Positions 1 through 64,000 of a stretch of 64,000 bases of DNA are shown piece by piece. A model generated the notes under the pieces. That model searched no databases. It was not told the DNA's origin and worked only from the letters and a program-made list of their open reading frames with translations. How positions within the stretch are numbered: the first letter of the stretch is position 1; the number at the start of each line of letters is the position of its first letter. The DNA lies in contig NZ_JARUKW010000005.1 in the NCBI RefSeq assembly GCF_029688845.1, positions 124,001-188,000 of the forward strand, given 5' to 3'. Origin of the DNA: Natronococcus sp. A-GB1. GTDB taxonomy: Archaea > Halobacteriota > Halobacteria > Halobacteriales > Natrialbaceae. Position numbers and translations under genes: made by a program.

Positions 1-75
1 GCCGATCCCTATAGCCGCGGCGAAAGTCCCGGCGCGATCCGAACCGTTTTGTGCCGTAACTCTGACGGTCGAACC

Positions 76-645
76 GTGACGAAGCCATCGACCCCGCTCG
101 TCGATCCCGACGGCTACTTCGCTCGAGCGGACGCGTTCTCCCTTCCGCGTGCGGCCGGGCTCGTCGTCGCGTACTGGCTCGGCTCGCTCGCCGTCGATCT
201 CGGCTGGTGGCTCGCCGGCGACCTCGCTGGCGATCCCGTGACGCTGCTCTCCGCGCTCCAACAGCTCGAGGCAACGCTGCTGTACTGGGTCGTGCCGACG
301 GTCGTCCTCTACGGGCTCGTCCTCGTTGTCGGCGCCGAGGGCGAACCGGCCGAGACGCTCTCGCTTGCGGCCTGGGGGCTCGTTCCCCTGCTGGCTGGGA
401 TGGCTGTCTTCAACCTCGCGCTCGCCGCGCTCGCGACCCTCGGCGTCGATCCAGGCGCGATTCCGTCGGACCCCAACGTCTGGCTGTTTGCCCCTCTCGC
501 GCTCCTGGCTTGCGGCTGGGCCGCGTACGTCTGGCGCGGCGGGCTCGCGGTCGGGTTTGGCCTCGAGCGCTCGAGCGCCACCGCGACCGCCCTGCTGGCG
601 GGCGGGGTCTGTGCGGTCATGCTCGTCTTCCCGACCCTCGTCTGA
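76..645 (+). CDS. Multi-pass membrane protein of unknown function
   Basis: The protein has about 189 residues and a short hydrophilic N-terminus (MTKPSTPLVDPDGYFARA), followed by about five hydrophobic segments, so it sits in the cytoplasmic membrane. The layout, with a short soluble head and then evenly spaced helices with small loops, resembles Yip1-like haloarchaeal membrane proteins. That resemblance is weak, and no catalytic motif is visible. I chose the GTG at 76 as start; a TTG at 49 is in frame but adds only nine unremarkable residues. The gene is read in the same direction as dcd, 63 bases downstream, with no obvious functional link. Confidence 0.7.
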   Translation: MTKPSTPLVDPDGYFARADAFSLPRAAGLVVAYWLGSLAVDLGWWLAGDLAGDPVTLLSALQQLEATLLYWVVPTVVLYGLVLVVGAEGEPAETLSLAAWGLVPLLAGMAVFNLALAALATLGVDPGAIPSDPNVWLFAPLALLACGWAAYVWRGGLAVGFGLERSSATATALLAGGVCAVMLVFPTLV

Positions 646-708
646 GCAGTTGGGTCAGTCCGGTCCCAAGTCGAACCGTTTACACCCCCACCGTTCGACT
701 CGTCGCGT

Positions 709-2757
709 ATGATCCTCTCCGACGCCGATATTCTGAAGCGCCTCGAGGAGGGCGACCTCGCGATCGACCCCCTCGACGATCCCGAACTGCAGATCCAGCC
801 CGCGAGCGTCGACCTCCGCTTGGGCCGGGAGTTCCTCGAGTTCCAGCGGACGAACATCTCCTGTATCCACCCCGACGCCGAACACGAGGTCGACGAGTAC
901 GTCACCGAGACCGTCGTCGACGACGGCGACGACTTCATCCTCCATCCGGGCGACTTCGTGCTGGGGACGACCCACGAGCGCGTCGAGATTCCGGCCGACC
1001 TGATCGCTCACGTCGAGGGCCGCTCCTCACTGGGCCGCCTTGCCGTCGTCGTGCACGCGTCGTTGCCCGCCGACGAGGAGGTCTTCCTGTGGACCCCGGA
1101 GGACGGATACGGCTTCTACGAGATCGGCGACATCGTCGAAAACGAGCGCCCGGCTCACGCGGTCGCGTTCGATCCGAAGACGCTTCGAGTGAGCACGCAC
1201 CCAGTGACGAACTACATCACGAATCCGACGAAACGGATCTACCGCGTCACGCTCGAGTCCGGACGACAGGTACACGTTACGAAGGACCACAACCTGTTCA
1301 CGATCGACGAGTGGGGCGGCGTCACCCGGATTCCGAGCGAGGACGCCGAGGGAACGCACGTGATGGTTCCCGATCAGCTCCCCGGACCGCGCGGAACGGA
1401 GACCGAACTGGACCTCGTAACGCTGTTCGAGGGAGACGACGAGGTCGTCGCGTATGCAGCCGACGGGTTAGGAGCCGTTCGGTGGACCGACGATATCGGA
1501 CGAACGACCCGCCGGCACTACGAGTCGAGAAACGCGGCCCCGCTCTCCTGTGTCTCATCCGTGAAGACGCCGGAGGACGCCGAGGTCGCGTTCAAACGAA
1601 GCGACGCGCGGCTCCCCCGGCACCTCGAGATCACGCCCGAGTTCGGGTGGGTCCTCGGCTTCTACATCGCCGAGGGATCCGTCCGCCGAAAGCAGGTCCA
1701 GATCGCGAACACCGACCCGGAGCTGCTCGACCGCGTCGAATCGTGGTTCGAGCAGTACGAGACGAGTATCTACCGACGGGAACGAAATGACGGCATCGAA
1801 CGGCTGACCGTCTGCTCGGCACTTTGGGCGAAACTGTTCCGCCGGCTGGCGGGCGAGGGTGGCCAAAAGAATGTCCCGGAACGTGCGTGGAACTGGTCCG
1901 ACGAGGTGCTGGAGGCGCTGCTCGAGGGGATGCTTGACGGAGACGGCTGTCAGCGCGAGACGAGAGACACGCTGTACACGGCAAACGAAGCGCTCGCCGA
2001 CCGAACGCTGTATCTCGCGAGTCGGCTGGGACTGTTGAGTTCGACCTACAGCAGGGAACGTGAGACCTACATCGAACCGAGCGACGTTCACAACAGCAGC
2101 ACCGAATGGGCGATCGATCTCGCTTCGGACGCTCACAAGCGGGGCCAGTACGTTCCCGTCCCAAGCGAACTGCTCCGTTCGCTCCGCGAGGAAGCGGGGC
2201 TCCGTATGATCGACGCCGCAGAGAAGATGGACTATTCCTCGAAATCGAGCATTTCGAACGTCGAAAACGAGGAGTACGGCTCGGTCAAACGATCGACGCT
2301 GCGTCGGTTTTGCAACGTCTACGCCGACGAAGGTGCGGACACCGAACGGCTCGAGCAACTCCTCGAGGGAGGAATCCGGTTCGAGAAGGTAGCAGCCGTC
2401 GAGGAGACCGATCGCGTCGAGCCGACCTACGATCTCGAGGTGCAGCCGAACGGACGGACGATCGAAAACTTCCTCGGCGGCCGGGGCGGGGTGTTCCTGT
2501 CGAATACAGCCGGGCTTTGCGACCCCGGGTACCGCGGCCAGATCACCCTCGAGCTGTCGAACCTCGGCACCGCGCCAGTCGCGCTCACGCCCGGAATGCG
2601 GATCTCACAGCTCACCTTCACCGAGCTGAAAACGGAGGCGGAGCGACCCTACGGCAGCGAGCGGGGCTCGAAGTACCAGGATCAGGCCGGTCCGCAGGCC
2701 TCGCGCATCCAGAGCGACGACGAGTTCGGCGGTGACCAGCTCGAGCGAGAGGATTAG
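709..2757 (+). CDS. dcd: dCTP deaminase precursor interrupted by an intein
   Basis: The enzyme deaminates dCTP to dUTP in the pyrimidine deoxynucleotide pathway. The 682-codon frame consists of an N-extein (residues 1-117), an intein (118-599) and a C-extein (600-682). Joining the exteins gives a 200-residue enzyme, the normal family length, with the expected sequence across the joint (VVVHA followed by TAGLCDPG). Catalytic residues are in place: the RSSLGR motif gives Arg105, Ser106 and Arg110, and the general-base Glu is Glu615 in ITLELSN, which becomes residue 133 after splicing. The intein therefore separates catalytic residues, so an unspliced precursor should be inactive. The start is the ATG at 709. 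The stop overlaps the stop of the convergent membrane gene by four bases (TTAG). Confidence 0.95.
1060..2505 (+). other. LAGLIDADG intein inside dCTP deaminase
   Basis: This is a 482-residue in-frame insertion. It begins with Ser118 (SLPADEEV, block A) and carries the block B motif TKDH (Thr191, His194). Two LAGLIDADG-type endonuclease motifs follow, LGFYIAEG (about 316-323) and [10 protein letters not shown] (about 404-413), both with the acidic metal ligand. It ends with TYDLEV plus a terminal Ser598-Asn599, followed by Thr600 as the +1 nucleophile. The usual penultimate His is Ser here. Between the endonuclease and the last splicing block, residues about 485-540 look like an XRE-type helix-turn-helix ([20 protein letters not shown]). 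The homing endonuclease looks intact. Inteins in haloarchaeal dCTP deaminase have, as I recall, been catalogued, so the site itself may not be new. Confidence 0.93.
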
Positions 2758-3107
2758 ACTCGATCGGAGACCAGCACTGCGAGGACGATCCCGACGGCCG
2801 CGCCCGCGGCGACCGACGAGCTGAGATCGAAGTGTAGCAGGTACGCCGACAGCGCAGTCCCGATCACGAAGCCGATGCTGAACCCGGCGAACCCCCCGGT
2901 CAGCCGGCGCTGGCGTGGCGGGGTCGACTCGGCGAGCCCGGTCGCGACGCTCGCGACGGCGATGGCGCCGGCCAGCGCGCCGACGGGCAGGCCGACGAGC
3001 AGTCCCACGCCGATCAGCTCGCGAGCGAGCTCGCCGACGGCGACGCTGACGATGAAAAACGTCGCGACGCCGGAGCCGATCACGAGCCCGATGGATTGGT
3101 CGCTCAT
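2754..3107 (-). CDS. Small haloarchaeal membrane protein
   Basis: The protein has 117 residues and four probable transmembrane segments rich in Gly, Ala and Val, with the charged loop STPPRQRR in the middle. It starts with [13 protein letters not shown]. The two-times-two helix arrangement with glycine-rich helices suggests a small integral membrane protein, but I do not recognise a family. It is convergent with dcd and shares the four bases TTAG with it, so the two stops interlock. The divergent neighbour is the universal stress protein, with about 80 bases between the two starts. Confidence 0.65.
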
Positions 3108-3187
3108 CAGCAGAGGGTTTCGTCGAGAGCGGGATAAATCGTCCGCGACGTCGGCGGCGATTTGTACGCTCGGCAGCTACGATACTC

Positions 3188-3613
3188 ATGGGAGAGAGTG
3201 TCCTCGTCCCCGTCGACCGATCGGCGCGATCCGACCGCGCCCTCGAGTACGCCATCGAATCGTTTCCGGACGCGGAACTCACCGCGTTGCACGTAATTAA
3301 CCCCTCGAGCTACTGGTACGGCGACACGGACGGCTACATCTACAACGACGAGATCGAGACGTGGCTCCGCGGTCAGGGGAAGGCGGTGCTCGAGGAGGCA
3401 GAGGAGACGGCCGCGGAGTACGACCGCGAGATCCGAACGGAGCTGAAGCTGGGATCGCCTGCGCGAACGATCACCGAGTACGCGGCCGCCAACGGGGTCG
3501 ACCACATGGTCCTCGGCAGCCACGGTCGGGACGGCGTCTCGCGGATCCTGCTGGGCAGCGTGGCAGAAACCGTCGCCCGGCGCGCACCCGTTCCGGTGAC
3601 GATCGTCCGCTGA
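3188..3613 (+). CDS. Universal stress protein, UspA family
   Basis: This is a single 141-residue Usp domain, the usual length. It opens with VLVPVDRSARSDRAL and ends with the ATP-binding motif GSHGRDGVSRILLGSVAE, which fits the G-2x-G-9x-G(S/T) rule. It is therefore predicted to be an ATP-binding cytoplasmic Usp rather than a non-binding UspA type. Such proteins are numerous in haloarchaea and respond to stress or energy state; the specific role is not visible. Start ATG at 3188. It stands alone, 51 bases ahead of the thiamine regulator gene. Confidence 0.9.
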   Translation: MGESVLVPVDRSARSDRALEYAIESFPDAELTALHVINPSSYWYGDTDGYIYNDEIETWLRGQGKAVLEEAEETAAEYDREIRTELKLGSPARTITEYAAANGVDHMVLGSHGRDGVSRILLGSVAETVARRAPVPVTIVR

Positions 3614-3664
3614 CCGCCGGGACCCAGGAGTTATTTCCGCGGCGCGCGTCTGCTCACGTACGAA

Positions 3665-4564
3665 ATGCAATTCGTCGAAGAGATCGTCGTCGACGAGTTC
3701 CTGCCGACGTTCCGGTCGTTGCTCGCCGGCGAGCTCCGGGAGCGGGGACTCACGCAGAGCGAGGTCGCGGCGGTGCTCGGCATCAGCCAGAGCGCCGTCT
3801 CGAAGTACGCCCACGGGGACGTAACGGTCAACGACCGCATCGCCGACGACGAGCGCGTCACCGCCCTCGTCGACGAGCTCGGCGAGGGGCTCGCCAGCGG
3901 CGATATGGCGCCGGTGCAGGCGCTGATCGAGACCGAAGTGTTGATCCGCGAGCTCGAGAGCGGGAGCGACCTGCTCGCCCAGCTCCACGAGGAGGCCGTC
4001 CCCGAGCTGGCCGACCACGGCACGAGCTTTCGGATCCACGATCCCGAGAGCGAGCTTCGGACCAGCGAGCGGGTGCTGTCCTCGCTGCGGCGGGGGCTGC
4101 GGCTCCTCGAGAACGCCAGCGGGTTCGCGACGCTGATCCCTGCGGTCGGCTCGAACCTCGTCGCCTGCACGCCCGACGCCGAGGACGTCGACGACGTCGC
4201 CGGCGTCCCGGGCCGGATCTTCGACGTGAAGGGACGGACGACGGTGCCCACGAGCCCCGAGTTCGGCGTCTCCGAGCACGTTGCGACGGTGTTGCTCTCG
4301 GCGCGTCGCCACGGTGCCGATGCCTCGGCGGCGATCAACGTCGCCTACGATCCCGACGTCCTCGAGGAGCTCGCCGACCAGGGCCACGTCACCGCCGAGT
4401 TCGACGAGTCGGGTGACGTCGACGAGAGCGTCGGGGCGGCCATCGACGACCAGCCCGACGCGACAGTGCTCTACCAGACCGGCGGGATGGGGATCGAACC
4501 GCTGATCTACGTGCTCGGGCCCGATGCGGAGTCGGTCGCCGACAGCGTTCGACGGCTCCTCTAA
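3665..4564 (+). CDS. thiR: ThiR-type regulator: HTH plus ThiN domain
   Basis: The protein has 299 residues. Residues about 18-60 form a Cro/XRE-like helix-turn-helix (LTQSEVAAVLGISQSAVSKYAHG). Residues about 130-299 form a ThiN domain (PAVGSNLVACTPDAEDVDDVAG, then YQTGGMGIEPLIYVLG). In archaea this fusion is the transcriptional repressor of thiamine biosynthesis and transport, with the ThiN part sensing thiamine phosphates; stand-alone ThiN is thiamine-phosphate synthase. The HTH points to regulation rather than catalysis. A likely target, Thi4, lies 7 kb away at 11443-12372. The gene is followed after one base by the methyltransferase gene, so the two may be co-transcribed. Confidence 0.88.
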   Translation: MQFVEEIVVDEFLPTFRSLLAGELRERGLTQSEVAAVLGISQSAVSKYAHGDVTVNDRIADDERVTALVDELGEGLASGDMAPVQALIETEVLIRELESGSDLLAQLHEEAVPELADHGTSFRIHDPESELRTSERVLSSLRRGLRLLENASGFATLIPAVGSNLVACTPDAEDVDDVAGVPGRIFDVKGRTTVPTSPEFGVSEHVATVLLSARRHGADASAAINVAYDPDVLEELADQGHVTAEFDESGDVDESVGAAIDDQPDATVLYQTGGMGIEPLIYVLGPDAESVADSVRRLL

Positions 4565-4565
4565 C

Positions 4566-5249
4566 ATGTCGGCGAGCACGAGCGGCGAGACCGCACAGGA
4601 GTTCTACGGCCGCTGGGCGCGCCTCTACGACCTGATCGCGCGCCGAACGCCCGGCATCCCCGCGCTACGCCGACGGGCCGCGGCCGCCTGCCGACTCGAG
4701 CGCGGCGACACCGTCGTCGAAATGGGCTGTGGGACGGGCGCGAACCTTCCCTACCTGCGCGAGCAGGTCGGTCCCGAGGGAACCATCGTCGGGATCGACT
4801 TCACGGGACCGATCCTCGAGCGAGCCCGCGATCTGACGGCCGAGTACGACAACGTCCACGTCGCTCGCGGCGACGCGACCCAACCGCCCGTCGACGAGGA
4901 CGTCGACGCCGTCCTCGCGACGTTCGTCGTCGGCATGCTCGAGGACCCCGCCAGGTCGGTCGACGACTGGTGCGATCTCGTCGAACCCGGGGGTCACGTC
5001 GTGCTCGCGAACGCCGCCCGGAGCGACGAGTGGTACGCCCCGCCGGTCAACGCCGTCTTCCGGGCGATCGTCGTCCTCTCGACGCCGCCGACGACGAAGC
5101 TGCGCTACGAGAACGAGCCCCACCTGCGACTCGACGCGAAGATCGACGCGGCCCACGCGCGGCTCCGGGAGCGCTCGCGGGCGGTTGCCGACGAAACGCA
5201 CGTCTTCGGGGTCGTTCGGCTGACGGGCGGACGGATCGGCGAGGCTTAG
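4566..5249 (+). CDS. Class I SAM-dependent methyltransferase
   Basis: The protein has 227 residues. The AdoMet motif I, VVEMGCGTGANLPYL, is at about residues 47-61, followed by GIDFTGPILERAR (motif II) and the acidic turn in HVARGDATQPP. The fold is like UbiE/arsenite-methyltransferase relatives acting on small molecules, but the substrate cannot be told. Residues about 160-180 (PPVNAVFRAIVVLSTPP) are moderately hydrophobic, as in methyltransferases acting on quinones or lipids. The start ATG at 4566 is one base after the ThiR stop. It is convergent with the thioesterase gene, sharing TTAG at the stops. Confidence 0.85.
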   Translation: MSASTSGETAQEFYGRWARLYDLIARRTPGIPALRRRAAAACRLERGDTVVEMGCGTGANLPYLREQVGPEGTIVGIDFTGPILERARDLTAEYDNVHVARGDATQPPVDEDVDAVLATFVVGMLEDPARSVDDWCDLVEPGGHVVLANAARSDEWYAPPVNAVFRAIVVLSTPPTTKLRYENEPHLRLDAKIDAAHARLRERSRAVADETHVFGVVRLTGGRIGEA

Positions 5250-5656
5250 GTCGACGCTTCGAGCCCCTCGTACTCGCGGATCCGTTCGCGGACGTCCTCG
5301 TCGATCGGCGCCGGTTTCCCGGTCTCGCCGTCGGTGTGGACCATCACGGTCTCGGCGGTCGCCGCGACCTCGCCGTCGACCCGGATCTCGTAGGCCATCG
5401 TACAGCTCGTCTCGCCCAGCTCGGTCACCCACAGGGCGACGACGGGCTCGTCGCCGTACTCGATCGGCCGTCGGTAGGAGAGCTCGAGATTCGCGATCAC
5501 GAACGACAGCTCCCGCAGGCGCTGGTCCAGCACTTCTTCGATGTAGTCGATCCGGACCGACTCGAGGTAGCTCGCGTAGACGGCGTGGTTGACGTGGTTC
5601 AGCGGGTCGAGATCGCGAAACCGAACCGGGACCTCCATGGTAAACTTCTCACTCAT
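5246..5656 (-). CDS. Acyl-CoA thioesterase, 4HBT hot-dog fold
   Basis: The 136-residue protein opens with VPVRFRDLDPLNHVNHAVYASYLE. The D-x-D/N-x-x-x-H-V-N pattern is the 4-hydroxybenzoyl-CoA thioesterase/YbgC signature with the catalytic Asp. It should hydrolyse acyl-CoA thioesters; chain-length preference is unknown. I chose the ATG at 5656 (MSEKFTMEV) because the family motif starts right after it. An ATG at 5683 is in frame and would add nine residues. The stop overlaps the methyltransferase stop by four bases. Confidence 0.85.
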   Translation of the reverse strand: MSEKFTMEVPVRFRDLDPLNHVNHAVYASYLESVRIDYIEEVLDQRLRELSFVIANLELSYRRPIEYGDEPVVALWVTELGETSCTMAYEIRVDGEVAATAETVMVHTDGETGKPAPIDEDVRERIREYEGLEAST

Positions 5657-5893
5657 TGTGCGTTTTCCAGGGCGCTCGGACAAAAGTGAACCGCCTCGGG
5701 GTCAAGTGGTTCGAGAATCTCCGATTCTCGTCATCACGGAAACCTTCGATTTCTGTACGACCCCGAGGCACTCGGTCTGCTCCGCCTGTAGACTCCGATT
5801 CCGGACGCCGTCGTCCGACTCCGGTCGTCCGGCGACGAAGACCGTCCCCCAGATAGAAGCCCTTACACGCACCACGCTGATACACAACTCATC

Positions 5894-8800
5894 ATGGATT
5901 CGACTTCCGACTCGGACGCGACGCTCCGTCGCCGCATACGACAACAGGAAGTCATCGCCGACCTTGCCCAGCGAGCGCTCGAAGGTAACGATCTCGACCA
6001 GTTGCTACACGACGCGTCGGTTTCCGTGGCCGAGACGCTCGGGATCGAGTGCGTCGAGCTGTTCGAGCTGCGTCCCGACGACACACTCGCATTGAGAGAG
6101 AGTGTTGGCTGGCCCGACGAGTCGATCGACTCGAGAGCGATCCCCGTCGAGGCGGGATCCCAGGCGGACTACACGCTGCGTTCCGAGGAGCCGATCGTCG
6201 TCGACGACTTCCGGAGCGACGAGCGGTTTTCAGGGCCTGAATCGCTCGTCGACGGCGCCGTCAGCGGGACCAGCGTCGTCGTCGGCTCCGCCGAGGAGCC
6301 GTGGGGTGTGCTGGGAGCCCACGCGACGGAAAGACGGGCGTTTACCCGACAGGACGTCGACTTCATCGAACGCGTCGCGGACGTCCTCGCGACCGCGATC
6401 GAGACCAAACGCACCTATCGGGAACTCGAGGAGATTCACGGCCGTATCTCGGACGGATTCTTCGCGCTGGACGAAAATTGGGAGTTCGCCTACCTCAACG
6501 AGCGCGCCCACGAGCTGATCAATCCCGACCATCGGGAGCTGATCGGGACGAACGTCTGGGAGGCGTTTCCGGAGGCGAGCTCTCGGGAGTTTAAACCGCT
6601 CTACGAACGTGCGATGGCCGACGAGGAGACGATCGCGTTCGAGGAGTACTACCCCGAGCCGCTGGACAGCTGGTTCGAAGTCCGGGCGTACCCCTCGGAG
6701 ACCGGCCTCTCGGTGTACTTCCGAGATATAACCGACCGGAAGGTGGAGAAACAGGCACTCGAGGAGACGCGACGACGCTACCGGACCCTCGTCGAGCACT
6801 TCCCGAACGGAGCCGTTGCGCTCGTCGACAGGGAGCTTCGGTACGTTTCTTTCGGCGGGGCACCGGAGGGAACGGCCGACGTAACGAGAACCGAGATCGA
6901 GGGGGAACCGGTCCGAGAGGTGTTGCCGACGGAGCTGGAAACGATCGTCGCCCCGCGGTACGAGGATGCCCTCGAGGGCGAGACCAGCACGTTCGAGACG
7001 AGTATCGGCGACGAGGTCTACCGGTTTCATTTCGTGCCGGTTCGCGACGACGGCGGCGACGTCGTCGCCGCCATGGGGCTGTCACAGGACATCACCGAAC
7101 GGGCCGAGGCTCAGCGCAGACTCGAGGAATCGGAGCAACGCTACCGCGCGCTCGTCGAGCACTTCCCGAACGGGGTCGTCACCCTGTTCGATCACGATCT
7201 CGAGTACCTGCTGGCAGCGGGCCAGGCTTTCGAGGAACTCGACCTCGAGCCGGCCGATCTCGAGGGACGTCGAGTGCGCGAGATCTGGCCCGAGTCGGTC
7301 GCCGCTACGCTCGAGCCCGCGTTCCGGGATGCGCTCGACGGAACGGTACGATCCGTCGAACTCGAGTACGCCGGCCGGGACTGGATCGTCCACGCGGTCC
7401 CGGTGACCGACGACGGCGGCGACGTCTCCGCGGGGATGACGATGGCCCAGGACATCACCGACCGGAAGGAACGCGAGCGGTACCTGCGCGACGCCAAGGC
7501 GCAGCTCGAGGCGGCAACCGAGGCCGGCGCGGTCGGCACCTGGGAGTGGCAGATTCAGGAGGATCGGTTCGTTACCGGTGCGTCCTTCGCCCGAACGTTC
7601 GGCGTCGAACCCGAGGCCGCCCGCGAGGGCGTTCCGCTCGAACGACTGCTCTCGTCGATCCACGCGGCCGATCGCGACCGTGTGGAGAGGAGAATCGAGG
7701 AGGCGGTCGAGACCTGCGGCGAGTACGAGGCCGAGTACCGCGTCTGGAACGCCGACGACGATCTGCGGTGGGTGATCGCCCGCGGCCACGTCGAGTCCGA
7801 CGAACAGGGCGTCCCCGAAACGTTCCCCGGTGCACTCACCGACATCACCGACCGAAAGCAAGCCGAACTCGAGGCCGAAAAACAGCGAACACAGCTCGAG
7901 ACGCTGTTCGAACTCCTCCCGGTCGGCGTCGTGGTCGCGGAGGCTGACGGCCGCTTGGTCGAGGCCAACGACGCCGCGGCCGAGCTCTGGGGCGGCGACG
8001 TCTTCGACGCCGAAACCGTCGGCGACTACGAGCGCTACGACGGCTGGTGGCTCGACACCGGTGAGCCGATCGAGCCCGAGGAGTGGCCGATGAGCCGCGT
8101 CCTCGAGGGCGAAACGATTCTCGATCCGGACGTCGTCGAAATCGAAACGGTCGACGGCGAGCGACGCACGGTAATGATCCACGGGATGCCAATCAGAGAC
8201 GAGGACGGCGAGATCGTTCGCGGCGTGCTCACGCAGACCGACGTCACCGAGCGCAGGGAGTACCGGCGCAGGCTCGAGGAATCGAACGAGCGCTTAGAGC
8301 AGTTCGCCTACGCCGCCAGCCACGACCTCCAGGAGCCGCTGCGGATGGTCGCGAGCTACCTGCAGCTGATCGAGAGCCGGTACGCCGAGGCCCTCGACGA
8401 CGACGGTCAGGAGTTCCTCGCATACGCGGTCGACGGCGCCGAACGGATGCGAGCGATGATCGAGGGGCTGCTCCAGTATTCCCGGGTCGAAGCGCGTGGA
8501 GAGCCGCTGGCTCCCGTCGATCTCGAAGCCGTCCTCGAGGACGTACTCGCGGATCTGCAGTTGCGGATCGAGGAGAGCGACGCCGAGATCACCATCGAGC
8601 CGCTGCCGCGGGTCGAGGGTGACGGAGACCAGCTTCGGCAGGTGTTTCAGAACCTGCTCGAGAACGCGATCACCTACAGCGGCGACGATCCGCCGCGAGT
8701 CCGCGTCGACGCGGATCGGCGGGGCGACGAGTGGACGATCGCCGTCCGCGACGACGGGATCGGTATCCCGCCGGAGGAACAGGAACGAGTCTTCGAGGTG

Positions 8801-8962
8801 TTCCACCGGCTCCACAGCCAGGGCGAACACGACGGAACCGGGATCGGGCTCGCGCTGTGTGAACGGATCGTCGAGCGCCACGGCGGGGAGATCACCGTCG
8901 ACTCCGAACCCGGGAAGGGATCGACGTTCTCGGTGACCCTTTCGGACGCGCGCGATCGGTAA
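5894..8962 (+). CDS. GAF/multi-PAS sensor histidine kinase
   Basis: This is a soluble 1022-residue kinase without membrane segments. Visible order: short coiled start, GAF domain (about 30-170), then five PAS/PAC units (about 180-285, 290-405, 410-530, 535-655 and 660-795), each ending in a PAC-like FRDITDRK, QDITER or QDITDRK. Next comes a HisKA domain with the phosphoacceptor His810 in AASHDLQEPLRM, and a HATPase domain with N-box (QNLLENAITYS), G1 (DDGIGIP) and G2 (GTGIGLALC). The second and third PAS units are near copies (both RYR-LVEHFPNG), which implies internal duplication. There is no receiver domain and no cognate regulator alongside; a stand-alone receiver lies at 32394-32867, but pairing is speculation. 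Cofactor and signal are unknown. Confidence 0.93.
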   Translation: MDSTSDSDATLRRRIRQQEVIADLAQRALEGNDLDQLLHDASVSVAETLGIECVELFELRPDDTLALRESVGWPDESIDSRAIPVEAGSQADYTLRSEEPIVVDDFRSDERFSGPESLVDGAVSGTSVVVGSAEEPWGVLGAHATERRAFTRQDVDFIERVADVLATAIETKRTYRELEEIHGRISDGFFALDENWEFAYLNERAHELINPDHRELIGTNVWEAFPEASSREFKPLYERAMADEETIAFEEYYPEPLDSWFEVRAYPSETGLSVYFRDITDRKVEKQALEETRRRYRTLVEHFPNGAVALVDRELRYVSFGGAPEGTADVTRTEIEGEPVREVLPTELETIVAPRYEDALEGETSTFETSIGDEVYRFHFVPVRDDGGDVVAAMGLSQDITERAEAQRRLEESEQRYRALVEHFPNGVVTLFDHDLEYLLAAGQAFEELDLEPADLEGRRVREIWPESVAATLEPAFRDALDGTVRSVELEYAGRDWIVHAVPVTDDGGDVSAGMTMAQDITDRKERERYLRDAKAQLEAATEAGAVGTWEWQIQEDRFVTGASFARTFGVEPEAAREGVPLERLLSSIHAADRDRVERRIEEAVETCGEYEAEYRVWNADDDLRWVIARGHVESDEQGVPETFPGALTDITDRKQAELEAEKQRTQLETLFELLPVGVVVAEADGRLVEANDAAAELWGGDVFDAETVGDYERYDGWWLDTGEPIEPEEWPMSRVLEGETILDPDVVEIETVDGERRTVMIHGMPIRDEDGEIVRGVLTQTDVTERREYRRRLEESNERLEQFAYAASHDLQEPLRMVASYLQLIESRYAEALDDDGQEFLAYAVDGAERMRAMIEGLLQYSRVEARGEPLAPVDLEAVLEDVLADLQLRIEESDAEITIEPLPRVEGDGDQLRQVFQNLLENAITYSGDDPPRVRVDADRRGDEWTIAVRDDGIGIPPEEQERVFEVFHRLHSQGEHDGTGIGLALCERIVERHGGEITVDSEPGKGSTFSVTLSDARDR

Positions 8963-8966
8963 CCCA

Positions 8967-9734
8967 TCACGCGGGCTCGTATCGCGACGCGTGTTCGGAA
9001 CAGAACTCGGGTTCGCGGAGCTGGGCCGCGATCAGGTCCTCGTGGTAGTGGGCGTTGAACAGCCGACACCCCTCGCGGTCACAGAAGGCCTCGCCGGTCT
9101 CGAGGTAGTGGTACGCCTGCAGGGCGTACCCCTTCAGCGCGTCGGTCGTCCGCGGGTCGTCCTCGATCAGGAAGTCGCCCTCGACGCGGTTCTCGAGCAC
9201 TTCCCGGGGCGGTGTGTCACCAGAGAGCAGCGAGTGACGCTGCTTTTCCTTGTAGTACTCTTCGGGCTTGGCGGGCGCCTCGTAGAGCCCCGGCACCGAG
9301 AGCAGCGCCGGCTGGCCGAGGACGTTCACGCGCTTGTGCCAGCGCCCGTCGTGGTCGCCCCAGGTGCCGATCGCCCGGTCGAGGACAGCAACGTGTAGCG
9401 TCTCGAGTCCGCGCTCCGCGGTCGGGAGCGCGCTGTTCAACGCCCGCTGGACCTGCCGACCGTCGTAGAGCACGCCCCCCTCGCGTTCCGGGTGCTCGAG
9501 GGCGCGTTCCTCGTAGCGGATCGTCCCCAGCATGGTGTTCCCGGTCTCGCGGTCGTACGGCGAGGGAACCCGCGCCTCGGCGAACCGCTCGCCGAGGTCG
9601 TCTGTCCGGTGAACCTCGAGGAACCGATCCCGGACCGAAACCGTCGCCTCGACGCGAGGCTCGAGCCAATCTGCGATTCCCTCCGCGTCGGCGACCGTCG
9701 TCGGCGCCCGATAACACAGGATCTGCTCGACCAT
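8967..9734 (-). CDS. Haloarchaeal conserved protein, DUF6775-like putative metallopeptidase
   Basis: The protein has 255 residues. The conserved-looking stretches are AIGTWGDHDGRWHKRVNV, VPGLYEAPAKPEEYY, FLIEDDPRTTDALKGYALQ and a C-terminal Cys/His-rich part (CDREGCRLFNAHYHEDLI, then FCSEHA). I recall this pattern from archaeal proteins filed as DUF6775 putative metallopeptidases, but no classical HExxH motif is present. The C-x4-C, H-x-H and C-x2-H residues could bind a metal. No signal peptide is seen, so it is cytoplasmic. The start is ATG 9734. It is convergent with the kinase gene, four bases away. Confidence 0.6.
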   Translation of the reverse strand: MVEQILCYRAPTTVADAEGIADWLEPRVEATVSVRDRFLEVHRTDDLGERFAEARVPSPYDRETGNTMLGTIRYEERALEHPEREGGVLYDGRQVQRALNSALPTAERGLETLHVAVLDRAIGTWGDHDGRWHKRVNVLGQPALLSVPGLYEAPAKPEEYYKEKQRHSLLSGDTPPREVLENRVEGDFLIEDDPRTTDALKGYALQAYHYLETGEAFCDREGCRLFNAHYHEDLIAAQLREPEFCSEHASRYEPA

Positions 9735-9870
9735 GTATTACCTAGTCGTACCACTGGGTGAATCAGTTACGGTCTCGCGGTTGCCGACCGATTTATGCCG
9801 TCGCCATTCGTTCAGTTCTGTATATATGTTTCCGCCACCGTTTTCGAACGAGTCGATTCTCACCGACGAG

Positions 9871-10119
9871 ATGAACCCCCCGACGCAGGCGTATCACGAC
9901 GCCGTCGTCTACGACGAGGCCGACGCCGAGGACCCCCTCTACGAGGGGCCGCTCGTCGTCCACGCCAACGGCTGGCTCGAACTCGAGGGCAACCGCTTGC
10001 TCTCGCCGAGCGCGGTCCACCACGTCGATACCTACGATGACGAGCGACCGCCCGCTGAAACCGACGACCGCGACGCGGTCGACGACGAGCGGCGAACCGG
10101 ACGGTTCGGCTTCCGGTAG
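9871..10119 (+). CDS. Small conserved haloarchaeal hypothetical protein
   Basis: The 82-residue acidic protein has a compact core, PLVVHANGWLELEGNRLLSPSAVHHVDTY, that reads like a small beta-rich domain, and then a disordered charged tail. I do not recognise a named family. I took the ATG at 9871 (MNPPTQAYHDAVVYDEA) because conservation is likely to begin there. An in-frame ATG at 9826 would add fifteen residues and lies next to a TATATATG stretch at 9821-9828 that could instead be the promoter. The neighbours are unrelated. Confidence 0.55.
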   Translation: MNPPTQAYHDAVVYDEADAEDPLYEGPLVVHANGWLELEGNRLLSPSAVHHVDTYDDERPPAETDDRDAVDDERRTGRFGFR

Positions 10120-10149
10120 CCGTCTCGAGCGCTCGAACTCGCACTCGCG

Positions 10150-11052
10150 TCAGCCGTCCAGAAACGACGGCTCTACCGCCTCCTCCGTTTCGGTCTCCCG
10201 CCAGGTGTGCTCCGGTTCCCAGCCGAGTTCCTCGCGGGCTTTCGCCGTCGCAAACGCCGCATCCTCGCCCTCGAGCGTACAGTCCTCGGGCAGATCGCCG
10301 TAGACGTCCTCGATCGTCGCCGCCGTGGGTCGACCGAGGTAGTTCTCCGCCGCGACCGCGAGGTAGGCCTCGTGGCCCTCGATATCGGCAGTGAGCGCGG
10401 CCTCGACCAGCGAGACCAGATCGCGGACGTCGACGTACGACCAGAAGTTACCGCTTCCCTGATCCCCGGGTTCGACCGTTTCGGGGTCGAACGCCTCCCT
10501 CACGCGGGCCAGTTGCTGACTGCCGGGATAGCTCACCCACGCGGGGCGCAGCGAGGTCACCGAAACGTCGAACGCCCGGACCGTTCGCTCGGCGATCAGC
10601 TCGCCGACGAGCTTCGAGGTGCCGTAGGGGTCCTCGGGGCGCTGCGGGTGGGCCTCGTCGATCGGCAGATAGTCGGGCAGGGATGGAGTCGCCGCAAAGG
10701 GCATCCCGTAGGTGCTCTCGCTCGAGGTCCAGACCACCTCCGCGCCCGCCAGTCCGGCGGCCTCGAGAACGTGGTAGGTACTCACAACGTTCGTCTCGAA
10801 GGTCTCACCGCCAGCGCGGATTCCCATCGCGGGGACTCCGGCGCAGTGAACGACGGCGTCGGGATCGGGATCGCGGATCAGCTCCCTGGCGACGCCCTGA
10901 TCCGTCAGATCCCCCGCGAGAAACGTGGCGTTCTCGCGCTCGCCGGGCGGACGCTCGAGGTCGACGCCGAGCACCTCGTGGCCCGCGCTCGCGAGACCCT
11001 CGACGATCCAGCTTCCGATCCCGCCGGTCGCACCGGTGACGACGAGTTTCAT
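10150..11052 (-). CDS. NAD-dependent epimerase/dehydratase (extended SDR)
   Basis: The protein has 300 residues. The N-terminal Rossmann motif VTGATGGIGSWIVEGL is followed by the acidic NAD-selective residue in VLGVDLERPPG. Residues VVHCAGVPAMG and the catalytic YGTSKLVGE (YxxxK) are present, with a Ser in WTSSESTYG. It belongs to the extended SDR family acting on nucleotide sugars or related substrates. The substrate is not predictable, and there are no sugar-pathway neighbours. The C-terminus ends PSFLDG. The gene is convergent with the small hypothetical gene and stands alone. Confidence 0.85.
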   Translation of the reverse strand: MKLVVTGATGGIGSWIVEGLASAGHEVLGVDLERPPGERENATFLAGDLTDQGVARELIRDPDPDAVVHCAGVPAMGIRAGGETFETNVVSTYHVLEAAGLAGAEVVWTSSESTYGMPFAATPSLPDYLPIDEAHPQRPEDPYGTSKLVGELIAERTVRAFDVSVTSLRPAWVSYPGSQQLARVREAFDPETVEPGDQGSGNFWSYVDVRDLVSLVEAALTADIEGHEAYLAVAAENYLGRPTAATIEDVYGDLPEDCTLEGEDAAFATAKAREELGWEPEHTWRETETEEAVEPSFLDG

Positions 11053-11103
11053 GTCCGGAGGCTGCGGCGGGCCGACGAAAACAGTGTGGGTTTCGGCGAT
11101 CGA

Positions 11104-11370
11104 TCACTCGAGGTCGTCCGTCAGGTCCTCGAAATCGGGGCTCCCGGTTGCGCCGAGGATCCACCAGCTACAGAGGGTAGCCACGAGCATGCCCGCTCCG
11201 AACAGAGCGGAACTACCGAACCCCACGATAAACGGCAGGAGCATCGCGGCGAGACCGAGCAGAATACCGACGGTGGCGACGACCAGCCCGACGACCCGTT
11301 TGAAAAATCGGTGTAGCTCGCGTCGCAGGGCGATCCGGAGGGCGGTTACGTCGTTGCGGTCGTCGTCCAT
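11104..11370 (-). CDS. Small two-helix membrane protein
   Basis: The 88-residue protein has a charged N-terminal half (MDDDRNDVTALRIALRRELHRFFKR), two adjacent hydrophobic helices (about residues 27-70) and an acidic tail, SPDFEDLTDDLE. It is probably a small membrane protein with both ends in the cytoplasm. No family is recognised. The start is the ATG at 11370; an upstream in-frame ATG at 11400 would add RRPAVGRR-type residues and looks less likely. It lies between the epimerase and thi4 genes, all on the same strand, with gaps of 51 and 72 bases. Confidence 0.55.
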   Translation of the reverse strand: MDDDRNDVTALRIALRRELHRFFKRVVGLVVATVGILLGLAAMLLPFIVGFGSSALFGAGMLVATLCSWWILGATGSPDFEDLTDDLE

Positions 11371-11442
11371 ACGACGGCCGACAGCCGGACGTCGTATCAA
11401 TTCAGTGATTATCGTTACCCGCGGTGGGAGCCGACCGCGACG

Positions 11443-12372
11443 TCAGTCGTCCGCTGGTGCGGCACGCGACGTGATGTCGACGGGGTCGGCGTCGACCTCG
11501 AGTTCGTCGAGTGCCTCCTGGGCGGCGCGCTTGCCCGAGACGAGCATGGCGCCGAACGTCGGCCCCATGCGGGGCAGCCCGTAGGTCGTCGCGGTCGCCA
11601 TTCCCGTTGCGATCAGGCCGTCGTGGACGAGACCGGTGTGTTCGACGACGGCGTCCTCGCTCTTGCCGACCCACATCGAGTCGTGGCCGGGCGAGTCGTG
11701 GCCGGGGGCGCCGTAGCTGTCGTCGTCGGTCTGGTCCATTCCCGTGGCACTGGCCTCGGCGTCGCCGATACCCGGCGCGTCGAGGACGCCGCGCTCGTCG
11801 AGTTTCTTGACCGCCATCGCGTCGTGGCCCGTCGCGTCGATGACGAGGTCGGCCTCGACGGCGATCGGATCGACGCAGGTGATCTCCCGAGGAAGAGCGT
11901 GGACCGGTGTCCAGTTCATCACGATCCCCGAGACCTTGTGGTCCTCGCGGATGACGATGTCCGTGAACTCGGTCATGTTCTGCATCTTCGCGCCCGCGTC
12001 ACAGGCGGCCTTGATCAGCCCCGAACAGGCCTCGGGGCCGTTCGCGACGTACAGCCCCTCGCTGTCGGCCGACTGCTTGTAGGAGACCTCGAGCTCCTCG
12101 AGGATGTTCTGTGCGGGGTCACGCACCGTCACCTTGTTCATCAGGAAGCCGCCGAGCCAGAACCCGCCGCCGAGGTAGTTGTTCTTCTCGACGACCATCG
12201 TTTTCACGCCGCGCTCGGAGAGCTCCTTGGCCGCGGTCAGCCCCGAGGGGCCGCCGCCGACGATGATGACGTCCGAGTCCGAGAAGTCCATGAACTCCTC
12301 GGTCCACTCCTGGCCGATTGCCCGTGTTACGTCCGCTTCACCGACGTCGCTGAACTGATCGAACTCGCTCAT
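11443..12372 (-). CDS. thi4: Thiazole synthase Thi4 with active-site cysteine
   Basis: The enzyme makes the ADP-thiazole precursor of thiamine from NAD and glycine. The 309-residue protein has the FAD/NAD-binding [17 protein letters not shown] (about 34-51), the glycine-rich [16 protein letters not shown], and a C-terminal [20 protein letters not shown]. Cys166 in REITCVDPI aligns with the sulfur-donating cysteine of yeast Thi4 and with the essential cysteine reported for Haloferax volcanii Thi4. This is the cysteine type rather than the His-type sulfide-using enzyme of methanogens. A disordered loop (about 214-232, [19 protein letters not shown]) resembles haloarchaeal versions. The gene is monocistronic and is probably repressed by the ThiR at 3665-4564. 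Confidence 0.93.
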
Positions 12373-12476
12373 ACAACTAGGTGGTAACAGTGGGTAGTGA
12401 AAAGTGTGTCGCGATACATCGGATCGCTAACTCGAATCCGTACCCTCAAGACCCGCGGCTGCAAACGACCGACTCG

Positions 12477-12866
12477 ATGCACCGCCGCGCGTTCCTGGCC
12501 GTCGCCACCTCGCTGTCGGTGTCGGGCTGTCTCGAGTACTTCACCGAGGACGCCGAGGAGATCACCGAACCCGCCGACGTCGAGATCGTCTGGGACGACC
12601 TCGTGCGCGACGACCCGGGTACCGACGAGGAACGCGTCTACGTCTGGGGCGTCGTCAGGAACGCGGGGGAGCGAACGCTGTCGTACGTCGAGATCCGAGC
12701 GACGTTCTTCGACGAGGACGGCGAGGAGCTCGAGAGCGTCATCGAGAACGTCGAGGAGGACGTCGCCGAGGGCGAGGAGTGGCCGTTCGACGCGGAGTTC
12801 CCTCACTTCGGCGAGGAGGCCGCCGCGGTCGATAGCTACGAGCTCGAGCCGGCGACGGGTGTCTGA
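12477..12866 (+). CDS. Secreted lipoprotein, FxLYD-like domain
   Basis: The 129-residue protein has the signal peptide MHRRAFLAVATSLSVSGC. The RR pair and lipobox SVSGC predict Tat export and lipid anchoring at Cys18. The mature part has the pattern VYVWGVVRNAGERTLSYVEIRATFFDEDG, typical of FxLYD beta-sandwich domains, where a conserved N-x-(G/S) strand precedes a varied loop. Its role outside the cell is unknown. A second protein of the same type is at 31781-32296. The start ATG at 12477 places the RR at the expected distance from the lipobox. Confidence 0.75.
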   Translation: MHRRAFLAVATSLSVSGCLEYFTEDAEEITEPADVEIVWDDLVRDDPGTDEERVYVWGVVRNAGERTLSYVEIRATFFDEDGEELESVIENVEEDVAEGEEWPFDAEFPHFGEEAAAVDSYELEPATGV

Positions 12867-12950
12867 CGTGCTCGAGCCGACCGCAGGGACGTGCCGACGG
12901 CCGCACACGACGCTCGCAGGACGTCGCGACCACCCACACCCAACGTTGTC

Positions 12951-14468
12951 ATGACCGATCAGGACGAGGGCGTTACCACGCTCGCCAAGCAGGGTAGCAT
13001 CACGTTCGCCGGAAACGTGATCAACGGCGCGATGGGGTTTGCGATCGTCATGCTGATGACGCGGTTCGTCAGCCCCTCCGTCTACGGGCTGTTCGTGCTG
13101 GCGACGTCGGTCATCCTGTTCATGCAGGTCTTCGCCAACCTCGGGCTCCCGCTCGCGATCGACTACTTCGTCCCCCAGTACCTCGACGACGACGAGTACG
13201 GGAAGGCCAAGGGCGTGATCGTCCAGGTGACCGCGACGGTGCTGGTGACGTCGTCGCTGGTCGCGCTCGCGCTCGCGCTCAGCGCCGCCGCCTTCGCCGA
13301 GTTCTTCGAGGAGCCGGCACTGCGGGTCGGACTCCTGCTCCTCTCGGTGACGATCCCGATGTTGGCGATCTACAACGTCCTGTTGACCTCCTACTACAGC
13401 ATCAAGAAGCTCCAGTACCGGGTCATCATGCGGGATCTGGTTCGCCCGATCGTCCGGTTTACGGCCACCGCCGGGCTGTTGCTCGCGGGGTTCGGCCTGC
13501 TCGGGCTCGTCGCCGGCTACATCGTCGGGCTGTTCGTCGCGATCACGGTCGGCGCCGCCGTCTTCACCTACAAGGCCTGGGATCTGCTCTCGCGGGAGCT
13601 CGAGCTGGTCGCGCCCGGTCCGCTGGTGAAGTACTCGGTCCCGCTGGCGATGACCAGTGTCGTCTTCGTCCTGATGGGCCACGTCGACTACTTCGTGCTC
13701 GGCTTCTTCCTCGACTCCGATGACGTTGGGATCTACCGCGTCGGCTACATGCTCGGCTCCGGGCTGATGATCATCTTCAACTCGCTGTCGCCCGTGTTCA
13801 AACCCCTGATCGCCGAGAGCCGGAACGATATCGGCCTCGTCGAACAGCGGTTCCGGATCATGGCCCGCTGGATCGCCGGCATCACGCTGCCCGTCGCCAT
13901 CTTCCTCTCGCTGGGTGCGAGTTCCTTCCTCGCGGTGCTCTACACGCCCCAGTACGCCGAGGCGACCGCCGTCGTTGCCCTCCTCGCCGTCGCCTTCCTC
14001 TTCAACGTCACCTTCGGCGGCCCCGACGGCTCGCTGCTGCAGGGCCTTGGCTACTCCCGGTTCGTCTTCGCTAACACCCTCGTCCTCTTCGGCGTCAACC
14101 TCCTCGTCTCGTTCACGCTCGTCCCGTTTCTCGGGATGGAGGGCGCCGCGATCGGTTCGGCGACCGCGCTCTTTCTCGTCGGCGGACTCACCCTCGCGGA
14201 GATCTACTACCTCGACGGGATCCACCCGTTCACCCGGGATTTCGCGAAGATCGTCGGTGCCGGTATCCCGGCGGCCGTCGCCGGTGCGCCGATCGTCTAC
14301 GTCCTCGAGTCCGATCTCCTGACCGTCGTCGTCCTGCCGATCGTCGTCGTCGCCACCTACGCGGGAACGCTCGTCCTCACGGACGCCTTCACTGACGACG
14401 ACGCCCGCATGGCCGCCGAGTTCAGCCCGACGCTGCGAAAGTGGCTCCCCGTCGGCGGCTCGAGTTAG
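12951..14468 (+). CDS. Oligosaccharide flippase-like membrane transporter
   Basis: The protein has 505 residues and about 14 transmembrane segments and belongs to the MVF/polysaccharide-export superfamily. Recognisable parts are LAKQGSITFAGNVINGAMGF at the N-terminus and YGLFVLATSVI in the second helix, with the lipid-facing helices following. These proteins flip lipid-linked glycans, for example for S-layer glycoprotein decoration. No glycosyltransferase is adjacent, so the substrate is open. The start is ATG 12951. It is convergent with the MATE gene, sharing TTAG at the stops. Confidence 0.85.
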   Translation: MTDQDEGVTTLAKQGSITFAGNVINGAMGFAIVMLMTRFVSPSVYGLFVLATSVILFMQVFANLGLPLAIDYFVPQYLDDDEYGKAKGVIVQVTATVLVTSSLVALALALSAAAFAEFFEEPALRVGLLLLSVTIPMLAIYNVLLTSYYSIKKLQYRVIMRDLVRPIVRFTATAGLLLAGFGLLGLVAGYIVGLFVAITVGAAVFTYKAWDLLSRELELVAPGPLVKYSVPLAMTSVVFVLMGHVDYFVLGFFLDSDDVGIYRVGYMLGSGLMIIFNSLSPVFKPLIAESRNDIGLVEQRFRIMARWIAGITLPVAIFLSLGASSFLAVLYTPQYAEATAVVALLAVAFLFNVTFGGPDGSLLQGLGYSRFVFANTLVLFGVNLLVSFTLVPFLGMEGAAIGSATALFLVGGLTLAEIYYLDGIHPFTRDFAKIVGAGIPAAVAGAPIVYVLESDLLTVVVLPIVVVATYAGTLVLTDAFTDDDARMAAEFSPTLRKWLPVGGSS

Positions 14469-15952
14469 GGATCGAGCACCTCGCTTTCGTCGCCAGCGCT
14501 CGAGCCGATCTGAGCCTCTCGCTGCTCGCCTGCCTCGTCGATGACGCCCTCGGTCCAGGTCCCGAGCCGGAACCAGAGCACGGCGACGACGAACGAAGCG
14601 ACCATCCCGAACGAGAACGCCCACCAGATCCCCGCGACGCCGAGATCGATCGCGGCCACGGTCGGAATCGTCACGCCGACGAACGGCACCGTCACGGCGG
14701 TAAAGGCGAGCACCAACGCGACCGGGACCCGGAAGATCCACCGCGAGAGGAACGAAAGCACCATCGCCTCGCGGGTGTTCCCCGCGCCCCGGAACGCCCC
14801 CTGGAGGACCATCACGCCGGCGAACAGCGCCCAGAACGGCGCCATGATCCGGAGAAAGAGAACGCCCTCGGCGATCACCTCTGGGTCGGCGACGAAGATC
14901 CGCATCGCCTGGGCGGGGAAGGCGACGAGGACGGCGGCGACCGCGAAGATCAGGAGCATCGTCCCCGCGGTCGCGACCCGGGCGACCGCGGCGGCCCGAT
15001 CCGGCGTACCCGCCCCGAGGTTCTGCCCGACTCCAGTTGCGGTCGCGTTGCCGACCGCGCCAGCGACGGCCCACGTCACCGACATGAACCGGACGCCGAT
15101 CCCGTACGCCGCGGTTGGCGCGGCCCCGAAGCGGGCGACGAAGCCGGCCATCGCGACCGACGCGAAGCTGCGTGCCCAGCCGTCGATCGTCGCCGGGTAG
15201 CCGATGTCGACCAGCTGGCGCTGAATTGCGAGGTTGGGAGTCAGGTCGCCGAGCCGGAGCCGAACGCCGAACCGCCCGTCGAGCAGAATGGCGATCCCGG
15301 CGACGGTGGCGAACGCGCGGGCGATAAACGTCGCGACGGCCGCACCTCGAGTTCCCATCTCGGGGAACGGTCCCCAGCCGAGGATGAAGAACGGATCGAG
15401 GACGACGTTGAGCCCGGCCGAGATCAGCACGAGCCACATCGCCGTCTTCGTGTCGCCGGCGCCCTGGAGCGACGAGCGGAACGCGAAAAAGAGGAAGGTG
15501 AGCGGCAGCGCGAGGAAGATGACCTCGATGTAGGCGAGCGCCTCGACGAACACCCGGTCGCGGGCGCCGATCAGGACGAGCAGCGGTCGCCGGAAGTAGA
15601 GACCGACGGCGGCGAGCGCCGTCGAGACGGCCAGTGCGAGCAGGATCGTCTGGGCGACGACCCGATCGGCCATCCGGTCGTCGTCGGCGCCGACGTACTG
15701 GGAGACCAGCGCGATGGTCGCTGCGGTGAGTCCCATCGCCGTCGAGACGAACATCCACGAGAGCGGAAACATCAGGGAGACGGCGGCGACGGCCTCGCTG
15801 CTCACGCGGCCGACCCAGAACATATCCGCCAGGTTGTAGAACGTCTGCAGGAGGTTGCCGAGTACGAGCGGCCAGGCTAGGTGGAGCAGCTTCGGCGGGA
15901 TCGCCCCCGTTGTCATGTCGACGCGTTTACGGTCGGGTTCCGGCTCTGCCAC
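14465..15952 (-). CDS. MATE family efflux transporter
   Basis: The protein has 495 residues and about 12 membrane segments in two halves. The typical MATE start is AWPLVLGNLLQTFYNLADMFWVGR; the second half repeats it weakly (DIGYPATIDGWARSFASVA). It is predicted to extrude organic cations or drugs in exchange for Na+ or H+. I chose the GTG at 15952 (VAEPEPDRKRVDMTTG), because related haloarchaeal proteins tend to have a few residues before the V-D-x-T-x-G motif. The ATG at 15916 (MTTGAIPPK) is a good alternative. The upstream neighbour on the other strand is the serine hydrolase gene. Confidence 0.85.
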   Translation of the reverse strand: MAEPEPDRKRVDMTTGAIPPKLLHLAWPLVLGNLLQTFYNLADMFWVGRVSSEAVAAVSLMFPLSWMFVSTAMGLTAATIALVSQYVGADDDRMADRVVAQTILLALAVSTALAAVGLYFRRPLLVLIGARDRVFVEALAYIEVIFLALPLTFLFFAFRSSLQGAGDTKTAMWLVLISAGLNVVLDPFFILGWGPFPEMGTRGAAVATFIARAFATVAGIAILLDGRFGVRLRLGDLTPNLAIQRQLVDIGYPATIDGWARSFASVAMAGFVARFGAAPTAAYGIGVRFMSVTWAVAGAVGNATATGVGQNLGAGTPDRAAAVARVATAGTMLLIFAVAAVLVAFPAQAMRIFVADPEVIAEGVLFLRIMAPFWALFAGVMVLQGAFRGAGNTREAMVLSFLSRWIFRVPVALVLAFTAVTVPFVGVTIPTVAAIDLGVAGIWWAFSFGMVASFVVAVLWFRLGTWTEGVIDEAGEQREAQIGSSAGDESEVLDP

Positions 15953-16112
15953 GGCGCTTTCGATGCCTTCTCGCTCCGAGGGAGAAAAGGGCTCGACTCC
16001 CCAGTTTCGTTGCCGGCTTTTGCCGATCTCGAGCCCGACCGAGCGCGGCGAGGCCGACGGCTTCGATGCGAACACCTCACCATTGATGAACGGCCGGCCG
16101 AAGCACATCGCT

Positions 16113-17477
16113 ATGGCCGACACCCTCGAGCCGACGACCACCGATCGGATCGATTCGTTGCTGCGCGACCGACTGCAAGGAGACGAGATTCCGGGATTGA
16201 GCCTCGCGATCACCGACGGGGACGACACCGTCTACGCGCGCGGCTACGGATCGCGGGATCTCGCGGCGAACGATCCCGCCACGCCCGAAACCGTCTACGG
16301 CATCGGCTCAGTCTCGAAATCGTTCGCCGCGCTTGCGGTGGCACGACTCGTCGACGCCGGCGTCCTCGCGTTCGACGACCCCGTGGCGACACATCTCGAG
16401 ATTGACGTTCCCGACGACGTGACGCTTCACCATCTGCTCAGTCACACCTCCGGCTACCCCTCGCTCGCGGTCAGTGAGGCCCTGATCGCCCGCCAGCTCG
16501 AGGTCGGCGAGTCGCACGTCCCCCTCGGGACCCGGGACGATTTCCACACTCACGTCGACGGTGCGCGCGACGAGATCGTCGGCGACCCCGGCGAGCACTG
16601 GCTGTACTGCAACTCCGGCTACACGCTCGTCGGCGAAGTGATCGAAGCCGTCACCGGACGCTCGTTTACGGCGTACGTCGAAGACGAGGTCCTCAAGCCG
16701 CTCGCGATGGCCCGTTCAACGTACGACGGCGACGTCTTCGAAGGCTTCGACGATCGGATGACGCCGTACTTCGCCGGTGAGGGCGAGGACGCCTCCCTCG
16801 AACCCGCCCCCGTCCCCGTCCGCGAGCGCAGCGCGGCAGCGGGTGGCCTGCTCGCGCCCGTGACCGACCTCGCGCGCTACCTGCGACTGCACCTCAACGG
16901 TGGCACGGTCGACGGTACGGAGATCATCAGCGAGGAGAGACTCGAGCCGTGTTACGGCGCGTATGCCGAGACGCCGTCGGGTCCGTACGGCTACGGCTGG
17001 CGCACCCGCGAGGTCGCCGGTCGCGAGCTGATCGGTCACGGCGGCTCGGTCGTCGTCTCGACGGCGTACGCCGGTTTCTCGCCCGACGAGGGGCTCGGAG
17101 TCGCGCTGCTGGCAAACGCCTCGCCGGGGTACGGTCTCGCGGAACTCGGGAAGGGTGTCTTCGCGGCGCTGGTCGGCGAGAATCCCGTCGACCTGCCGTT
17201 TTTCGCGCGAAAGCGCCGGCTCGAGGAACTGGCCGGCGAGTACGAATCCTATCGCGGCATCAAGCGGGGTGAAGTCAGCGTCGAGGGAGGGACCCTTCGC
17301 CTGCGCGTCGGCGGTCCGATCGAGGACGGCTCCTGGACGCCGCTGATCCCGGACGACCTCGAGGCCGGCGAGTTCCACGCGCTGACGACTGCGGGCGATC
17401 GCCAGCCGGTGCGCTTCGAGCGCGACGGCGACGACCTGTGCCTGTACGTCGACCGGTGGCGGTTACACCAGCGCTGA
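16113..17477 (+). CDS. Serine hydrolase, beta-lactamase class C-like
   Basis: The protein has 454 residues. The catalytic triad motifs of the penicillin-binding/class C fold are all present: SxxK as GSVSKSF (about residues 66-72), YxN as YCNSGY, and HGG in IGHGGSVVVS. A C-terminal DUF3471-like domain (about 365-454, EELAGEYESYRG onward) follows. There is no signal peptide, so it is probably cytoplasmic. As archaea lack peptidoglycan, the substrate is likely an ester or D-amino-acid peptide rather than a beta-lactam. The start ATG at 16113 lies 160 bases from the divergent MATE start. Confidence 0.85.
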   Translation: MADTLEPTTTDRIDSLLRDRLQGDEIPGLSLAITDGDDTVYARGYGSRDLAANDPATPETVYGIGSVSKSFAALAVARLVDAGVLAFDDPVATHLEIDVPDDVTLHHLLSHTSGYPSLAVSEALIARQLEVGESHVPLGTRDDFHTHVDGARDEIVGDPGEHWLYCNSGYTLVGEVIEAVTGRSFTAYVEDEVLKPLAMARSTYDGDVFEGFDDRMTPYFAGEGEDASLEPAPVPVRERSAAAGGLLAPVTDLARYLRLHLNGGTVDGTEIISEERLEPCYGAYAETPSGPYGYGWRTREVAGRELIGHGGSVVVSTAYAGFSPDEGLGVALLANASPGYGLAELGKGVFAALVGENPVDLPFFARKRRLEELAGEYESYRGIKRGEVSVEGGTLRLRVGGPIEDGSWTPLIPDDLEAGEFHALTTAGDRQPVRFERDGDDLCLYVDRWRLHQR

Positions 17478-17680
17478 TCCGCGGTCGGGGCGACCTCGTC
17501 GCCGCTACTGGACCAAGTAGGGTCCTCACACGCGCGCGAGCGCAACGCCCGCGTAACGCACGCACACCCGCGCTGTCTGCGGGTTTTGCCGAAAGCGTTA
17601 TCAAATCCTCAGCCGTACCGGGCGACCATGATCGTGACTGTCGCACCGGTTCTACCGCTCGAGCCGCGAGGTGATCGGCG

Positions 17681-20209
17681 GTGGAGCTGATCATCACGGA
17701 GAAGGACAACGCCGCGCGCCGGATCGCCGACATCCTGAGCGGTGGGACGTACGACTCGAGCCGCGAGAACGGCGTCAACGTCTACGAGTGGGGCGGTAAG
17801 CGCTGTGTGGGGCTATCTGGCCACGTCGTCGGCGTCGACTTCCCCGCGGAGTACTCAGACTGGCGCGACGTCGAACCCGTCGAGCTCATCGATGCGAACA
17901 TCGAGAAGACGGCGACGAAGGAGAACATCGTCGCCACCCTGCGGATCCTCTCCCGCCGGGCCGAACGGGTCGCGATCGCGACCGACTACGACCGCGAGGG
18001 CGAACTCATCGGGAAGGAGGCCTACGACATCGTCCGCGAGGTCGACGAGGACGTCCCCATTAGACGGGTTCGGTTCTCCTCGATCACCGAAAACGAGGTC
18101 CAGAACGCCTTCGACGAGCCCGACGAGCTGGACTTCGACCTCGCCGCGGCGGGCGAGGCCCGCCAGATCATCGACCTGATCTGGGGCGCCGCGCTCACCC
18201 GATTCCTCTCGCTGTCGGCCGGCCAGCTCGGCAACGACTTTATTTCGGTCGGGCGGGTGCAGTCCCCCACCCTCAAGCTGATCGTCGACCGCGAGCGGGA
18301 GATCCAGGCGTTCGATCCCGAGACCTACTGGGAGCTCTTTGCCGACCTCGTCAAGGACGAGACGAGTTTCGAAGCTCAGTACTTCTACCGCGACGAGGAC
18401 GACAACGAGGCCGAGCGCGTCTGGGCGGAGGCCCGCGCCGACGAGGTCTACGAGACCCTGTCGGGACGCGACGCCGCGACGGTCGTCGACGTCAACCGAC
18501 GGACGCGAACCGACGCGCCGCCCGCGCCGTTCAACACGACCCAGTTCATCCGCGCGGCCAGCGCGATCGGCTACTCGGCCAAGCGCGCGATGTCGATCGC
18601 CGAGGATCTGTACACGGCGGGCTACATCACCTACCCCCGAACGGACAACACCGTCTACCCCGACGACCTCGATCCCGAGGAGCTGCTCGAGGAGTTCGTT
18701 GGCCACTCGACGCTTGGCGAGTCGGCCGACTCGCTGCTCGAGGCCGACGAGATCCGACCCACGGAGGGTGACGAGGAGACGACCGACCACCCGCCGATTC
18801 ACCCGACCGGCGAGATTCCGAGCCGCGGCGGGGACGTCAGCGACGACGAGTGGGAGATCTACGAGCTGGTCGTCCGCCGATTCTACGCGACCGTCGCCGA
18901 CCCCGCCGAATGGGAACACCTCAAGGTCGTCGCCGAAGTCGACGACGCCCGCCTGAAGGCGAACGGCAAGCGCCTCGTCGAACCGGGCTATCACGACGTC
19001 TACCCCTACTTCAACACGACGGAGAACTACGTCCCCGACGTCGAGACCGGCGAGGAGCTTTCGATCGAGGGCGTCGGGCTCGAGGAGAAGGAGACACAGC
19101 CGCCCCGCCGGTACGGCCAGTCGCGGCTGATCGAGACCATGGAGGATCTCGGGCTGGGAACGAAGTCGACCCGCCACAACACGCTCGAGAAGCTCTACGA
19201 CCGGGGCTACATCGAGAGCGATCCGCCCCGGCCAACGAAGCTGGCGATGGCGGTCGTCGACGCCGCCGAGAGCTACGCCGACCGCGTCGTCAGCGAGGGG
19301 ATGACCGCCCAGCTCGAGGCCGACATGGACGCCATCGCCTCCGGCGAGGCCGACCTCGAGGACGTGACCGACGAGTCCCGCGAGATGCTCGAGGAGATCT
19401 TCGCGAACCTCGCGGACTCACGCGAGGAGATCGGCGACCACCTCCGGAAGTCGCTGAAAGACGACAAGCGCCTCGGCCCCTGCCCGGAGTGCGGCGAGGA
19501 CTTGCTCGTCCGTCAGAGCCGCCACGGCTCGTACTTCATCGGTTGTGACGGCTACCCCGACTGCGAGAACACGCTACCGCTGCCCTCGACGGGCAAGCCG
19601 CTGATCATGGACGGCGAGTGCGAGGAGCACGGGCTCAACGAGGTGAAGATGCTCGCCGGCCGCCAGACGTTCGTCCACGGCTGTCCCCTGTGTAAGGCCG
19701 ACGAGGCGGGCGAGGGCGAGATCCTGGGCGACTGTCCGGACTGTGGGGAGGGCGCGACGTCTCCGACGTCGCGAGGCGAAGGCGGTGAAACCGCCGAAGC
19801 GGACGGCGAACTCGTCATCAAGACCCTCCAGAGCGGCTCCCGACTGGTGGGTTGTACCCGCTACCCTGATTGTGAGTACTCGCTGCCGCTACCCCGCCGT
19901 GGCGAGATCGAGGTCACCGACGAGCACTGTGAAGAACACGAGCTCCCCGAACTCGTCGTCCACAGCGGCGACGAGCCCTGGGAGCTCGGCTGTCCGATCT
20001 GTAACTACCAGGAGTTCCAGGCCCGCGAGGCTGACAGCGGGTCGGACCTCGAGAGCCTCGACGGCGTCGGCGCCAAGACCGTCGAGAAACTCGTCGACGC
20101 GGGTATCGAGAGCCTCGAGGATCTGAGCGACGCCGACCCCGACGCGGTCGCCGACGACGTCGACGGCGTCAGCGCGGATCGGGTTCGGAGCTGGCAGGCG
20201 AAGGCGTAG
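17681..20209 (+). CDS. topA: DNA topoisomerase I (type IA)
   Basis: The enzyme relaxes negatively supercoiled DNA through a 5'-phosphotyrosine intermediate. The 842-residue protein has a TOPRIM start (MELIITEKDNAARRIADIL) with the metal motif in ATDYDREGELIG (about 105-116). The catalytic Tyr lies in GYITYPRTDNTVYP (about 318-331). Four C-terminal zinc ribbons span about 605-770, and a helix-hairpin-helix tail is at about 785-842 (LDGVGAKTVEKLVDAGIESLEDL). The third ribbon carries an extra acidic stretch (GATSPTSRGEGGETAEADGE) that is absent from the other three and encoded by two palindromes. The start is the GTG at 17681, preceded by GAGGTGATC as a ribosome-binding site. Confidence 0.97.
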   Translation: MELIITEKDNAARRIADILSGGTYDSSRENGVNVYEWGGKRCVGLSGHVVGVDFPAEYSDWRDVEPVELIDANIEKTATKENIVATLRILSRRAERVAIATDYDREGELIGKEAYDIVREVDEDVPIRRVRFSSITENEVQNAFDEPDELDFDLAAAGEARQIIDLIWGAALTRFLSLSAGQLGNDFISVGRVQSPTLKLIVDREREIQAFDPETYWELFADLVKDETSFEAQYFYRDEDDNEAERVWAEARADEVYETLSGRDAATVVDVNRRTRTDAPPAPFNTTQFIRAASAIGYSAKRAMSIAEDLYTAGYITYPRTDNTVYPDDLDPEELLEEFVGHSTLGESADSLLEADEIRPTEGDEETTDHPPIHPTGEIPSRGGDVSDDEWEIYELVVRRFYATVADPAEWEHLKVVAEVDDARLKANGKRLVEPGYHDVYPYFNTTENYVPDVETGEELSIEGVGLEEKETQPPRRYGQSRLIETMEDLGLGTKSTRHNTLEKLYDRGYIESDPPRPTKLAMAVVDAAESYADRVVSEGMTAQLEADMDAIASGEADLEDVTDESREMLEEIFANLADSREEIGDHLRKSLKDDKRLGPCPECGEDLLVRQSRHGSYFIGCDGYPDCENTLPLPSTGKPLIMDGECEEHGLNEVKMLAGRQTFVHGCPLCKADEAGEGEILGDCPDCGEGATSPTSRGEGGETAEADGELVIKTLQSGSRLVGCTRYPDCEYSLPLPRRGEIEVTDEHCEEHELPELVVHSGDEPWELGCPICNYQEFQAREADSGSDLESLDGVGAKTVEKLVDAGIESLEDLSDADPDAVADDVDGVSADRVRSWQAKA

Positions 20210-20230
20210 TGTCGGTACGCGCTCCGGGAT

Positions 20231-20731
20231 TCAATCTTGGAAGCGAGCAAGAAACTGCCGGACGTACGAATTGTTGCGCCAGCTTCGCTCATCCACCATC
20301 TCCGAAAGCGCTACTCGTGCGTCCTCGGCCGAAAGAACGTCCCGCAGAACGAGTGCTTCGATCATCTTGGGCGTCGTGAGAAGCCGGGAACCCGATAAGA
20401 GTGCGTGCACTGTCGAGAGTTCACCGTACTCGTCACACAGGAATATCTCGGCGTTCACCTCGTTCGCGAGCGCGATAGCCGCCGTTTCACCCTCGTCGAG
20501 TGGATACTCCGGCTGCTCACTCGGTTGCCGGATATGCTCTTCGGCTAGGTGACCAAGTACCCGCGTTGCTGCCTCCGCATGCACATCGTCGTGGGCAGCG
20601 ATCTCCTCGAGTTCTTCAACGACTGCGGGCGGAACCTGAACGTCGTACTCCGTAAAGAGAAGCCGAATTGGACGCTCGTTGCTCGCAATCGCGAGGCTGA
20701 CGAGAGCGGACGTGTCTGCGACGACGACCAT
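20231..20731 (-). CDS. PIN-domain toxin, VapC-like
   Basis: The protein has 166 residues. It opens with VVVADTSALVSLA, the first acidic residue of a PIN nuclease; later acidic residues occur in EELEEI, DEGETAAIALA and FLCDEYGELSTV. PIN toxins cleave tRNA or other RNA using a metal bound by these acids. The gene lies directly behind its antitoxin (the stop TAG and the start ATG touch), the classic VapBC order. The C-terminal arm (VRQFLARFQD) may contact the partner. It could also be a housekeeping PIN protein, but the pairing argues for toxin-antitoxin. Confidence 0.8.
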   Translation of the reverse strand: MVVVADTSALVSLAIASNERPIRLLFTEYDVQVPPAVVEELEEIAAHDDVHAEAATRVLGHLAEEHIRQPSEQPEYPLDEGETAAIALANEVNAEIFLCDEYGELSTVHALLSGSRLLTTPKMIEALVLRDVLSAEDARVALSEMVDERSWRNNSYVRQFLARFQD

Positions 20732-21034
20732 CTATAGGTTCGCAACGTCTTCCGCGAGCTCGTCATCCTCGAGCTGGTCCTTGAGCAGTCGAAGGTTCTC
20801 GGCTTCTTTTGGTCCGAGAACCGCCTTCATTTCGTCGTACTGAATGGTCCCGTCGTAGTACGCGTTAGCGATATCACGCTTCACGTCATCGCTCTCGGAC
20901 GATTCACGCAGATACGAACGAAGTGCCTCGATGATCACGTCCGTTCGGTCGCGGTCCGCTGCCGTCGCCAGGATATCCGCCTGTTCGATCAACTGTTCGG
21001 GCGCGCGGAACTGGACTCGTTTGCTCGAACTCAC
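20732..21034 (-). CDS. Ribbon-helix-helix antitoxin, UPF0175-like
   Basis: The 100-residue protein has the N-terminal beta strand KRVQFRAPEQLIEQAD and a helical DRDRTDVIIEALRSYLRE, the pattern of an RHH DNA-binding dimer. A C-terminal acidic helix-rich part (YDEMKAVLGPKEAENLRLLKDQLEDDELAEDV) resembles the toxin-neutralising half of UPF0175 antitoxins. I chose the GTG at 21034 because the RHH strand starts immediately after it and a perfect palindrome starts one base upstream. The long upstream frame would run through that palindrome and has no family sequence. Confidence 0.78.
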   Translation of the reverse strand: MSSSKRVQFRAPEQLIEQADILATAADRDRTDVIIEALRSYLRESSESDDVKRDIANAYYDGTIQYDEMKAVLGPKEAENLRLLKDQLEDDELAEDVANL

Positions 21035-21054
21035 GTGTGTACATTCGTACACAC
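21035..21054. promoter_or_regulatory. Perfect inverted repeat, likely antitoxin operator
   Basis: Arms of eight bases, GTGTGTAC and GTACACAC, flank a four-base spacer (ATTC), giving 20 bases of exact dyad symmetry. It abuts the antitoxin start codon. RHH antitoxins bind such dyads as dimers of dimers, so autoregulation of the toxin-antitoxin operon is the natural reading. The transcript is probably leaderless, so bound repressor would cover the transcription start. Confidence 0.7.
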
Positions 21055-21224
21055 AGAACTTAGCTATTGTGCCAGCTGGACCGCTATTTCGATCTGCCCA
21101 TCTTGAGAACGGCGAACGCGTCGAGAGGGCAGATTCCACTATCGGTCTTCCCCCTAAGACGAAACTTTCGACAGTCGCCAGGTCGGTCACAAAGCCGTCC
21201 AGGAACGGTGGCGACTCGAGACGA

Positions 21225-21923
21225 TCAGTCCGACCCCTCGGGGTCGTCTTCGGCTGTCTCCGCTTCGTCGTCCGCGCCGTCGCTCTCGTTCGCAGCGTCG
21301 CCGTCCGACGACTCGTTTCCGTTCGACTCCTCGTCGTTCTCGTCGGCCGTCGCCTCGAGGACGCGCTCGACCGCCGACGCGATCTCGCGACCGCCCGTCG
21401 TCCCCGTCTCGCGCCAGTGTTCCTCCCCGTCGGGGTCGACGACGATCGTCACGGGGTAGCCGACGGCCGCGTACTCCTGCATCGGTCTCGAGGCGTCGTA
21501 GCTCACGTAGCCGTTCCCGCCGTGGGTCTCCCACCACTCACGGAGCTCGTCGGGCGGGATCTGCTCTTCGGAGTCGTAGGTCAGCGACAGGAATCGGACG
21601 TCCTCGCCGTGGTCGGCCTCGAGTTCCGCCCTGGCGTCGGCGAGCCGTCCGGCCTGGACCTGGCAGTTGCCACAGCCGTTGACGAAGAACATGAGGACCA
21701 TGACGTCCTCGGAGGGGACAGTCACCGTCCCGGCCTCGCTTCCGCGGGCCTCGATCGTCTCGACCTCGATGGGCCACTCCTCGTCCTCGTCTCCGTCGTC
21801 CTCGGTCTCGTCGTCGATATCGCCGTCGCCGCCAACCGAAGGCGGGCCGTAGCGCACGATCGACCCTGCGCCCGCGAGCACGCCGAGGCTACCGATCCCG
21901 GCGACGAGGTCGCGACGCCTCAT
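21225..21923 (-). CDS. Secreted TlpA-like thioredoxin-fold protein
   Basis: The 232-residue protein has the Tat-type signal MRRRDLVAGIGSLGVLAGAGS but no clear lipobox cysteine. The thioredoxin domain (about 48-190) has the redox motif CGNC in FFVNGCGNCQVQ and the cis-Pro loop GYPVTIVVDPDG. The C-terminal 40 residues are almost all acidic and polar. It should reduce or form disulfides outside the membrane, like TlpA/ResA proteins that serve cytochrome or copper maturation. The gene is followed upstream by a paralogue at 22032-22670; together they look like a tandem duplication. Confidence 0.8.
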   Translation of the reverse strand: MRRRDLVAGIGSLGVLAGAGSIVRYGPPSVGGDGDIDDETEDDGDEDEEWPIEVETIEARGSEAGTVTVPSEDVMVLMFFVNGCGNCQVQAGRLADARAELEADHGEDVRFLSLTYDSEEQIPPDELREWWETHGGNGYVSYDASRPMQEYAAVGYPVTIVVDPDGEEHWRETGTTGGREIASAVERVLEATADENDEESNGNESSDGDAANESDGADDEAETAEDDPEGSD

Positions 21924-22031
21924 CGGTCGCTCCCCCCTCGAGGGCGATCGACGCGGGCAATCGGTCGACGAGCGGGACGGTCGTTCATGCTCACGCGTAC
22001 GATCCGGACGAAAAAGGGTTCTCCGATTCGG

Positions 22032-22670
22032 TCACTCCGTCGACTCGTTCGCGTCGTCGGGTGCGTCCTCCGGATCCGGCGTTTCGGGCTCGGCCTCCAG
22101 GGCGCACTCGATCCCTCTTCTCATGTTGCTGGCGCCGGTGCCGCCCGTGTCGCGCCAGTGGACCTCGCCGTCGGCGTCGAGAGCCAGCACTGTCGGGAAC
22201 CCGTTGACCTCGTAGTAGTCGTTGATCGTTCCGTCCTCGTCGATCCCGACCGTCCACTCGCCGCCGTGTTCGACCCACCAGTCGGCAAGTTCCTCCTCGG
22301 AGGGATTCGGGCCGGAGCGGGGGTCGACCATCGAGATGAACCGAACGTCGCCGTCCGGACCGACGTCGTACCGGGACTCGAGGTCGGCTCTGGCGTCGCC
22401 GATCGTCTCGATCAGCCCCTCGCTCGTCGGACACAGCGTCCGCGTCGGGTTGAGAAACGTGACCTGTCCCTCGCCCGGGACGGTCGTCGTCCCGGCCTCG
22501 CTGCCGGGTGCGTCGACCGTTCGTAGCTCGAGCGGCGGCGATTCGGGCTCGTCGCCGCCGTCGTCACCGTTGCCGTCGGAATCGGAATCGTCCGCTGCGT
22601 CGTCCTCGAGACAGCCCGCGACCGCGCTCGCCCCGGCGACCACGAGCAGCGTTCGGCGTCTCAGTCCCAT
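22032..22670 (-). CDS. Lipoprotein with thioredoxin fold, monothiol CPTS site
   Basis: The 212-residue protein has the signal peptide MGLRRRTLLVVAGASAVAGC with Cys20 as lipid anchor. The thioredoxin-like domain aligns with the 21225-21923 product through GSEAGTTTVPGEGQV, GDARADLESRYD and the cis-Pro loop GFPTVLALDADGEVHW. The redox site reads TLCPTSEG, so the second cysteine of CxxC is Ser. It therefore cannot cycle a normal disulfide within the motif. Glutaredoxin-like monothiol chemistry or a lost function are both possible. The pair probably acts in extracytoplasmic redox or metal handling. Confidence 0.75.
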   Translation of the reverse strand: MGLRRRTLLVVAGASAVAGCLEDDAADDSDSDGNGDDGGDEPESPPLELRTVDAPGSEAGTTTVPGEGQVTFLNPTRTLCPTSEGLIETIGDARADLESRYDVGPDGDVRFISMVDPRSGPNPSEEELADWWVEHGGEWTVGIDEDGTINDYYEVNGFPTVLALDADGEVHWRDTGGTGASNMRRGIECALEAEPETPDPEDAPDDANESTE

Positions 22671-22984
22671 CGCACCCTCGCCGCCCCCGGACGTCGGCTC
22701 CGAAGCGTACCCGCCGGCAGACGGTCGCGGAGTCGATCCATATGCGCAGTATCGGGCGTCGACGGCAAAGAGTTACCTGCCGTCCGACACAGCCGCGAAG
22801 CGGTCACGACGCAGCGAACGATAATCACCAGTAGGAATAAGATTGCTCGGGTGAACGTTCAGTCGAACGCCGACTCGGGAGCCACCGTCTCGAGTGGGAG
22901 CCGAGCCAAATCCATGATCCACGACCGCGCGACACGTTCGATGCCTCGCTCGAGACGACTGCAGGCCCCCAATCAGGGTGAGCG
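22671..22984. other. Intergenic region without recognised gene
   Basis: No frame in this stretch shows family sequence or haloarchaeal codon use that I trust. It must hold the promoter of the minus-strand lipoprotein at 22670 and probably that of the small zinc protein at 22985, for which a GGGTGAG ribosome-binding site lies at 22976-22982. A locally AT-richer part (around 22825-22845, AGTAGGAATAAGATTGC) is a plausible promoter. Confidence 0.4.
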
Positions 22985-23137
22985 ATGACCCGCGACGCCG
23001 CCGACTCGACGTCCCCAGGGACGCTTCCCGACTGTCCCGTCTGCGGGCGACCGATCGTAACGGTGACGCTGACCGGACCGACCGAGGGGGTGGCCTCGCC
23101 CTGTGGTTGCCAGTTCATTCCCGGCAGCCTCGAGTAG
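22985..23137 (+). CDS. Small CPxCG-type zinc protein, 50 residues
   Basis: The short frame starts at ATG 22985 and ends TAG 23135-23137. Its product begins MTRDAADSTSPGTLPDCPVCG and later has SPCGCQFIPGSLE. Two cysteine knuckles, CPVCG and CGC, form a four-cysteine zinc site. Such single-domain CPxCG proteins under 70 residues are numerous in haloarchaea and some affect motility, biofilm or stress, but none can be assigned here. Third-position GC, a ribosome-binding site and the paired knuckles support a real gene. It precedes the LysE gene by 52 bases and may be co-transcribed. Confidence 0.72.
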   Translation: MTRDAADSTSPGTLPDCPVCGRPIVTVTLTGPTEGVASPCGCQFIPGSLE

Positions 23138-23189
23138 CCGCCGAACGCGTCGTTTTTCACGATCGGCGACGGAGTATGGACCGAACACC

Positions 23190-23864
23190 GTGCCAGTCGC
23201 CACCGCGCTCGCCGGCGTCCTCTTCGGCATCGCACTCGCCGCGCCGCCGGGACCGATGAACGCGATAATCGCCGAGGAGAGCGTCGTCCGCGGCTGGTCG
23301 GCTGGCTTCCGGGCGGGACTCGGCGCGATGCTCGCCGACGTGCTGTTCTTCGTGCTCACGCTTGCCGGCGTCGTGGCCGTGATCGATCGCTACCCGCTCG
23401 TCCGTCCCGTGCTCTACTTGCTCGGCGGACTGCTCATGTGTTACTTCGCCGTCGGCGCGATCCGGGAGGCGCGGGCCGCGACCTCCTTTACCGACGGGGG
23501 CCACGCGACCTCGACCGGGTTTCGCAAGACGTTCGCGCTGTCGCTGACCAACCCCTACCAGATCGGGTTCTGGCTCACCGCCGGCGTCGGCCTGCTCCGA
23601 CCGGGATCGCTGGACGTTCTCGCACACGTTCCGGCCGCCGGCGCCGCCCTCGAGGGAGCGCTCGTCGTCGAAACCGGCTCGCCCGCGCTGCTGGCCGGCT
23701 TCTTCGGCGGGATCGCAGTCTGGATCGTTCTCTACCCTGCGGGGCTGGTGTCGGCCGGTCGGCGGGTCGACGCGCTGGCGCCGATCGTCGCCGCGGGCAG
23801 CGCGCTCGTGCTGGCGGGCTTCGGCGTCGTCTTCCTCGCGGTCGGGACGATGGGACTCGCCTGA
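23190..23864 (+). CDS. LysE/RhtB family amino-acid exporter
   Basis: The protein has 224 residues and six hydrophobic helices. The family mark is the first loop, AAPPGPMNAIIAEESVVRGW, with its GPMN motif, followed by GFRAGLGAMLADVLFF; the second half has TNPYQIGFWLTAG. These proteins export basic or hydrophobic amino acids or related metabolites with proton exchange. The start is GTG 23190 (VPVATALAGVLFG); nothing upstream in frame resembles the family. The substrate is not predictable from the neighbours. Confidence 0.82.
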   Translation: MPVATALAGVLFGIALAAPPGPMNAIIAEESVVRGWSAGFRAGLGAMLADVLFFVLTLAGVVAVIDRYPLVRPVLYLLGGLLMCYFAVGAIREARAATSFTDGGHATSTGFRKTFALSLTNPYQIGFWLTAGVGLLRPGSLDVLAHVPAAGAALEGALVVETGSPALLAGFFGGIAVWIVLYPAGLVSAGRRVDALAPIVAAGSALVLAGFGVVFLAVGTMGLA

Positions 23865-23960
23865 GACGGGGCCGGGACGCGTCGCTCGAGGCAGCCCGTT
23901 ATACGCAAAAGCGGTCGGTTCGACGACGAGGCGGACGGGTTGTTGGACGTCGGTCCCGTT

Positions 23961-24632
23961 TCAACCCATCGCCGCGATCTCGTCCTCGAGCCACTCGCGG
24001 AACCACTTGACGCGCTTGAGCCGCTGGTGGGCGATCCCTTCGGCGGTGTCGCTTTCGACCCGCGAAGCGGCGTCGTAGCCGCGTTCTAAGACCCGATCGA
24101 CCATCTCGTCGGTGTCCATGTGGGTCCGAGCCTCGTAGCCCATCCGCAACAGCATCAGGGCAGTGCCGTTGGCGCCGATCTTGTCAAGCAGGTCGGCCTC
24201 GATCAGACACTGGGTCTCGAGCGAGACGTCGTTCAGGTCGCCCTGGTAGGCGTGCTGTTCGACGGCGCGACACACCTGGTCGATAAACGAGTCGGGGTAC
24301 TCGGCGCGGGACTCGAGGTACTCGCGGGCGACGCGGGCGCCGGCCTCGGGATGGAGGTCCTGGTCGGTCTCGAGTTTCGCGACGTCGTGAAAGAGCGCGG
24401 CGACGCGGGTGATGTCGACGTCGGCGCCCTCCTTCCGAGCGATCTCCTCGGCCAGCGAGACGACGTTGAGGATGTGGTTGTGCCGGTACTCCGCGGAGTG
24501 CCAGGGGTACCAGCGCATCCGTCCGCCCTCCTCTTCCTTCTCGACGCTCGCGGCGAGGTACTCAAAGACGAACTCCTGCATCGCCTCGAACTCGGCGTCG
24601 GTTACTCGGGTTTCTTTTATTTCGACGCCCAT
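23961..24632 (-). CDS. HD-domain phosphohydrolase
   Basis: The protein has 223 residues. The metal-binding set is HNHILNVVSLAEEIA, AALFHDVAKLETD (the HD pair), EQHAYQG and IEADLLDKIGANG. This places it with YedJ/YfbR-like HD hydrolases acting on nucleotides or similar phosphates. The start is ATG 24632 (MGVEIKETRV), with GGAGG nine bases upstream as a ribosome-binding site, so this gene has a leader rather than a leaderless transcript. It is convergent with the LysE gene and divergent from the B12 subunit gene. Confidence 0.85.
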   Translation of the reverse strand: MGVEIKETRVTDAEFEAMQEFVFEYLAASVEKEEEGGRMRWYPWHSAEYRHNHILNVVSLAEEIARKEGADVDITRVAALFHDVAKLETDQDLHPEAGARVAREYLESRAEYPDSFIDQVCRAVEQHAYQGDLNDVSLETQCLIEADLLDKIGANGTALMLLRMGYEARTHMDTDEMVDRVLERGYDAASRVESDTAEGIAHQRLKRVKWFREWLEDEIAAMG

Positions 24633-24862
24633 GAGAGATCCCTCCGCAATAGATGTACGATACTCATTGGGTGAATGTAAGCTGGTTTCGCTCTTAGGCC
24701 TTTGGTTCGGAATGGTGGTTGTTGGCACGGTCGCCTGGAGCTGTCCGGTTCGGTACCGTTTCGACCGCGACCGAGCCGATCCCCCGCCGACGAACGGACC
24801 GGGCCGGAGAGATTTGCAGGAATTTCCGTTAAAGTCAAACAGCCGGCTCGGGAAGGGAGCGT

Positions 24863-25279
24863 ATGAGCAGTGAACAGGAGCAGGAGTCGATCCGTTGTCT
24901 GGTCGCCAAGGTCGGTCTCGACGGCCACGATCGGGGAGCACATGTCATCGCGCGCGCGTTCCGCGACGCCGGGTTCGAGGTCATCTACTCGGGACTGCAC
25001 AAAGCCCCCGAGGAGATCGTCCAGGCGGCAGTCCAGGAGGACGTCGACGTGCTGGGGATCTCGATCCTCTCCGGCGCCCACGACACGCTCGTCCCGAAGA
25101 TCATGAGCGGACTCGAGGAGTACGACGCGAAGGACGACACCCTCGTCCTCGTCGGCGGCGTCATCCCCGAGGAGGACCGTCCCGAACTCGAGGCCGAGGG
25201 CGTCTCCGCGATCTTCGGCCCCGGGACGTCGATCGAGGAGACGATCGAGTTCGTCCGCGAGAACGCTCCCGACCGATGA
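24863..25279 (+). CDS. Methylmalonyl-CoA mutase cobalamin-binding subunit
   Basis: The 138-residue stand-alone B12 domain has the base-off/His-on signature VGLDGHDRGAHVIA (DxHxxG) near residues 18-31, then GISILSGAHD and LVLVGGVIPEED, which close the Rossmann-like fold. It carries adenosylcobalamin for the rearrangement of methylmalonyl-CoA to succinyl-CoA. In many archaea the catalytic large subunit is encoded elsewhere, as it must be here. The ATGA overlap with meaB at 25276 shows translational coupling to the mutase chaperone. Confidence 0.93.
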   Translation: MSSEQEQESIRCLVAKVGLDGHDRGAHVIARAFRDAGFEVIYSGLHKAPEEIVQAAVQEDVDVLGISILSGAHDTLVPKIMSGLEEYDAKDDTLVLVGGVIPEEDRPELEAEGVSAIFGPGTSIEETIEFVRENAPDR

Positions 25280-26349
25280 ACGCCGACGACGAGACGCTGC
25301 TGGCGGAACTCCTCGAGGGGAAACACCGCGCGCTGGCCCGGACGATTTCGAAGATCGAGAACCGCGCGCCGGGCTACCGGGAGCTGATCTCCAAGCTGTA
25401 CGCCCACACGGGCGAGGCCGAGGTGATCGGGATCACAGGCAGTCCCGGCGCGGGGAAGTCGACGCTGGTCGACAAGCTCGCCGAGACCTACCGCGAGCGC
25501 GGCGAGACCGTCGGCGTCATCGCGATCGACCCCTCCTCGCCGTTTACCGGCGGGGCGGTGCTGGGCGATCGGATCCGAATGGCCTCGACGGTCGGGGATA
25601 TGGACGTCTTCGTGCGCTCGATGAGCGCCCGCGGGACGCTGGGCGGGCTCTCGACCGCCACTGCGGACGCCGTCAAGGCAATGGACGCCTTCGGGAAGGA
25701 CAAAATCATCATCGAAACCGTCGGCGCCGGCCAGAACGAGATCGACATCGTCCGTACCGCAGATACGGTCGCCGTACTCGTCCCGCCGGGATCGGGCGAC
25801 GACGTCCAGACGCTCAAAGCCGGCATCCTCGAGATCGCGGACGTCTTCGTCGTCAACAAGGCCGACCGTCCCGGCACCGATCGAACGGTCCAGGAGCTCC
25901 GAGAGATGATCGAACTCGGTTCCGGGAGCGGCCTCAGTGGGAGCGGTCACCACGGCGCCGACGCGGGGGGCGACGTCGGTGGCTCCGCGGTTGCGACGCA
26001 GGACGACCCCGAGGAGCGCGCGACGTGGACGACGCCCATCGTCGAGACGGTTGCCACCGACGGGACCGGCGTCGACGACTTCATCGACGAGCTTGTGGCC
26101 CACCGCGAGTACCTCGTCGACTCCGGCGCCCACGCGGAAAAGGCCCGCCAGCGCTCGGCCGAGGAGATCCGAACCCTGCTGCGCGAGGACGTTCACGCCA
26201 TGCTCGAGGACGAACTCGAGCGCGCTGGCGGGATCGACGACCTCGCGGCGGCGGTCGCGGCGGGTGAGACCGACCCCTACACCGTCGCCGACGAGGTGCT
26301 GTCGCCGGTCGAGGACTGCCTCGCGGAGCTCGAGACTCGGAACCCGTAG
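25276..26349 (+). CDS. meaB: Methylmalonyl-CoA mutase chaperone GTPase MeaB
   Basis: The 357-residue protein is a G3E-type GTPase that protects and reloads cobalamin on the mutase. Walker A is GITGSPGAGKSTLVDKL (about 52-68), with switch residues in AIDPSSPFTGGAVLGDRIRM and IIIETVGAGQNEIDI, and a guanine-specificity motif, VNKAD. A hydrophilic insert (about 215-250, GSGSGLSGSGHHGADAGGD) sits after the NKAD helix and looks like a haloarchaeal solvent-exposed loop. The helical C-terminus (HAEKARQRSAEEIRTLL) supports dimerisation. It is coupled to the upstream B12 subunit. Confidence 0.95.
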   Translation: MNADDETLLAELLEGKHRALARTISKIENRAPGYRELISKLYAHTGEAEVIGITGSPGAGKSTLVDKLAETYRERGETVGVIAIDPSSPFTGGAVLGDRIRMASTVGDMDVFVRSMSARGTLGGLSTATADAVKAMDAFGKDKIIIETVGAGQNEIDIVRTADTVAVLVPPGSGDDVQTLKAGILEIADVFVVNKADRPGTDRTVQELREMIELGSGSGLSGSGHHGADAGGDVGGSAVATQDDPEERATWTTPIVETVATDGTGVDDFIDELVAHREYLVDSGAHAEKARQRSAEEIRTLLREDVHAMLEDELERAGGIDDLAAAVAAGETDPYTVADEVLSPVEDCLAELETRNP

Positions 26350-26394
26350 CTGTGCCAACCGCAGGCATAAGGCGTTCGCCGCGGTACGAATGGT

Positions 26395-27387
26395 ATGCGA
26401 ATCCGAACAGTTCTGGGAGGTCTCGTCGGTACCGCCGGGGCGGCCGTACTCGGCAACCGACTCCTGAAGCGCCGCGCCAGCAAGTTCGAGCACCGACTGC
26501 CCGGACTCGAGCGGACGTACCGCTGGCGGGGAATGGAAGTGAGCTACACCGTCGCCGGCGATCCGAACGACGACGATCTACTGCTGCTCCACGGAATCCA
26601 CGCCGGCGCCAGCAACTACGAGTTCGAACCCGTCATCGAGCTGCTGGCCGAGAACTACCGCGTCGTCGCCGTTGACCTGCCCGGCTTCGGCCGCTCCGAG
26701 CGGCCACCGCTGGTCTACTCTGCGGGACTGTACGCCGAGTTCGTCCGGGATTTCGCGGCCGACGTCACCGACGAGCCGATCGTCATCGCGTCCTCGTTGA
26801 CCGGGACGTTCGCCGTCGACGCGGCCACGGACAGCGAGTTCGAGCACCTGGTGTTGATCGGCCCGACCGGCGACACCGGCGACAGCCGCCCGTGGCTACG
26901 ATCGCTGATCCGCGCACCCGTCGTCGGCACGACACTGTTCAATCTGGTGGCGAGCAAGCCGTCGATCCGGTACTTCTACGACCGGGACGGCTACTACGAT
27001 CCAGATCGGATCGACGACGACGAGGTCGAGTACGCCTGGACGAGCGCCCACCAGCCCGGCGCCCGGTACGCCCCCGCTTCCTTCGTTGCGGGGACGCTCG
27101 ATCCCGACTTCGACCTCCAGACCGAACTCGCCGCGCTCGAGACGCCGACCACGCTCGTCTGGGGTCGGGACGCCGAACTCGTCCCGCTGCGGGAGGGACG
27201 AACCCTCGCGGACGCGGCCGATCGGGACCTTGTCGTCATCGACTACGCGACCCAGCTCCCCCACGCCGAACACCCCAAGAAGTTCGTCGAGTACCTGACG
27301 ACGGAGCTGCTCGAGAGCGACCTCGGCGTCGACTCCGGAGCCGGTTCGGACTCTGGCATCGGCTCCGACTCCGATCTCGAGGTCTGA
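26395..27387 (+). CDS. Alpha/beta hydrolase
   Basis: The protein has 330 residues. The oxyanion motif is LLLHGIHAGASNYEFE, the strand/loop VVAVDLPGFGRSERPP is typical, and the nucleophile elbow is IVIASSLTGTF, with Ser in place of the usual G-x-S-x-G first glycine (A-S-S-L-T-G). The catalytic Asp is probably in GRDAELVPLREG and the His in QLPHAEHPKKF. The N-terminus (RIRTVLGGLVGTAGAAVLGNRLLKRR) could be a membrane-attached or uncleaved signal-like segment. It is an esterase or lipase of unknown substrate. The C-terminal tail is a GSDSG-type acidic repeat. Confidence 0.8.
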   Translation: MRIRTVLGGLVGTAGAAVLGNRLLKRRASKFEHRLPGLERTYRWRGMEVSYTVAGDPNDDDLLLLHGIHAGASNYEFEPVIELLAENYRVVAVDLPGFGRSERPPLVYSAGLYAEFVRDFAADVTDEPIVIASSLTGTFAVDAATDSEFEHLVLIGPTGDTGDSRPWLRSLIRAPVVGTTLFNLVASKPSIRYFYDRDGYYDPDRIDDDEVEYAWTSAHQPGARYAPASFVAGTLDPDFDLQTELAALETPTTLVWGRDAELVPLREGRTLADAADRDLVVIDYATQLPHAEHPKKFVEYLTTELLESDLGVDSGAGSDSGIGSDSDLEV

Positions 27388-27465
27388 CGGGCGACCGACT
27401 CGAGAGCTCGCTGCTGTCGAGTTTTCGACTGAAAAGAAAACGAAACGGCTCGAGAGGAGAAGACC

Positions 27466-28320
27466 TCAGAACAGCGGCTCCGGTTCTGCCGGCGGGGTCC
27501 GCTTGTGTTCGCTTTCCTCGTGGAACTCCTGGATGCGCTCGACCGCCTCGATCGAGGTGTCGGTCAGTCGGGCCGTCACCGATGCGGGGAGGTTGCCGTC
27601 GATGTGGAACGCGAGGACGGCGTCGAGCGTGTCGTAGCTCATCCCCATCTCCTCCTCGTCGGTGCCGTAGTCGACCATCCCGCCGGTCGGCGTCTTCCGG
27701 ACGACCGATTCGTCGACGCCCAGGTGGGCCGCGACCTGTCGGACCTGCTGCTTGTAGAGGTTGCCGAGCGGGTTGCAGTCGACGCCACCATCACCGTACT
27801 TGGTCACGTAGCCGGTCCCGAGTTCGGCGCGGTTTCCGGTGCCGAGCACGATCCGGTTCTCGCGGTTGGCCAGCAGGTAGATCAGTGTCATCCGGACGCG
27901 GGCGCTGGTGTTGCCGACGTAGCGTCCTTCCCACTCGTCCTCGGAGGGGTTCTCGGTCTCGGCGTCGCCCTGGTCCAGGACCTCCTTCATGATCGAGTCG
28001 ATGCCGATCACGTCGTAGTCGATACCCAGCTCCTCGGCGACGTGTTCGGCGTCGCTCATGTTCTCGTCCTCGTTTACTTCCTTGGGGAGGAGCACGCCGT
28101 GGACGTTCTCCGCGCCGAGCGCCTCGACGGCGAGGTAGGCGGTCGCCGTGCTGTCGATGCCGCCAGAGAGCGCGATCTCCGCACCGTCGGCACCCATCGC
28201 GTCGACGCGCTCGCGAATGAAGTCGGTCAGGTGGTCGATCTGCGCTTCCATCTCGTCTTCGGAAAATCGAAGGTCTACGGGGCTGATCTCCTCTTGTGTT
28301 TGCTCGTAGAGGGTGTCCAT
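27466..28320 (-). CDS. nadE: NAD+ synthetase, ammonia type
   Basis: The enzyme converts nicotinic acid adenine dinucleotide to NAD+ with ATP and ammonia. The 284-residue protein has the PP-loop motif ALSGGIDSTATAYLA (about 48-62), then LLPKEVNEDENMSDAEHV, the substrate region LGTGNRAELGTGYVTKYGDGG, and PVV-like RKTPTGGMVDYGTDEEEMG. There is no glutaminase domain, so it uses free ammonia. The start is ATG 28320 (MDTLYEQTQEEISP). The gene is monocistronic. Confidence 0.95.
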   Translation of the reverse strand: MDTLYEQTQEEISPVDLRFSEDEMEAQIDHLTDFIRERVDAMGADGAEIALSGGIDSTATAYLAVEALGAENVHGVLLPKEVNEDENMSDAEHVAEELGIDYDVIGIDSIMKEVLDQGDAETENPSEDEWEGRYVGNTSARVRMTLIYLLANRENRIVLGTGNRAELGTGYVTKYGDGGVDCNPLGNLYKQQVRQVAAHLGVDESVVRKTPTGGMVDYGTDEEEMGMSYDTLDAVLAFHIDGNLPASVTARLTDTSIEAVERIQEFHEESEHKRTPPAEPEPLF

Positions 28321-28455
28321 TGTGAGTACTGGATAACCGGGCGTGTGACTGAAAAGCCATACGCTTTCGTTATCAGATCAGGGCCTGATCTCTCCGATTT
28401 CGGGTGAACGATCATCAGCGACCTCGCCCTCCTCGGGCCATTCGGTTCCCGCGTG

Positions 28456-28804
28456 CTAGTAGTCGCCGAATGGAGCCTCGAGCATAATCGACTGGTCCAT
28501 TTCAGCGGCGAGTCGCCCGTGTAACTCGGTCCCGAGCGCGGGGAACTCGCTGTCAGTCGGTTTCGCGACCTCAACGGTGACGACCTGCTGGTCGTCGAAC
28601 GCCCCGCGGGTCGTGTACTCCGCCGAGACCGACACCAGCTCGAGCTCCTCGTACCGGGGGTCCTCGAGGGCAGCCTCGACCTCTGTCCAGGTTTGAGGTC
28701 CTCGACTTTCGCACGGAGCTTCCGGTGGGTGCTCCCGCGCTGGTTGCGCGGCCCTCCGCGAACCGTCCCGAGATCTCGTCGAGCTTCAGTTGTAGAAGAC
28801 GCAC
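28456..28804 (-). pseudogene. Remnant of a frameshifted gene, family unknown
   Basis: Reading the minus strand, bases 28690 down to 28456 encode a convincing C-terminus with haloarchaeal codon use: TWTEVEAALEDPRYEELE, then VTVEVAKPTDSEFPALGTE, ending MLEAPFGDY and TAG. The coding character upstream continues in a different frame (STHRKLRAKVEDLKPGQ, around 28690-28740) and in a third frame near 28750-28804 (RLLQLKLDEISGRFAEGR). No single frame spans the region, so at least two frameshifts or deletions have occurred. I do not recognise the parent family. A sequencing error is possible but would need two events. Confidence 0.5.
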
Positions 28805-28861
28805 CCTCCGAATCGAGCACGACTCTCCCGCGCGGAGTCAAGACCGTTGTGGCTTGAGCTC

Positions 28862-29251
28862 TCAGACCGGGCTGAACCCGAGGATGCGCTCGCCGGTCGT
28901 CTCCGAGACCGTGATCTCGAGTTCGACCTCGAGGCCGGTCTCGACGGTCTCGAGGTCGGCGCCGACGACCTGGCCGGTGAGCCGAACGGGGCCGAAGGCG
29001 GCGACGGCCGTCGCGTAGGGGGCGTCCTCCTCGAAGGCGGGCGTCGGGACGTGGGTGACGGTAAACGTCTGAATCTCGCCGCTGTCGGGCAGGACGGTCT
29101 CCTCGAGGTCGGTCGCGCCGCAGTCCGGACAGACCCGACGGGGGGGCAGCGAGGCGTGGCCCTCGGGACACTCGAGACAGTAGGCCGCGTCGTCCTCGGC
29201 GGCGTCGAGCCACTCGTCGAAGCCGGCGTCCTGGACGTCGTCGTCGCTCAT
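28862..29251 (-). CDS. DUF35 OB-fold/zinc-ribbon partner of thiolase
   Basis: The protein has 129 residues. The N-terminal rubredoxin-like ribbon has CLEC and CPDCG knuckles (about 25-45), followed by an OB-fold (GEIQTFTVTHVPTPAF, VRLTGQVVGAD). In archaea, DUF35 proteins bind CoA and channel acyl-CoA between thiolase and its partner enzyme. It overlaps the thiolase gene by four bases (ATGA), so the two are made together. No HMG-CoA synthase gene lies in the window, so this pair may serve beta-oxidation or another acyl-CoA pathway rather than mevalonate synthesis. Confidence 0.88.
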   Translation of the reverse strand: MSDDDVQDAGFDEWLDAAEDDAAYCLECPEGHASLPPRRVCPDCGATDLEETVLPDSGEIQTFTVTHVPTPAFEEDAPYATAVAAFGPVRLTGQVVGADLETVETGLEVELEITVSETTGERILGFSPV

Positions 29252-30414
29252 CGGTCCACCTCCAGAACGTGAACGGTTGCACTCGCGACCGTTCCACCCG
29301 CGTTGTGCGCGACGCCGGTCGCCGCGTCGGAGACGAACTCGCTGTTCGGATGATCGCCCGAAAGCAGGTCGGACAGTTCGGCGATCTGTGAGACGCCCGT
29401 CGCGCCGACGGGGTGGCCCTTGGCCTTCAGCCCGCCAGAGAGGTTGATCGGCGTCTCGCCGTCGGCCGTGGTTCGACCGTCGCGAGCCGCAGAGATTCCT
29501 TCGCCTACCGGCTCGAGGTCGAGCGCCTCGATCGCCAGCACCTCCGCGATCGTAAAGCAATCGTGGACCTCGGCGACGTCGACGTCGGCCGCGTCGATCC
29601 CCGCGTCGGCGTAGGCCTCCTCGCCGGCCTCGCGGGCGGCGGGCGAGCGTGCGAGGTACTCGCGGTCGTGGAGGGCCATCCGGTCGCCGCCCTGTCCCGT
29701 TCCGGAGATCGAAACCGGCGCGTCGAGGTCGTGTTCCTCGGCGTACTCCTCGCTTACGAGGACGGCCGCGGCAGCGCCGTCGGAGATCGGACAGGAGTCG
29801 TACAGCCCGAGCGGTTCCGAAACCGGGGGCGCCTCGAGGACGTCCTCGATCTCGATCGCGCTCTGATACTGGGCCTTCTCGTTGGTCAGGGCGTTCTCGT
29901 GGTTTTTCATCGCGACATGAGCGAGGTCCTCGTGTTCGCCGCCGTACTCGTCGAAGTACGCCTGGGCCATCAGCGCGTAGGCGCCGGGGAAGGTCATCCC
30001 TGCTCGGACTTCCCAGAGGTCGTCGGCCGCGATCGCCAGGGCCTCGGTCGCGCCCGCGGTGCCGAGGTTGGTCATCCGTTCGGCGCCCCCGACGAGGACG
30101 ACGTTGTCCTCGCCGTTGCGGATCCGGAACACGGCGTCGCGGACGGCGGCCCCGCTCGAGGCACACGCCGACTCGTAGCGGGTGGCCGGGGCCTGGATCC
30201 CCGCGGCCTCGGCCATCAGGGGGCCGTGGTGGCCTTGGTGCTCCGACAGTTCGCCCATGAAGTTTCCGTACAACAGTGCGTCGACATCCGATCGGGGGAC
30301 GTCGCTTTCCTCGAAGGCGGTGACGGTTGCCTCCGCGAAGAGGTCCCGGCTCGTCCGTTCGGGACTGTGACCGAACGCGGTCAGCCCGGAACCTGCGACA
30401 CGTACGTCAGACAT
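29248..30414 (-). CDS. Thiolase family protein (SCP-x/acetyl-CoA acetyltransferase type)
   Basis: The protein has 388 residues. The nucleophilic Cys is in ESACASSGAAVRDA (about 81-94), the His-containing motifs are EVHDCFTIAEVL and KAKGHPVGATGV, and the start is VRVAGSGLTAFG. The lack of the classic C-terminal CxG motif and the pairing with a DUF35 protein place it with archaeal SCP-x-like thiolases. The start is ATG 30414 (MSDVRVAG); an ATG six bases upstream is also possible. Together with DUF35 it forms a two-gene unit that condenses or cleaves acyl-CoA. Confidence 0.9.
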   Translation of the reverse strand: MSDVRVAGSGLTAFGHSPERTSRDLFAEATVTAFEESDVPRSDVDALLYGNFMGELSEHQGHHGPLMAEAAGIQAPATRYESACASSGAAVRDAVFRIRNGEDNVVLVGGAERMTNLGTAGATEALAIAADDLWEVRAGMTFPGAYALMAQAYFDEYGGEHEDLAHVAMKNHENALTNEKAQYQSAIEIEDVLEAPPVSEPLGLYDSCPISDGAAAAVLVSEEYAEEHDLDAPVSISGTGQGGDRMALHDREYLARSPAAREAGEEAYADAGIDAADVDVAEVHDCFTIAEVLAIEALDLEPVGEGISAARDGRTTADGETPINLSGGLKAKGHPVGATGVSQIAELSDLLSGDHPNSEFVSDAATGVAHNAGGTVASATVHVLEVDR

Positions 30415-30578
30415 ACGCATCCATTGTGGACGGACCCGTTAATACCCCGCGGTTAATATCTCAACGTCGGCAGTATTGGCCGCCTGCGGTTCGAATTAAC
30501 TCCAATGTGAGTTCAACTCGGTGGCACGCACTGTCCAGTTTCCACGCGCTTATCACCCACTCGTTCGCACGTTCGGGT

Positions 30579-31646
30579 ATGGAATCCGCGCCGTTCGACA
30601 CCGACCTTCTCGAGAAGCTGACCGAGACCAGCGGGGTCCCCGGTTACGAGGATCGCGTCCGCGAACTCGCCGTCGAGGAACTCGAGGAGAGCGTCGATCG
30701 TGTTCGAACCGACGCGATGGGCAACGTGGTCGGAACCCTCGAGGGCGACTCGGAGTACTCGGTCGCCGTCGCGGCCCACATGGACGAGATCGGCTTCATG
30801 GTCCGGAACGTTCGCGGCGAGGACGAGGGGTTCGGATTCGTCGAACTCGACGCACTGGGCGGGTGGGACGCCCGCGTGCTCAAGGCCCAGCGGGTGACGA
30901 TCCACACCGAGGAGGGCGACATCCCGGGCGTCATCGGCTCACCGCCGCCCCACACCCTGGACGAGGAAGAGCGAGAGAAGAAAGCCGAAGTCGAGGACGT
31001 CGACGTCGACGTCGGCCTCCCCTACGAGGAGGCGACCGATCGAATCTCCCCGGGCGATCTGGTCACGATGGAGCAAACCACCGAACGCGTCGGCGAGACG
31101 ATCACCGGAAAGGCGCTTGACGACCGGGTCTGTCTGTTCGCGATGCTCGAGGCCGCGCGCCAGCTCACCGAACCCGACGTCACGATCCACTTCTGTGCGA
31201 CGGTCCAGGAGGAAGTCGGGCTCCGAGGCGCGAACGCGCTGGGTGTCGACGTCGACCCCGATCTCGCGATCGCGCTCGACGTCACCGTCGCCAACGACCT
31301 CCCCGAGTTCGACGACGGCGAGTACGTCACGGAACTCGGCGAGGGAACGGCGATCAAGCTCAAGGACTCGAGCGTCATCACGAACCCGAAGGTCCACCGT
31401 CGGATGCAGGCCGTCGCCGACGAGCGGGAGATCGACTTCCAGCTCGAGATCCTCCCCGCGGGCGGCACCGACACCGCCGGCTTCCAGAACACGGCGGGCG
31501 CGAAGCCCGTCGGCGCCATCTCGATCCCGACGCGCTATCTGCACACCGTCACCGAGACCGCCCACGTCGACGACATCGCGGCGACGATCGACCTGCTCCA
31601 TGCGTTCCTCGAGAGCGAGGATGGTCACCACGAGTACACGCTCTGA
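30579..31646 (+). CDS. M42 family metallo-aminopeptidase (TET type)
   Basis: The protein has 355 residues. Dinuclear metal ligands are visible in AAHMDEIGFMVRN, KALDDRVCLFAMLEA and VQEEVGLRGANA (the EE pair), with the downstream ligand Asp in ALDVT and a His in RYLHTVTETAH. Archaeal M42 enzymes form dodecameric tetrahedral particles that trim peptides released by the proteasome. Between the first two ligands sits the usual protease-associated insertion, here with an acidic run (EEEREKKAEVEDVDVDV). The start is ATG 30579. It stands alone between the thiolase and lipoprotein genes. Confidence 0.9.
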   Translation: MESAPFDTDLLEKLTETSGVPGYEDRVRELAVEELEESVDRVRTDAMGNVVGTLEGDSEYSVAVAAHMDEIGFMVRNVRGEDEGFGFVELDALGGWDARVLKAQRVTIHTEEGDIPGVIGSPPPHTLDEEEREKKAEVEDVDVDVGLPYEEATDRISPGDLVTMEQTTERVGETITGKALDDRVCLFAMLEAARQLTEPDVTIHFCATVQEEVGLRGANALGVDVDPDLAIALDVTVANDLPEFDDGEYVTELGEGTAIKLKDSSVITNPKVHRRMQAVADEREIDFQLEILPAGGTDTAGFQNTAGAKPVGAISIPTRYLHTVTETAHVDDIAATIDLLHAFLESEDGHHEYTL

Positions 31647-31698
31647 GAGCGGCGAATGGCTCCCGGTTCGAACGATCCACACTATCAGTTAATGTAGT

Positions 31699-31711
31699 GA
31701 TATAAAAATAG
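31699..31711 (+). promoter_or_regulatory. TATA box upstream of lipoprotein gene
   Basis: The AT-rich stretch GATATAAAAATAG in otherwise GC-rich DNA fits an archaeal TATA element on the plus strand. Transcription would begin near 31730, leaving a leader of about 50 bases before the GTG at 31781. Confidence 0.5.
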
Positions 31712-31780
31712 TAGTGAAAGTTCTCTTCGAACTCATGTCAATACAGTAATCTTTTGTGTGGCGTCGATGTTGACTGTCTC

Positions 31781-32296
31781 GTGGAACGAAGAAACGTGCT
31801 ACTTGGTGGATCAGTGGTTCTGACCAGCGTTCTGGCGGGCTGCGCCAGCGACGACGATAGCGGCGACGACGAGTACCAGGACGGTGATGGGAACAGCGAC
31901 GAGAACGGTGGCGACGAGAACGGCAACGGCAACGAAACCGACGACGGCGACGAGGAGGAACTCGACGAGGAGGACGTCGAAGACCGAGACGAGGGCGAGG
32001 ACGTCCTCGAGTTCGGCGACCTCGAGATCCTCGAGCACGAGCTCGTGATCGAGGAAGACGAGTTCAGCGACGATATCGAAGTCGAGGGGATCATCGAGAA
32101 CACCGGAGACGAGCAGTTCGACTACGTCGAAGTCGGCGTTCGGATCTACGATCCGGACGGCCATCAGCTCGACCGGTACATGACCAACACCCAGGACCTC
32201 GACGGCGACCAGACTTGGGCGTTCGAGATCATGATCATGGAGGACGCCGAGGACGTCGACGACTACGACATCGGGGTCAGCGGCAGCCAGTACTGA
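31781..32296 (+). CDS. Acidic secreted lipoprotein with FxLYD-like domain
   Basis: The protein has 171 residues. The signal peptide MERRNVLLGGSVVLTSVLAGC (RR pair, lipobox with Cys21) predicts Tat export and lipid anchoring. A low-complexity Asp/Glu/Gly/Asn linker (about 22-75) carries a compact domain (about 80-171) with VEGIIENTGDEQFDYVEV and YDPDGHQLDR, the same pattern as the product of 12477-12866. Role unknown. The start is the GTG at 31781, which sets the RR motif at the very N-terminus. Confidence 0.75.
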   Translation: MERRNVLLGGSVVLTSVLAGCASDDDSGDDEYQDGDGNSDENGGDENGNGNETDDGDEEELDEEDVEDRDEGEDVLEFGDLEILEHELVIEEDEFSDDIEVEGIIENTGDEQFDYVEVGVRIYDPDGHQLDRYMTNTQDLDGDQTWAFEIMIMEDAEDVDDYDIGVSGSQY

Positions 32297-32393
32297 CGTC
32301 GGTCGAATACACCGACCCCGTCGCTTTTTCCCAGACGTCCCTCGGAGACGCCACGGGCTTCCGCGGAACGAACTCGCCCCATCCTGGCCGTTC

Positions 32394-32867
32394 TCAGTCC
32401 GGGAGCTGGGCGAGCGAGAACCAGAACGTCTGGATCAGCTCGACCCGCTCGACGAGCTCGTCGGGGTCGACCGGTTTCGTCAGGTAGGCGTTGGCGCCGG
32501 CCGCGTAGGCCCGCTGGATGTCGTCGTCGTCGTTCGAACTCGAGAGGACGATGATCGGAATACGGCTGTGTTCGGGGTCCGACTTCACCTCGGTGAGCAC
32601 CTCGTGGCCGTCCGTGTGGGGCAGGTTCAGGTCGAGCAGGATCAGATCAGGCTGGGGAGCGTCGGCGTACTCGCCGCGCTGGTAGACGAACTCGACCGCC
32701 TCGTCGCCGTTGGTGACGACGTGCAGCTGGTGTGGAATCGCGGTGACTGCAAGCGCCTCCTGCAGCAGGCGGACGTCGCCGGGGTTGTCCTCGACGAGGA
32801 GGATCTCGGCATCCTCGGAGCTGGGTTCCGACGGAGGAACACGTTTCGAGGCCTCGCTGTCGGTCAT
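32394..32867 (-). CDS. Stand-alone response regulator receiver
   Basis: The 157-residue protein is a single receiver domain with no output domain. The acidic pair is in EILLVEDNPGDV, the phosphoacceptor Asp in DLILLDLNLPHTDG, the Thr/Ser switch in IIVLSSSND, and the Lys in AYLTKPVDPDE. The domain resembles Rcp1-type regulators that dock to phytochrome-like kinases (long beta4-alpha4 loop, NPGDVRLLQEAL start). It probably relays phosphate from one of the PAS/GAF kinases; the kinase at 5894-8962 is a candidate only by type. It may be preceded by a tiny coupled ORF (32864-32971). Confidence 0.9.
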   Translation of the reverse strand: MTDSEASKRVPPSEPSSEDAEILLVEDNPGDVRLLQEALAVTAIPHQLHVVTNGDEAVEFVYQRGEYADAPQPDLILLDLNLPHTDGHEVLTEVKSDPEHSRIPIIVLSSSNDDDDIQRAYAAGANAYLTKPVDPDELVERVELIQTFWFSLAQLPD

Positions 32868-32971
32868 CGCTCCTCGAGTACGGACCGTGAGCTCGCAGTG
32901 TTCGTCGGCAGCTCGTCGATGGAAAGAGAGAGTGCGTCGGTCGCCGATCGGTGCGTGCTCGAGAGTCCCAT
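32864..32971 (-). CDS. Possible 35-residue upstream ORF coupled to the response regulator
   Basis: This short minus-strand frame starts ATG at 32971 (MGLSSTHRSATDALSLSIDE) and stops TGA at 32866-32864, overlapping the response-regulator start as ATGA. The overlap would couple their translation. A TATA-like element lies upstream at 33024-33036 and would make a leader of suitable length. No family is recognised and codon use is only moderately typical, so it may be chance. Confidence 0.3.
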   Translation of the reverse strand: MGLSSTHRSATDALSLSIDELPTNTASSRSVLEER

Positions 32972-33023
32972 GTCGGAGTGGAGACTACCGACCACCGAGA
33001 GAATGCGGACTACCTATGTAACG

Positions 33024-33036
33024 CCTTTATATACTC
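33024..33036. promoter_or_regulatory. Strong TATA-like element usable on either strand
   Basis: The sequence CTTTATATACTCG stands out in GC-rich DNA. On the minus strand (GTATATAAAG) it could drive the response regulator at 32867 through a leader. On the plus strand it lies 24-31 bases upstream of an ATG at 33057 that opens a 34-codon frame (MPTSHARTFFSS onward, stop at 33161), a spacing typical of leaderless genes. That small frame ends inside the palindrome at 33151-33170. I cannot tell which direction is used. Confidence 0.5.
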
Positions 33037-33150
33037 GTCCGGCGACGCCGCTGTCGATGCCGACGAGCCACGCGAGAACGTTCTTCTCGAGTCGAAGCGG
33101 TCTCTCAGCGTTCGAGAGTCAGCGACAGCAGCGGTTCGGACTGGCCTCCC

Positions 33151-33170
33151 CCCACGACTGAAGTCGTGGG
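33151..33170. mobile_element. Palindrome typical of IS200/IS605 ends (solo relic)
   Basis: Arms CCCACGACT and AGTCGTGGG, nine bases each, are separated by GA and followed by CTTTCTCCTC. The hairpin CCCACGACTNNAGTCGTGGG followed by a pyrimidine stretch is characteristic of the subterminal palindromes of haloarchaeal IS200/IS605 elements and of the derived palindrome-associated (PATE) sequences. No TnpA or TnpB frame exists nearby and the matching other end was not found, so this is read as a leftover end. Confidence 0.55.
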
Positions 33171-33199
33171 CTTTCTCCTCGAATCTCTGTAATCGGCGG

Positions 33200-33721
33200 C
33201 TATGGCATCTCGTGGACCGTCAGCTCGACGTCCCGGTACTGGCCCTCGATGTCGGCGACCAGCCGTTCGACGACGGTCTCGGCCTCGTCGAGGATCTTGG
33301 GTTCGACCTTTCGGACGACCCAGTCCAGCGAGACGAACCGGGGTAGCGAGAGCGCGCTCTCGTCGGCCGAGTACGGATCGTAGGTCGCATCGAAGTAGAC
33401 CCGACTCGCCGTCTCGACACCCGCGGGTGCGGCGTCCGGCTCGGGCTCGACGCGCCACTCGCCGCTGGCGTCGATGTCGTTGAGCAGGTGCCACTCGAGC
33501 GATCGGGGGGCGTCGATCGCGGTTACCTTCGACCGGGCGGTGTAGTTGAGCTTCCACCAGGCGAGCCGGAGATCGTACACCGAGCCGATGTCGCCGTTTC
33601 CGCGGACGCGAACCTCCTCGAGGTGGTCCGTATATCGCGGGTAGTCGACGAACGACCGAACGTACGGAAACACCTCCTCGGGCGGACGGTACGCGACCGT
33701 ACTGAGCAGGATCCTGTCCAC
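33200..33721 (-). CDS. SRPBCC (START-like) lipid-binding protein
   Basis: The protein has 173 residues. The sequence DRILLSTVAYRPPEEVFPYVRSFVDYPRY is the typical opening of polyketide-cyclase/coenzyme Q-binding SRPBCC proteins, with a helix-grip fold suggested by alternating strands (YFDATYDPYS) and a long C-terminal helix (LDEAETVVERLVADIEGQY). It should bind a hydrophobic ligand; which one is unknown. I chose the GTG at 33721, as the domain starts there. An ATG at 33760 would add 13 residues. It is divergent from the flavoprotein gene at 33860. Confidence 0.75.
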   Translation of the reverse strand: MDRILLSTVAYRPPEEVFPYVRSFVDYPRYTDHLEEVRVRGNGDIGSVYDLRLAWWKLNYTARSKVTAIDAPRSLEWHLLNDIDASGEWRVEPEPDAAPAGVETASRVYFDATYDPYSADESALSLPRFVSLDWVVRKVEPKILDEAETVVERLVADIEGQYRDVELTVHEMP

Positions 33722-33859
33722 GACGGATGTAGGGCGTGCGTCGGTAGTAAGGATTCCCATTCGGAGAGTACGCGGTGCGACGGGACAGCGCCGACGGTTC
33801 GCACTCGGGGGCGCACCTGGTTGGGAATCTTCTATACGGCGGGCCGTCAACGGTCACGT

Positions 33860-34603
33860 ATGCGAGATGTCTGTATCGTCGGTGGGGGCGTCGCCGGCCT
33901 CGCCGCGTCGATCTTCACCGCCCGTGCGGGACTGGACACGCTGGTCGTCGACGGGGGCGAATCGATCCTCGCGCGCAACGCCAGCCTCGAGAACTACCCC
34001 GGGTTTCCAGACGGAATCGACGCCCGTCGGTACCTCCAGCTGACCCGGGAACAGGCCACAAACGCCGGCGCGACGTTCGAACTCGGCCACGTCGAGGGCG
34101 TCACGGCGATCGACGAGACCGACCTCGATCGAGGATTCGTCCTCGAGACCGACGGTGGAGACCCGCTCGAGGCTCGGCGGGTGATCGCGGCCTCCTGGTC
34201 GGACAGCGACTACCTCGTGCCGCTGGACGTCGGTCGGCTCCAGCGCGGGAATAAACACTTCGTCAGCGTCGACGAGGGCGGCCGAACCGCCGTTGACGGC
34301 ATCTACGCCGCGGGCCGGATCGCCGACGAGCCCCACCAGGCGATCATCGCCGCAGGTCACGGCGCGAAGGTCGGCTTCGCGGTGATCCACGACGCCGACG
34401 TCAACTACTACCAGGACTGGGTCGTCCCGGAGGGGTACTTCACCGGGCGCGGCCGCGAGGTGCCGCCAGCGTGCGAGGAGATCGACGATGAGGAGCGCCG
34501 CCGCCGGGACGAACGCGCCCGCGAAACGATGGTCGAGGCGCTCTCGGAGCCGCTCGAGGAGCGGCCGACGATGCACCCGAGCGTCGAGCGTGACCGAGAA
34601 TGA
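33860..34603 (+). CDS. Thioredoxin-reductase-like flavoprotein lacking the NADPH domain
   Basis: The protein has 247 residues. The FAD-binding start CIVGGGVAGLAASIFTARAG, the loop ENYPGFPDGID, and the second FAD segment VDGIYAAGRIADEPHQAIIAAGHGAKVG match thioredoxin-reductase-like flavoproteins. About 70-100 residues are missing between VIAASWSDSDYLVP and the second FAD segment, exactly where the NADPH domain with its CxxC would lie. The protein can hold FAD but has no visible pyridine-nucleotide site or redox cysteines. A charged tail (EEIDDEERRRRDERARETM) follows. It lies 49 bases before the siderophore synthetase gene and may share a transcript with it. Confidence 0.8.
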   Translation: MRDVCIVGGGVAGLAASIFTARAGLDTLVVDGGESILARNASLENYPGFPDGIDARRYLQLTREQATNAGATFELGHVEGVTAIDETDLDRGFVLETDGGDPLEARRVIAASWSDSDYLVPLDVGRLQRGNKHFVSVDEGGRTAVDGIYAAGRIADEPHQAIIAAGHGAKVGFAVIHDADVNYYQDWVVPEGYFTGRGREVPPACEEIDDEERRRRDERARETMVEALSEPLEERPTMHPSVERDRE

Positions 34604-34652
34604 GGCCGACTACTGAGACCTGGTCGACGGTGACCGTCCCGTCGAGGGGAAG

Positions 34653-36767
34653 ATGAGCGACCGAGCCGGCGCCGAGTCGATCCGGCTCCGAACGAGCGCC
34701 GAACGGGAAACCCTTGGTGCGGCCACCAGCTACGCGCGAGCGAACGGTCTGGGGACTCCGGCCGAGGCGGCGTACCTCGAGGCGCTCCCCGGCGCTCGCC
34801 GGGAGGTTCTCCAGCGCTTCGTCCGGGGACTGCTCCGCGGGCGGCCGGCGGGCCTTCCCGACGTCAGGTTCGTCGAGCCGGGCGATCCCGTCGTTCCGGA
34901 CGAACCGACTCCGCTCGAGGGCCTCGGAGCCGACGAACTCCGGTCGCTCGCCGATCCGCTATCCGAGCGGTGTCGTCGGGTCGCGCTGCTGCCGTTTTCA
35001 GCCTCCGAGGCGGTGCTCGTGGCGCCGATCGCGTCGAGACACGGCTACGACCGCTTTCGGTTTGCCGGACCGATGCGTCGCTGGTCGCCCGAGCCGGCGG
35101 GAGGCGACGGCGCAAGTCGGGAGCTTGCACACCCGGTCGACCTCGTTCCGCTCCTCGAGCGTGAGGGCGCGTTCAGCGACGGCGAGCAGGCCGAGCGGAT
35201 CCGCCTCGAGGTCGCCGAGAGCGTCGCCAACCTCGCGCTGGCGCGGCTGGCGAGACCGGCTCACGCGCGAGACGTCGAGACGGCCGCCGCCGAGAGCGGG
35301 TCGGTCCTCGAGGCCGTCGCGAGCGGCGTTCCGGCCGCGGATCCGGCGACCGCCTTCGAGCGAATCGTCACGGACGGCCACCCGTTCCACCCTTCCGGGA
35401 AGATACGCCGGGGTATGAACGCCGCCGACGGCCTCGCGTACGCGCCCGAGTTCACCGGCAGAATCGATCTCCGGTTCGTCGCCGTCGACCGGGAGTACGC
35501 CCTCGAGACGCGAGCGGAAGCGATCGAAGACGGGCAACTAACCGATCGCCTGTACGCGACGTTCGAGGACCTCGAGGGCGCACTCGAGCGGGCGATCCCC
35601 GCGGGTCGCTCGAGCGAGTCGTACGCGGTCGTCCCCGTCCATCCGCTGCAGTACCACCGAACGATTCCCGAGCGGTACGCGGACGGGATCGAGGACGGAC
35701 GGGTCGTTCCGATCCCCGACTACGCGTCGCCAGCGACGCCTCAGCTCAACCTCCGGACGGTCGTTCCCTACGCCACCGACCGCACCGCCGACGGCCCGCT
35801 CCCCCACCTCAAGCTCGCGATCCCGGTTCAGACGACCAATGTCGTGCGCACGCTATCGCCCCACGCCGTCTCGAACGGGCCGCAGGTGACCGACGTCGTC
35901 CGGGCGATCGAGCAGCGGGAGGACCTCGAGCGACTAGGGCTGCTCGCCGAACCGGCCGCGACCTGTTACTACCCGCCGGGCGGTCCCCACCCAGAGGGGG
36001 AGGCGTTCGACGACGCGAGACATCTCTCGGGACTGTTACGGCAGAACCCCGCTTCGCACCCGCTCGTCCCCGAAGAGGGGGTTCCAGTGGTCGCCTCGAG
36101 TCTGGTCGCCGACGCCCCGACGACCGGGCGCCCGCTCGTCTGTGGGGTGATCGAACGCTACGGCGACCGAACGGGGGCGTCGACGACCGGTGAGGCGGTG
36201 CTGTCGTTCCTTGAGCGCTACGCCGACGTCGTCGTCCCCGAGCAGCTGGCCCTGCTGAGCGAGTACGGGGTAGCCCTCGAGAGCCACCTCCAGAACAGCC
36301 TGATCATCTTCGAGGACGCCGAACCGGTCGCAACGCTGGTTCGCGATCTGGGCGGCATCCGCGTCCACAGAGGCAGACTCACCGAACGCGGCCTCTCAGT
36401 CGAGCCCTACCCCGACTCTGACCTCGAGGCCGACGATGCCGCGGACTGCTACCGGAAGCTGCACTACGCGCTGTTTCAGAATCACCTCGCCGAACTGGTC
36501 GCGACGGTCGCAGACGAGTTCGCGATCGACGAGCGCGACTGCTGGGAGGTGATCGCCGACCGCTGCGAGCGCGCGTTTGACGCGATCCGGGCCGAGGGAA
36601 GGGTTCCCGAGGACCGCCTCGAGCGCGACGAGCGGGCGCTGTTCGCCGCGTCGACGACCCACAAGGCTCTGACCGCGATGCGCCTGCGGGGCAAGCGCCA
36701 CGAGTACGTGACCAGCGAGGTCGCGAACCCCCTCTCGGCGCGCGGACGGGATCGGATCGACCCGTAA
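34653..36767 (+). CDS. NIS siderophore synthetase, IucA/IucC family
   Basis: The enzyme joins a carboxylate such as citrate or succinyl groups to an amine or alcohol using ATP, with acyl-adenylate chemistry. The 704-residue protein has the family motifs DGHPFHPSGKIRRGM (about 246-260), VPVHPLQYHR (about 329-338), KLAIPVQTTNVVRTLSP (about 389-405) and a C-terminal LHYALFQNHLAELVA. The N-terminal 150 residues are less conserved. No hydroxylase, decarboxylase, second synthetase or exporter is adjacent, so it is either an orphan or part of a dispersed pathway. Start ATG 34653. Confidence 0.9.
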   Translation: MSDRAGAESIRLRTSAERETLGAATSYARANGLGTPAEAAYLEALPGARREVLQRFVRGLLRGRPAGLPDVRFVEPGDPVVPDEPTPLEGLGADELRSLADPLSERCRRVALLPFSASEAVLVAPIASRHGYDRFRFAGPMRRWSPEPAGGDGASRELAHPVDLVPLLEREGAFSDGEQAERIRLEVAESVANLALARLARPAHARDVETAAAESGSVLEAVASGVPAADPATAFERIVTDGHPFHPSGKIRRGMNAADGLAYAPEFTGRIDLRFVAVDREYALETRAEAIEDGQLTDRLYATFEDLEGALERAIPAGRSSESYAVVPVHPLQYHRTIPERYADGIEDGRVVPIPDYASPATPQLNLRTVVPYATDRTADGPLPHLKLAIPVQTTNVVRTLSPHAVSNGPQVTDVVRAIEQREDLERLGLLAEPAATCYYPPGGPHPEGEAFDDARHLSGLLRQNPASHPLVPEEGVPVVASSLVADAPTTGRPLVCGVIERYGDRTGASTTGEAVLSFLERYADVVVPEQLALLSEYGVALESHLQNSLIIFEDAEPVATLVRDLGGIRVHRGRLTERGLSVEPYPDSDLEADDAADCYRKLHYALFQNHLAELVATVADEFAIDERDCWEVIADRCERAFDAIRAEGRVPEDRLERDERALFAASTTHKALTAMRLRGKRHEYVTSEVANPLSARGRDRIDP

Positions 36768-36818
36768 CGTCGCGGCCCTCGCTACGCTTAACACGTCCCG
36801 AGCGAGAGTAGGGGACGA

Positions 36819-38018
36819 ATGCTCGAGGGAGTCAACGTCGCGCTCGGAGTGACGGGGTCGATCGCGGCCGTAAAGACGGTCGAACTGGCCCACGAGCTGC
36901 GACGCCACGGCGCAGCGGTTCGAGGGGTGATGACCGACAGCTCGCGGGGGATCGTCCACCCCTGGGCCGTCGAGTTCGCGACCGAGAACGACGTCGTCAC
37001 CGAGATCACGGGTAGCGTCGAGCACGTCGAGCTCTGCGGGTACGACGGCTGGGCCGACGTGTTCCTGATCGCGCCCGCGACGGCGAACACCGTCGGCAAG
37101 ATCGCGGGTGCGGTCGACGACACGCCCGTGACGACGTGTGCGACGACGGCCCTCGGCGCCGACACACCGGTCGTGATCGCCCCCGCGATGCACGAGCCGA
37201 TGTACGACCACCCCGGCGTGCTCGAGGCGATCGAAACGGTCGAACACTGGGGCGTCGAGTTCGTCGACCCCCGACTCGAGGAGGGGAAAGCGAAGATCGC
37301 CAGCGAGGAAGCGATCGTCGCGGGCGTCGCCCGCACGGTCGGTGGCCGCCCGCTCGAGGGACGTCACGTCGTCGTCACCAGCGGCGCGACGAGCGAGACG
37401 ATCGATCCTGTTCGCGTGCTGACGAACCGGTCGTCGGGGAAGACGGGACGGGCCGTCGCCAGGGCCTGTGCGGTTCGGGGCGCCGACGTGACCCTGGTCC
37501 ACGGCGTCGTCGGCCCGCACTCGCTCGAGGCGGGCGGCGGGTCGGAGTGGGAGTCGATCCCCGGCGTCGAGGTCGAGCGGGTCGAGAGCGCAGCGGAGAT
37601 GCTCGACGCGACCCGCGAGGGCTGTGAGGACGCTGACGCGCTCGTGTCGGTCGCCGCTATCGGCGACTACACCCTCGAGTCGAGCTCGGAGAAGATCCGC
37701 TCCGGTCAGGAGCTGTCCCTGGAGCTCGAGCCCACGCCGAAGCTCATCGACGAGATCCGTGAGACCCACCCCGACCTGCCGATCGTCGGCTTCAAGACCG
37801 AGACCTCCGGCGACGACGAGGCGATGATCGACCGGGCCAGGGAAACCCTCGAGCGGGCGACCCTCGAGTTCGTCGTCGCCAACGACGCGAGCGTCATGGG
37901 ATCGGATCGAACGCGCGCGCTGCTGGTCCGAGGGGAGGAGACGTCATCGTACACGGGCTCGAAGACGGGGCTCTCCCTCGAGGTCGCCGACTCGCTTGCG
38001 GCCGTCCTCGAGACGTAG
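36819..38018 (+). CDS. coaBC: Bifunctional phosphopantothenoylcysteine synthetase/decarboxylase
   Basis: The protein makes 4'-phosphopantetheine for coenzyme A. The 399-residue product has an N-terminal FMN decarboxylase domain (about 1-180: [51 protein letters not shown]) and a C-terminal CTP-dependent synthetase domain (about 185-399: [45 protein letters not shown]). The motif [11 protein letters not shown] carries the catalytic residues of the decarboxylase loop. The start is ATG 36819, 51 bases after the siderophore synthetase; this may be read-through, but the functions are unrelated. Confidence 0.95.
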
Positions 38019-38175
38019 GGCCGGCGACACGTCGGGGTTCCGAGAACGCGCTCCGACGGCCGTGTGGCTCGGTTACAGCGCTCGATGTCGGAGAGAGCCG
38101 TGGTACGGACGATTCAGCGCGGACGGCTCCGGCGTGTATCGTCAACTTTTACTCGCCTACCGTCCGACCCACGAC

Positions 38176-38742
38176 ATGGACCAGCTGAAGCGGTCGCTCC
38201 TCGAGGCGCCGATCATCGAGAAAGACGGCTACCACTACTTCGTCCACCCGATCAGTGACGGCGTCCCGAAGCTCGATCCCGGCCTCCTGCGCGAAATCGT
38301 CATCCGCATCATCCGGAAGGCCGACCTCGAGGACGTCGACCGGATCGTCACGCCCGCCGCGATGGGGATTCACATCTCCACGGCGGTGTCGCTGATGACC
38401 GACATCCCGCTGACCGTCATCCGGAAACGACAGTACGGGCTCGACGACGAGGTCGCGATCTTTCAGGAGACGGGCTACTCCGAGAACGAGATGTACATCA
38501 ACGACGTTCGCGAGGGCGAACGGGTGCTCGTGCTCGACGACGTGCTCTCGACGGGCGGCACGCTGGCAGCGGTGCTCGAGGCGCTCGACGATATCGGCGC
38601 GGAGGTCATCGACACGGTCGCGGTGATCAAGAAGGCCGGTGGCGAGAACAAGGTGGCCGACGCCGGCTACGACGTCAAGACGCTGATCAACGTCGACGTC
38701 GTCGACGGTGAAGTCGTCATCGTCGACGAAGAGGGCGATTAA
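38176..38742 (+). CDS. hpt: Hypoxanthine/guanine phosphoribosyltransferase
   Basis: The 188-residue enzyme salvages purine bases to nucleotides with PRPP. The PRPP motif is [18 protein letters not shown] (about 117-134); upstream are [16 protein letters not shown] and [21 protein letters not shown]. The archaeal type is related to APRT-like transferases. The start ATG at 38176 lies about 27 bases after a TTTTAC element (38145-38150), so the transcript is probably leaderless. Confidence 0.92.
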
Positions 38743-38911
38743 GTTACACGTTCGTTTCTGGTCGATTGAAACTCTCTAATTGTTTTCTATTCCTTCAACA
38801 GGTAACCGAGGCTTTCCAACGATCGTCTCCTACTGGTGGTTCTACTGGACGTCCATCCGCCAGAGTAACGCCGAATTAGACGGGGTAAGTGTTGCGTCGT
38901 CCTGAAGCAAT

Positions 38912-38926
38912 ACATATATATATTAG
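38912..38926 (+). promoter_or_regulatory. TATA element of the first dipeptide ABC operon
   Basis: The run ACATATATATATTAG lies 19-33 bases upstream of the ATG at 38945, within about 200 bases of unusually AT-rich intergenic DNA after hpt. The distance matches a leaderless archaeal transcript. The remaining intergenic bases 38743-38911 hold no gene I can support. Confidence 0.65.
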
Positions 38927-38944
38927 CTTTACACATGAAAGATC

Positions 38945-40882
38945 ATGGTGCAGGATCACAAGCAATCCTCAATCGATATCGATAGACGGCGATTACTGCA
39001 GGGTGCTGGTGGGGTAAGTATCGCGGCGGTCGCCGGCTGTCTTGGTGGAGACGACGGCGACGACGACGCGCCGATTCACGTTCAGCTGGAGGTCAACTCC
39101 GACAACGACGACCGGGTCCAGATGGTCGACCTGATCGCGACCTCCCTGGAGGAGTCGGGCTACTTCACGACGGAAATCGACACCTACGAGTTCAACGACT
39201 ACACGCAGCGGGTAATGGATCCCGAGTACGCCGAGAACGGGTACGTCCCCTGTATCGGACTGTCGGGGACGTTCAACCCCGAAAGCTTCTGTCAGGCGCT
39301 TCACCACAGCGACAACATCGGACAGTGTTGTAACCTGAACGGGATCAGCGACGAGGAACTCGATCAGATGATGGACGACGCCCGCTACGGCGTCGACGTG
39401 GCGGACGACGACGAGGAACGACGCGAGCGCTACGACGAGATCTGGGAGTACCTCGCCGAGGAACGGTACAGCTCGATCACTCACTTCGACCTGCAGGCCG
39501 GCGTGATGAACACTAACGTTCACGGGTTCCGTCAGAACCCGTTCACCGAGAGCACGTTCGAATACGGCCTCTACGCGCCACAGGACGAGGTCGTCACCTG
39601 GATGGACGAGGACGCCCATCCCGACGAGACCGACCTCTCGGACCTCGAGGAGGGAGGCACCCTCCGGGGCGGACTCACCGAGGATCCCGAGCTGTTCGAC
39701 CCGCCGTACACGACGGGCGCGAACTCGACGATCGTCCAGGTGCTGATCTTCGAGCAGCTGGTCGTCAGCGACAGCGAGGGGAACCTCTACCCGTGGCTCG
39801 CCGAGGACTACGAACTCGTCGAGACGCAGGACGTCGACCGAGCCGACTACGAGGAGTACATGATCGAGGTCGACGCCGACGAGGAAGGCGTCCTCGACAC
39901 CGAGGAGCAGGTCGTCGTCACCCACCCCGAGGACAACCCGATCGAGGACGACACGGTGCGCGTGCTCACGCCGGAGCAGGCCGGCGACGCCGTCGACGAC
40001 GGCACCTTCGGGATGCAGTTCCAGTACGAGCTCCACGAGGGAATCGAGTTCACCAACGGCGAGGAGCTCACCGCCGAGCACGTCGTCGCGACCGCCGAGC
40101 GCTACGAGAACTCCGACCTCGAGGCCCAGACGTACGACTCGCTGCTGTACGCCGAGGAGGTCGACGAGTACACCGTCAACCTCTACGCACAGATCCCCGA
40201 CGCCGAGGCCGAACGCGAGCTGCCCGGCTTGTACATCCACTCGCTCGAACAGGCCGAACTCGAAGGCGGCGAGATCGACCCCAGCGCCGACAACGACCCG
40301 ATCGGGACCGGACCGTACGAGCTCAGCGACTACTCGGAGGGACAGTACATCGAGTACACGAAAAACGACGGCTACTGGCTCGAGGAGATCGGCCTCGAGA
40401 GCAAGGAGTGGTTCGACGGGCCCGAGGACTTCCCGGACGGCCCCGTCATCGACGAACTCGAGTTCGAGATCGTTCCCGACGACTCGAGTCGCGCCGGAGC
40501 GCTCCAGAGCGACGAGATCGACATCACCTACGGGCTGGCCACGGGCGTCCTCGACGACTTCGAGGAGGACGACGACTACGTCATCGACAGCGTCGAGGCC
40601 GGCGGCTACGAGTACATCCAGTACCCGATGAACGTCGAGCCGTGGGACGACGAGCGTCTCCGCCGGGCCGTTAACCACCTCGTGCCGCGCCAGGAGATCG
40701 TCGACAACGTGCTTAACGGCTGGGCGCGTCCTGCCTGGACCGATCTGCCGGAGCTCGCCGAGGAGAACGGGACGACCGACGCCGACGCCCTCGAGGAGAA
40801 CATCCGGCCCTACAACGAGTACGATCCCGAAGCCGCCGCGGAGCTGATCGAAGAAGTGATCGACGACCACGACCTCGAGTGA
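38945..40882 (+). CDS. ABC dipeptide/oligopeptide-binding lipoprotein, circularly permuted
   Basis: This 645-residue extracellular solute receptor belongs to family 5 (DppA/OppA type). Signal: IDRRRLLQGAGGVSIAAVAGC, Tat type, with lipid anchor Cys32. Normal proteins of this family then start with a G-G-T-L strand and end with a late alpha/beta segment. Here residues 42-225 are that late segment: IHVQLEVNSDNDDRVQM, TYEFNDYTQRV, GTFNPESFCQALHH, ISDEELDQMMDDARYG and RYDEIWEYLAEERYSSI. The N-terminal lobe begins only at 237 (GGTLRGGLTEDPELFDPP). The protein ends at YDPEAAAELIEEVIDDHDLE, right where the late segment would normally follow. All parts are present once, in rotated order. It heads a complete permease/ATPase operon. 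Confidence 0.88.
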   Translation: MVQDHKQSSIDIDRRRLLQGAGGVSIAAVAGCLGGDDGDDDAPIHVQLEVNSDNDDRVQMVDLIATSLEESGYFTTEIDTYEFNDYTQRVMDPEYAENGYVPCIGLSGTFNPESFCQALHHSDNIGQCCNLNGISDEELDQMMDDARYGVDVADDDEERRERYDEIWEYLAEERYSSITHFDLQAGVMNTNVHGFRQNPFTESTFEYGLYAPQDEVVTWMDEDAHPDETDLSDLEEGGTLRGGLTEDPELFDPPYTTGANSTIVQVLIFEQLVVSDSEGNLYPWLAEDYELVETQDVDRADYEEYMIEVDADEEGVLDTEEQVVVTHPEDNPIEDDTVRVLTPEQAGDAVDDGTFGMQFQYELHEGIEFTNGEELTAEHVVATAERYENSDLEAQTYDSLLYAEEVDEYTVNLYAQIPDAEAERELPGLYIHSLEQAELEGGEIDPSADNDPIGTGPYELSDYSEGQYIEYTKNDGYWLEEIGLESKEWFDGPEDFPDGPVIDELEFEIVPDDSSRAGALQSDEIDITYGLATGVLDDFEEDDDYVIDSVEAGGYEYIQYPMNVEPWDDERLRRAVNHLVPRQEIVDNVLNGWARPAWTDLPELAEENGTTDADALEENIRPYNEYDPEAAAELIEEVIDDHDLE

Positions 40883-40921
40883 GGTCGCCCCGGTAGCCGT
40901 TTGCAGTGTTCGAAAAATATC

Positions 40922-41878
40922 ATGAGTTTACGACGTTTCATACTGAAGCGACTGTTATCGATCGTTCCGATTCTGTTCGGCGTCTCGGTGATCACCTTCG
41001 CGCTGGTGCATCTCACCCCGGGTGATCCGATCAGCCAGATGACCGCAACGAACCCCCATATGACGGCGGCCGACGAGGCACAGATGCGTGCCCGATACGG
41101 GCTCGACGGCCCCGTCTGGGAGCAGTACCTGACCTGGATGGGCAACGTCCTGACTGGGGACTTCGGCGAGGTCATCAGCTCCGGCCAGGACGTCTCGTCG
41201 GTTATCATCGCGAGACTCCCCGAGACGATCGCACTCGGCCTGTTCGGCTGGGTGTTCGGTCTCGTGATCGCGATCCCGACCGGGATCTACGCGGCCATCA
41301 ACAAGGACCAGATCGCCGACACCGTCAGCCGCTTCGTCGCGCTGTCGGGGATCTCGATCCCGAACTTCTGGCTCGGCCTGATGCTGATCCTGATCGGCGC
41401 GCTCTGGCTGGAGATCTGGACCGTGTTGCCACCCTCTCGGCTTCCGCTGTACCACCCGCAGATGCTGTTCTACCTGATCCTTCCGGGAATCACGATCGGG
41501 ACGGCCGCGGCGGCGAGTATCATGCGCGTAATGCGGACCTCGATGGCCGAGGAGCTGAACAAGGAGTACGTGACCGCAGCGCGAGCGAAGGGGCTCCCCG
41601 AACGACAGGTGATCCTCAAGCACGTACTGCGAAACTCGCTGATCTCGGTCGTGACCCTCGCGGCGACGCTGACGGCGAGCATCGTCGCCGGCTCGGTCGT
41701 CGTCGAGGTGGTGTTCAACTGGCCGGGGCTCGGCCGGGAGTTCATCGAAGCGATCAACCAGCGCGAGATCAACCTGATCATGGCGATCACGCTGTTTACC
41801 GGCGTGTTCATCGTCCTGGCGAATCTGTTGGCGGACATCCTGTACGCGGTTCTCGATCCGAGGATCAGATATGAGTAA
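40922..41878 (+). CDS. ABC dipeptide/oligopeptide permease, DppB type
   Basis: The 318-residue protein has six membrane helices. The N-terminus MSLRRFILKRLLSIVPILFG and the sequence FALVHLTPGDPI are typical of the B subunit. The cytoplasmic EAA coupling loop is EYVTAARAKGLPERQVILKHVLRNS. It forms the channel with the 41871-42920 product. The start ATG 40922 is 39 bases after the binding-protein stop, and the gene overlaps the next one by eight bases, so this is one operon. Confidence 0.92.
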   Translation: MSLRRFILKRLLSIVPILFGVSVITFALVHLTPGDPISQMTATNPHMTAADEAQMRARYGLDGPVWEQYLTWMGNVLTGDFGEVISSGQDVSSVIIARLPETIALGLFGWVFGLVIAIPTGIYAAINKDQIADTVSRFVALSGISIPNFWLGLMLILIGALWLEIWTVLPPSRLPLYHPQMLFYLILPGITIGTAAAASIMRVMRTSMAEELNKEYVTAARAKGLPERQVILKHVLRNSLISVVTLAATLTASIVAGSVVVEVVFNWPGLGREFIEAINQREINLIMAITLFTGVFIVLANLLADILYAVLDPRIRYE

Positions 41879-42920
41879 CGAGCAACACACCGAGCGCGGA
41901 CGAATCCGAGTGACCGGCTTCGACCCGGAGCAGGTCCGACAGCGCGACTCGCTGTCGGACTGGACCGAGGAGAGCGGCGGCGAGACCGAGGGGCGGTTCG
42001 AACGGGCCTGGAAGCGGTTCAAGCGCAATCGGACGGCGCTGATCGGGCTTTTCGTCGTCGCCGTTCTCACCCTGCTCGCGGTCTTCGCCCGCCCGATTAC
42101 GATGATGGGGATGACGGTCCAGCCGTTCTCGCTCGCTCCCTACGATCCGACGACGATCATGTACATGAGCCCGGAGTCGTCGGCGGGAACCTACGACTCG
42201 CCGACGCTCTCTCACCCGATGGGGACCGACGGCGACGGCCGTGACCTGTTCTCGCGGGTCCTGTACGGCGGCCGGTACAGCATCTCGATCGGCTTCATCG
42301 TCGTCGGGCTCAGCGCCACCTTCGGACTGGTTTACGGGGCGATCTCGGGGTACTACGGCGGCTGGACCGACGAGATCCTGATGCGGATCGTCGACACCGT
42401 CTACGCGTTCCCCGGTCTCATCCTGGCGCTGATCATCGTCGCCACGCTCGGCGGCGGCTACTGGCAGCTCGTCGCCGCGTTCGCGATTCCGGGCTGGATT
42501 ACCTACGCTCGCCTCATCCGCGGTGAAGTCCTGACGATCAAGGAAAACGAGTACGTTATGGCCGCGAAGGCGTTAGGTGCGCGCGATCGATCGGTGATCT
42601 TCAAACACATCGTCCCGAACGCGATGCCGCCGCTGATCGTCTACGGGACGCTCAACATCGGCACCGTCGTCATCGGCGTCGCCGCGCTCGGGTTCCTCGG
42701 GCTCGGCATGCCGCCCGGCACCGCCGAGTGGGGGACGATGCTCGATCAGACGCGAGAGACGCTCATCCAGGGTCCCGGCGGTGCGATCCCCTGGTGGGCC
42801 ACGGTGTTCCCCGGCGGCGCGATCTTCCTGTTCGTGATGGCGATGAACATGATCGGCGACGGGGTCAACGACGCCTTCGACGCCCAGGAGACGGGCATCG
42901 AAGGGCAGGGAGGTGGCTAA
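41871..42920 (+). CDS. ABC dipeptide/oligopeptide permease, DppC type
   Basis: The 349-residue protein has an N-terminal cytoplasmic extension (about 1-55), a first helix (LIGLFVVAVLTLLAVFA), an extracellular loop with HPMGTDGDGRDLFSRVLYG, and five further helices. The coupling loop is EYVMAAKALGARDRSVIFKHIVPNA. The C subunit pairs with DppB. It overlaps DppB by eight bases and ends one base before the DppD start. Confidence 0.92.
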   Translation: MSNEQHTERGRIRVTGFDPEQVRQRDSLSDWTEESGGETEGRFERAWKRFKRNRTALIGLFVVAVLTLLAVFARPITMMGMTVQPFSLAPYDPTTIMYMSPESSAGTYDSPTLSHPMGTDGDGRDLFSRVLYGGRYSISIGFIVVGLSATFGLVYGAISGYYGGWTDEILMRIVDTVYAFPGLILALIIVATLGGGYWQLVAAFAIPGWITYARLIRGEVLTIKENEYVMAAKALGARDRSVIFKHIVPNAMPPLIVYGTLNIGTVVIGVAALGFLGLGMPPGTAEWGTMLDQTRETLIQGPGGAIPWWATVFPGGAIFLFVMAMNMIGDGVNDAFDAQETGIEGQGGG

Positions 42921-42921
42921 G

Positions 42922-44007
42922 ATGGCACTACTCGAGGTCAACGATCTCACGGTAAAGTTCTACACGCAGGAGGGCGTCGTCACCGCCGTCGACGACCTCT
43001 CCTATCGCATCGAGCGCGGCGAGAAGTTCGGCGTCGTCGGCGAGAGCGGTGCCGGGAAAAGCGTCACCGCCCTCTCGCTGATGCGGCTCATCGAGAGTCC
43101 GGGTCGCATCGAGAGCGGCGAGATCCTGTTCAAAGGTGAGGACTTGCTCGAGATGAGCGAGGAGGAGATCAGGGACGTCCGGGGCAACGAGATCGCGATG
43201 ATCTTCCAGGACGCCCAGACGGCGCTGAACCCCGTCTACACCGTCGGCGAACAGATCGGCGAGGCGGTCAGACACCACCTCGACTACGACGAGGAGGAGG
43301 CCCGCGAACGGACGATCCAGCTCCTCGACACCGTCGGCATCCCCGAGGCCGAGTCGCGGTACTCCGACTACCCACACGAGTTCTCCGGCGGGATGCAACA
43401 GCGGGCGGTGATCGCGATGGCGCTGTCCTGTGATCCCGATCTGTTGCTCTGTGACGAGCCGACGACGGCGCTGGACGTGACGATCGAAGCCCAGATCTTA
43501 GAAGAGCTCGAGAGCCTGGCCGACGAGTTCGACACGGCGATCCAGCTCATCACACACGACCTGGGCGTCGTCGCCGAGGTCTGTGACCGAGTGATGGTCA
43601 TGTACGCGGGCAGTCCCGTCGAGAAGGCGCCCGTCGAGGAGCTGTACTATGACCCGAAACATCCCTACACGGTCGGGCTGATGAGCTCGATCCCTCGCGT
43701 CGGCGACAGGCGCGAGCGCCTCCAGACGATCCCCGGCACGATGCCGGATCTCGTTGAGCTTCCGCCGGGCTGTAGCTTCCACCCCCGGTGTCCGTACGCC
43801 GAGGACGTCTGTACCAAGCGAGATCCTCCGCTGCTGGATCCGGAGACGGGCCAGGACGCGTCCGGCGTGGACGCCGAACGCGCGGCGGCGTGTCTCGAGT
43901 ACACTGGCGAGCTCCAGGAGGGTCTCGACTACGAGGTCACGGTCGGCGACGGCCACGAGACCCGCGCCGACGCGACCGCGCCGAACCCGGAGGGTGATCG
44001 GCGATGA
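42922..44007 (+). CDS. ABC dipeptide/oligopeptide ATPase, DppD type
   Basis: The protein has 361 residues. Walker A is GESGAGKSVTALSLM (about 37-51), the signature HEFSGGMQQRAVIAMAL, Walker B LLLCDEPTTALD, and the H-loop ITHDLG. The C-terminal oligopeptide-transporter domain has the cysteine motif GCSFHPRCPYAEDVC with a later CLEY, a set known to hold an iron-sulfur cluster in some Opp ATPases. The start is ATG 42922, with GGGAGGTGG upstream. It pairs with the following ATPase. Confidence 0.93.
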   Translation: MALLEVNDLTVKFYTQEGVVTAVDDLSYRIERGEKFGVVGESGAGKSVTALSLMRLIESPGRIESGEILFKGEDLLEMSEEEIRDVRGNEIAMIFQDAQTALNPVYTVGEQIGEAVRHHLDYDEEEARERTIQLLDTVGIPEAESRYSDYPHEFSGGMQQRAVIAMALSCDPDLLLCDEPTTALDVTIEAQILEELESLADEFDTAIQLITHDLGVVAEVCDRVMVMYAGSPVEKAPVEELYYDPKHPYTVGLMSSIPRVGDRRERLQTIPGTMPDLVELPPGCSFHPRCPYAEDVCTKRDPPLLDPETGQDASGVDAERAAACLEYTGELQEGLDYEVTVGDGHETRADATAPNPEGDRR

Positions 44008-45383
44008 GCCGGTCCAGCGAGGAGCCGATTCTGCGGGCCGAGAACCTGACGAAGTACTACGACGCGAGCAGCGGGTTCATCGACGGGCTGCTCGGCCGAA
44101 CGCAGTGGGTCAAGGCCGTCGACGGAATCGACCTCGAGCTCCACGAGGGCGAGACCCTCGGCGTCGTCGGCGAGTCGGGTTGTGGAAAGAGTACGCTCGG
44201 CCGATCGCTGCTGCGTCTGCTCGAGCCGACCGACGGCTCGGTCTACTACCGCCAGCGGACCGGTGCGGGCGACGCCCGCGAGGAGGTCGAGATCACCGAC
44301 CTCTCGAGTTCGGAGCTGCGGGATCTGCGAACGGACGTCCAGTACATCTTTCAGGACCCGTTCTCGAGTCTGAACCCTCGGCTGACGGTCGGCGACATCA
44401 TCGGCGAACCGCTCGACATCCACGACATCGCCGAGGGCGAGGCGCGAACCGAACGGATCTACGAGCTGTTAGAGACCGTCGGCCTCAGCCAGAACCACGC
44501 CCACCGCTACCCACACGAGTTCTCCGGCGGCCAGCGCCAGCGGATCGGCATCGCCCGGGCGCTGGCGGTCGACCCGGAGGTCATCGTCTGTGATGAACCC
44601 GTCTCGGCGCTCGACGTCTCGGTGCAGGCCCAGATCCTCAACCTGCTCGAGGACCTCCAGGAGGAGTTCGGTCTCTCGTATATCTTCATCGCCCACGACC
44701 TGAGCGTCGTCGAGCACATCTCCGATCGGATCGCAGTGATGTACCTCGGCGAGTTCGCGGAGGTCGGGACGACCGAGGAGGTGTTCTCGCCGCCCCACCA
44801 CCCCTACGCGGAGGCGCTGCTGTCGGCGATCCCGGAGCCGGATCCGCTCTGGAACGGCGAGCAGATCCTGCTTCCCGGAACCGTTCCCTCGCCGATGAAC
44901 CCGCCGTCGGGCTGTCGGTTCCACACCCGGTGTCCGCGGATCATCCCGCCTGACGGGATCGACCTCCCGCAGGACGTCTGGCGCTCGATCGTCGATCTCA
45001 AGCTACGGGTTCGAGGCGCCGAGGAGCTCGAGGCGGTCACCGCGGTCGACGAGATCGAAGAGGAGGCGACCGATCCAAACGACCTCACACGCGAGGCGTT
45101 CGATCGGTCGGTCCGCGAGGAGTTCGAGATTCCCGAGACCGTTTCCGACCCGACGGCCGAGCAAGCGCTCGACGAGAGTCTCGACGCGCTTCGCGACGCG
45201 GAGTTCGAGGCCGCCCGGGAGCGACTCGAGGAGACGTTCACGTCGCCCTGTGAAACCCACGACCCACATCAGGTTCCGACGGGCGAGACCCACGAGATCG
45301 CCTGTCTGCTGTACGACGACCGGTACACCGACGGCGAGTTCCGGTCTGACGACGGCGCGGGCGACGCCGTCGCCGACGACTGA
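44004..45383 (+). CDS. ABC dipeptide/oligopeptide ATPase, DppF type, with C-terminal insertion
   Basis: The 459-residue protein is longer than bacterial DppF (about 330). Walker A is [15 protein letters not shown], the signature [17 protein letters not shown], Walker [13 protein letters not shown], and the H-loop IAHDLS. The oligopeptide-transporter domain has GCRFHTRCP; about 110 residues (about 320-430, [18 protein letters not shown] onward) separate it from the last cysteines, CETHDP and IACLLY. The insert is acidic and helix-rich ([11 protein letters not shown]). ATGA overlap with DppD at 44004. Confidence 0.93.
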
Positions 45384-45429
45384 CCTGCGGCTTCCGAACG
45401 TTTTAGTTCTCGTCGCGCCTGTATCGACT

Positions 45430-45972
45430 ATGCGTCGGATCTACGAGTCGAGCGCTCTCCGCCGGGACGACGACGAACCCTTCTCCCCCCGGGAGCGAGA
45501 GACCGAGCCGCAGTCGATGCGGTCGATCGACAGCACGAGCCTGAGCCGTCGGCTCGTTCCCGACCGGCTCTGTCACTGGGCGATCTCGATCGACGTCTCG
45601 ACGCCGCGGTCGACGTACCCGGCCGGGGTCGCGATCCCGTTTCGCGTGACGATGCGAAACGCGATGCCGTTCCCGATCACGGTGACGACGCGCTCGCCGA
45701 TTCTCTGGCGCTGGAGCGTCGACGGGCTCGTCGACGCCGCCGAAATTCCGCTCCACGATCCGCCCGCGGAACCGCAGGGGTTCCGGTTCGACCGCGGCGA
45801 GCGAAAGCAGTTCACGAAGCGCTGGCACCAGCACTTTCGGGTCGCTGACGACGAGTGGGAGGCCGCCGAGCCCGGAACCCACACGATCGGTGCCGGCCTA
45901 AACGTTGAGAACTCTGCCGAAAAGGGTCTGTACGACGAGACGACGATCACCGTCGAACCGGACGACACCTGA
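45430..45972 (+). CDS. Haloarchaeal conserved protein, BsuPI-like beta-sandwich
   Basis: The protein has 180 residues and no signal peptide. The C-terminal 130 residues have the pattern IPFRVTMRNAMPFPITVTTRSP, then LWRWSVDG, ERKQFTKRWHQHF and GTHTIGAGLNVENS. The order (N-x-S-like strand, W-rWS, a Gly-Glu turn, W, and G-T-y-t-i-x-a) resembles BsuPI-type beta-sandwich proteins. Related genes, as I recall, sit beside dipeptide transporter operons in other haloarchaea, suggesting an accessory role, but this is not proven. Start ATG 45430, 46 bases after dppF and convergent with the second ATPase cluster. Confidence 0.6.
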   Translation: MRRIYESSALRRDDDEPFSPRERETEPQSMRSIDSTSLSRRLVPDRLCHWAISIDVSTPRSTYPAGVAIPFRVTMRNAMPFPITVTTRSPILWRWSVDGLVDAAEIPLHDPPAEPQGFRFDRGERKQFTKRWHQHFRVADDEWEAAEPGTHTIGAGLNVENSAEKGLYDETTITVEPDDT

Positions 45973-46002
45973 ACGCCTGCGATCCAGACGCGACCGAATC
46001 CG

Positions 46003-47319
46003 CTACCCGCGCCAGGGGATCGGCTCGGCCTCGATCGTCGAGTCGTAGCGATGACACCGGACGAGGTGTTCACACTCGTCGCCGGCTTCCGGCTGAGTGC
46101 GCTCGCAAACCGTCGAGAGCGACTCGGCGAGCCGTTCCCGTGCGCGCTCGAGATCACCGTCGGCGACCGCTCGCGTTGCGGCCTCGACCGCGTCCTCGAT
46201 CCCCTCGTTGGGGAGGTCGGTCGGGAGATCGAACGCGTCTCGCACCGTTTCCGGATCGACCCGCGTGCCGCTGTCGACGGCGATCGGCTCGGGAACCGTC
46301 CCTTCCTGCAGCGCGAATCGAAACCTCGCGATCGCGCGCCAGTCCTCCCGTTCGAGCGACGCCGTCGGGGGGATCAGCTCCTGACATCGCGGGTGGAACC
46401 GACAGCCAGAGGGTGGATCGGACGGGGCCGGGACGGTCTCGGTCAGCGGCCGGACGAGCGAGCGGTCCGACGGATCCAGGCTCGGTATCGAGCCGATCAG
46501 AACGCGGGTGTAGGGGTGGGCGGGGGATTCGAGTACCGCCTCGGTCTCGCCCCGCTCGACCAACTCGCCGAGGTACATGACTCCGACGCGATCGCAGAAC
46601 CGACGAACGACGTCGATGTCGTGGCTGATACACAGCACCGCGATATCGAACTCCCGGCGGAGTTCGTCCAGCAGCGACAGCACGTCAGCTTTCACTCGGC
46701 CGTCGAGTGCGCTTGTCGGCTCGTCGGCGACGATCAGATCGGGATTGACAACGAGCGCGCGAGCGATCGAGAGGCGCTGTTTCTCCCCACCGGAGAACTC
46801 GTGAGGGAAGCGATTCGCGTCCGTCGCTTCGAGTCCGACTCGCTCGAGGAGGTCCGCGACGATCGCCCGTCGCCGCTCCTCGTCGTCCATCCCGTGGAGC
46901 GCGAGCGGTTCGGCGACCGACTTTCCGACGGGGAGCCGCGGATTGAACGCGTCGTCGGGGTTCTGGACCACAAGCTGCGCTCGTCGCCTGAATTGCTGGA
47001 GCTCCCATCCTGTGAGCTCGTCTACCAGCTGCCCGTCGAATCGGACCGCCCCGCCTGTCGGCTCTTCGAGACCGAGGATCGAGTGGGCTGCAGTCGTCTT
47101 CCCGCTGCCGGACTCGCCGACGAGTCCGAACGCCTCGCCGCGATCGATCGCGAAGCTCACCCCGTCGACGGCTCGGATCCGACCGACCTCTCGCCGGAGC
47201 CACCTCGTCGTGATCGGGAAGTGTGTCTCGAGGCCGTCGACCTCGAGCAGCGGCGAGTTGGTGTCCGACGCTCCGGCGCGGTCGGCCTCGGCGTCGCCCT
47301 TTGGGAACCGCTCAGTCAT
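46003..47319 (-). CDS. ABC dipeptide/oligopeptide ATPase, DppF type (second system)
   Basis: The protein has 438 residues. Walker A is GESGSGKTTAAHSIL, the signature HEFSGGEKQRLSIARAL, Walker B LIVADEPTSALD, and the H-loop ISHDID. The C-terminal domain has GCRFHPRCQ; as in the first system, about 90 acidic residues (VDPETVRDAFDLPTDLPN onward) separate it from CERTQP, CEHLV and CHRY. It overlaps the DppD-type gene by eight bases and is the last gene of its operon. Confidence 0.92.
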   Translation of the reverse strand: MTERFPKGDAEADRAGASDTNSPLLEVDGLETHFPITTRWLRREVGRIRAVDGVSFAIDRGEAFGLVGESGSGKTTAAHSILGLEEPTGGAVRFDGQLVDELTGWELQQFRRRAQLVVQNPDDAFNPRLPVGKSVAEPLALHGMDDEERRRAIVADLLERVGLEATDANRFPHEFSGGEKQRLSIARALVVNPDLIVADEPTSALDGRVKADVLSLLDELRREFDIAVLCISHDIDVVRRFCDRVGVMYLGELVERGETEAVLESPAHPYTRVLIGSIPSLDPSDRSLVRPLTETVPAPSDPPSGCRFHPRCQELIPPTASLEREDWRAIARFRFALQEGTVPEPIAVDSGTRVDPETVRDAFDLPTDLPNEGIEDAVEAATRAVADGDLERARERLAESLSTVCERTQPEAGDECEHLVRCHRYDSTIEAEPIPWRG

Positions 47320-48367
47320 CGCTCCCCTCCGCCTCTGCTATCGTCGCACCCGCTTCGAGCACGGCCCCCGGATCGTTGCCGGGACCGTAGTGGACACAGG
47401 AAGCTCTTCGATCGGAGTCATCGCCGACGGCATAGAAGGGAGGCTGCTCGCCGTCGGAACAGGCTTCGACCGCGTGGGGACACTCCGAACGGAACCGACA
47501 GCCGTCCGCTGGAACGTCTCCGCGAGCCGTCCGATCGCTACCCGCCGAACGGCCGGCGTAGCTCTCGAACAGCGCCTGCGTGTAGGGGTGGGCGGGCCGT
47601 TCGAACAGTTCCTCGATCGGTCCTCGCTCGACGATCGTCCCGCCGTACATCACGAGGAGGCGGTCGGCCAGTGCGGCGGCGACCCGCAGGTCGTGTGTGA
47701 CAACCAGGAGCGACGTGCCGCCGTCGGTCACCTCTCTGAGTAGTTCGATCAGCCTGGCCTGAACGGTGACGTCAACTGCCGTCGTCGGCTCGTCGGCGAC
47801 CACGAGGTCAGGCTCAGCCGTGAGCGCGATCGCGATCGCAACGCGCTGGCACATCCCACCCGAGAATTCGTGAGGATAGTCGTCAATGCGGTCGGCGGGC
47901 CGAGGGATCCCGACCTGTCGTAAGAGCCCGATCGCCCGGTCGCGGGCGTTCGTCTTCGGGACGTCCTCGTGGATTTCGATCGTCTCGATCAGCTGTTCGC
48001 CGACCGTGTACACCGGATCGAGCGCGCTCTGGGGGTTCTGAAACACGTGTGCGATTCGGTCGCCGCGCACACGGCGGCATCGCCCTGTGTCGGCTGCGAA
48101 CAGATCTCGGCCTTCGAACTCGACGCAGCCGCCGACGATCTCGAACGGCGGCTCCGGAACCAGTCGCGTCAGCGACTCGCAGGTAACGCTCTTGCCGCTG
48201 CCGGACTCGCCGATGAGACAGACGGTCTCGCCACGGCAGAGTTCGAAACTGACCCCGTCGACGGCACGTATCGTCTCTCGTTCGGTCCGGACGTGCACCC
48301 GGAGGCCGTCGACGGCCAGCAGCGGTTCCGTACTCGTTCGCTCGTCGGAGATGTGATCGTCAGTCAT
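47312..48367 (-). CDS. ABC dipeptide/oligopeptide ATPase, DppD type (second system)
   Basis: The protein has 351 residues. Walker A is GESGSGKSVTCESL, the signature HEFSGGMCQRVAIAIAL, Walker B LVVADEPTTAVD, and the H-loop VTHDLR. The C-terminal oligopeptide domain has RGDVPADGCRFRSECPHAVE with two cysteines. The start is ATG 48367 (MTDDHISDERTST), two bases after the permease stop. The first strand VDGLRVHVRTERETIRAVDG carries the A-loop region. Confidence 0.92.
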   Translation of the reverse strand: MTDDHISDERTSTEPLLAVDGLRVHVRTERETIRAVDGVSFELCRGETVCLIGESGSGKSVTCESLTRLVPEPPFEIVGGCVEFEGRDLFAADTGRCRRVRGDRIAHVFQNPQSALDPVYTVGEQLIETIEIHEDVPKTNARDRAIGLLRQVGIPRPADRIDDYPHEFSGGMCQRVAIAIALTAEPDLVVADEPTTAVDVTVQARLIELLREVTDGGTSLLVVTHDLRVAAALADRLLVMYGGTIVERGPIEELFERPAHPYTQALFESYAGRSAGSDRTARGDVPADGCRFRSECPHAVEACSDGEQPPFYAVGDDSDRRASCVHYGPGNDPGAVLEAGATIAEAEGSDD

Positions 48368-48369
48368 CG

Positions 48370-49554
48370 TTAGAGTCGGGGATCGAGCGCGTCGCGCAGC
48401 CCGTCGCCGATGAGTTTCAGCGATGCGATCGTCAGCGTGAGTGCGAGTGCGGGGAACGTCGAGACCCACCAGATCTCGTGGGGCTGCATCTCGAGGCCGA
48501 TCCCTGCAAACTCCGGATCCAGCCCCTCCTGGACCGTCGACCCCCACGAGTAGAGTTCAACGTGGTGGAATCCCAGGAAGGCGACGCCAGCCTCGACGAG
48601 CACCAGCAACGCGAGCAGGTGGAACGCGGCGGGAACGAGCGTGTTCGTGATGTTCGGAACGACGTGTCGCTTCGCGACGTATGTCCACGAGCCGCCGAGG
48701 CTGCGGGCGATGAGGACGTAGCCGTCATCGCGGCGCTGTAACGTTTCGCTTCTGACAAGCCGTGCGATACCGCCCCAGCTGAGGAGACCAAACGTCACGA
48801 GCAAGAGGGCAAGCGAGACGTTCCAGTACATGTAGCCGATGAAAAACGCCACGATGGCAGGCACGCACAGCTGCACGTCGACGTAACTCATCAACAGGTC
48901 GTCGACTGCTCCGCCCCGAACGCCCGCAAGGACCCCGACGGCGGTCGCGAGTGGAACGACGAACGCAGCGGTGAACACGAGGACGGTGAGAGTCACGCTC
49001 GCTCCCTCGACGAGGAGGTGGCCCATCGGATGGCCGCGCTCGTTGGTCCCGAGCGGATACTGCAGCGTCCCCTCGCAGTAGCGAGTGATTCCCTCGCCCT
49101 CGACGATGTCCCCGAGACACTCCGCGTGCCAGCGGTCGGCACCCGTAAACCCGTACGGCGCGTGAAACCGGTGCTCGAAGGCCAGATCCGGTGATCCGAG
49201 CACAACGGGTCCGAGGGCCGCGACGATCGCGAAGACGCCGAGAAACACCGCGGCGGCGCCACGGAGCGGTCGCGAGAGGAGTTCTCGGAGCACTCGCCGT
49301 GCTAACGCGTGGTGCTCGAGTGCCGGGACGACGCCAAACGAGAGCACGACGAGTGCGCCGAGCGCCGTGATCCAGTCGAGGTGATCGAACCCCCAGTTGG
49401 GGACGACCGCAGCCGCCTGGAGCGCGAGGAGTGCCCCGAAAAGCGCCAGCCCGGCGACAAACACTGCTCGTGCCGGCGTGACGGTCCGTCGCGAACGCTC
49501 GAGTTCCGTCCAGTCGACGTCCTCGAAGCGCTGTGGATCGTCCCCGGCCGACAT
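48370..49554 (-). CDS. ABC dipeptide/oligopeptide permease, DppC type (second system)
   Basis: The protein has 394 residues. It has two extra N-terminal helices (about 30-80) before the usual DppC core of six helices. The extracellular loop has YPLGTNERGHPMGHLLVEG and the coupling loop DGYVLIARSLGGSWTYVAKRHVVPN. The core ends LKLIGDGLRDALDPRL. Start ATG 49554 with a TATA element at 49582-49590, so the transcript is leaderless. It heads the operon permease-ATPase-ATPase on the minus strand. Confidence 0.88.
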   Translation of the reverse strand: MSAGDDPQRFEDVDWTELERSRRTVTPARAVFVAGLALFGALLALQAAAVVPNWGFDHLDWITALGALVVLSFGVVPALEHHALARRVLRELLSRPLRGAAAVFLGVFAIVAALGPVVLGSPDLAFEHRFHAPYGFTGADRWHAECLGDIVEGEGITRYCEGTLQYPLGTNERGHPMGHLLVEGASVTLTVLVFTAAFVVPLATAVGVLAGVRGGAVDDLLMSYVDVQLCVPAIVAFFIGYMYWNVSLALLLVTFGLLSWGGIARLVRSETLQRRDDGYVLIARSLGGSWTYVAKRHVVPNITNTLVPAAFHLLALLVLVEAGVAFLGFHHVELYSWGSTVQEGLDPEFAGIGLEMQPHEIWWVSTFPALALTLTIASLKLIGDGLRDALDPRL

Positions 49555-49581
49555 CGGGATGATCGGACCGAGTGCCCGCTG

Positions 49582-49590
49582 TTTAATAAA
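49582..49590 (-). promoter_or_regulatory. TATA element of the minus-strand permease operon
   Basis: On the minus strand this reads TTTATTAAA, 28-36 bases upstream of the ATG at 49554, the position expected for a leaderless transcript. The 184 bases between 49554 and 49739 serve as a divergent promoter region for both halves of the second transporter. Confidence 0.65.
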
Positions 49591-49738
49591 ACTATGTCGT
49601 CTCGAAAACCAGTCGAATCTGACTGGACAGGCAACCGATACGCTTTTCGTGTGACACTAGCTACCAGTTGTAGATGCAGTACCCCGCGAGAGGCGCCGGC
49701 CGTCCGCTCGCCTCGACTGGACGGCGGGGGTGTCGGCA

Positions 49739-50722
49739 GTGAGTGTCCTTCGGCTCCTCGTCAAACGCATCGCACTGGGCCTCGTCGCGGCGTGGGCAGT
49801 GCTGACGGTGACGTTTCTCGCGTTTACGACGAGCCGTGACTGGGTCGCCGGTGGAATCGAGGGAACGATGCGGTACGAGGGTGCAAGCGAGGCGGAGGTC
49901 GAACTCGCCCTCGAAGAGTACCTCGCGATCCACGGCCTCGACCGGCCGCTGTGGGAACAGTACGTCGACTGGATCGGTAGTATGTTGACTCTCGATTGGG
50001 GACGTGCCTTCTTTATCGATGGCGAGTCCGGTTCGGAAGCCACACTGTTCGAGCCCGGTGCCCCGGTGTTCCAGATGGTGATAGAGGCGACTGCGCGCAC
50101 GGTGCTGTACGTCGGTCCCGCGCTGGTACTGGCGCTCGCAGCGGGGACCGCAATCGGACTGTATGCGGCGTCAAACCCGAAGGGACGGCTTGCGAACTCG
50201 AGTTCGGGAACGACGTATCTGCTGTTTGCAGTTCCGAACTTCTGGATCGGCGGAATGGCACTTTCGCTCGCGGCCGCCGGTCGACTCCCCGACTCGACGC
50301 TCGTGTTCGAGCATCTGCTCCCGATCACGCTAACCGCGACGACGCTTCTCGGTGCGTACGTCAGTTACGCGCGTGCGCACGCCCTCGAGTACGCCAGCGC
50401 TGAGTTCGTGACGCTCGTGAGGGCGAAAGGAGCCGGTCCGATCCGCGTTGCGAGACACGTCCTCCGGAACGCGGCGATCCCGCTGTTCTCGATGGTGTTT
50501 ACCGAGGCGCTTGCCTTGCTCGTGCTCACGGTGTTCGTGATCGAGTCGCTGTTCACAATCGAAGGGTTCGGGCTGTTGCTGTTCGAAGCGGTCCAGTTGC
50601 GGGATCTGCCGGTGGTTCTCGGCTGTACGCTCGTCATCATCGCCGTTGGAATCGCCGGCAACGTCGTCCAGGATCTCACATACACTATCCTCGATCCCCG
50701 TGTCGATACGGACTCCCGATGA
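49739..50722 (+). CDS. ABC dipeptide/oligopeptide permease, DppB type (second system)
   Basis: The protein has 327 residues and six helices. The opening SVLRLLVKRIALGLVAAWAVLTVTFLAF is typical of the B subunit, as are HGLDRPLWEQYVDWIGSMLT and the coupling loop EFVTLVRAKGAGPIRVARHVLRNAA. I chose the GTG at 49739; another GTG at 49730 would add three residues. It is alone on the plus strand, divergent from its partner permease and both ATPases. No binding-protein gene lies on either side. Confidence 0.88.
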   Translation: MSVLRLLVKRIALGLVAAWAVLTVTFLAFTTSRDWVAGGIEGTMRYEGASEAEVELALEEYLAIHGLDRPLWEQYVDWIGSMLTLDWGRAFFIDGESGSEATLFEPGAPVFQMVIEATARTVLYVGPALVLALAAGTAIGLYAASNPKGRLANSSSGTTYLLFAVPNFWIGGMALSLAAAGRLPDSTLVFEHLLPITLTATTLLGAYVSYARAHALEYASAEFVTLVRAKGAGPIRVARHVLRNAAIPLFSMVFTEALALLVLTVFVIESLFTIEGFGLLLFEAVQLRDLPVVLGCTLVIIAVGIAGNVVQDLTYTILDPRVDTDSR

Positions 50723-50786
50723 GTGGATCCGGCCCCACAGTAGTACGCGTCGATGCAACTTTGGGTCCGCGTAGCACGCGCCGATT

Positions 50787-51662
50787 TCAGGGCTGGAGCC
50801 CACCCCCAGCACCGTGGTCGACATCGTCCGGATCGAACTCGAGCAGCGGCTGTTCGCAGCCGTCGCAGTTGAGCGCGTGGACCGCGTAGGTCTGACAGCA
50901 GGAGTCGACGGTGTCCTCGGTCAGCGTGATTGGCCCCCCGCAGTCCGGACAGCGCTCGCGGAACGATCGCAACACCTCGAGCAGTTCGATCCGCTGGGCC
51001 TGCGGAACCTCCCCCCAGCGCTCGGTTTGTTCCTCGAGCGCGCGGTGGGTCGCGAGATCCGCCCGTAGGGCGGCCGTCGACGGCCACTTGTGGATCCGAC
51101 GGCCGATCCTGACGGCGGGGTACTGACGGTCCGCGACCGTTACCGCCGCGGGCTCGAGGCCGTACAGTTCGGCGACGAGCGCCGGCTCGAGCGGGTCGTC
51201 GGGCAGCGTTCGAAGCCGATCGTCGATCCGGTCGGCGAGGTCGTCGGTAAAGCGGAGGTCGTTCTCCCGGAGCTCGACGGCGCCGACCTCCAGCAGGAAC
51301 CGCTCGGGATCGACCGCCCGCTTCTGCTGGCGTTCGTACTCCTCGATGGTCTCGGTCGTCAACTCCTCGGCGTCCTCGTCGGGCTCCTCGAGCGGGTGCG
51401 TGTCGAAGCGCTCGAGGATCGACGCCGGGAGATACCGCTTCGTCAGCGCCGGCGTTCCAGGAACGAGGTACCCCCGGAGGCCGATCGTGGCCAGCGAACC
51501 TGCAAACGCCGCTGCGCCACCCTTTCGCGAGACGCTACCGACGATGGCGCTCGCCGCCGCGGCGAGCGAGACGTTGACCATCGTACACGGAACGCACCTG
51601 TTCTCGCCGGTGTACTCGGGGTTTCGGACGCGAGCCAGCGCCGTCCGAATCGACTCTCTCAT
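50787..51662 (-). CDS. Haloarchaeal hypothetical protein with C-terminal zinc ribbon
   Basis: The protein has 291 residues. The N-terminal 75 residues include a Cys pair in NRCVPCTMVNVSLAAAASAI and a hydrophobic segment (AAAFAGSLATIGLRGYL), then a charged central region. The C-terminus has CPDCGG, SCCQTYAVHALNCDGCEQP, a typical zinc ribbon with an extra cysteine. The DNA or protein it binds is not evident. The start is ATG 51662 (MRESIRTALARVRNPEY). The gene ends 64 bases from the permease gene, on the opposite strand. Confidence 0.7.
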   Translation of the reverse strand: MRESIRTALARVRNPEYTGENRCVPCTMVNVSLAAAASAIVGSVSRKGGAAAFAGSLATIGLRGYLVPGTPALTKRYLPASILERFDTHPLEEPDEDAEELTTETIEEYERQQKRAVDPERFLLEVGAVELRENDLRFTDDLADRIDDRLRTLPDDPLEPALVAELYGLEPAAVTVADRQYPAVRIGRRIHKWPSTAALRADLATHRALEEQTERWGEVPQAQRIELLEVLRSFRERCPDCGGPITLTEDTVDSCCQTYAVHALNCDGCEQPLLEFDPDDVDHGAGGGLQP

Positions 51663-52004
51663 ACCCGTCGGTTGTGCCGGTGTCACCAAAAACGGGACGG
51701 CTCGAGCGGGGTCGCCTCGCCGACTCACTCGGTTCAGTCGTCGACGTCGTCGTTCCCGTGGCATCCCTCGAGCGGTCGCTCGTCCCGTCTTTCGGGAGCG
51801 AACTCACGAACGGCTCGAGGCCGGTCCACTCGAGGTCGTCCTCGCTACCGTGACCTGTGTGGAGGGCGTCACTGGACGGCACAAGAGCTGGTGGCGACAG
51901 TGATTGTCTGGAAAACAGGCCTCTACTCGAGTTGACGGCGGTCAGATGGTCGTATGTCCCGAATCGGTTGTCGGAGGACGGCGCGAGCGTTCTCCAGACA
52001 AAAA
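51663..52004. other. Non-coding stretch before tRNA-derived repeat
   Basis: I find no frame with family sequence or typical codon use here. A 180-codon minus-strand frame crosses the region (51535-52077), but it has low-complexity Ser/Thr/Arg composition and overlaps the hypothetical gene start. The end of this stretch runs into the tRNA-end copy at 52005, so it may contain decayed integrated DNA. Confidence 0.4.
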
Positions 52005-52022
52005 CGGGAGGTAGATTTGAAC
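52005..52022. repeat. 18-bp direct copy of the tRNA 3' end (att-like)
   Basis: The bases CGGGAGGTAGATTTGAAC occur here and again, identically and in the same orientation, at 52131-52148 inside the initiator tRNA gene, where they encode the T-arm and 3' acceptor strand. Such partial duplications at tRNA 3' ends are what tyrosine integrases leave. The 12 bases GTAGATTTGAAC within the repeat occur a third time inverted at 52072-52083, forming a 20-bp stem with 52011-52031. Confidence 0.65.
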
Positions 52023-52127
52023 CTCGGGTAGACGGTCGTCCTCGCGTTGCTCGGACGCTGCGACTACCCTGGTTCAAATCTACTCCGTGCTATACTTGCC
52101 GCTCGCGAGCTTGCTCGCGGCAAAATA

Positions 52128-52202
52128 TAGCGGGAGGTAGATTTGAACTACCGGTCTGCGGGTTATGAGCCCGCCGGAATCTCCTGGCTATCCCATCCCG
52201 CT
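52128..52202 (-). tRNA. Initiator tRNA-Met (CAT)
   Basis: Read on the minus strand it starts AGCGGGATGGGATAGCC and ends CTACCTCCCGCTA. The anticodon stem-loop is GCGGG CTCATAA CCCGC, giving anticodon CAT. The three G-C pairs next to the anticodon loop and the A1-U72 start are features of archaeal initiator tRNA rather than elongator tRNA-Met. There is no intron and CCA is not encoded. The acceptor arm pairs AGCGGGA with TCCCGCT. Confidence 0.95.
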
Positions 52203-52268
52203 ACTTCTTCGTAACCCGGTGCGCTAGTTAAGGGTTGTGATTCGGCCGCCGTATGTGGGTTTCTGTCG

Positions 52269-52715
52269 TCAACCCTGGTGGACCTTCCACGTGTAGAGGC
52301 TCTCGCAGGTGTAGTTGACGAAGAAGCCGATCCCCATTCCGACGAGGTTCGCCGCCAGATACCAGACGCCGAAACCGTACACCAGCAGGGCCAACACGCT
52401 CAGTGAGACGAAAAGCCCCCCGAGCCGAACCATGTTCGATCGGAGAAAGCGCCGGCCGAGCGCCCGAGCGCTCGTCCCGCCGTGGCTCGCGAACGTCCAG
52501 CGCTCGTTGATCGCGAAGATCACCGCGATGGCGAACTCCCAGGCGATCACCTTCGCGACGACGGGTCCCAGAACGGTGAGTTCGACGAGCGTGACGAGAA
52601 CGAGGTTGTCGACGGTCGCGCCGACGAGGCCGACACTCGCGAACTGGGTGAACCGAGTCGCCGAGAGCAGCGCCCGGATCCGCACCCGGAGCGCGTCCGT
52701 GAGTGATCGTGACAT
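52269..52715 (-). CDS. GtrA family membrane protein
   Basis: The 148-residue protein has four hydrophobic helices with the GtrA pattern: RFTQFASVGLVGATVDNLVL in the first, EFAIAVIFAINERWTFASHG between the second and third, and MGIGFFVNYTCESLYTWK at the end. GtrA proteins support lipid-linked sugar transfer across membranes. No glycosyltransferase is adjacent. The C-terminus ends WKVHQG. The gene lies 66 bases from the tRNA gene on the same strand. Confidence 0.82.
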   Translation of the reverse strand: MSRSLTDALRVRIRALLSATRFTQFASVGLVGATVDNLVLVTLVELTVLGPVVAKVIAWEFAIAVIFAINERWTFASHGGTSARALGRRFLRSNMVRLGGLFVSLSVLALLVYGFGVWYLAANLVGMGIGFFVNYTCESLYTWKVHQG

Positions 52716-52766
52716 CGCCGTCTCTGGCTGGAGTGTCGGTCTCGAGAGAACGATCGGCGCTCGTGG

Positions 52767-53033
52767 CTACAGCTCGAGGTCGGCTTTCGCGCGGACGACG
52801 TCGACGTCGTCGGCGTCGACGCGGTCGACATCGAGGAAGTGAGGGGTGAAGTTGCGCTTCTCGAAGTCCTCGAACTCCGAGTCGGCGCCGACGGTACACC
52901 ACAGCTGGACCTTCTCTGGGCCGTGCCACTCGCCGTTGCGCGTCACGGCGAAACACACCACCTCCTCCCCGTCGTACTCCACGATGGCCCCCTTCCGGAT
53001 TCCCGGGTCCCCGTGGATGATGAGACGCTTCAT
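52767..53033 (-). CDS. HAH_0734 family small conserved protein
   Basis: The 88-residue protein starts MKRLIIHGDPGIRKGAIVEY, followed by NGEWHGPEKVQLWCTVG and PHFLDVDRVDADDVDVVR. I recognise the haloarchaeal family named after HAH_0734; its function is unknown. It is soluble and beta-rich by pattern. The gene is divergent from the ribosomal protein operon that starts at 53158, so the 124 bases between them hold both promoters. Confidence 0.75.
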   Translation of the reverse strand: MKRLIIHGDPGIRKGAIVEYDGEEVVCFAVTRNGEWHGPEKVQLWCTVGADSEFEDFEKRNFTPHFLDVDRVDADDVDVVRAKADLEL

Positions 53034-53114
53034 GCGAGTGCGTTCACGCGAGAGGGGATTAAACGCTTCGAAGGCCCGAGGGGGCCGCCATCGGGTCGAC
53101 GACGAACCAAACGG

Positions 53115-53123
53115 GTTTTAAAC
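53115..53123 (+). promoter_or_regulatory. TATA element of the rpl44e operon
   Basis: The motif GTTTTAAAC lies 35-43 bases upstream of the ATG at 53158. A transcription start near 53145 would leave a short leader containing GTGAGC just before the start codon. Strong promoters are expected for ribosomal protein genes. Confidence 0.55.
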
Positions 53124-53157
53124 AGCGCTGTCTTAGCCCACGTCAAGTGAGCTAACG

Positions 53158-53439
53158 ATGCAGATGCCACGCCGATTCAATACGTACTGTCCGCACTGCA
53201 ACGAACACCACGAGCACGAGGTCGAGAAGTCCCGTTCCGGCCGCTCCTCGGGGATGAAATGGGACGCGCGCCGCACCCGGCGCAACACCGCGACGATTGG
53301 AAACGCCGGTCGGTTCTCGAAGGTCCCCGGCGGCGAGAAGCCGACGAAGAAAACGGATCTGAAGTACCGCTGCAGCGAGTGTGGCAAGGCCCACCTCCGC
53401 GAGGGATGGCGCGCCGGCCGACTCGAGTTCCAGGAGTGA
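53158..53439 (+). CDS. rpl44e: 50S ribosomal protein L44e
   Basis: The 93-residue protein has a zinc site formed by CPHC (about residues 11-14) and CSEC (about 72-75), with [20 protein letters not shown] and the basic [22 protein letters not shown] between them. It sits at the exit-site region of the large subunit. It leads a typical archaeal operon with rps27e, aIF2 alpha, nop10 and the PAC2 gene, with five bases to the next start. Confidence 0.97.
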
Positions 53440-53444
53440 TTACT

Positions 53445-53618
53445 ATGGCAGGAAATTTCTACAACGTCCGCTGCGGTGACTGCGAGAACGAACAGACCGT
53501 CTTCGGCAAGGCCTCCACCGAGGTCGCGTGTGCCGTCTGCGGAACGACGCTGGCGCGACCGACCGGCGGCAAAGCCGAGATCGACCACGAGATCCTCGAG
53601 ACAGTCGAGTCACGATGA
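53445..53618 (+). CDS. rps27e: 30S ribosomal protein S27e
   Basis: The 57-residue protein starts [20 protein letters not shown] and contains the zinc ribbon CGDC with CAVCG at the right spacing, followed by [12 protein letters not shown]. Small but complete for the family. The start is ATG 53445, and the stop overlaps the aIF2 alpha start (ATGA at 53615). Confidence 0.97.
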
Positions 53619-54415
53619 AGTACAGCGGCTGGCCCGACACCGGCGAGCTCGTCGTCGGCAAGATCGACGAGATCGAGGACTTCGGCGTCTTCGTCGACTT
53701 GGAGGAGTACCAGGACCAGCGCGGCCTGATCCACATCTCCGAGGTCGCGAGCGGCTGGATCAAGAACGTCCGCGATCACGTTCGCGAGGGCCAGATCGTC
53801 GTCTGCAAGGTACTCGACGTCAACACCGAGTCCCAGCAGATCGACCTCTCGCTCAAAGACGTCAACGACCACCAGCGCTCCGACAAGATCCAGGAGTGGA
53901 AAAACGAGCAGAAGGCCGACAACTGGATGGCCCTCGCGCTCGGCGAGGACGCCGACGACGAGACCTACACCGCCGTCGCCAACGAGTTGATCGGCGCCCA
54001 CGGCAGCCTCTACGACGGGTTCAAGCAGGCCGCGATCCACGGCGAGGAGGCGCTCGAGGGAACCGACCTCTCGGAGGGTGAGATCGACGCACTCGTCGAA
54101 ACCGCCCGCGAGAACGTCTCGGTGCCGTACGTCGACGTCACCGGCTACGTCGATCTCGAGAACGCCTCTCCGAGCGGCGTCGACGGCATTCGAACCGCCC
54201 TGGAGGCCGCCGAGGGGAACGGCGAGGTCCCCGACGAGGTCGACCTCGAGGTCAGCTACGTCGGCGCCCCGGAGTACCGAATCAACGTCCGTGCGCCCAA
54301 CTACAAGACCGCCGAGTCCCAGCTCGAGGAGAGCGCCCGCCGTGCGGTCGCCGCGATCGAGGGCGAGGGCGGCTCCGGCGAGTTCCACCGCGAACGGCGC
54401 ACCGACGACGAGTAA
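53615..54415 (+). CDS. eif2a: Translation initiation factor aIF2 subunit alpha
   Basis: The 266-residue protein is part of the heterotrimer that brings initiator tRNA to the small subunit. The S1/OB domain is at about 1-85 ([37 protein letters not shown]), the helical domain at about 86-170, and the alpha-beta domain at about 175-260 ([20 protein letters not shown]). The family Ser51-like position is in HISEVASGW. It is encoded between the ribosomal genes and nop10, and the initiator tRNA gene is 1.4 kb away on the other strand. Confidence 0.97.
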
Positions 54416-54594
54416 TGAAGTCGGACATCCGGGTCTGTTCGGCGTGGCGCGACGCCCACGACCGCCCGGTGTACACCCTTTTGTCGACCTGTCCCGACTG
54501 CGGTGCCGAGGCCGTAAACAGCGCGCCGGCGCCGTTCGACCCCGAAGACGCCTACGGCGAGTACCGACGCGCTCTTAAACGTCGCAGTCGCTGA
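54415..54594 (+). CDS. nop10: H/ACA RNA-protein complex component Nop10
   Basis: The short frame of 59 residues starts at ATG 54415, overlapping the last base of the aIF2 alpha stop (TAATG). It begins [22 protein letters not shown] and has CPDCGAEAVNSAPAPFDPEDAYGEYRR, the Nop10 core that wraps the Cbf5 pseudouridine synthase. The zinc site is formed by Cys8, CPDC and neighbours. It completes the usual aIF2 alpha-nop10-PAC2 order. Confidence 0.95.
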   Translation: MKSDIRVCSAWRDAHDRPVYTLLSTCPDCGAEAVNSAPAPFDPEDAYGEYRRALKRRSR

Positions 54595-54600
54595 TACGGT

Positions 54601-55377
54601 ATGGACGAACTCGAGATCGACGCGGTCGCCGAGGTCGAGCTGGACGACCCCGTACTCGTCGAGGGGCTGCCCGGCGTCGGACACGTCGGCAGCCTCGCGG
54701 CCGAACACCTCCTCGAGGAGCTCGAGGGCGAGAGCACCCTCGTCCGGCGGATCTACTCCCACGAGTTCCCGCCGAAGGTGAGCATCGAGGACGGCGTCGC
54801 CGACCTGACCTGTGCCGAGATCCACGCCGTCTCGGTTCCCGACGGTCGGGATCTGCTCGTGTTGACCGGGGACCACCAGGCCCAGACCAACGAGGGCCAC
54901 TACGTGCTGGCGTCGGCGTTTCTCGACGTCGCCGAGGAGTTCGGCGCGAGCGAGCTGTACGCACTCGGCGGTGTGCCGACCGGCGAACTGATCGACGAGT
55001 ACGCCGTCGTCGGCGCCGTCAGCGACGAGTCGCTGGTCGAAACCCTCGAGGACGCCGGCGTCGAGTTCCGCGAGGACGAGCCCGCCGGCGGCATCGTCGG
55101 CGTCTCCGGACTCCTGCTCGGATTAGGCGAGCGTCGCGGGTTCGAGGCCGCCTGCCTGATGGGCGAGACGAGCGGCTACCTCGTCGACCCCAAAAGCGCC
55201 CGCGCAGTGCTCGAGGTGCTCGAGGCGCTGCTCGGGTTCGAACTCGACTACGAGAGTCTCGACGAGCGCGCCGACGAGATGGAGGACGTCATCGGCAAGA
55301 TCCAGGAGATGGAACAGCAGCAACAACAACAGCAGATGGACGTGCCGACCGACGACGACCTGCGCTACATCGGGTAG
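54601..55377 (+). CDS. PAC2 family proteasome-assembly chaperone-like protein
   Basis: The protein has 258 residues. The PAC2 pattern is visible in LDDPVLVEGLPGVGHVGSLAAEHLLEE, VLTGDHQAQTNEGHYVLASAF, LYALGGVPTGEL and GIVGVSGLLLGLGERRGFEAACLMGETSGYLVDPKSA. Archaeal homologues (PbaA/PbaB) help assemble or cap the 20S proteasome. The C-terminal region has a glutamine run (EQQQQQQQMD) after a coiled helix and ends DDDLRYIG. Start ATG 54601, six bases after nop10. Confidence 0.88.
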   Translation: MDELEIDAVAEVELDDPVLVEGLPGVGHVGSLAAEHLLEELEGESTLVRRIYSHEFPPKVSIEDGVADLTCAEIHAVSVPDGRDLLVLTGDHQAQTNEGHYVLASAFLDVAEEFGASELYALGGVPTGELIDEYAVVGAVSDESLVETLEDAGVEFREDEPAGGIVGVSGLLLGLGERRGFEAACLMGETSGYLVDPKSARAVLEVLEALLGFELDYESLDERADEMEDVIGKIQEMEQQQQQQQMDVPTDDDLRYIG

Positions 55378-55453
55378 TCGCTTCGAGTCGAGTCAGCTGC
55401 CGCGGGTAACGTCGTACTCGTGTTATATCGTTCTGGACGTAGTGGTCCCGGAC

Positions 55454-55633
55454 ATGGCACACAGCCCCGAACTCCCCAAGAGGTACGTCTGTGTCGACTG
55501 TCAGACGATACACGCCGGGACGGTCGCCGAGCGTACTGACACCGGCCACCGGTACGAGCCACCCGAAGCGTGTGGCTGTTGTGACGGGACCGAGTTCGTA
55601 TCCGAAGCGGACTGGCCCCACGTCGATCGGTAG
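55454..55633 (+). CDS. Small zinc-ribbon-like protein, 59 residues
   Basis: The protein starts MAHSPELPKRYVCVDCQTI, with CVDC and a second knuckle, EACGCCDGTEF, at a spacing that suits a single zinc ribbon. The rest is polar. It is one of the many very small haloarchaeal zinc proteins, possibly a nucleic-acid or protein binder. The start is ATG 55454; a GTG at 55442 would add four residues. It is 76 bases after the PAC2 gene and may be independent of that operon. Confidence 0.65.
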   Translation: MAHSPELPKRYVCVDCQTIHAGTVAERTDTGHRYEPPEACGCCDGTEFVSEADWPHVDR

Positions 55634-55723
55634 CGTGGTTCGCCTGCCGTCACGGGCCGATCGGCTCCGAGAATCGCTGCGGGAACCGCGAACGCTATTT
55701 TCGTGCCGACCCACGGACCGCAT

Positions 55724-57103
55724 ATGACCGCTTCTCGAACAGCCGAACGCTACGATGTCGGCGTTGTCGGCGCAGGACTGGCCGGACTGACGGCGGCACG
55801 GGAGCTGATCGACGCCGGGCTCGAGGTAATCGTCCTCGAGGCCAGGGACCGCGTCGGCGGTCGGACGGCCGCGGGATCGCTGTCGACCGGTGACGTGATC
55901 GATCGCGGTGCAGAGTGGATCGGCGCCGACCACGACCGCGTCCTCGAGCTGGTCGAGGAGTTCGACCTCGAGCTGTGCGAACAGCACGGCGCGGGCGTCG
56001 ATCGGGTCGCCGTCGCGGGCGAGCTGTTCGACCACGAGGACCGCTTTCGGGCGCTTCCCGAGGAGTCGGCCGCGGAGCTGCGGGCGGCGCTCGAACGGAT
56101 CGAGAGTCTCCGTCGCGACGTTCCCCTCGAGTCGCCCGACGAGGCGCCCGACGCCGAGCGGTGGGACGGGACGACCCTCGAGTCCTGGAAGCGGGAGACG
56201 ATGGCAACCGAGGCCGCCCGGGAGGCGTTCGACGCGTTCGTCCGGGCCGAGTTCACCGTCGAGCCGAGCGCGATCTCGCTACTGTACTTCCTCGCGGCCG
56301 TCGACGCCGGCGGCGGACTCGAGATTCCCGGCGAGTCGACCAACACAACGCAGGAGTATCGCCTCGCCGGTAGCACCCAGCAGCTCTCGGACGGGCTCGC
56401 TGACGGTCTCGGCGACGCGATCCGACTGAGCGAACCGGTTCGCCGGCTCGAGCGACGGGACGACGGCGTAACCCTCGAGACCGACGACGGAGCGTACGTG
56501 GTCTCGGACGCCATTGTCGCCGTCCCGCCGCCGCTGATCGACCGCATCGACCACGAGCCGCCGCTGCCCACCCGTCGACAGGGGCTGGTCCAGCGGATGC
56601 CGATGGGGGCGGTGATCAAGTGTTTCGCCGCCTACGAGGAGCCGTTCTGGCGCGAGGACGGCTACTCGGGGTCGGTGCTGGCGACCGACGGCATCGTAAC
56701 CGAAATCGCAGACGGAACGCTCCCCGACGGAGACCGGGGTCTCCTGGTCGGATTCGTCGCCGGGGCCGCCGCCCTCGAGTGGAGCGACCGTCCCGCGGCC
56801 GAGCGCCAGGAGCGGGTGCTCGAGGAGTTCGGCCGCTACCTCGGGCCGCAGGCGACCGAGCCCCTGGAATACGACGACGAGGTCTGGCCGAAGACCCGGT
56901 GGTCGGCGGGCGGGTACAACGCCGCGATGACGCCGGGGACGCTGACGACCTGCGGCGACGCGCTCCGCGAGCCAGTCGGCCGCGTCCGCTGGGCCGGCTC
57001 GGAGACGGCCCTCGAGTGGCGCGGCTTCATGGAGGGAGCGATCCGCTCGGGGGAGCGGGTCGCGAGCGAAATGCTCGAGGATCGCAGTGCTCGAGGGAGC
57101 TGA
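55724..57103 (+). CDS. FAD-dependent flavin monoamine oxidase family protein
   Basis: The protein has 459 residues. The dinucleotide-binding VGVVGAGLAGLTAARELIDAG (about 14-34), LEARDRVGGRTAAGS and the C-terminal FAD motif VRWAGSETALEWRGFMEGAIRSG fit monoamine oxidases. The middle has VIKCFAAYEEPFWREDGYSG, typical of the family. It oxidises amines to aldehydes with H2O2 release, and the natural substrate is unknown. The start ATG 55724 has a close RR-free N-terminus, so it is cytoplasmic. Confidence 0.9.
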   Translation: MTASRTAERYDVGVVGAGLAGLTAARELIDAGLEVIVLEARDRVGGRTAAGSLSTGDVIDRGAEWIGADHDRVLELVEEFDLELCEQHGAGVDRVAVAGELFDHEDRFRALPEESAAELRAALERIESLRRDVPLESPDEAPDAERWDGTTLESWKRETMATEAAREAFDAFVRAEFTVEPSAISLLYFLAAVDAGGGLEIPGESTNTTQEYRLAGSTQQLSDGLADGLGDAIRLSEPVRRLERRDDGVTLETDDGAYVVSDAIVAVPPPLIDRIDHEPPLPTRRQGLVQRMPMGAVIKCFAAYEEPFWREDGYSGSVLATDGIVTEIADGTLPDGDRGLLVGFVAGAAALEWSDRPAAERQERVLEEFGRYLGPQATEPLEYDDEVWPKTRWSAGGYNAAMTPGTLTTCGDALREPVGRVRWAGSETALEWRGFMEGAIRSGERVASEMLEDRSARGS

Positions 57104-57346
57104 CGTCTGACGTACCGGTAGTCAGCAGTACGGGTTCTCTGTCGAAGACCGTGTCCGAACGGAGGAGTTCGGTACGTAGCAATTCGAGTCTACCACGCAT
57201 CCATCGACCGATCATAGCGATGGTGTCGAAGTACGGAGCACGGCGGGCGATACCTCGTCGGTTCGTCCCGCGGAAATCGCAAGCACTGCTTCCGTCAGTC
57301 GACTCTCGACCGACGGGTCTTTGATTCTCTCCGGAAAGGAGCACGT

Positions 57347-57544
57347 ATGGCATCGAAAGGCGTTCTCGCAAGCGCTCTCGTCGCGTTCGTCGTTGCGACC
57401 GCCGTCGCCGGCGCGGTCGGCGGGAGGCAACTCGGGGTAGGAATCGGCGTTCTGACTGGCGTAGCAGTGGCTCTGAGCACCTGGTTGTCCAGCCACTCGA
57501 CCACAGCGGAAACCGACCTTACGGACGAAACGGCTGCTGTGTAA
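57347..57544 (+). CDS. Small two-helix membrane protein
   Basis: The 65-residue protein has two glycine/alanine-rich hydrophobic segments (GVLASALVAFVVATAVAGA and LGVGIGVLTGVAVALSTWL) and a short polar tail, TAETDLTDETAAV. It is probably an integral membrane protein of two helices, with no known family. The bases 57104-57346 before it hold no gene I can support; a minus-strand frame there has Arg/Ser-rich composition. Confidence 0.5.
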   Translation: MASKGVLASALVAFVVATAVAGAVGGRQLGVGIGVLTGVAVALSTWLSSHSTTAETDLTDETAAV

Positions 57545-57589
57545 TCGAATGGAGTTGGTTGTAGATTTAGTATATCTCCGAATCTACCG

Positions 57590-58369
57590 TTACCCCTCCA
57601 AGACTTCGTAGGAGACGGCAGCATCCCGTAGCGTGTCAGTGACCCGACCGACGGCCTCGGTCGTCGCAACTGCCGTGACTGTAAGCCCGCGTTCGGCGGC
57701 GTCGGTCGCGACCTCGCCGACGGCGAAGGTGACCGCGGGATCGACGTCGGCCCGTCGGCAGGCGACGACCGCCTCGACGCCCGTCGCGAGGACGAGGTCG
57801 GCGCCCTCGCAGTGCTCGGTGATCGCCTTCGCGCTGATCTCGCGGCTGCCACCCGACCGCACCGCGGGTACCTGCAGGACGGTGACGGAGCCGGGCTCGA
57901 GGTCGATGACGCCCTCGAAGCTCGTGACGCCGACGTCGGTGCCCGCCTCGGCATCGGTCGTCGCGACGCCCGTCGCCGGTCCGACCTCGCCGGGTTCCGC
58001 GTGGAGCAGCCCCTCGTCGATCGACAGCGAGACGATGTCGCCCTCCTCGAGATCCTCGAGTGCGATCGCGGTGTCCTCGCCCATCGCGCCCAGCACGTCC
58101 TCGGTGACGTGGTCGGCGAATCGTCGAACGTCGCCGGCGGCCTGGAAGAGCCAGTCGACGCCCTCCTTGGTGACTCGATACCGGGAGCGCCCCTCCTTTT
58201 CGACGAGCCCGTCGTCGACGAGTTCGCGGATGTACTCGCTCACGGCCTGGCTCGTGACGCCGACTTCCTCGGCGATCTCTCCCTGGCTGACGGCGGGCTG
58301 GCGCTCGGCGATCTGGACAAGGATCCGGAACCGTGTCGCAGCCCGTTTGTTGTCGAGGACGTCGACCAT
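57590..58369 (-). CDS. Winged-helix DNA-binding regulator with C-terminal sensor domain
   Basis: The protein has 259 residues. The MarR/TrmB-like HTH is at about 10-75: ATRFRILVQIAERQPAVSQG, EEVGVTSQAVSEYIRELVDDGL and the wing EKEGRSRYRVTKEG. The C-terminal 150 residues carry regular alpha/beta segments (LSIDEGLLHAEPGEVGP, VLATGVEAVVACRRADVDP) that may bind a ligand; I do not recognise the domain with certainty. The start is ATG 58369. It is divergent from archaeosortase A at 58471, so it may regulate that operon. Confidence 0.7.
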   Translation of the reverse strand: MVDVLDNKRAATRFRILVQIAERQPAVSQGEIAEEVGVTSQAVSEYIRELVDDGLVEKEGRSRYRVTKEGVDWLFQAAGDVRRFADHVTEDVLGAMGEDTAIALEDLEEGDIVSLSIDEGLLHAEPGEVGPATGVATTDAEAGTDVGVTSFEGVIDLEPGSVTVLQVPAVRSGGSREISAKAITEHCEGADLVLATGVEAVVACRRADVDPAVTFAVGEVATDAAERGLTVTAVATTEAVGRVTDTLRDAAVSYEVLEG

Positions 58370-58470
58370 ACGGGTCGTTTTCCCCCAGCGCGGCAAAAAA
58401 GGTACGCAGTCGCGGGTCCGCTTCGGTCGCCGAGGCAACAAGTTGATACCGGGAGAGTTCATCAGAAAGA

Positions 58471-59487
58471 ATGACTATGTCGCCGCCCCCTTCGACGTCG
58501 GTCGAACTCGAGACCGCCGTCGGCGTCGCGTCGGCGGGTAACGGGGCGGTCGGTTCGGCGCTCAGAAGCGCCCAGCCGATCGACGCGCTGGCCTGGATCG
58601 CCATCGTTGCCTTCGGACTCGCGTTGCTCGTCCGCTGGTCGGACGTCGCGGCCCCCGTCCGCCCGATCGCGGGGGTCGCCTGGCTCCTCTTTGGGACCTA
58701 CTGGCTGACGATGGTGCCGTACTACTACTACGACGCCCAGAGCCCCCTCCAAACGATACTGGCGCTCCTCGCCTTACCGCTGTGTGCCTACACCGGCTAC
58801 CTGCTCTGGAACGGCCGGGAGTCGCTGTTCGTGCTAACCAAGGCGGTCGCGCTCATGGGACTGATCTACCTGCCCGCGGAGACGATCCCGATCGTCCGCC
58901 AGTGGCTGATCGAGACGACGGCGGTCCAGACCCACTACGGGATGGAGCTGCTTGGCCACAGCCCCGGTATCAACGAGGGCATGAACGGGTACGAAAGCCG
59001 GTTTAACTTCGACTCCGAGGAGACGGCAACCGGACGGACCACCTACATCGTCCTCGCCTGTACCGGGCTCGGGAGCATGGCCATCTTCGGCGGGCTGATC
59101 GCCGCGGTGTCGGCCCCGCTGCGGCGAAAGCTGACCGCGTTCGCGCTCGCGATCGGCGTTATCTGGCTGCTGAACCTCGTCCGAAACGTCTTCATCGGTC
59201 TGGCGACCCCACACGGCTGGTTCCAGCAGGACCTCGTCGTCTCGCTGGTGACGACCTACATGGGCGCCGAGGAGGCCCGAGTCTCCTATCTCGTCGCGCA
59301 CAACTACATCTCCCAGCTGCTCGCGGTCGTCGCCTTGATCGGCGTCACCTACCTGGTGGTCAAGATCCTCCCCGAGGTTCTCGAGCCCCTCGAGGAGGTG
59401 CTGTTCGTGCTCACCGGCACCGAGTACGATCTCGAGACGGCCCTCGGCGCGGACGTCCGGACCGACGGCGGCTCTCGCGACCCATGA
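58471..59487 (+). CDS. artA: Archaeosortase A
   Basis: The 338-residue integral membrane enzyme has about eight hydrophobic helices. It cleaves the C-terminal PGF-CTERM signal of S-layer glycoproteins and links them to a membrane lipid. The nucleophile Cys197 lies in VLACTGLGSM and the conserved Arg238 in LLNLVRNVF, 41 residues later, matching the archaeosortase spacing; a His (277) in LVAHNY sits where exosortases place the third catalytic residue. It overlaps the phosphoesterase gene by four bases (ATGA). Confidence 0.95.
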   Translation: MTMSPPPSTSVELETAVGVASAGNGAVGSALRSAQPIDALAWIAIVAFGLALLVRWSDVAAPVRPIAGVAWLLFGTYWLTMVPYYYYDAQSPLQTILALLALPLCAYTGYLLWNGRESLFVLTKAVALMGLIYLPAETIPIVRQWLIETTAVQTHYGMELLGHSPGINEGMNGYESRFNFDSEETATGRTTYIVLACTGLGSMAIFGGLIAAVSAPLRRKLTAFALAIGVIWLLNLVRNVFIGLATPHGWFQQDLVVSLVTTYMGAEEARVSYLVAHNYISQLLAVVALIGVTYLVVKILPEVLEPLEEVLFVLTGTEYDLETALGADVRTDGGSRDP

Positions 59488-60203
59488 CTGACGCCGTCGA
59501 CGTCCCCTTCGAACTGGACGATCGAGCGGTCTACTTTCCCCGCGCCGAGACGCTCGTCCTCGCGGACCTGCATCTCGGACGCGGCGCCGCCTCGAGGGTT
59601 CAGGCGCCGATCGGCGGCGAGGAAGACGTCGGCGGCAGGCTCGAGGAACTGCTCGTCACCCGAAATCCCGAAACGGTCGTGATCGCCGGCGATCTGCTGC
59701 ACTCGTTTTCCTGGATCCCTCGCGGCGTCGAACGATCGATCACCCGGCTCGTCGACGGCGTCGAGGCCGCCGGTGCCTCGCTGGTCGTTACCCCCGGTAA
59801 CCACGATACGATGCTCGAGTCGGTGCTCGACGGCGAGACGGCACCTGCGTACCAGCTGGCCGACGGGGAGACGGTCGTCTGTCACGGCCACGAGTCGCCC
59901 CCGGACGACGTTCGCGACGCAACGCGGTACGTCATCGGACACGAACATCCGGCGATCGAGATCGACGGGCGAAAACGGCCCTGCACGCTGTACGATCCCG
60001 GCGGCGACGACCGCGCGGCGACCCTGATCCTCCCGGCGTTTACCCGCCTCGCGGGCGGTCGAACCGTCAACCGACTCCGCTCGAGCAACCTACAGTCGCC
60101 CCTGATCGGCGATCTCGACGGATACTATCCGGGCGTCTACGACCGCTCGAGTGGGGATGTCCTGTGGTTCCCGCCGTTAGGAGAGTCGCGTCACCTCCTC
60201 TGA
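59484..60203 (+). CDS. Metallophosphoesterase, SbcD/YfcE-like
   Basis: The protein has 239 residues. Metal-binding motifs are ADLHLGRGAA, AGDLLHSF, PGNHD, CHGHES and IGHEHPAIE, the full calcineurin-like set. The substrate could be cyclic or linear nucleotides or DNA ends; SbcD-like haloarchaeal proteins next to artA are conserved in several genomes as far as I recall. Translationally coupled to artA. Confidence 0.88.
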   Translation: MTDAVDVPFELDDRAVYFPRAETLVLADLHLGRGAASRVQAPIGGEEDVGGRLEELLVTRNPETVVIAGDLLHSFSWIPRGVERSITRLVDGVEAAGASLVVTPGNHDTMLESVLDGETAPAYQLADGETVVCHGHESPPDDVRDATRYVIGHEHPAIEIDGRKRPCTLYDPGGDDRAATLILPAFTRLAGGRTVNRLRSSNLQSPLIGDLDGYYPGVYDRSSGDVLWFPPLGESRHLL

Positions 60204-60207
60204 CCAT

Positions 60208-60223
60208 AAGTATAAAATTAAAA
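60208..60223 (+). promoter_or_regulatory. TATA element before a small membrane-protein gene
   Basis: The sequence AAGTATAAAATTAAAA is strikingly AT-rich and lies 55-70 bases upstream of the ATG at 60278. Transcription would start near 60243, leaving a leader of roughly 35 bases. An ATG at 60246 just after that point opens a different, arginine-rich frame that overlaps the real gene and looks spurious. Confidence 0.6.
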
Positions 60224-60277
60224 GACTGTATCCACAGAAAGACATATGCCAGATCGCACATACGCTTCGGTAGCAAG

Positions 60278-60682
60278 ATGGCCGAACCCCTGGAACACCA
60301 GCCGGTTGCGGATCGCCTCGTCTGCCCGAACTGTCCGGCGGACTACCCGACGCCGTTCTCGAGGCGACGGATCAGCTGCCGGCGCTGCGGAACCGACTTC
60401 CTGGCGCCCGACGAGGCCCGCGACGGGAACGGCTGTCCGGGGGACGACGGCCGCGAAACGGGTCCCGAAGCGAGAGTCGAGGCGGACCGAGCGGTGGACG
60501 ACGGGAGCGACAATCGGATCGCTCCCTACCTGCGGACGATCCGGACGAGTGCGCCCGCTATCGCACTCGGGTTCAACGGCGTCGCGCTCGGGTTCTGGCT
60601 CGCCGGCGCCGCGTCCTTCGAAATCGCCGTGATGAGCGTACTGCTCGTTACGAACGGAGTCCTCTTTCAGGACCGACTCTGA
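60278..60682 (+). CDS. Zinc-ribbon protein with two C-terminal membrane helices
   Basis: The protein has 134 residues. The ribbon has CPNCPADYP and CRRCGTDFL (about residues 16-45), followed by an acidic linker (about 46-80) and two hydrophobic helices (APAIALGFNGVALGFWLA and EIAVMSVLLVTNGVLF). It is a membrane-anchored small zinc protein of unknown role. The start ATG at 60278 begins the zinc module nicely; an upstream in-frame extension would be basic. Confidence 0.65.
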   Translation: MAEPLEHQPVADRLVCPNCPADYPTPFSRRRISCRRCGTDFLAPDEARDGNGCPGDDGRETGPEARVEADRAVDDGSDNRIAPYLRTIRTSAPAIALGFNGVALGFWLAGAASFEIAVMSVLLVTNGVLFQDRL

Positions 60683-60755
60683 TCGGACGTTCGGCCATCG
60701 AGGTCCTGAAACGGTTTACTTCACCGCTCGAGTGCGAGCGGGAGTACGACGGTGT

Positions 60756-62054
60756 TCAACGACGCCCGCGGAGGTCGTCTACCGCCGCCTTCGCCGCGAG
60801 GCGACCGCTCTTCATCGCGCCCTGGATCGACGACCACTGGGTGTACTCACCCGCCAGGTAAACGGGACCGTCCGGATCGCGGGGATCGGGCAGTCGATCG
60901 CGAAAGCCTGGCGGCTGCGCGAACTGCGCGAACTCGATCCGATCGGTTCGACGGGTCTCGAGCGCTTCGAATCGGCGATCGGGGTACCACGCGTCGAGGG
61001 TTTCGCGGGTGAGCTCCTCGAGCTCCGCGTCGCTCTCCTCGCGCTCACCGAGGTAGGTCGCGCTGATCAGTTCGGCGTCGTCGGGGGCGTACTCGGGGGC
61101 GACCGCGCTGTGGGGAACGATCTGGTTCGGGCCCTCGTCGACCGTGTTGAGGAGGAGCTTTCCGCCGGCTTCGAGATCCGTTCCCGCCGGTAGCTCGTAG
61201 TACTGGGTGACGCAGGCCCGGGCGTCGGTGGGGATCGATTCGACGCCCGTCAACTCCCGTGCCGCGGACGGATCGGTCGCGACCACGACGGCGTCGGCGT
61301 CGTACTCGCTGTCGGTCGCGGTTACCGTCGCGGACTCCCCGTTCGCGCCCTCGACCGAGACGTTAGTCACCTCGGTCTCGAGTCGGATGCTGGCGCCGGC
61401 GTCCCGCACGTGCTGGGCCAGCTGGGCCGGGATCGCGGCCATCCCTGTCGCAGGAACGGCCGCTCGGCTCGTCAGCAGTGTCCGGAACGTGTACTCGAAG
61501 ACCCGACTCGAGGTCGACAGCGACCGATCGAGGGTGATCCCGCCGTAGAACGGTGCTGCGAAGTTGTGGATAAACCTGTCCGAGAATCCGCGATCGCGAA
61601 GGAATCCCTCGATAGTCGTGTCCGGTTCGGAGCGGTCGAAGATCGCTTCCGGATCGCGTCGGGCGAGTTCGACCGCCAGCCGCGCGACGCGGAGCTTGTC
61701 CCCCGTCGAGACGTCCGTGTTCGACAGCGTCTCGAGCAGCGCCTTCGAATCCCGGATCGGATCCGATAGCGTCGATCGGTGGCCGGGTCGAGCGAGACAC
61801 GCTCCCGGTGCGAACCGGCGCAGATCGAGACGCTCGAGATCGAGCTCCCGCTGGACGGCGGGGTACGACGGGAACAGTACCTGAAATCCGCGGTCGAACC
61901 GGAATCCCCGGTGCTCCCGGGTCCAAACCCGTCCGCCGATGTTTTCCGACCGTTCGAGCAACGTTACGTCCAGTCCCGCACCGGCGAGATGCCGTGCAGC
62001 GACCAGTCCGGCGAGCCCGCCGCCGGCGACGACGGCTCGCGGCGTCTGAGTCAT
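60756..62054 (-). CDS. FAD-dependent amine oxidase/desaturase-like oxidoreductase
   Basis: The protein has 432 residues. The FAD motif VVAGGGLAGLVAARHLAGAG, LLERSENIGGRVWTREHRGF, FDRGFQVLFPSYP, IHNFAAPFYGGITLD and the C-terminal VYLAGEYTQWSSIQGAMKSG fit the phytoene-desaturase/monoamine-oxidase group. The GGRV and GEYTQ motifs bind FAD. Haloarchaea use such enzymes in carotenoid and related lipid chemistry, but no carotenoid gene is adjacent, so the substrate is open. Start ATG 62054. Confidence 0.88.
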   Translation of the reverse strand: MTQTPRAVVAGGGLAGLVAARHLAGAGLDVTLLERSENIGGRVWTREHRGFRFDRGFQVLFPSYPAVQRELDLERLDLRRFAPGACLARPGHRSTLSDPIRDSKALLETLSNTDVSTGDKLRVARLAVELARRDPEAIFDRSEPDTTIEGFLRDRGFSDRFIHNFAAPFYGGITLDRSLSTSSRVFEYTFRTLLTSRAAVPATGMAAIPAQLAQHVRDAGASIRLETEVTNVSVEGANGESATVTATDSEYDADAVVVATDPSAARELTGVESIPTDARACVTQYYELPAGTDLEAGGKLLLNTVDEGPNQIVPHSAVAPEYAPDDAELISATYLGEREESDAELEELTRETLDAWYPDRRFEALETRRTDRIEFAQFAQPPGFRDRLPDPRDPDGPVYLAGEYTQWSSIQGAMKSGRLAAKAAVDDLRGRR

Positions 62055-62121
62055 ATCCGGTCGTTGGAAACCGAGACGGAAAGTCGTACCCGTCGCGGTC
62101 GCCAGGCGAACTCCGAACCCG

Positions 62122-62259
62122 TCAGTGGTCCGTCAGCAGCCGGAAGGCGACTCCAACCAGAATCACCGGAATGCCGATCGCGGCGGTGATAAACGGCGGA
62201 ACCGGGACCAAAAGCAGTGCAACACCAAGCAGGGCGACGATCGTCGACACTCTGACCAT
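62122..62259 (-). CDS. Small membrane protein of 45 residues
   Basis: The short frame on the minus strand starts ATG at 62259 (MVRVSTIVALLGVALLLVPV) and ends TGA at 62124-62122. The product is almost wholly hydrophobic: PPFITAAIGIPVILVGVAFR forms the second helix and it ends LLTDH. Two membrane helices with a PVPP turn suggest a real, conserved-looking haloarchaeal membrane peptide. It is 67 bases upstream of the oxidoreductase start on the same strand. Function unknown. Confidence 0.6.
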   Translation of the reverse strand: MVRVSTIVALLGVALLLVPVPPFITAAIGIPVILVGVAFRLLTDH

Positions 62260-62457
62260 ACCGTTCGGTGAGCCTCGTGGCGGGTATCGCTGTGGCAGGC
62301 ATCTCCAGCGCGCGCCAATTCGATCGGCGACCGACGGAGGCCCACTCCTATAGTAACAACTGAAACGGTTTGCACACCGATCGCACAGCCGTCGTGCGAT
62401 CGGGTGCGCACTGACGTTCAGTGGCTACTATAACTTCCGACCGACCGTAGGGACGGC

Positions 62458-63249
62458 ATGGTCGATGCGACACTTACGCCGATCGAGCGCGGTACGATCA
62501 CGACCGACTACAACCACATCCTCGAGGGCCACACGGTGGGGACGGCCGACGACCCGAACCCCGAGACGACGATGGGCGACGGCCCCGTCTACAACGTCGT
62601 GATCGACCACCCCGAGGCGACGATTCTCTGGGACACCGGCTCCCACCCTGAAGCCGATTCGGGCCACTGGCCCGCGGCGCTGTACGCGGCCTTCGAACAC
62701 ACCGGACTCCGGCCCCTCGAGGACGACCTCGGGACGGCCGGCTACGCGCTCGAGGATATCGACTGCGTGATCCAGAGCCATCCCCACCTCGACCACGCGG
62801 GCGGGCTGTACGCCTTCGAGGGGACCGATATCCCGATCATCGTCCACGAGCGGGAGCTGAAACACGCCTACTACAGCGCCAAGACCGACGAGGGCGACGA
62901 GGCCTACCTCGCGGGCGACTTCGACCGGGAGCTGAACTGGGAGGTCGTTCACGGCGACCGCGAGCGGTGGTTTCGCGACCTCGAGCTCGTCCGCCTGCCG
63001 GGTCACACGCCCGGCCTGCTCGGTGTTCGGCTCGAACTCGAGGACGCGGGCACCGTCCTGATCGCGGGCGACCAGGCCTACGTCCGGGAGAACTACGAGG
63101 ACGGACACCCGATGGGTGGGGGCCTACTGTGGTGCAAGCGCTCCTGGCTCGAGAGCCACCGGCTGCTCGAGGAGGAACAACGGCGCCACGACGCGACGAT
63201 TATCTGCGGGCACGACGAGCGTGACCTCGAGACGTTGCAGGAGCTGTAG
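62458..63249 (+). CDS. MBL-fold hydrolase, N-acyl-homoserine-lactonase-like
   Basis: The protein has 263 residues. The dinuclear zinc motif is SHPHLDHAGG (HxHxDH, about residues 101-110), with the later LPGHTPG and AGDQAY supplying further ligands and a final GHDERD. Residues about 40-60 (GPVYNVVIDHPEATILWDTG) match the AHL-lactonase group rather than glyoxalase II. It may open lactone rings of signalling molecules, though archaeal homologues can act on other esters. Start ATG 62458. Confidence 0.82.
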   Translation: MVDATLTPIERGTITTDYNHILEGHTVGTADDPNPETTMGDGPVYNVVIDHPEATILWDTGSHPEADSGHWPAALYAAFEHTGLRPLEDDLGTAGYALEDIDCVIQSHPHLDHAGGLYAFEGTDIPIIVHERELKHAYYSAKTDEGDEAYLAGDFDRELNWEVVHGDRERWFRDLELVRLPGHTPGLLGVRLELEDAGTVLIAGDQAYVRENYEDGHPMGGGLLWCKRSWLESHRLLEEEQRRHDATIICGHDERDLETLQEL

Positions 63250-63388
63250 CGGTCGGTCGGTGCGGCGGGCCGGACGTCGGCCTCGCATCCCGTCCGAACG
63301 AGTTGCGCGCGAGGAGTCCGAATCACCGACGGAGACGACGAACGTGCGCCGAGCCGATTCTTATGAGGGCTGCCGGGGTAGTGGTCGC

Positions 63389-64000
63389 ATGGCTGAGGAG
63401 AAGACAGCGATAGTGACGGCGGCTGGAAGCGGAATCGGAGAGGCGTGTGCCCGACGACTGACCGACGAGGGATACACGCCGGTGTTGCTGTCGCCGTCGG
63501 GTAGCGCCGTCGAGGTCGCAAACGGCCTCGGCGGGGACGGGTTCGAGGGATCGGTGACCGACCACGACGATCTGGCCGCTCTCGTCGAAACGACCCACGA
63601 ACGCTACGGGCGCATCGACGCGGTGGTGAACAACACGGGACACCCGCCCTCGGGCGATCTCCTCGAGCTCACCGACGAGGAGTGGTACGAGGGGATGGAC
63701 CTCGCTCTGTTGAACGTCGTGCGTATGGCTCGACTCGTCACACCCATCATGGAGGAACAGGACCACGGGTCGATCGTGAACGTCTCCACGTTCTCGGCGT
63801 TCGAGCCGTCGCTCGAGTTCCCCGTCTCGTCGGTGGTTCGAGCCGGACTCGGGAGTTTCACCAAGCTCTACGCCGACCGGTACGCGGCGGCGGGGATCCG
63901 AATGAACACGGTCCAGCCCGGCTTCGTCGATAGCTACGACGTCGACGAGGAGACTCGGGACCGAATCCCGATGGGGCGACCGGCGCAAACCGCGGAGATC
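63389..64000 (+). CDS. SDR family protein with atypical active site (cut by window edge)
   Basis: The frame starts at ATG 63389 (MAEEKTAIVTAAGSGIGEACARRL) and is open to the window end, so about 204 residues are seen. The Rossmann TAAGSGIG, DAVVNNTGHPP, and IVNVSTFSAFEP are standard SDR parts. The active-site helix reads EFPVSSVVRAGLGSFTKLYADRYA: aligned with the usual YxxxK, Tyr is Ser and Lys is Arg. I have seen this non-canonical SDR type in bacteria, where its chemistry is unclear. The C-terminus lies outside the window. Confidence 0.8.
   Translation, partial: MAEEKTAIVTAAGSGIGEACARRLTDEGYTPVLLSPSGSAVEVANGLGGDGFEGSVTDHDDLAALVETTHERYGRIDAVVNNTGHPPSGDLLELTDEEWYEGMDLALLNVVRMARLVTPIMEEQDHGSIVNVSTFSAFEPSLEFPVSSVVRAGLGSFTKLYADRYAAAGIRMNTVQPGFVDSYDVDEETRDRIPMGRPAQTAEI

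Follow-up and report, generated by a model that had tools for sequence, protein, structure and literature searches.

A circularly permuted family-5 ABC receptor in haloarchaea: the order of its parts, its relatives and its probable history

Family-5 receptors close on their ligand between two lobes and dock on the B and C components of an ABC importer. In the window, by which we mean the whole stretch of 64,000 nucleotides of Natronococcus sp. A-GB1 analyzed here, one ORF of 645 amino acids (38945-40882, + strand) encodes a Tat-type lipoprotein of this family (SBP_bac_5, cluster C). A reading of the sequence without database searches had proposed that the part that normally ends such receptors stands here at the front. 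The questions raised by this locus are whether the order is real, how widely it is shared, and whether it arose once, arose repeatedly or has been undone.

Parts of the receptor gene and their order

Residues 1-32 (38945-39040) form the Tat signal peptide and lipobox in the translation (RRR at 14-16, AGC, Cys32), much as that reading had described them; the Pfam TAT_signal match at residues 11-31 is weak and lies under its own cut-off. An Asp/Gly-rich tether follows (residues 33-40; 39041-39064, + strand), which now abuts the displaced segment (residues 41-223; 39065-39613, + strand). This segment is the C-terminal part in normal family-5 receptors, as judged from an HMM, from PDB 3m8u and from L043, a relative with the usual or orthodox order. 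A joint linker from W219 to E236 (39599-39652, + strand), made of the old C-terminal tail and the old pre-N motif (TDLSDLxEGG), leads into the normally N-terminal segment (residues 237-645; 39653-40879, + strand), which is placed by HMM positions 34-354 and PF00496 positions 16-275. The protein terminates at the point where the displaced segment would begin.

An HMM was constructed from 16 orthodox-order family-5 proteins (526 positions). Its positions 357-525 match residues 41-222 of the window protein (146 bits), and its positions 34-354 match residues 235-638 (344 bits). The two matches are swapped and seamless relative to the orthodox order, and the collinear order of the SBP_bac_5 parts is absent. 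The same swap is seen by phmmer against PDB 3m8u, in which residues 357-604 correspond to chain positions 69-315 and residues 40-209 to positions 346-505. The proposed order is thus confirmed: the window gene is a circular permutant, with each part present once and the order rotated.

The only Pfam family above cut-off is PF00496 (180.1 bits, cut-off 32.4). The sequence-only reading had predicted two PF00496 hits in swapped order; the best stretch, model 16-275 of 368, does fall on the N segment, but the second was not located. The C segment alone gave no PF00496 match at E 0.1. In orthodox L043 the PF00496 match continues over the joint (model 16-339). Matches in PDB, family-5 by name, include 3m8u, 5u4o and 1xoc, and the scores for the NCBIfam equivalogs lie under their cut-offs (Opp5A_nikA, 103 bits with a cut-off of 600; DppA, 51 with a cut-off of 1005). 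Two AlphaFold models were obtained, both of low quality, one from 7 rows with a pLDDT of 33 and one from 15 rows with a pLDDT of 52 and a pTM of 0.47. In a Foldseek search with the latter, the 50 rows listed have titles like those of cluster C receptors, at TM values by query of only 0.20-0.32.

Operon, locus and relatives

The gene heads an intact operon, as had been noticed from the sequence. Downstream on the + strand are genes for permeases of the DppB/NikB type (40901-41878; NCBIfam Opp2B, 309 bits, cut-off 350) and the DppC/NikC type (41871-42920; Opp4C, 272 bits, cut-off 350), followed by ATPases of the OppD/DppD type (42913-44007; OppD, 383 bits, cut-off 575) and the OppF/DppF type (44004-45383; PRK11308, 384 bits, cut-off 408), all four scores being under the NCBIfam cut-offs. 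From this context the window protein is predicted to serve its BCDF importer as a peptide/solute receptor of the ordinary kind, which is its likely function. Upstream lie two markers of a conserved locus, also on the + strand. The first (36819-38018), which we take from its sequence to be a CoaBC-like gene, is common to permuted and orthodox loci; the second (37996-38742) is presumably a phosphoribosyltransferase-like (PRT) ORF, again named from its sequence, with a true start probably further in.

The order of the window protein is shared by 47 genomes from three haloarchaeal families. In the family of the window genome (f1), 24 of 125 genomes carry collinear, and hence permuted, homologues with 54-100% identity. 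Named relatives include Natronococcus sp. A-GB7 (98% identity) and N. amylolyticus (95%). In family f4, permuted homologues were found in 21 genomes out of 170 at E up to 1e-100, and in family f3 in 2 out of 146 at E up to 1e-130. When 391 genomes were drawn from across the class and searched at E 1e-70, the permuted matches listed all belonged to these three families. All eight family-f1 loci that were fetched for having an N-segment match only proved to be permuted. An assembly error or a one-off chimera, for which the sequence-only reading had proposed mapping reads across the joint, is exceedingly improbable: the order is common to 47 genomes, and all 24 family-f1 genomes show a match that is collinear over the gene. 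Misassembly was rejected on this ground, and because so many genomes carry the same order such reads are unneeded. The dN/dS is 0.11-0.37 in all five pairs formed with permuted relatives; together with the order kept in 47 genomes, this argues that the gene is probably functional, as had been supposed. We conclude that the circular permutation of this member of a familiar receptor family is genuine and conserved, and that the permuted protein probably works.

Eighty loci were scored for order, giving 43 permuted and 37 orthodox (eight added loci were divided four and four), a ratio that is no natural frequency, the permuted loci having been searched with the window protein. All 80 proteins show a single BLAST match per segment (E up to 1e-8), in agreement with the earlier statement that all parts occur once, and no partly duplicated intermediate was found among them. 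The nearest orthodox proteins are 59-70% identical to the window protein over the N segment and 54-63% over the C segment, with L078 at 70% and 63%, respectively. A fusion between the C part of one receptor and the N part of another might be considered, as some genes differ between their parts (for example L054, 60% and 48% identity). This is very unlikely, however: both parts match the same orthodox proteins at similar identity, as in L043, whose halves adjoin at 142-552 and 552-734 with 60% and 61% identity, and in L044, with 55% and 54% to the two window segments. Moreover, trees of the N and C segments yield the same 40-row group.

BCDF operons are headed by permuted and by orthodox receptor genes alike, and the gene order CoaBC, PRT, SBP, B, C, D, F is held by both types in several genomes; orthodox receptors at this locus were found in G085, G021 and G119. 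The like operons and the common locus for both orders indicate that the rearrangement most likely happened within a standing operon. A different arrangement is seen in G022 and G019 (L054:6966-19722 and L129), where an operon of permuted SBP, B and C shows neither a D nor an F gene downstream that would belong to it; a convergent operon opposite has both, along with an orthodox receptor in L054. The two receptors at loci of this kind may share ATPases.

Gain and probable loss of the permuted order

In orthodox proteins the C-terminus ends at about YLDRD and the mature N-terminus has a motif ahead of EGG. In permuted proteins these are fused into a joint, typically W-(I/L/M)-D-...-TDLSDL-x-EGG, with a conserved linker of 16-22 residues from W to EGG. 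We scored the linkers with a profile built without the lineage under test and compared them with the best fusions that could be made from 41 orthodox proteins. Top scores above every possible orthodox fusion are reached in lineages A, C, D, E, G and H; in lineages B and F, and for certain A and E members, the linkers do no better than the best of these fusions. The linker of L063, a sister of an orthodox gene considered below, scores 20.3, compared to 13.7 for the best fusion.

Trees were calculated with both segments set in one common order. One tree has 61 rows, the 80 loci having been reduced to below 90% identity; a second has 48 rows, with 40 of 88 loci left out by hand (near copies and distant orthodox rows) and the linker residues removed. 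Both require three changes of order, and for the 48-row tree the lower and upper limits of the 5-95% bootstrap range are likewise three. With the N segment only, four changes are required and the backbone is left open. An earlier tree of 41 rows, 24 of them permuted, had given one permuted clade with the concatenated and the C-only alignments, but not with N only; it is superseded by the denser sampling. A single clade of permuted rows is rejected (p=0.00037; 3e-9 in the AU test with 48 rows).

Two groups of orthodox genes fall inside the permuted clade. The N, C and BCDF trees all pair orthodox L087 (G182) with the permuted gene of G165 as its sister, and L063/L102 and the G182 gene are sisters in all three. 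A tree that keeps the G182 gene outside is rejected (p=0.0013; 7e-12 in the AU test with 48 rows). The second group comprises seven rows from families f9 and f3, and its placement outside is a borderline case (p=0.141 for five of the seven with 61 rows, and 0.037 with 48 rows).

These results can be read in another way, namely that permutation proceeded forward repeatedly at a structural hot spot, without reversal, and that the orthodox genes inside the clade never changed. Family-5 receptors outside this clade were permuted separately in the same region (see below), the seven-row group is not firmly inside the clade, and the joints in most of its rows resemble primary orthodox joints. In our own reading of the tree, if weakly supported branches are resolved freely, three gains might do as well as one gain with two losses. 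We nevertheless consider repeated forward permutation rather unlikely. If it were irreversible, permutation would need eight gains on the maximum likelihood tree and six to nine across the 200 bootstrap trees. Allowing loss raises the lnL from -19.4 to -14.4, an advantage of 5.0 log units. Placing L063, the G182 gene and the seven rows outside the other permuted rows is also disfavored (p=0.015, 48 rows), and the linkers of six lineages outscore all orthodox fusions, as described above.

The orthodox order in G182 and in the seven rows could instead derive from recombination of a permuted gene with an orthodox relative. Both kinds of receptor gene occur about 10 kb apart in single genomes (G022, G019 and G018), and the SBP and BCDF trees conflict in places. 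The BCDF tree, obtained by a quick method, requires five changes; it groups orthodox G099 with G165/G182 and gives the seven-row group no settled place. This conflict with the receptor tree suggests that recombination plays a part. On the other hand, the N and C trees agree on G182, and its gene has no clear orthodox-like patch: of 15 comparison windows, primary orthodox rows are ahead in one (by 0.02) and level in another, in a comparison that took in more permuted than orthodox rows. With this lead and tie, and with the windows at the joint uninformative, recombination with an orthodox relative is a rather unlikely but conceivable route.

The trees, the loss model and the shared linker together point to one gain and one reversal, in G182, and possibly a second. 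The evidence favors a reversal in G182, which is well supported though it rests on one genome; the second reversal is borderline. In the account that we consider probable, a working receptor of a BCDF importer was permuted once in place, the order was passed on, and at least one lineage, that of G182, reverted. The sequence-only reading had treated the gene as a single oddity: the permutation is real, but the order is clade-wide and was probably undone at least once, and other permutations arose separately.

According to this account, an orthodox gene at the head of its operon would have been rearranged once, with the part beyond the loop that precedes beta-strand IHVQLEV relocated to follow the lipobox tether. 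A short linker, as the alignments show, now connects the old C-terminal tail to the old N-terminal entry. The route may have been a duplication followed by trimming or a segment transfer. Fold and binding site would have been kept, with the lipid tether now presumably hanging on the lobe that holds the cut. The trees and the shared linker suggest that the permuted order, found in three haloarchaeal families, was then inherited and undone in G182, perhaps also in a second lineage.

The nine bases GACCTCGAG, which occur at 39641-39649 and 40871-40879, had been interpreted as the scar of a trimmed tandem duplication. This candidate was dropped as a chance repeat. Three copies of the sequence lie in the gene, among 80 different 9-mers that are repeated there, and the end of the protein that carries it varies among relatives.

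Other permuted receptors and known systems

PF00496 finds eight genes in the window genome, of which four, including the window gene, are permuted. The other three, all on the - strand, lie on contigs C57 (two genes) and C54 (one). Receptor P0007 (L304:5245-6993) matches the HMM at positions 360-501 (34 bits) and then 33-357, a second (L304:7916-9709) at 362-507 (38 bits) and then 35-356, and that of C54 (L303:5955-7700), which is collinear with P0007 (9-578), weakly at 348-503 (17 bits) and then at 47-323. The Pfam match in these three genes ends at 285-286; one has a piece under the cut-off, 287-360, upstream. Relatives of P0007 were detected in 127 of 194 genomes of the class (E 1e-25), and 30 relative loci, fetched from among the best, were all collinear with it. 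To judge from these matches, P0007-type permutation is common in haloarchaea. In the window genome such genes adjoin PAP2-type phosphatase-like genes and have no BCDF operon nearby.

Further permuted receptors, from G131 and G130, fall with P0007 and its relatives, the second permuted group (91/87, unstarred); BCDF-type genes lie beside them. Among the permuted receptors L296:4477-6249, L297:4726-6477, L298:4437-6278 and L299:4174-6009 (G131, G130 and G139), three of the four adjoin BCDF-type genes, and their C matches score 13-54 bits. A third group (L062:5816-7477 and L289-L295) is permuted in eight of eight loci, with a somewhat earlier cut: model positions 344-352 to 512-524 come first, followed by 23-36 to 330-340, and a helix stands ahead of the displaced strand. 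Its genes head an operon in genera g16, g10, g13 and g25, and seven of the eight loci are at the CoaBC-PRT locus.

With N segments (315 columns), one clade of all permuted rows is rejected (p=1e-37), as is one clade of the window type and the third group (p=0.0007). Unless old reversals were many, this suggests that family-5 receptors would have been permuted at least three separate times in the same region of the fold. A broader reading, which we regard as evenly poised, is that permutation in haloarchaeal family-5 receptors is reversible and recurrent, with at least three origins in the same fold region, a window clade that gained the order once and lost it once or twice, and one syntenic locus at which orthodox, permuted and differently permuted receptors are now found. 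If this is true, moving the tether between lobes may tune docking on the importer.

The old N- and C-termini both lie in domain I of DppA. A PDB search aligns residue 635 of the window protein with DppA chain residue 335. In the E. coli DppABCDF system, according to one report, salt bridges to the ligand use DppA R383 and D436, and a scoop of DppB touches both lobes of DppA (PMC12136057). Given the alignment at residue 635, and assuming the offset of signal-peptide numbering, R383 and D436 should lie in the moved segment. All parts of the window protein, and the BCDF operon too, are homologous to those of DppA, NikA, HbpA and AppA (cluster C/SBP_bac_5); compared to these receptors the parts are swapped, and the lipid tether would have moved to the other lobe.

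A naturally permuted, tethered ABC receptor has been described in Treponema, TpMglB-2 (Tp0684). It is reported to have kept its glucose binding and to undergo a conformational change with it, and the authors speculate about tethering in a similar vein (PMC4990184). TpMglB-2 is a cluster B sugar receptor ("Type Ic / Cluster Bc"), presumably with another fold, and its permuted part is only 13% identical to that of EcMglB, whereas the orthodox twins of the window clade reach 70%. The window protein belongs to family 5 by its sequence matches. Permutation by duplication or by cut-and-paste is described in a further source (PMC3320104); the outcome and linker of the window gene fit either, and no duplicated intermediate was seen here.

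The literature matches listed (open-licence PMC text) included neither a permuted family-5 receptor nor a permutation that had been reversed. Reversal in nature would be unusual, and the surprising part of the present results is the recurrence together with the likely reversal. Natural permutants are often known only in comparison with distant relatives; here there are twins with up to 70% segment identity. With such close twins, in matching operons and sometimes at the same locus, the cost or gain of a permutation becomes measurable on natural pairs, in folding, lobe closure, docking and tethering. A collinear domain search shortens permuted proteins: in nine that were scanned, the end of the main Pfam match falls at positions 257 to 286 out of 368.
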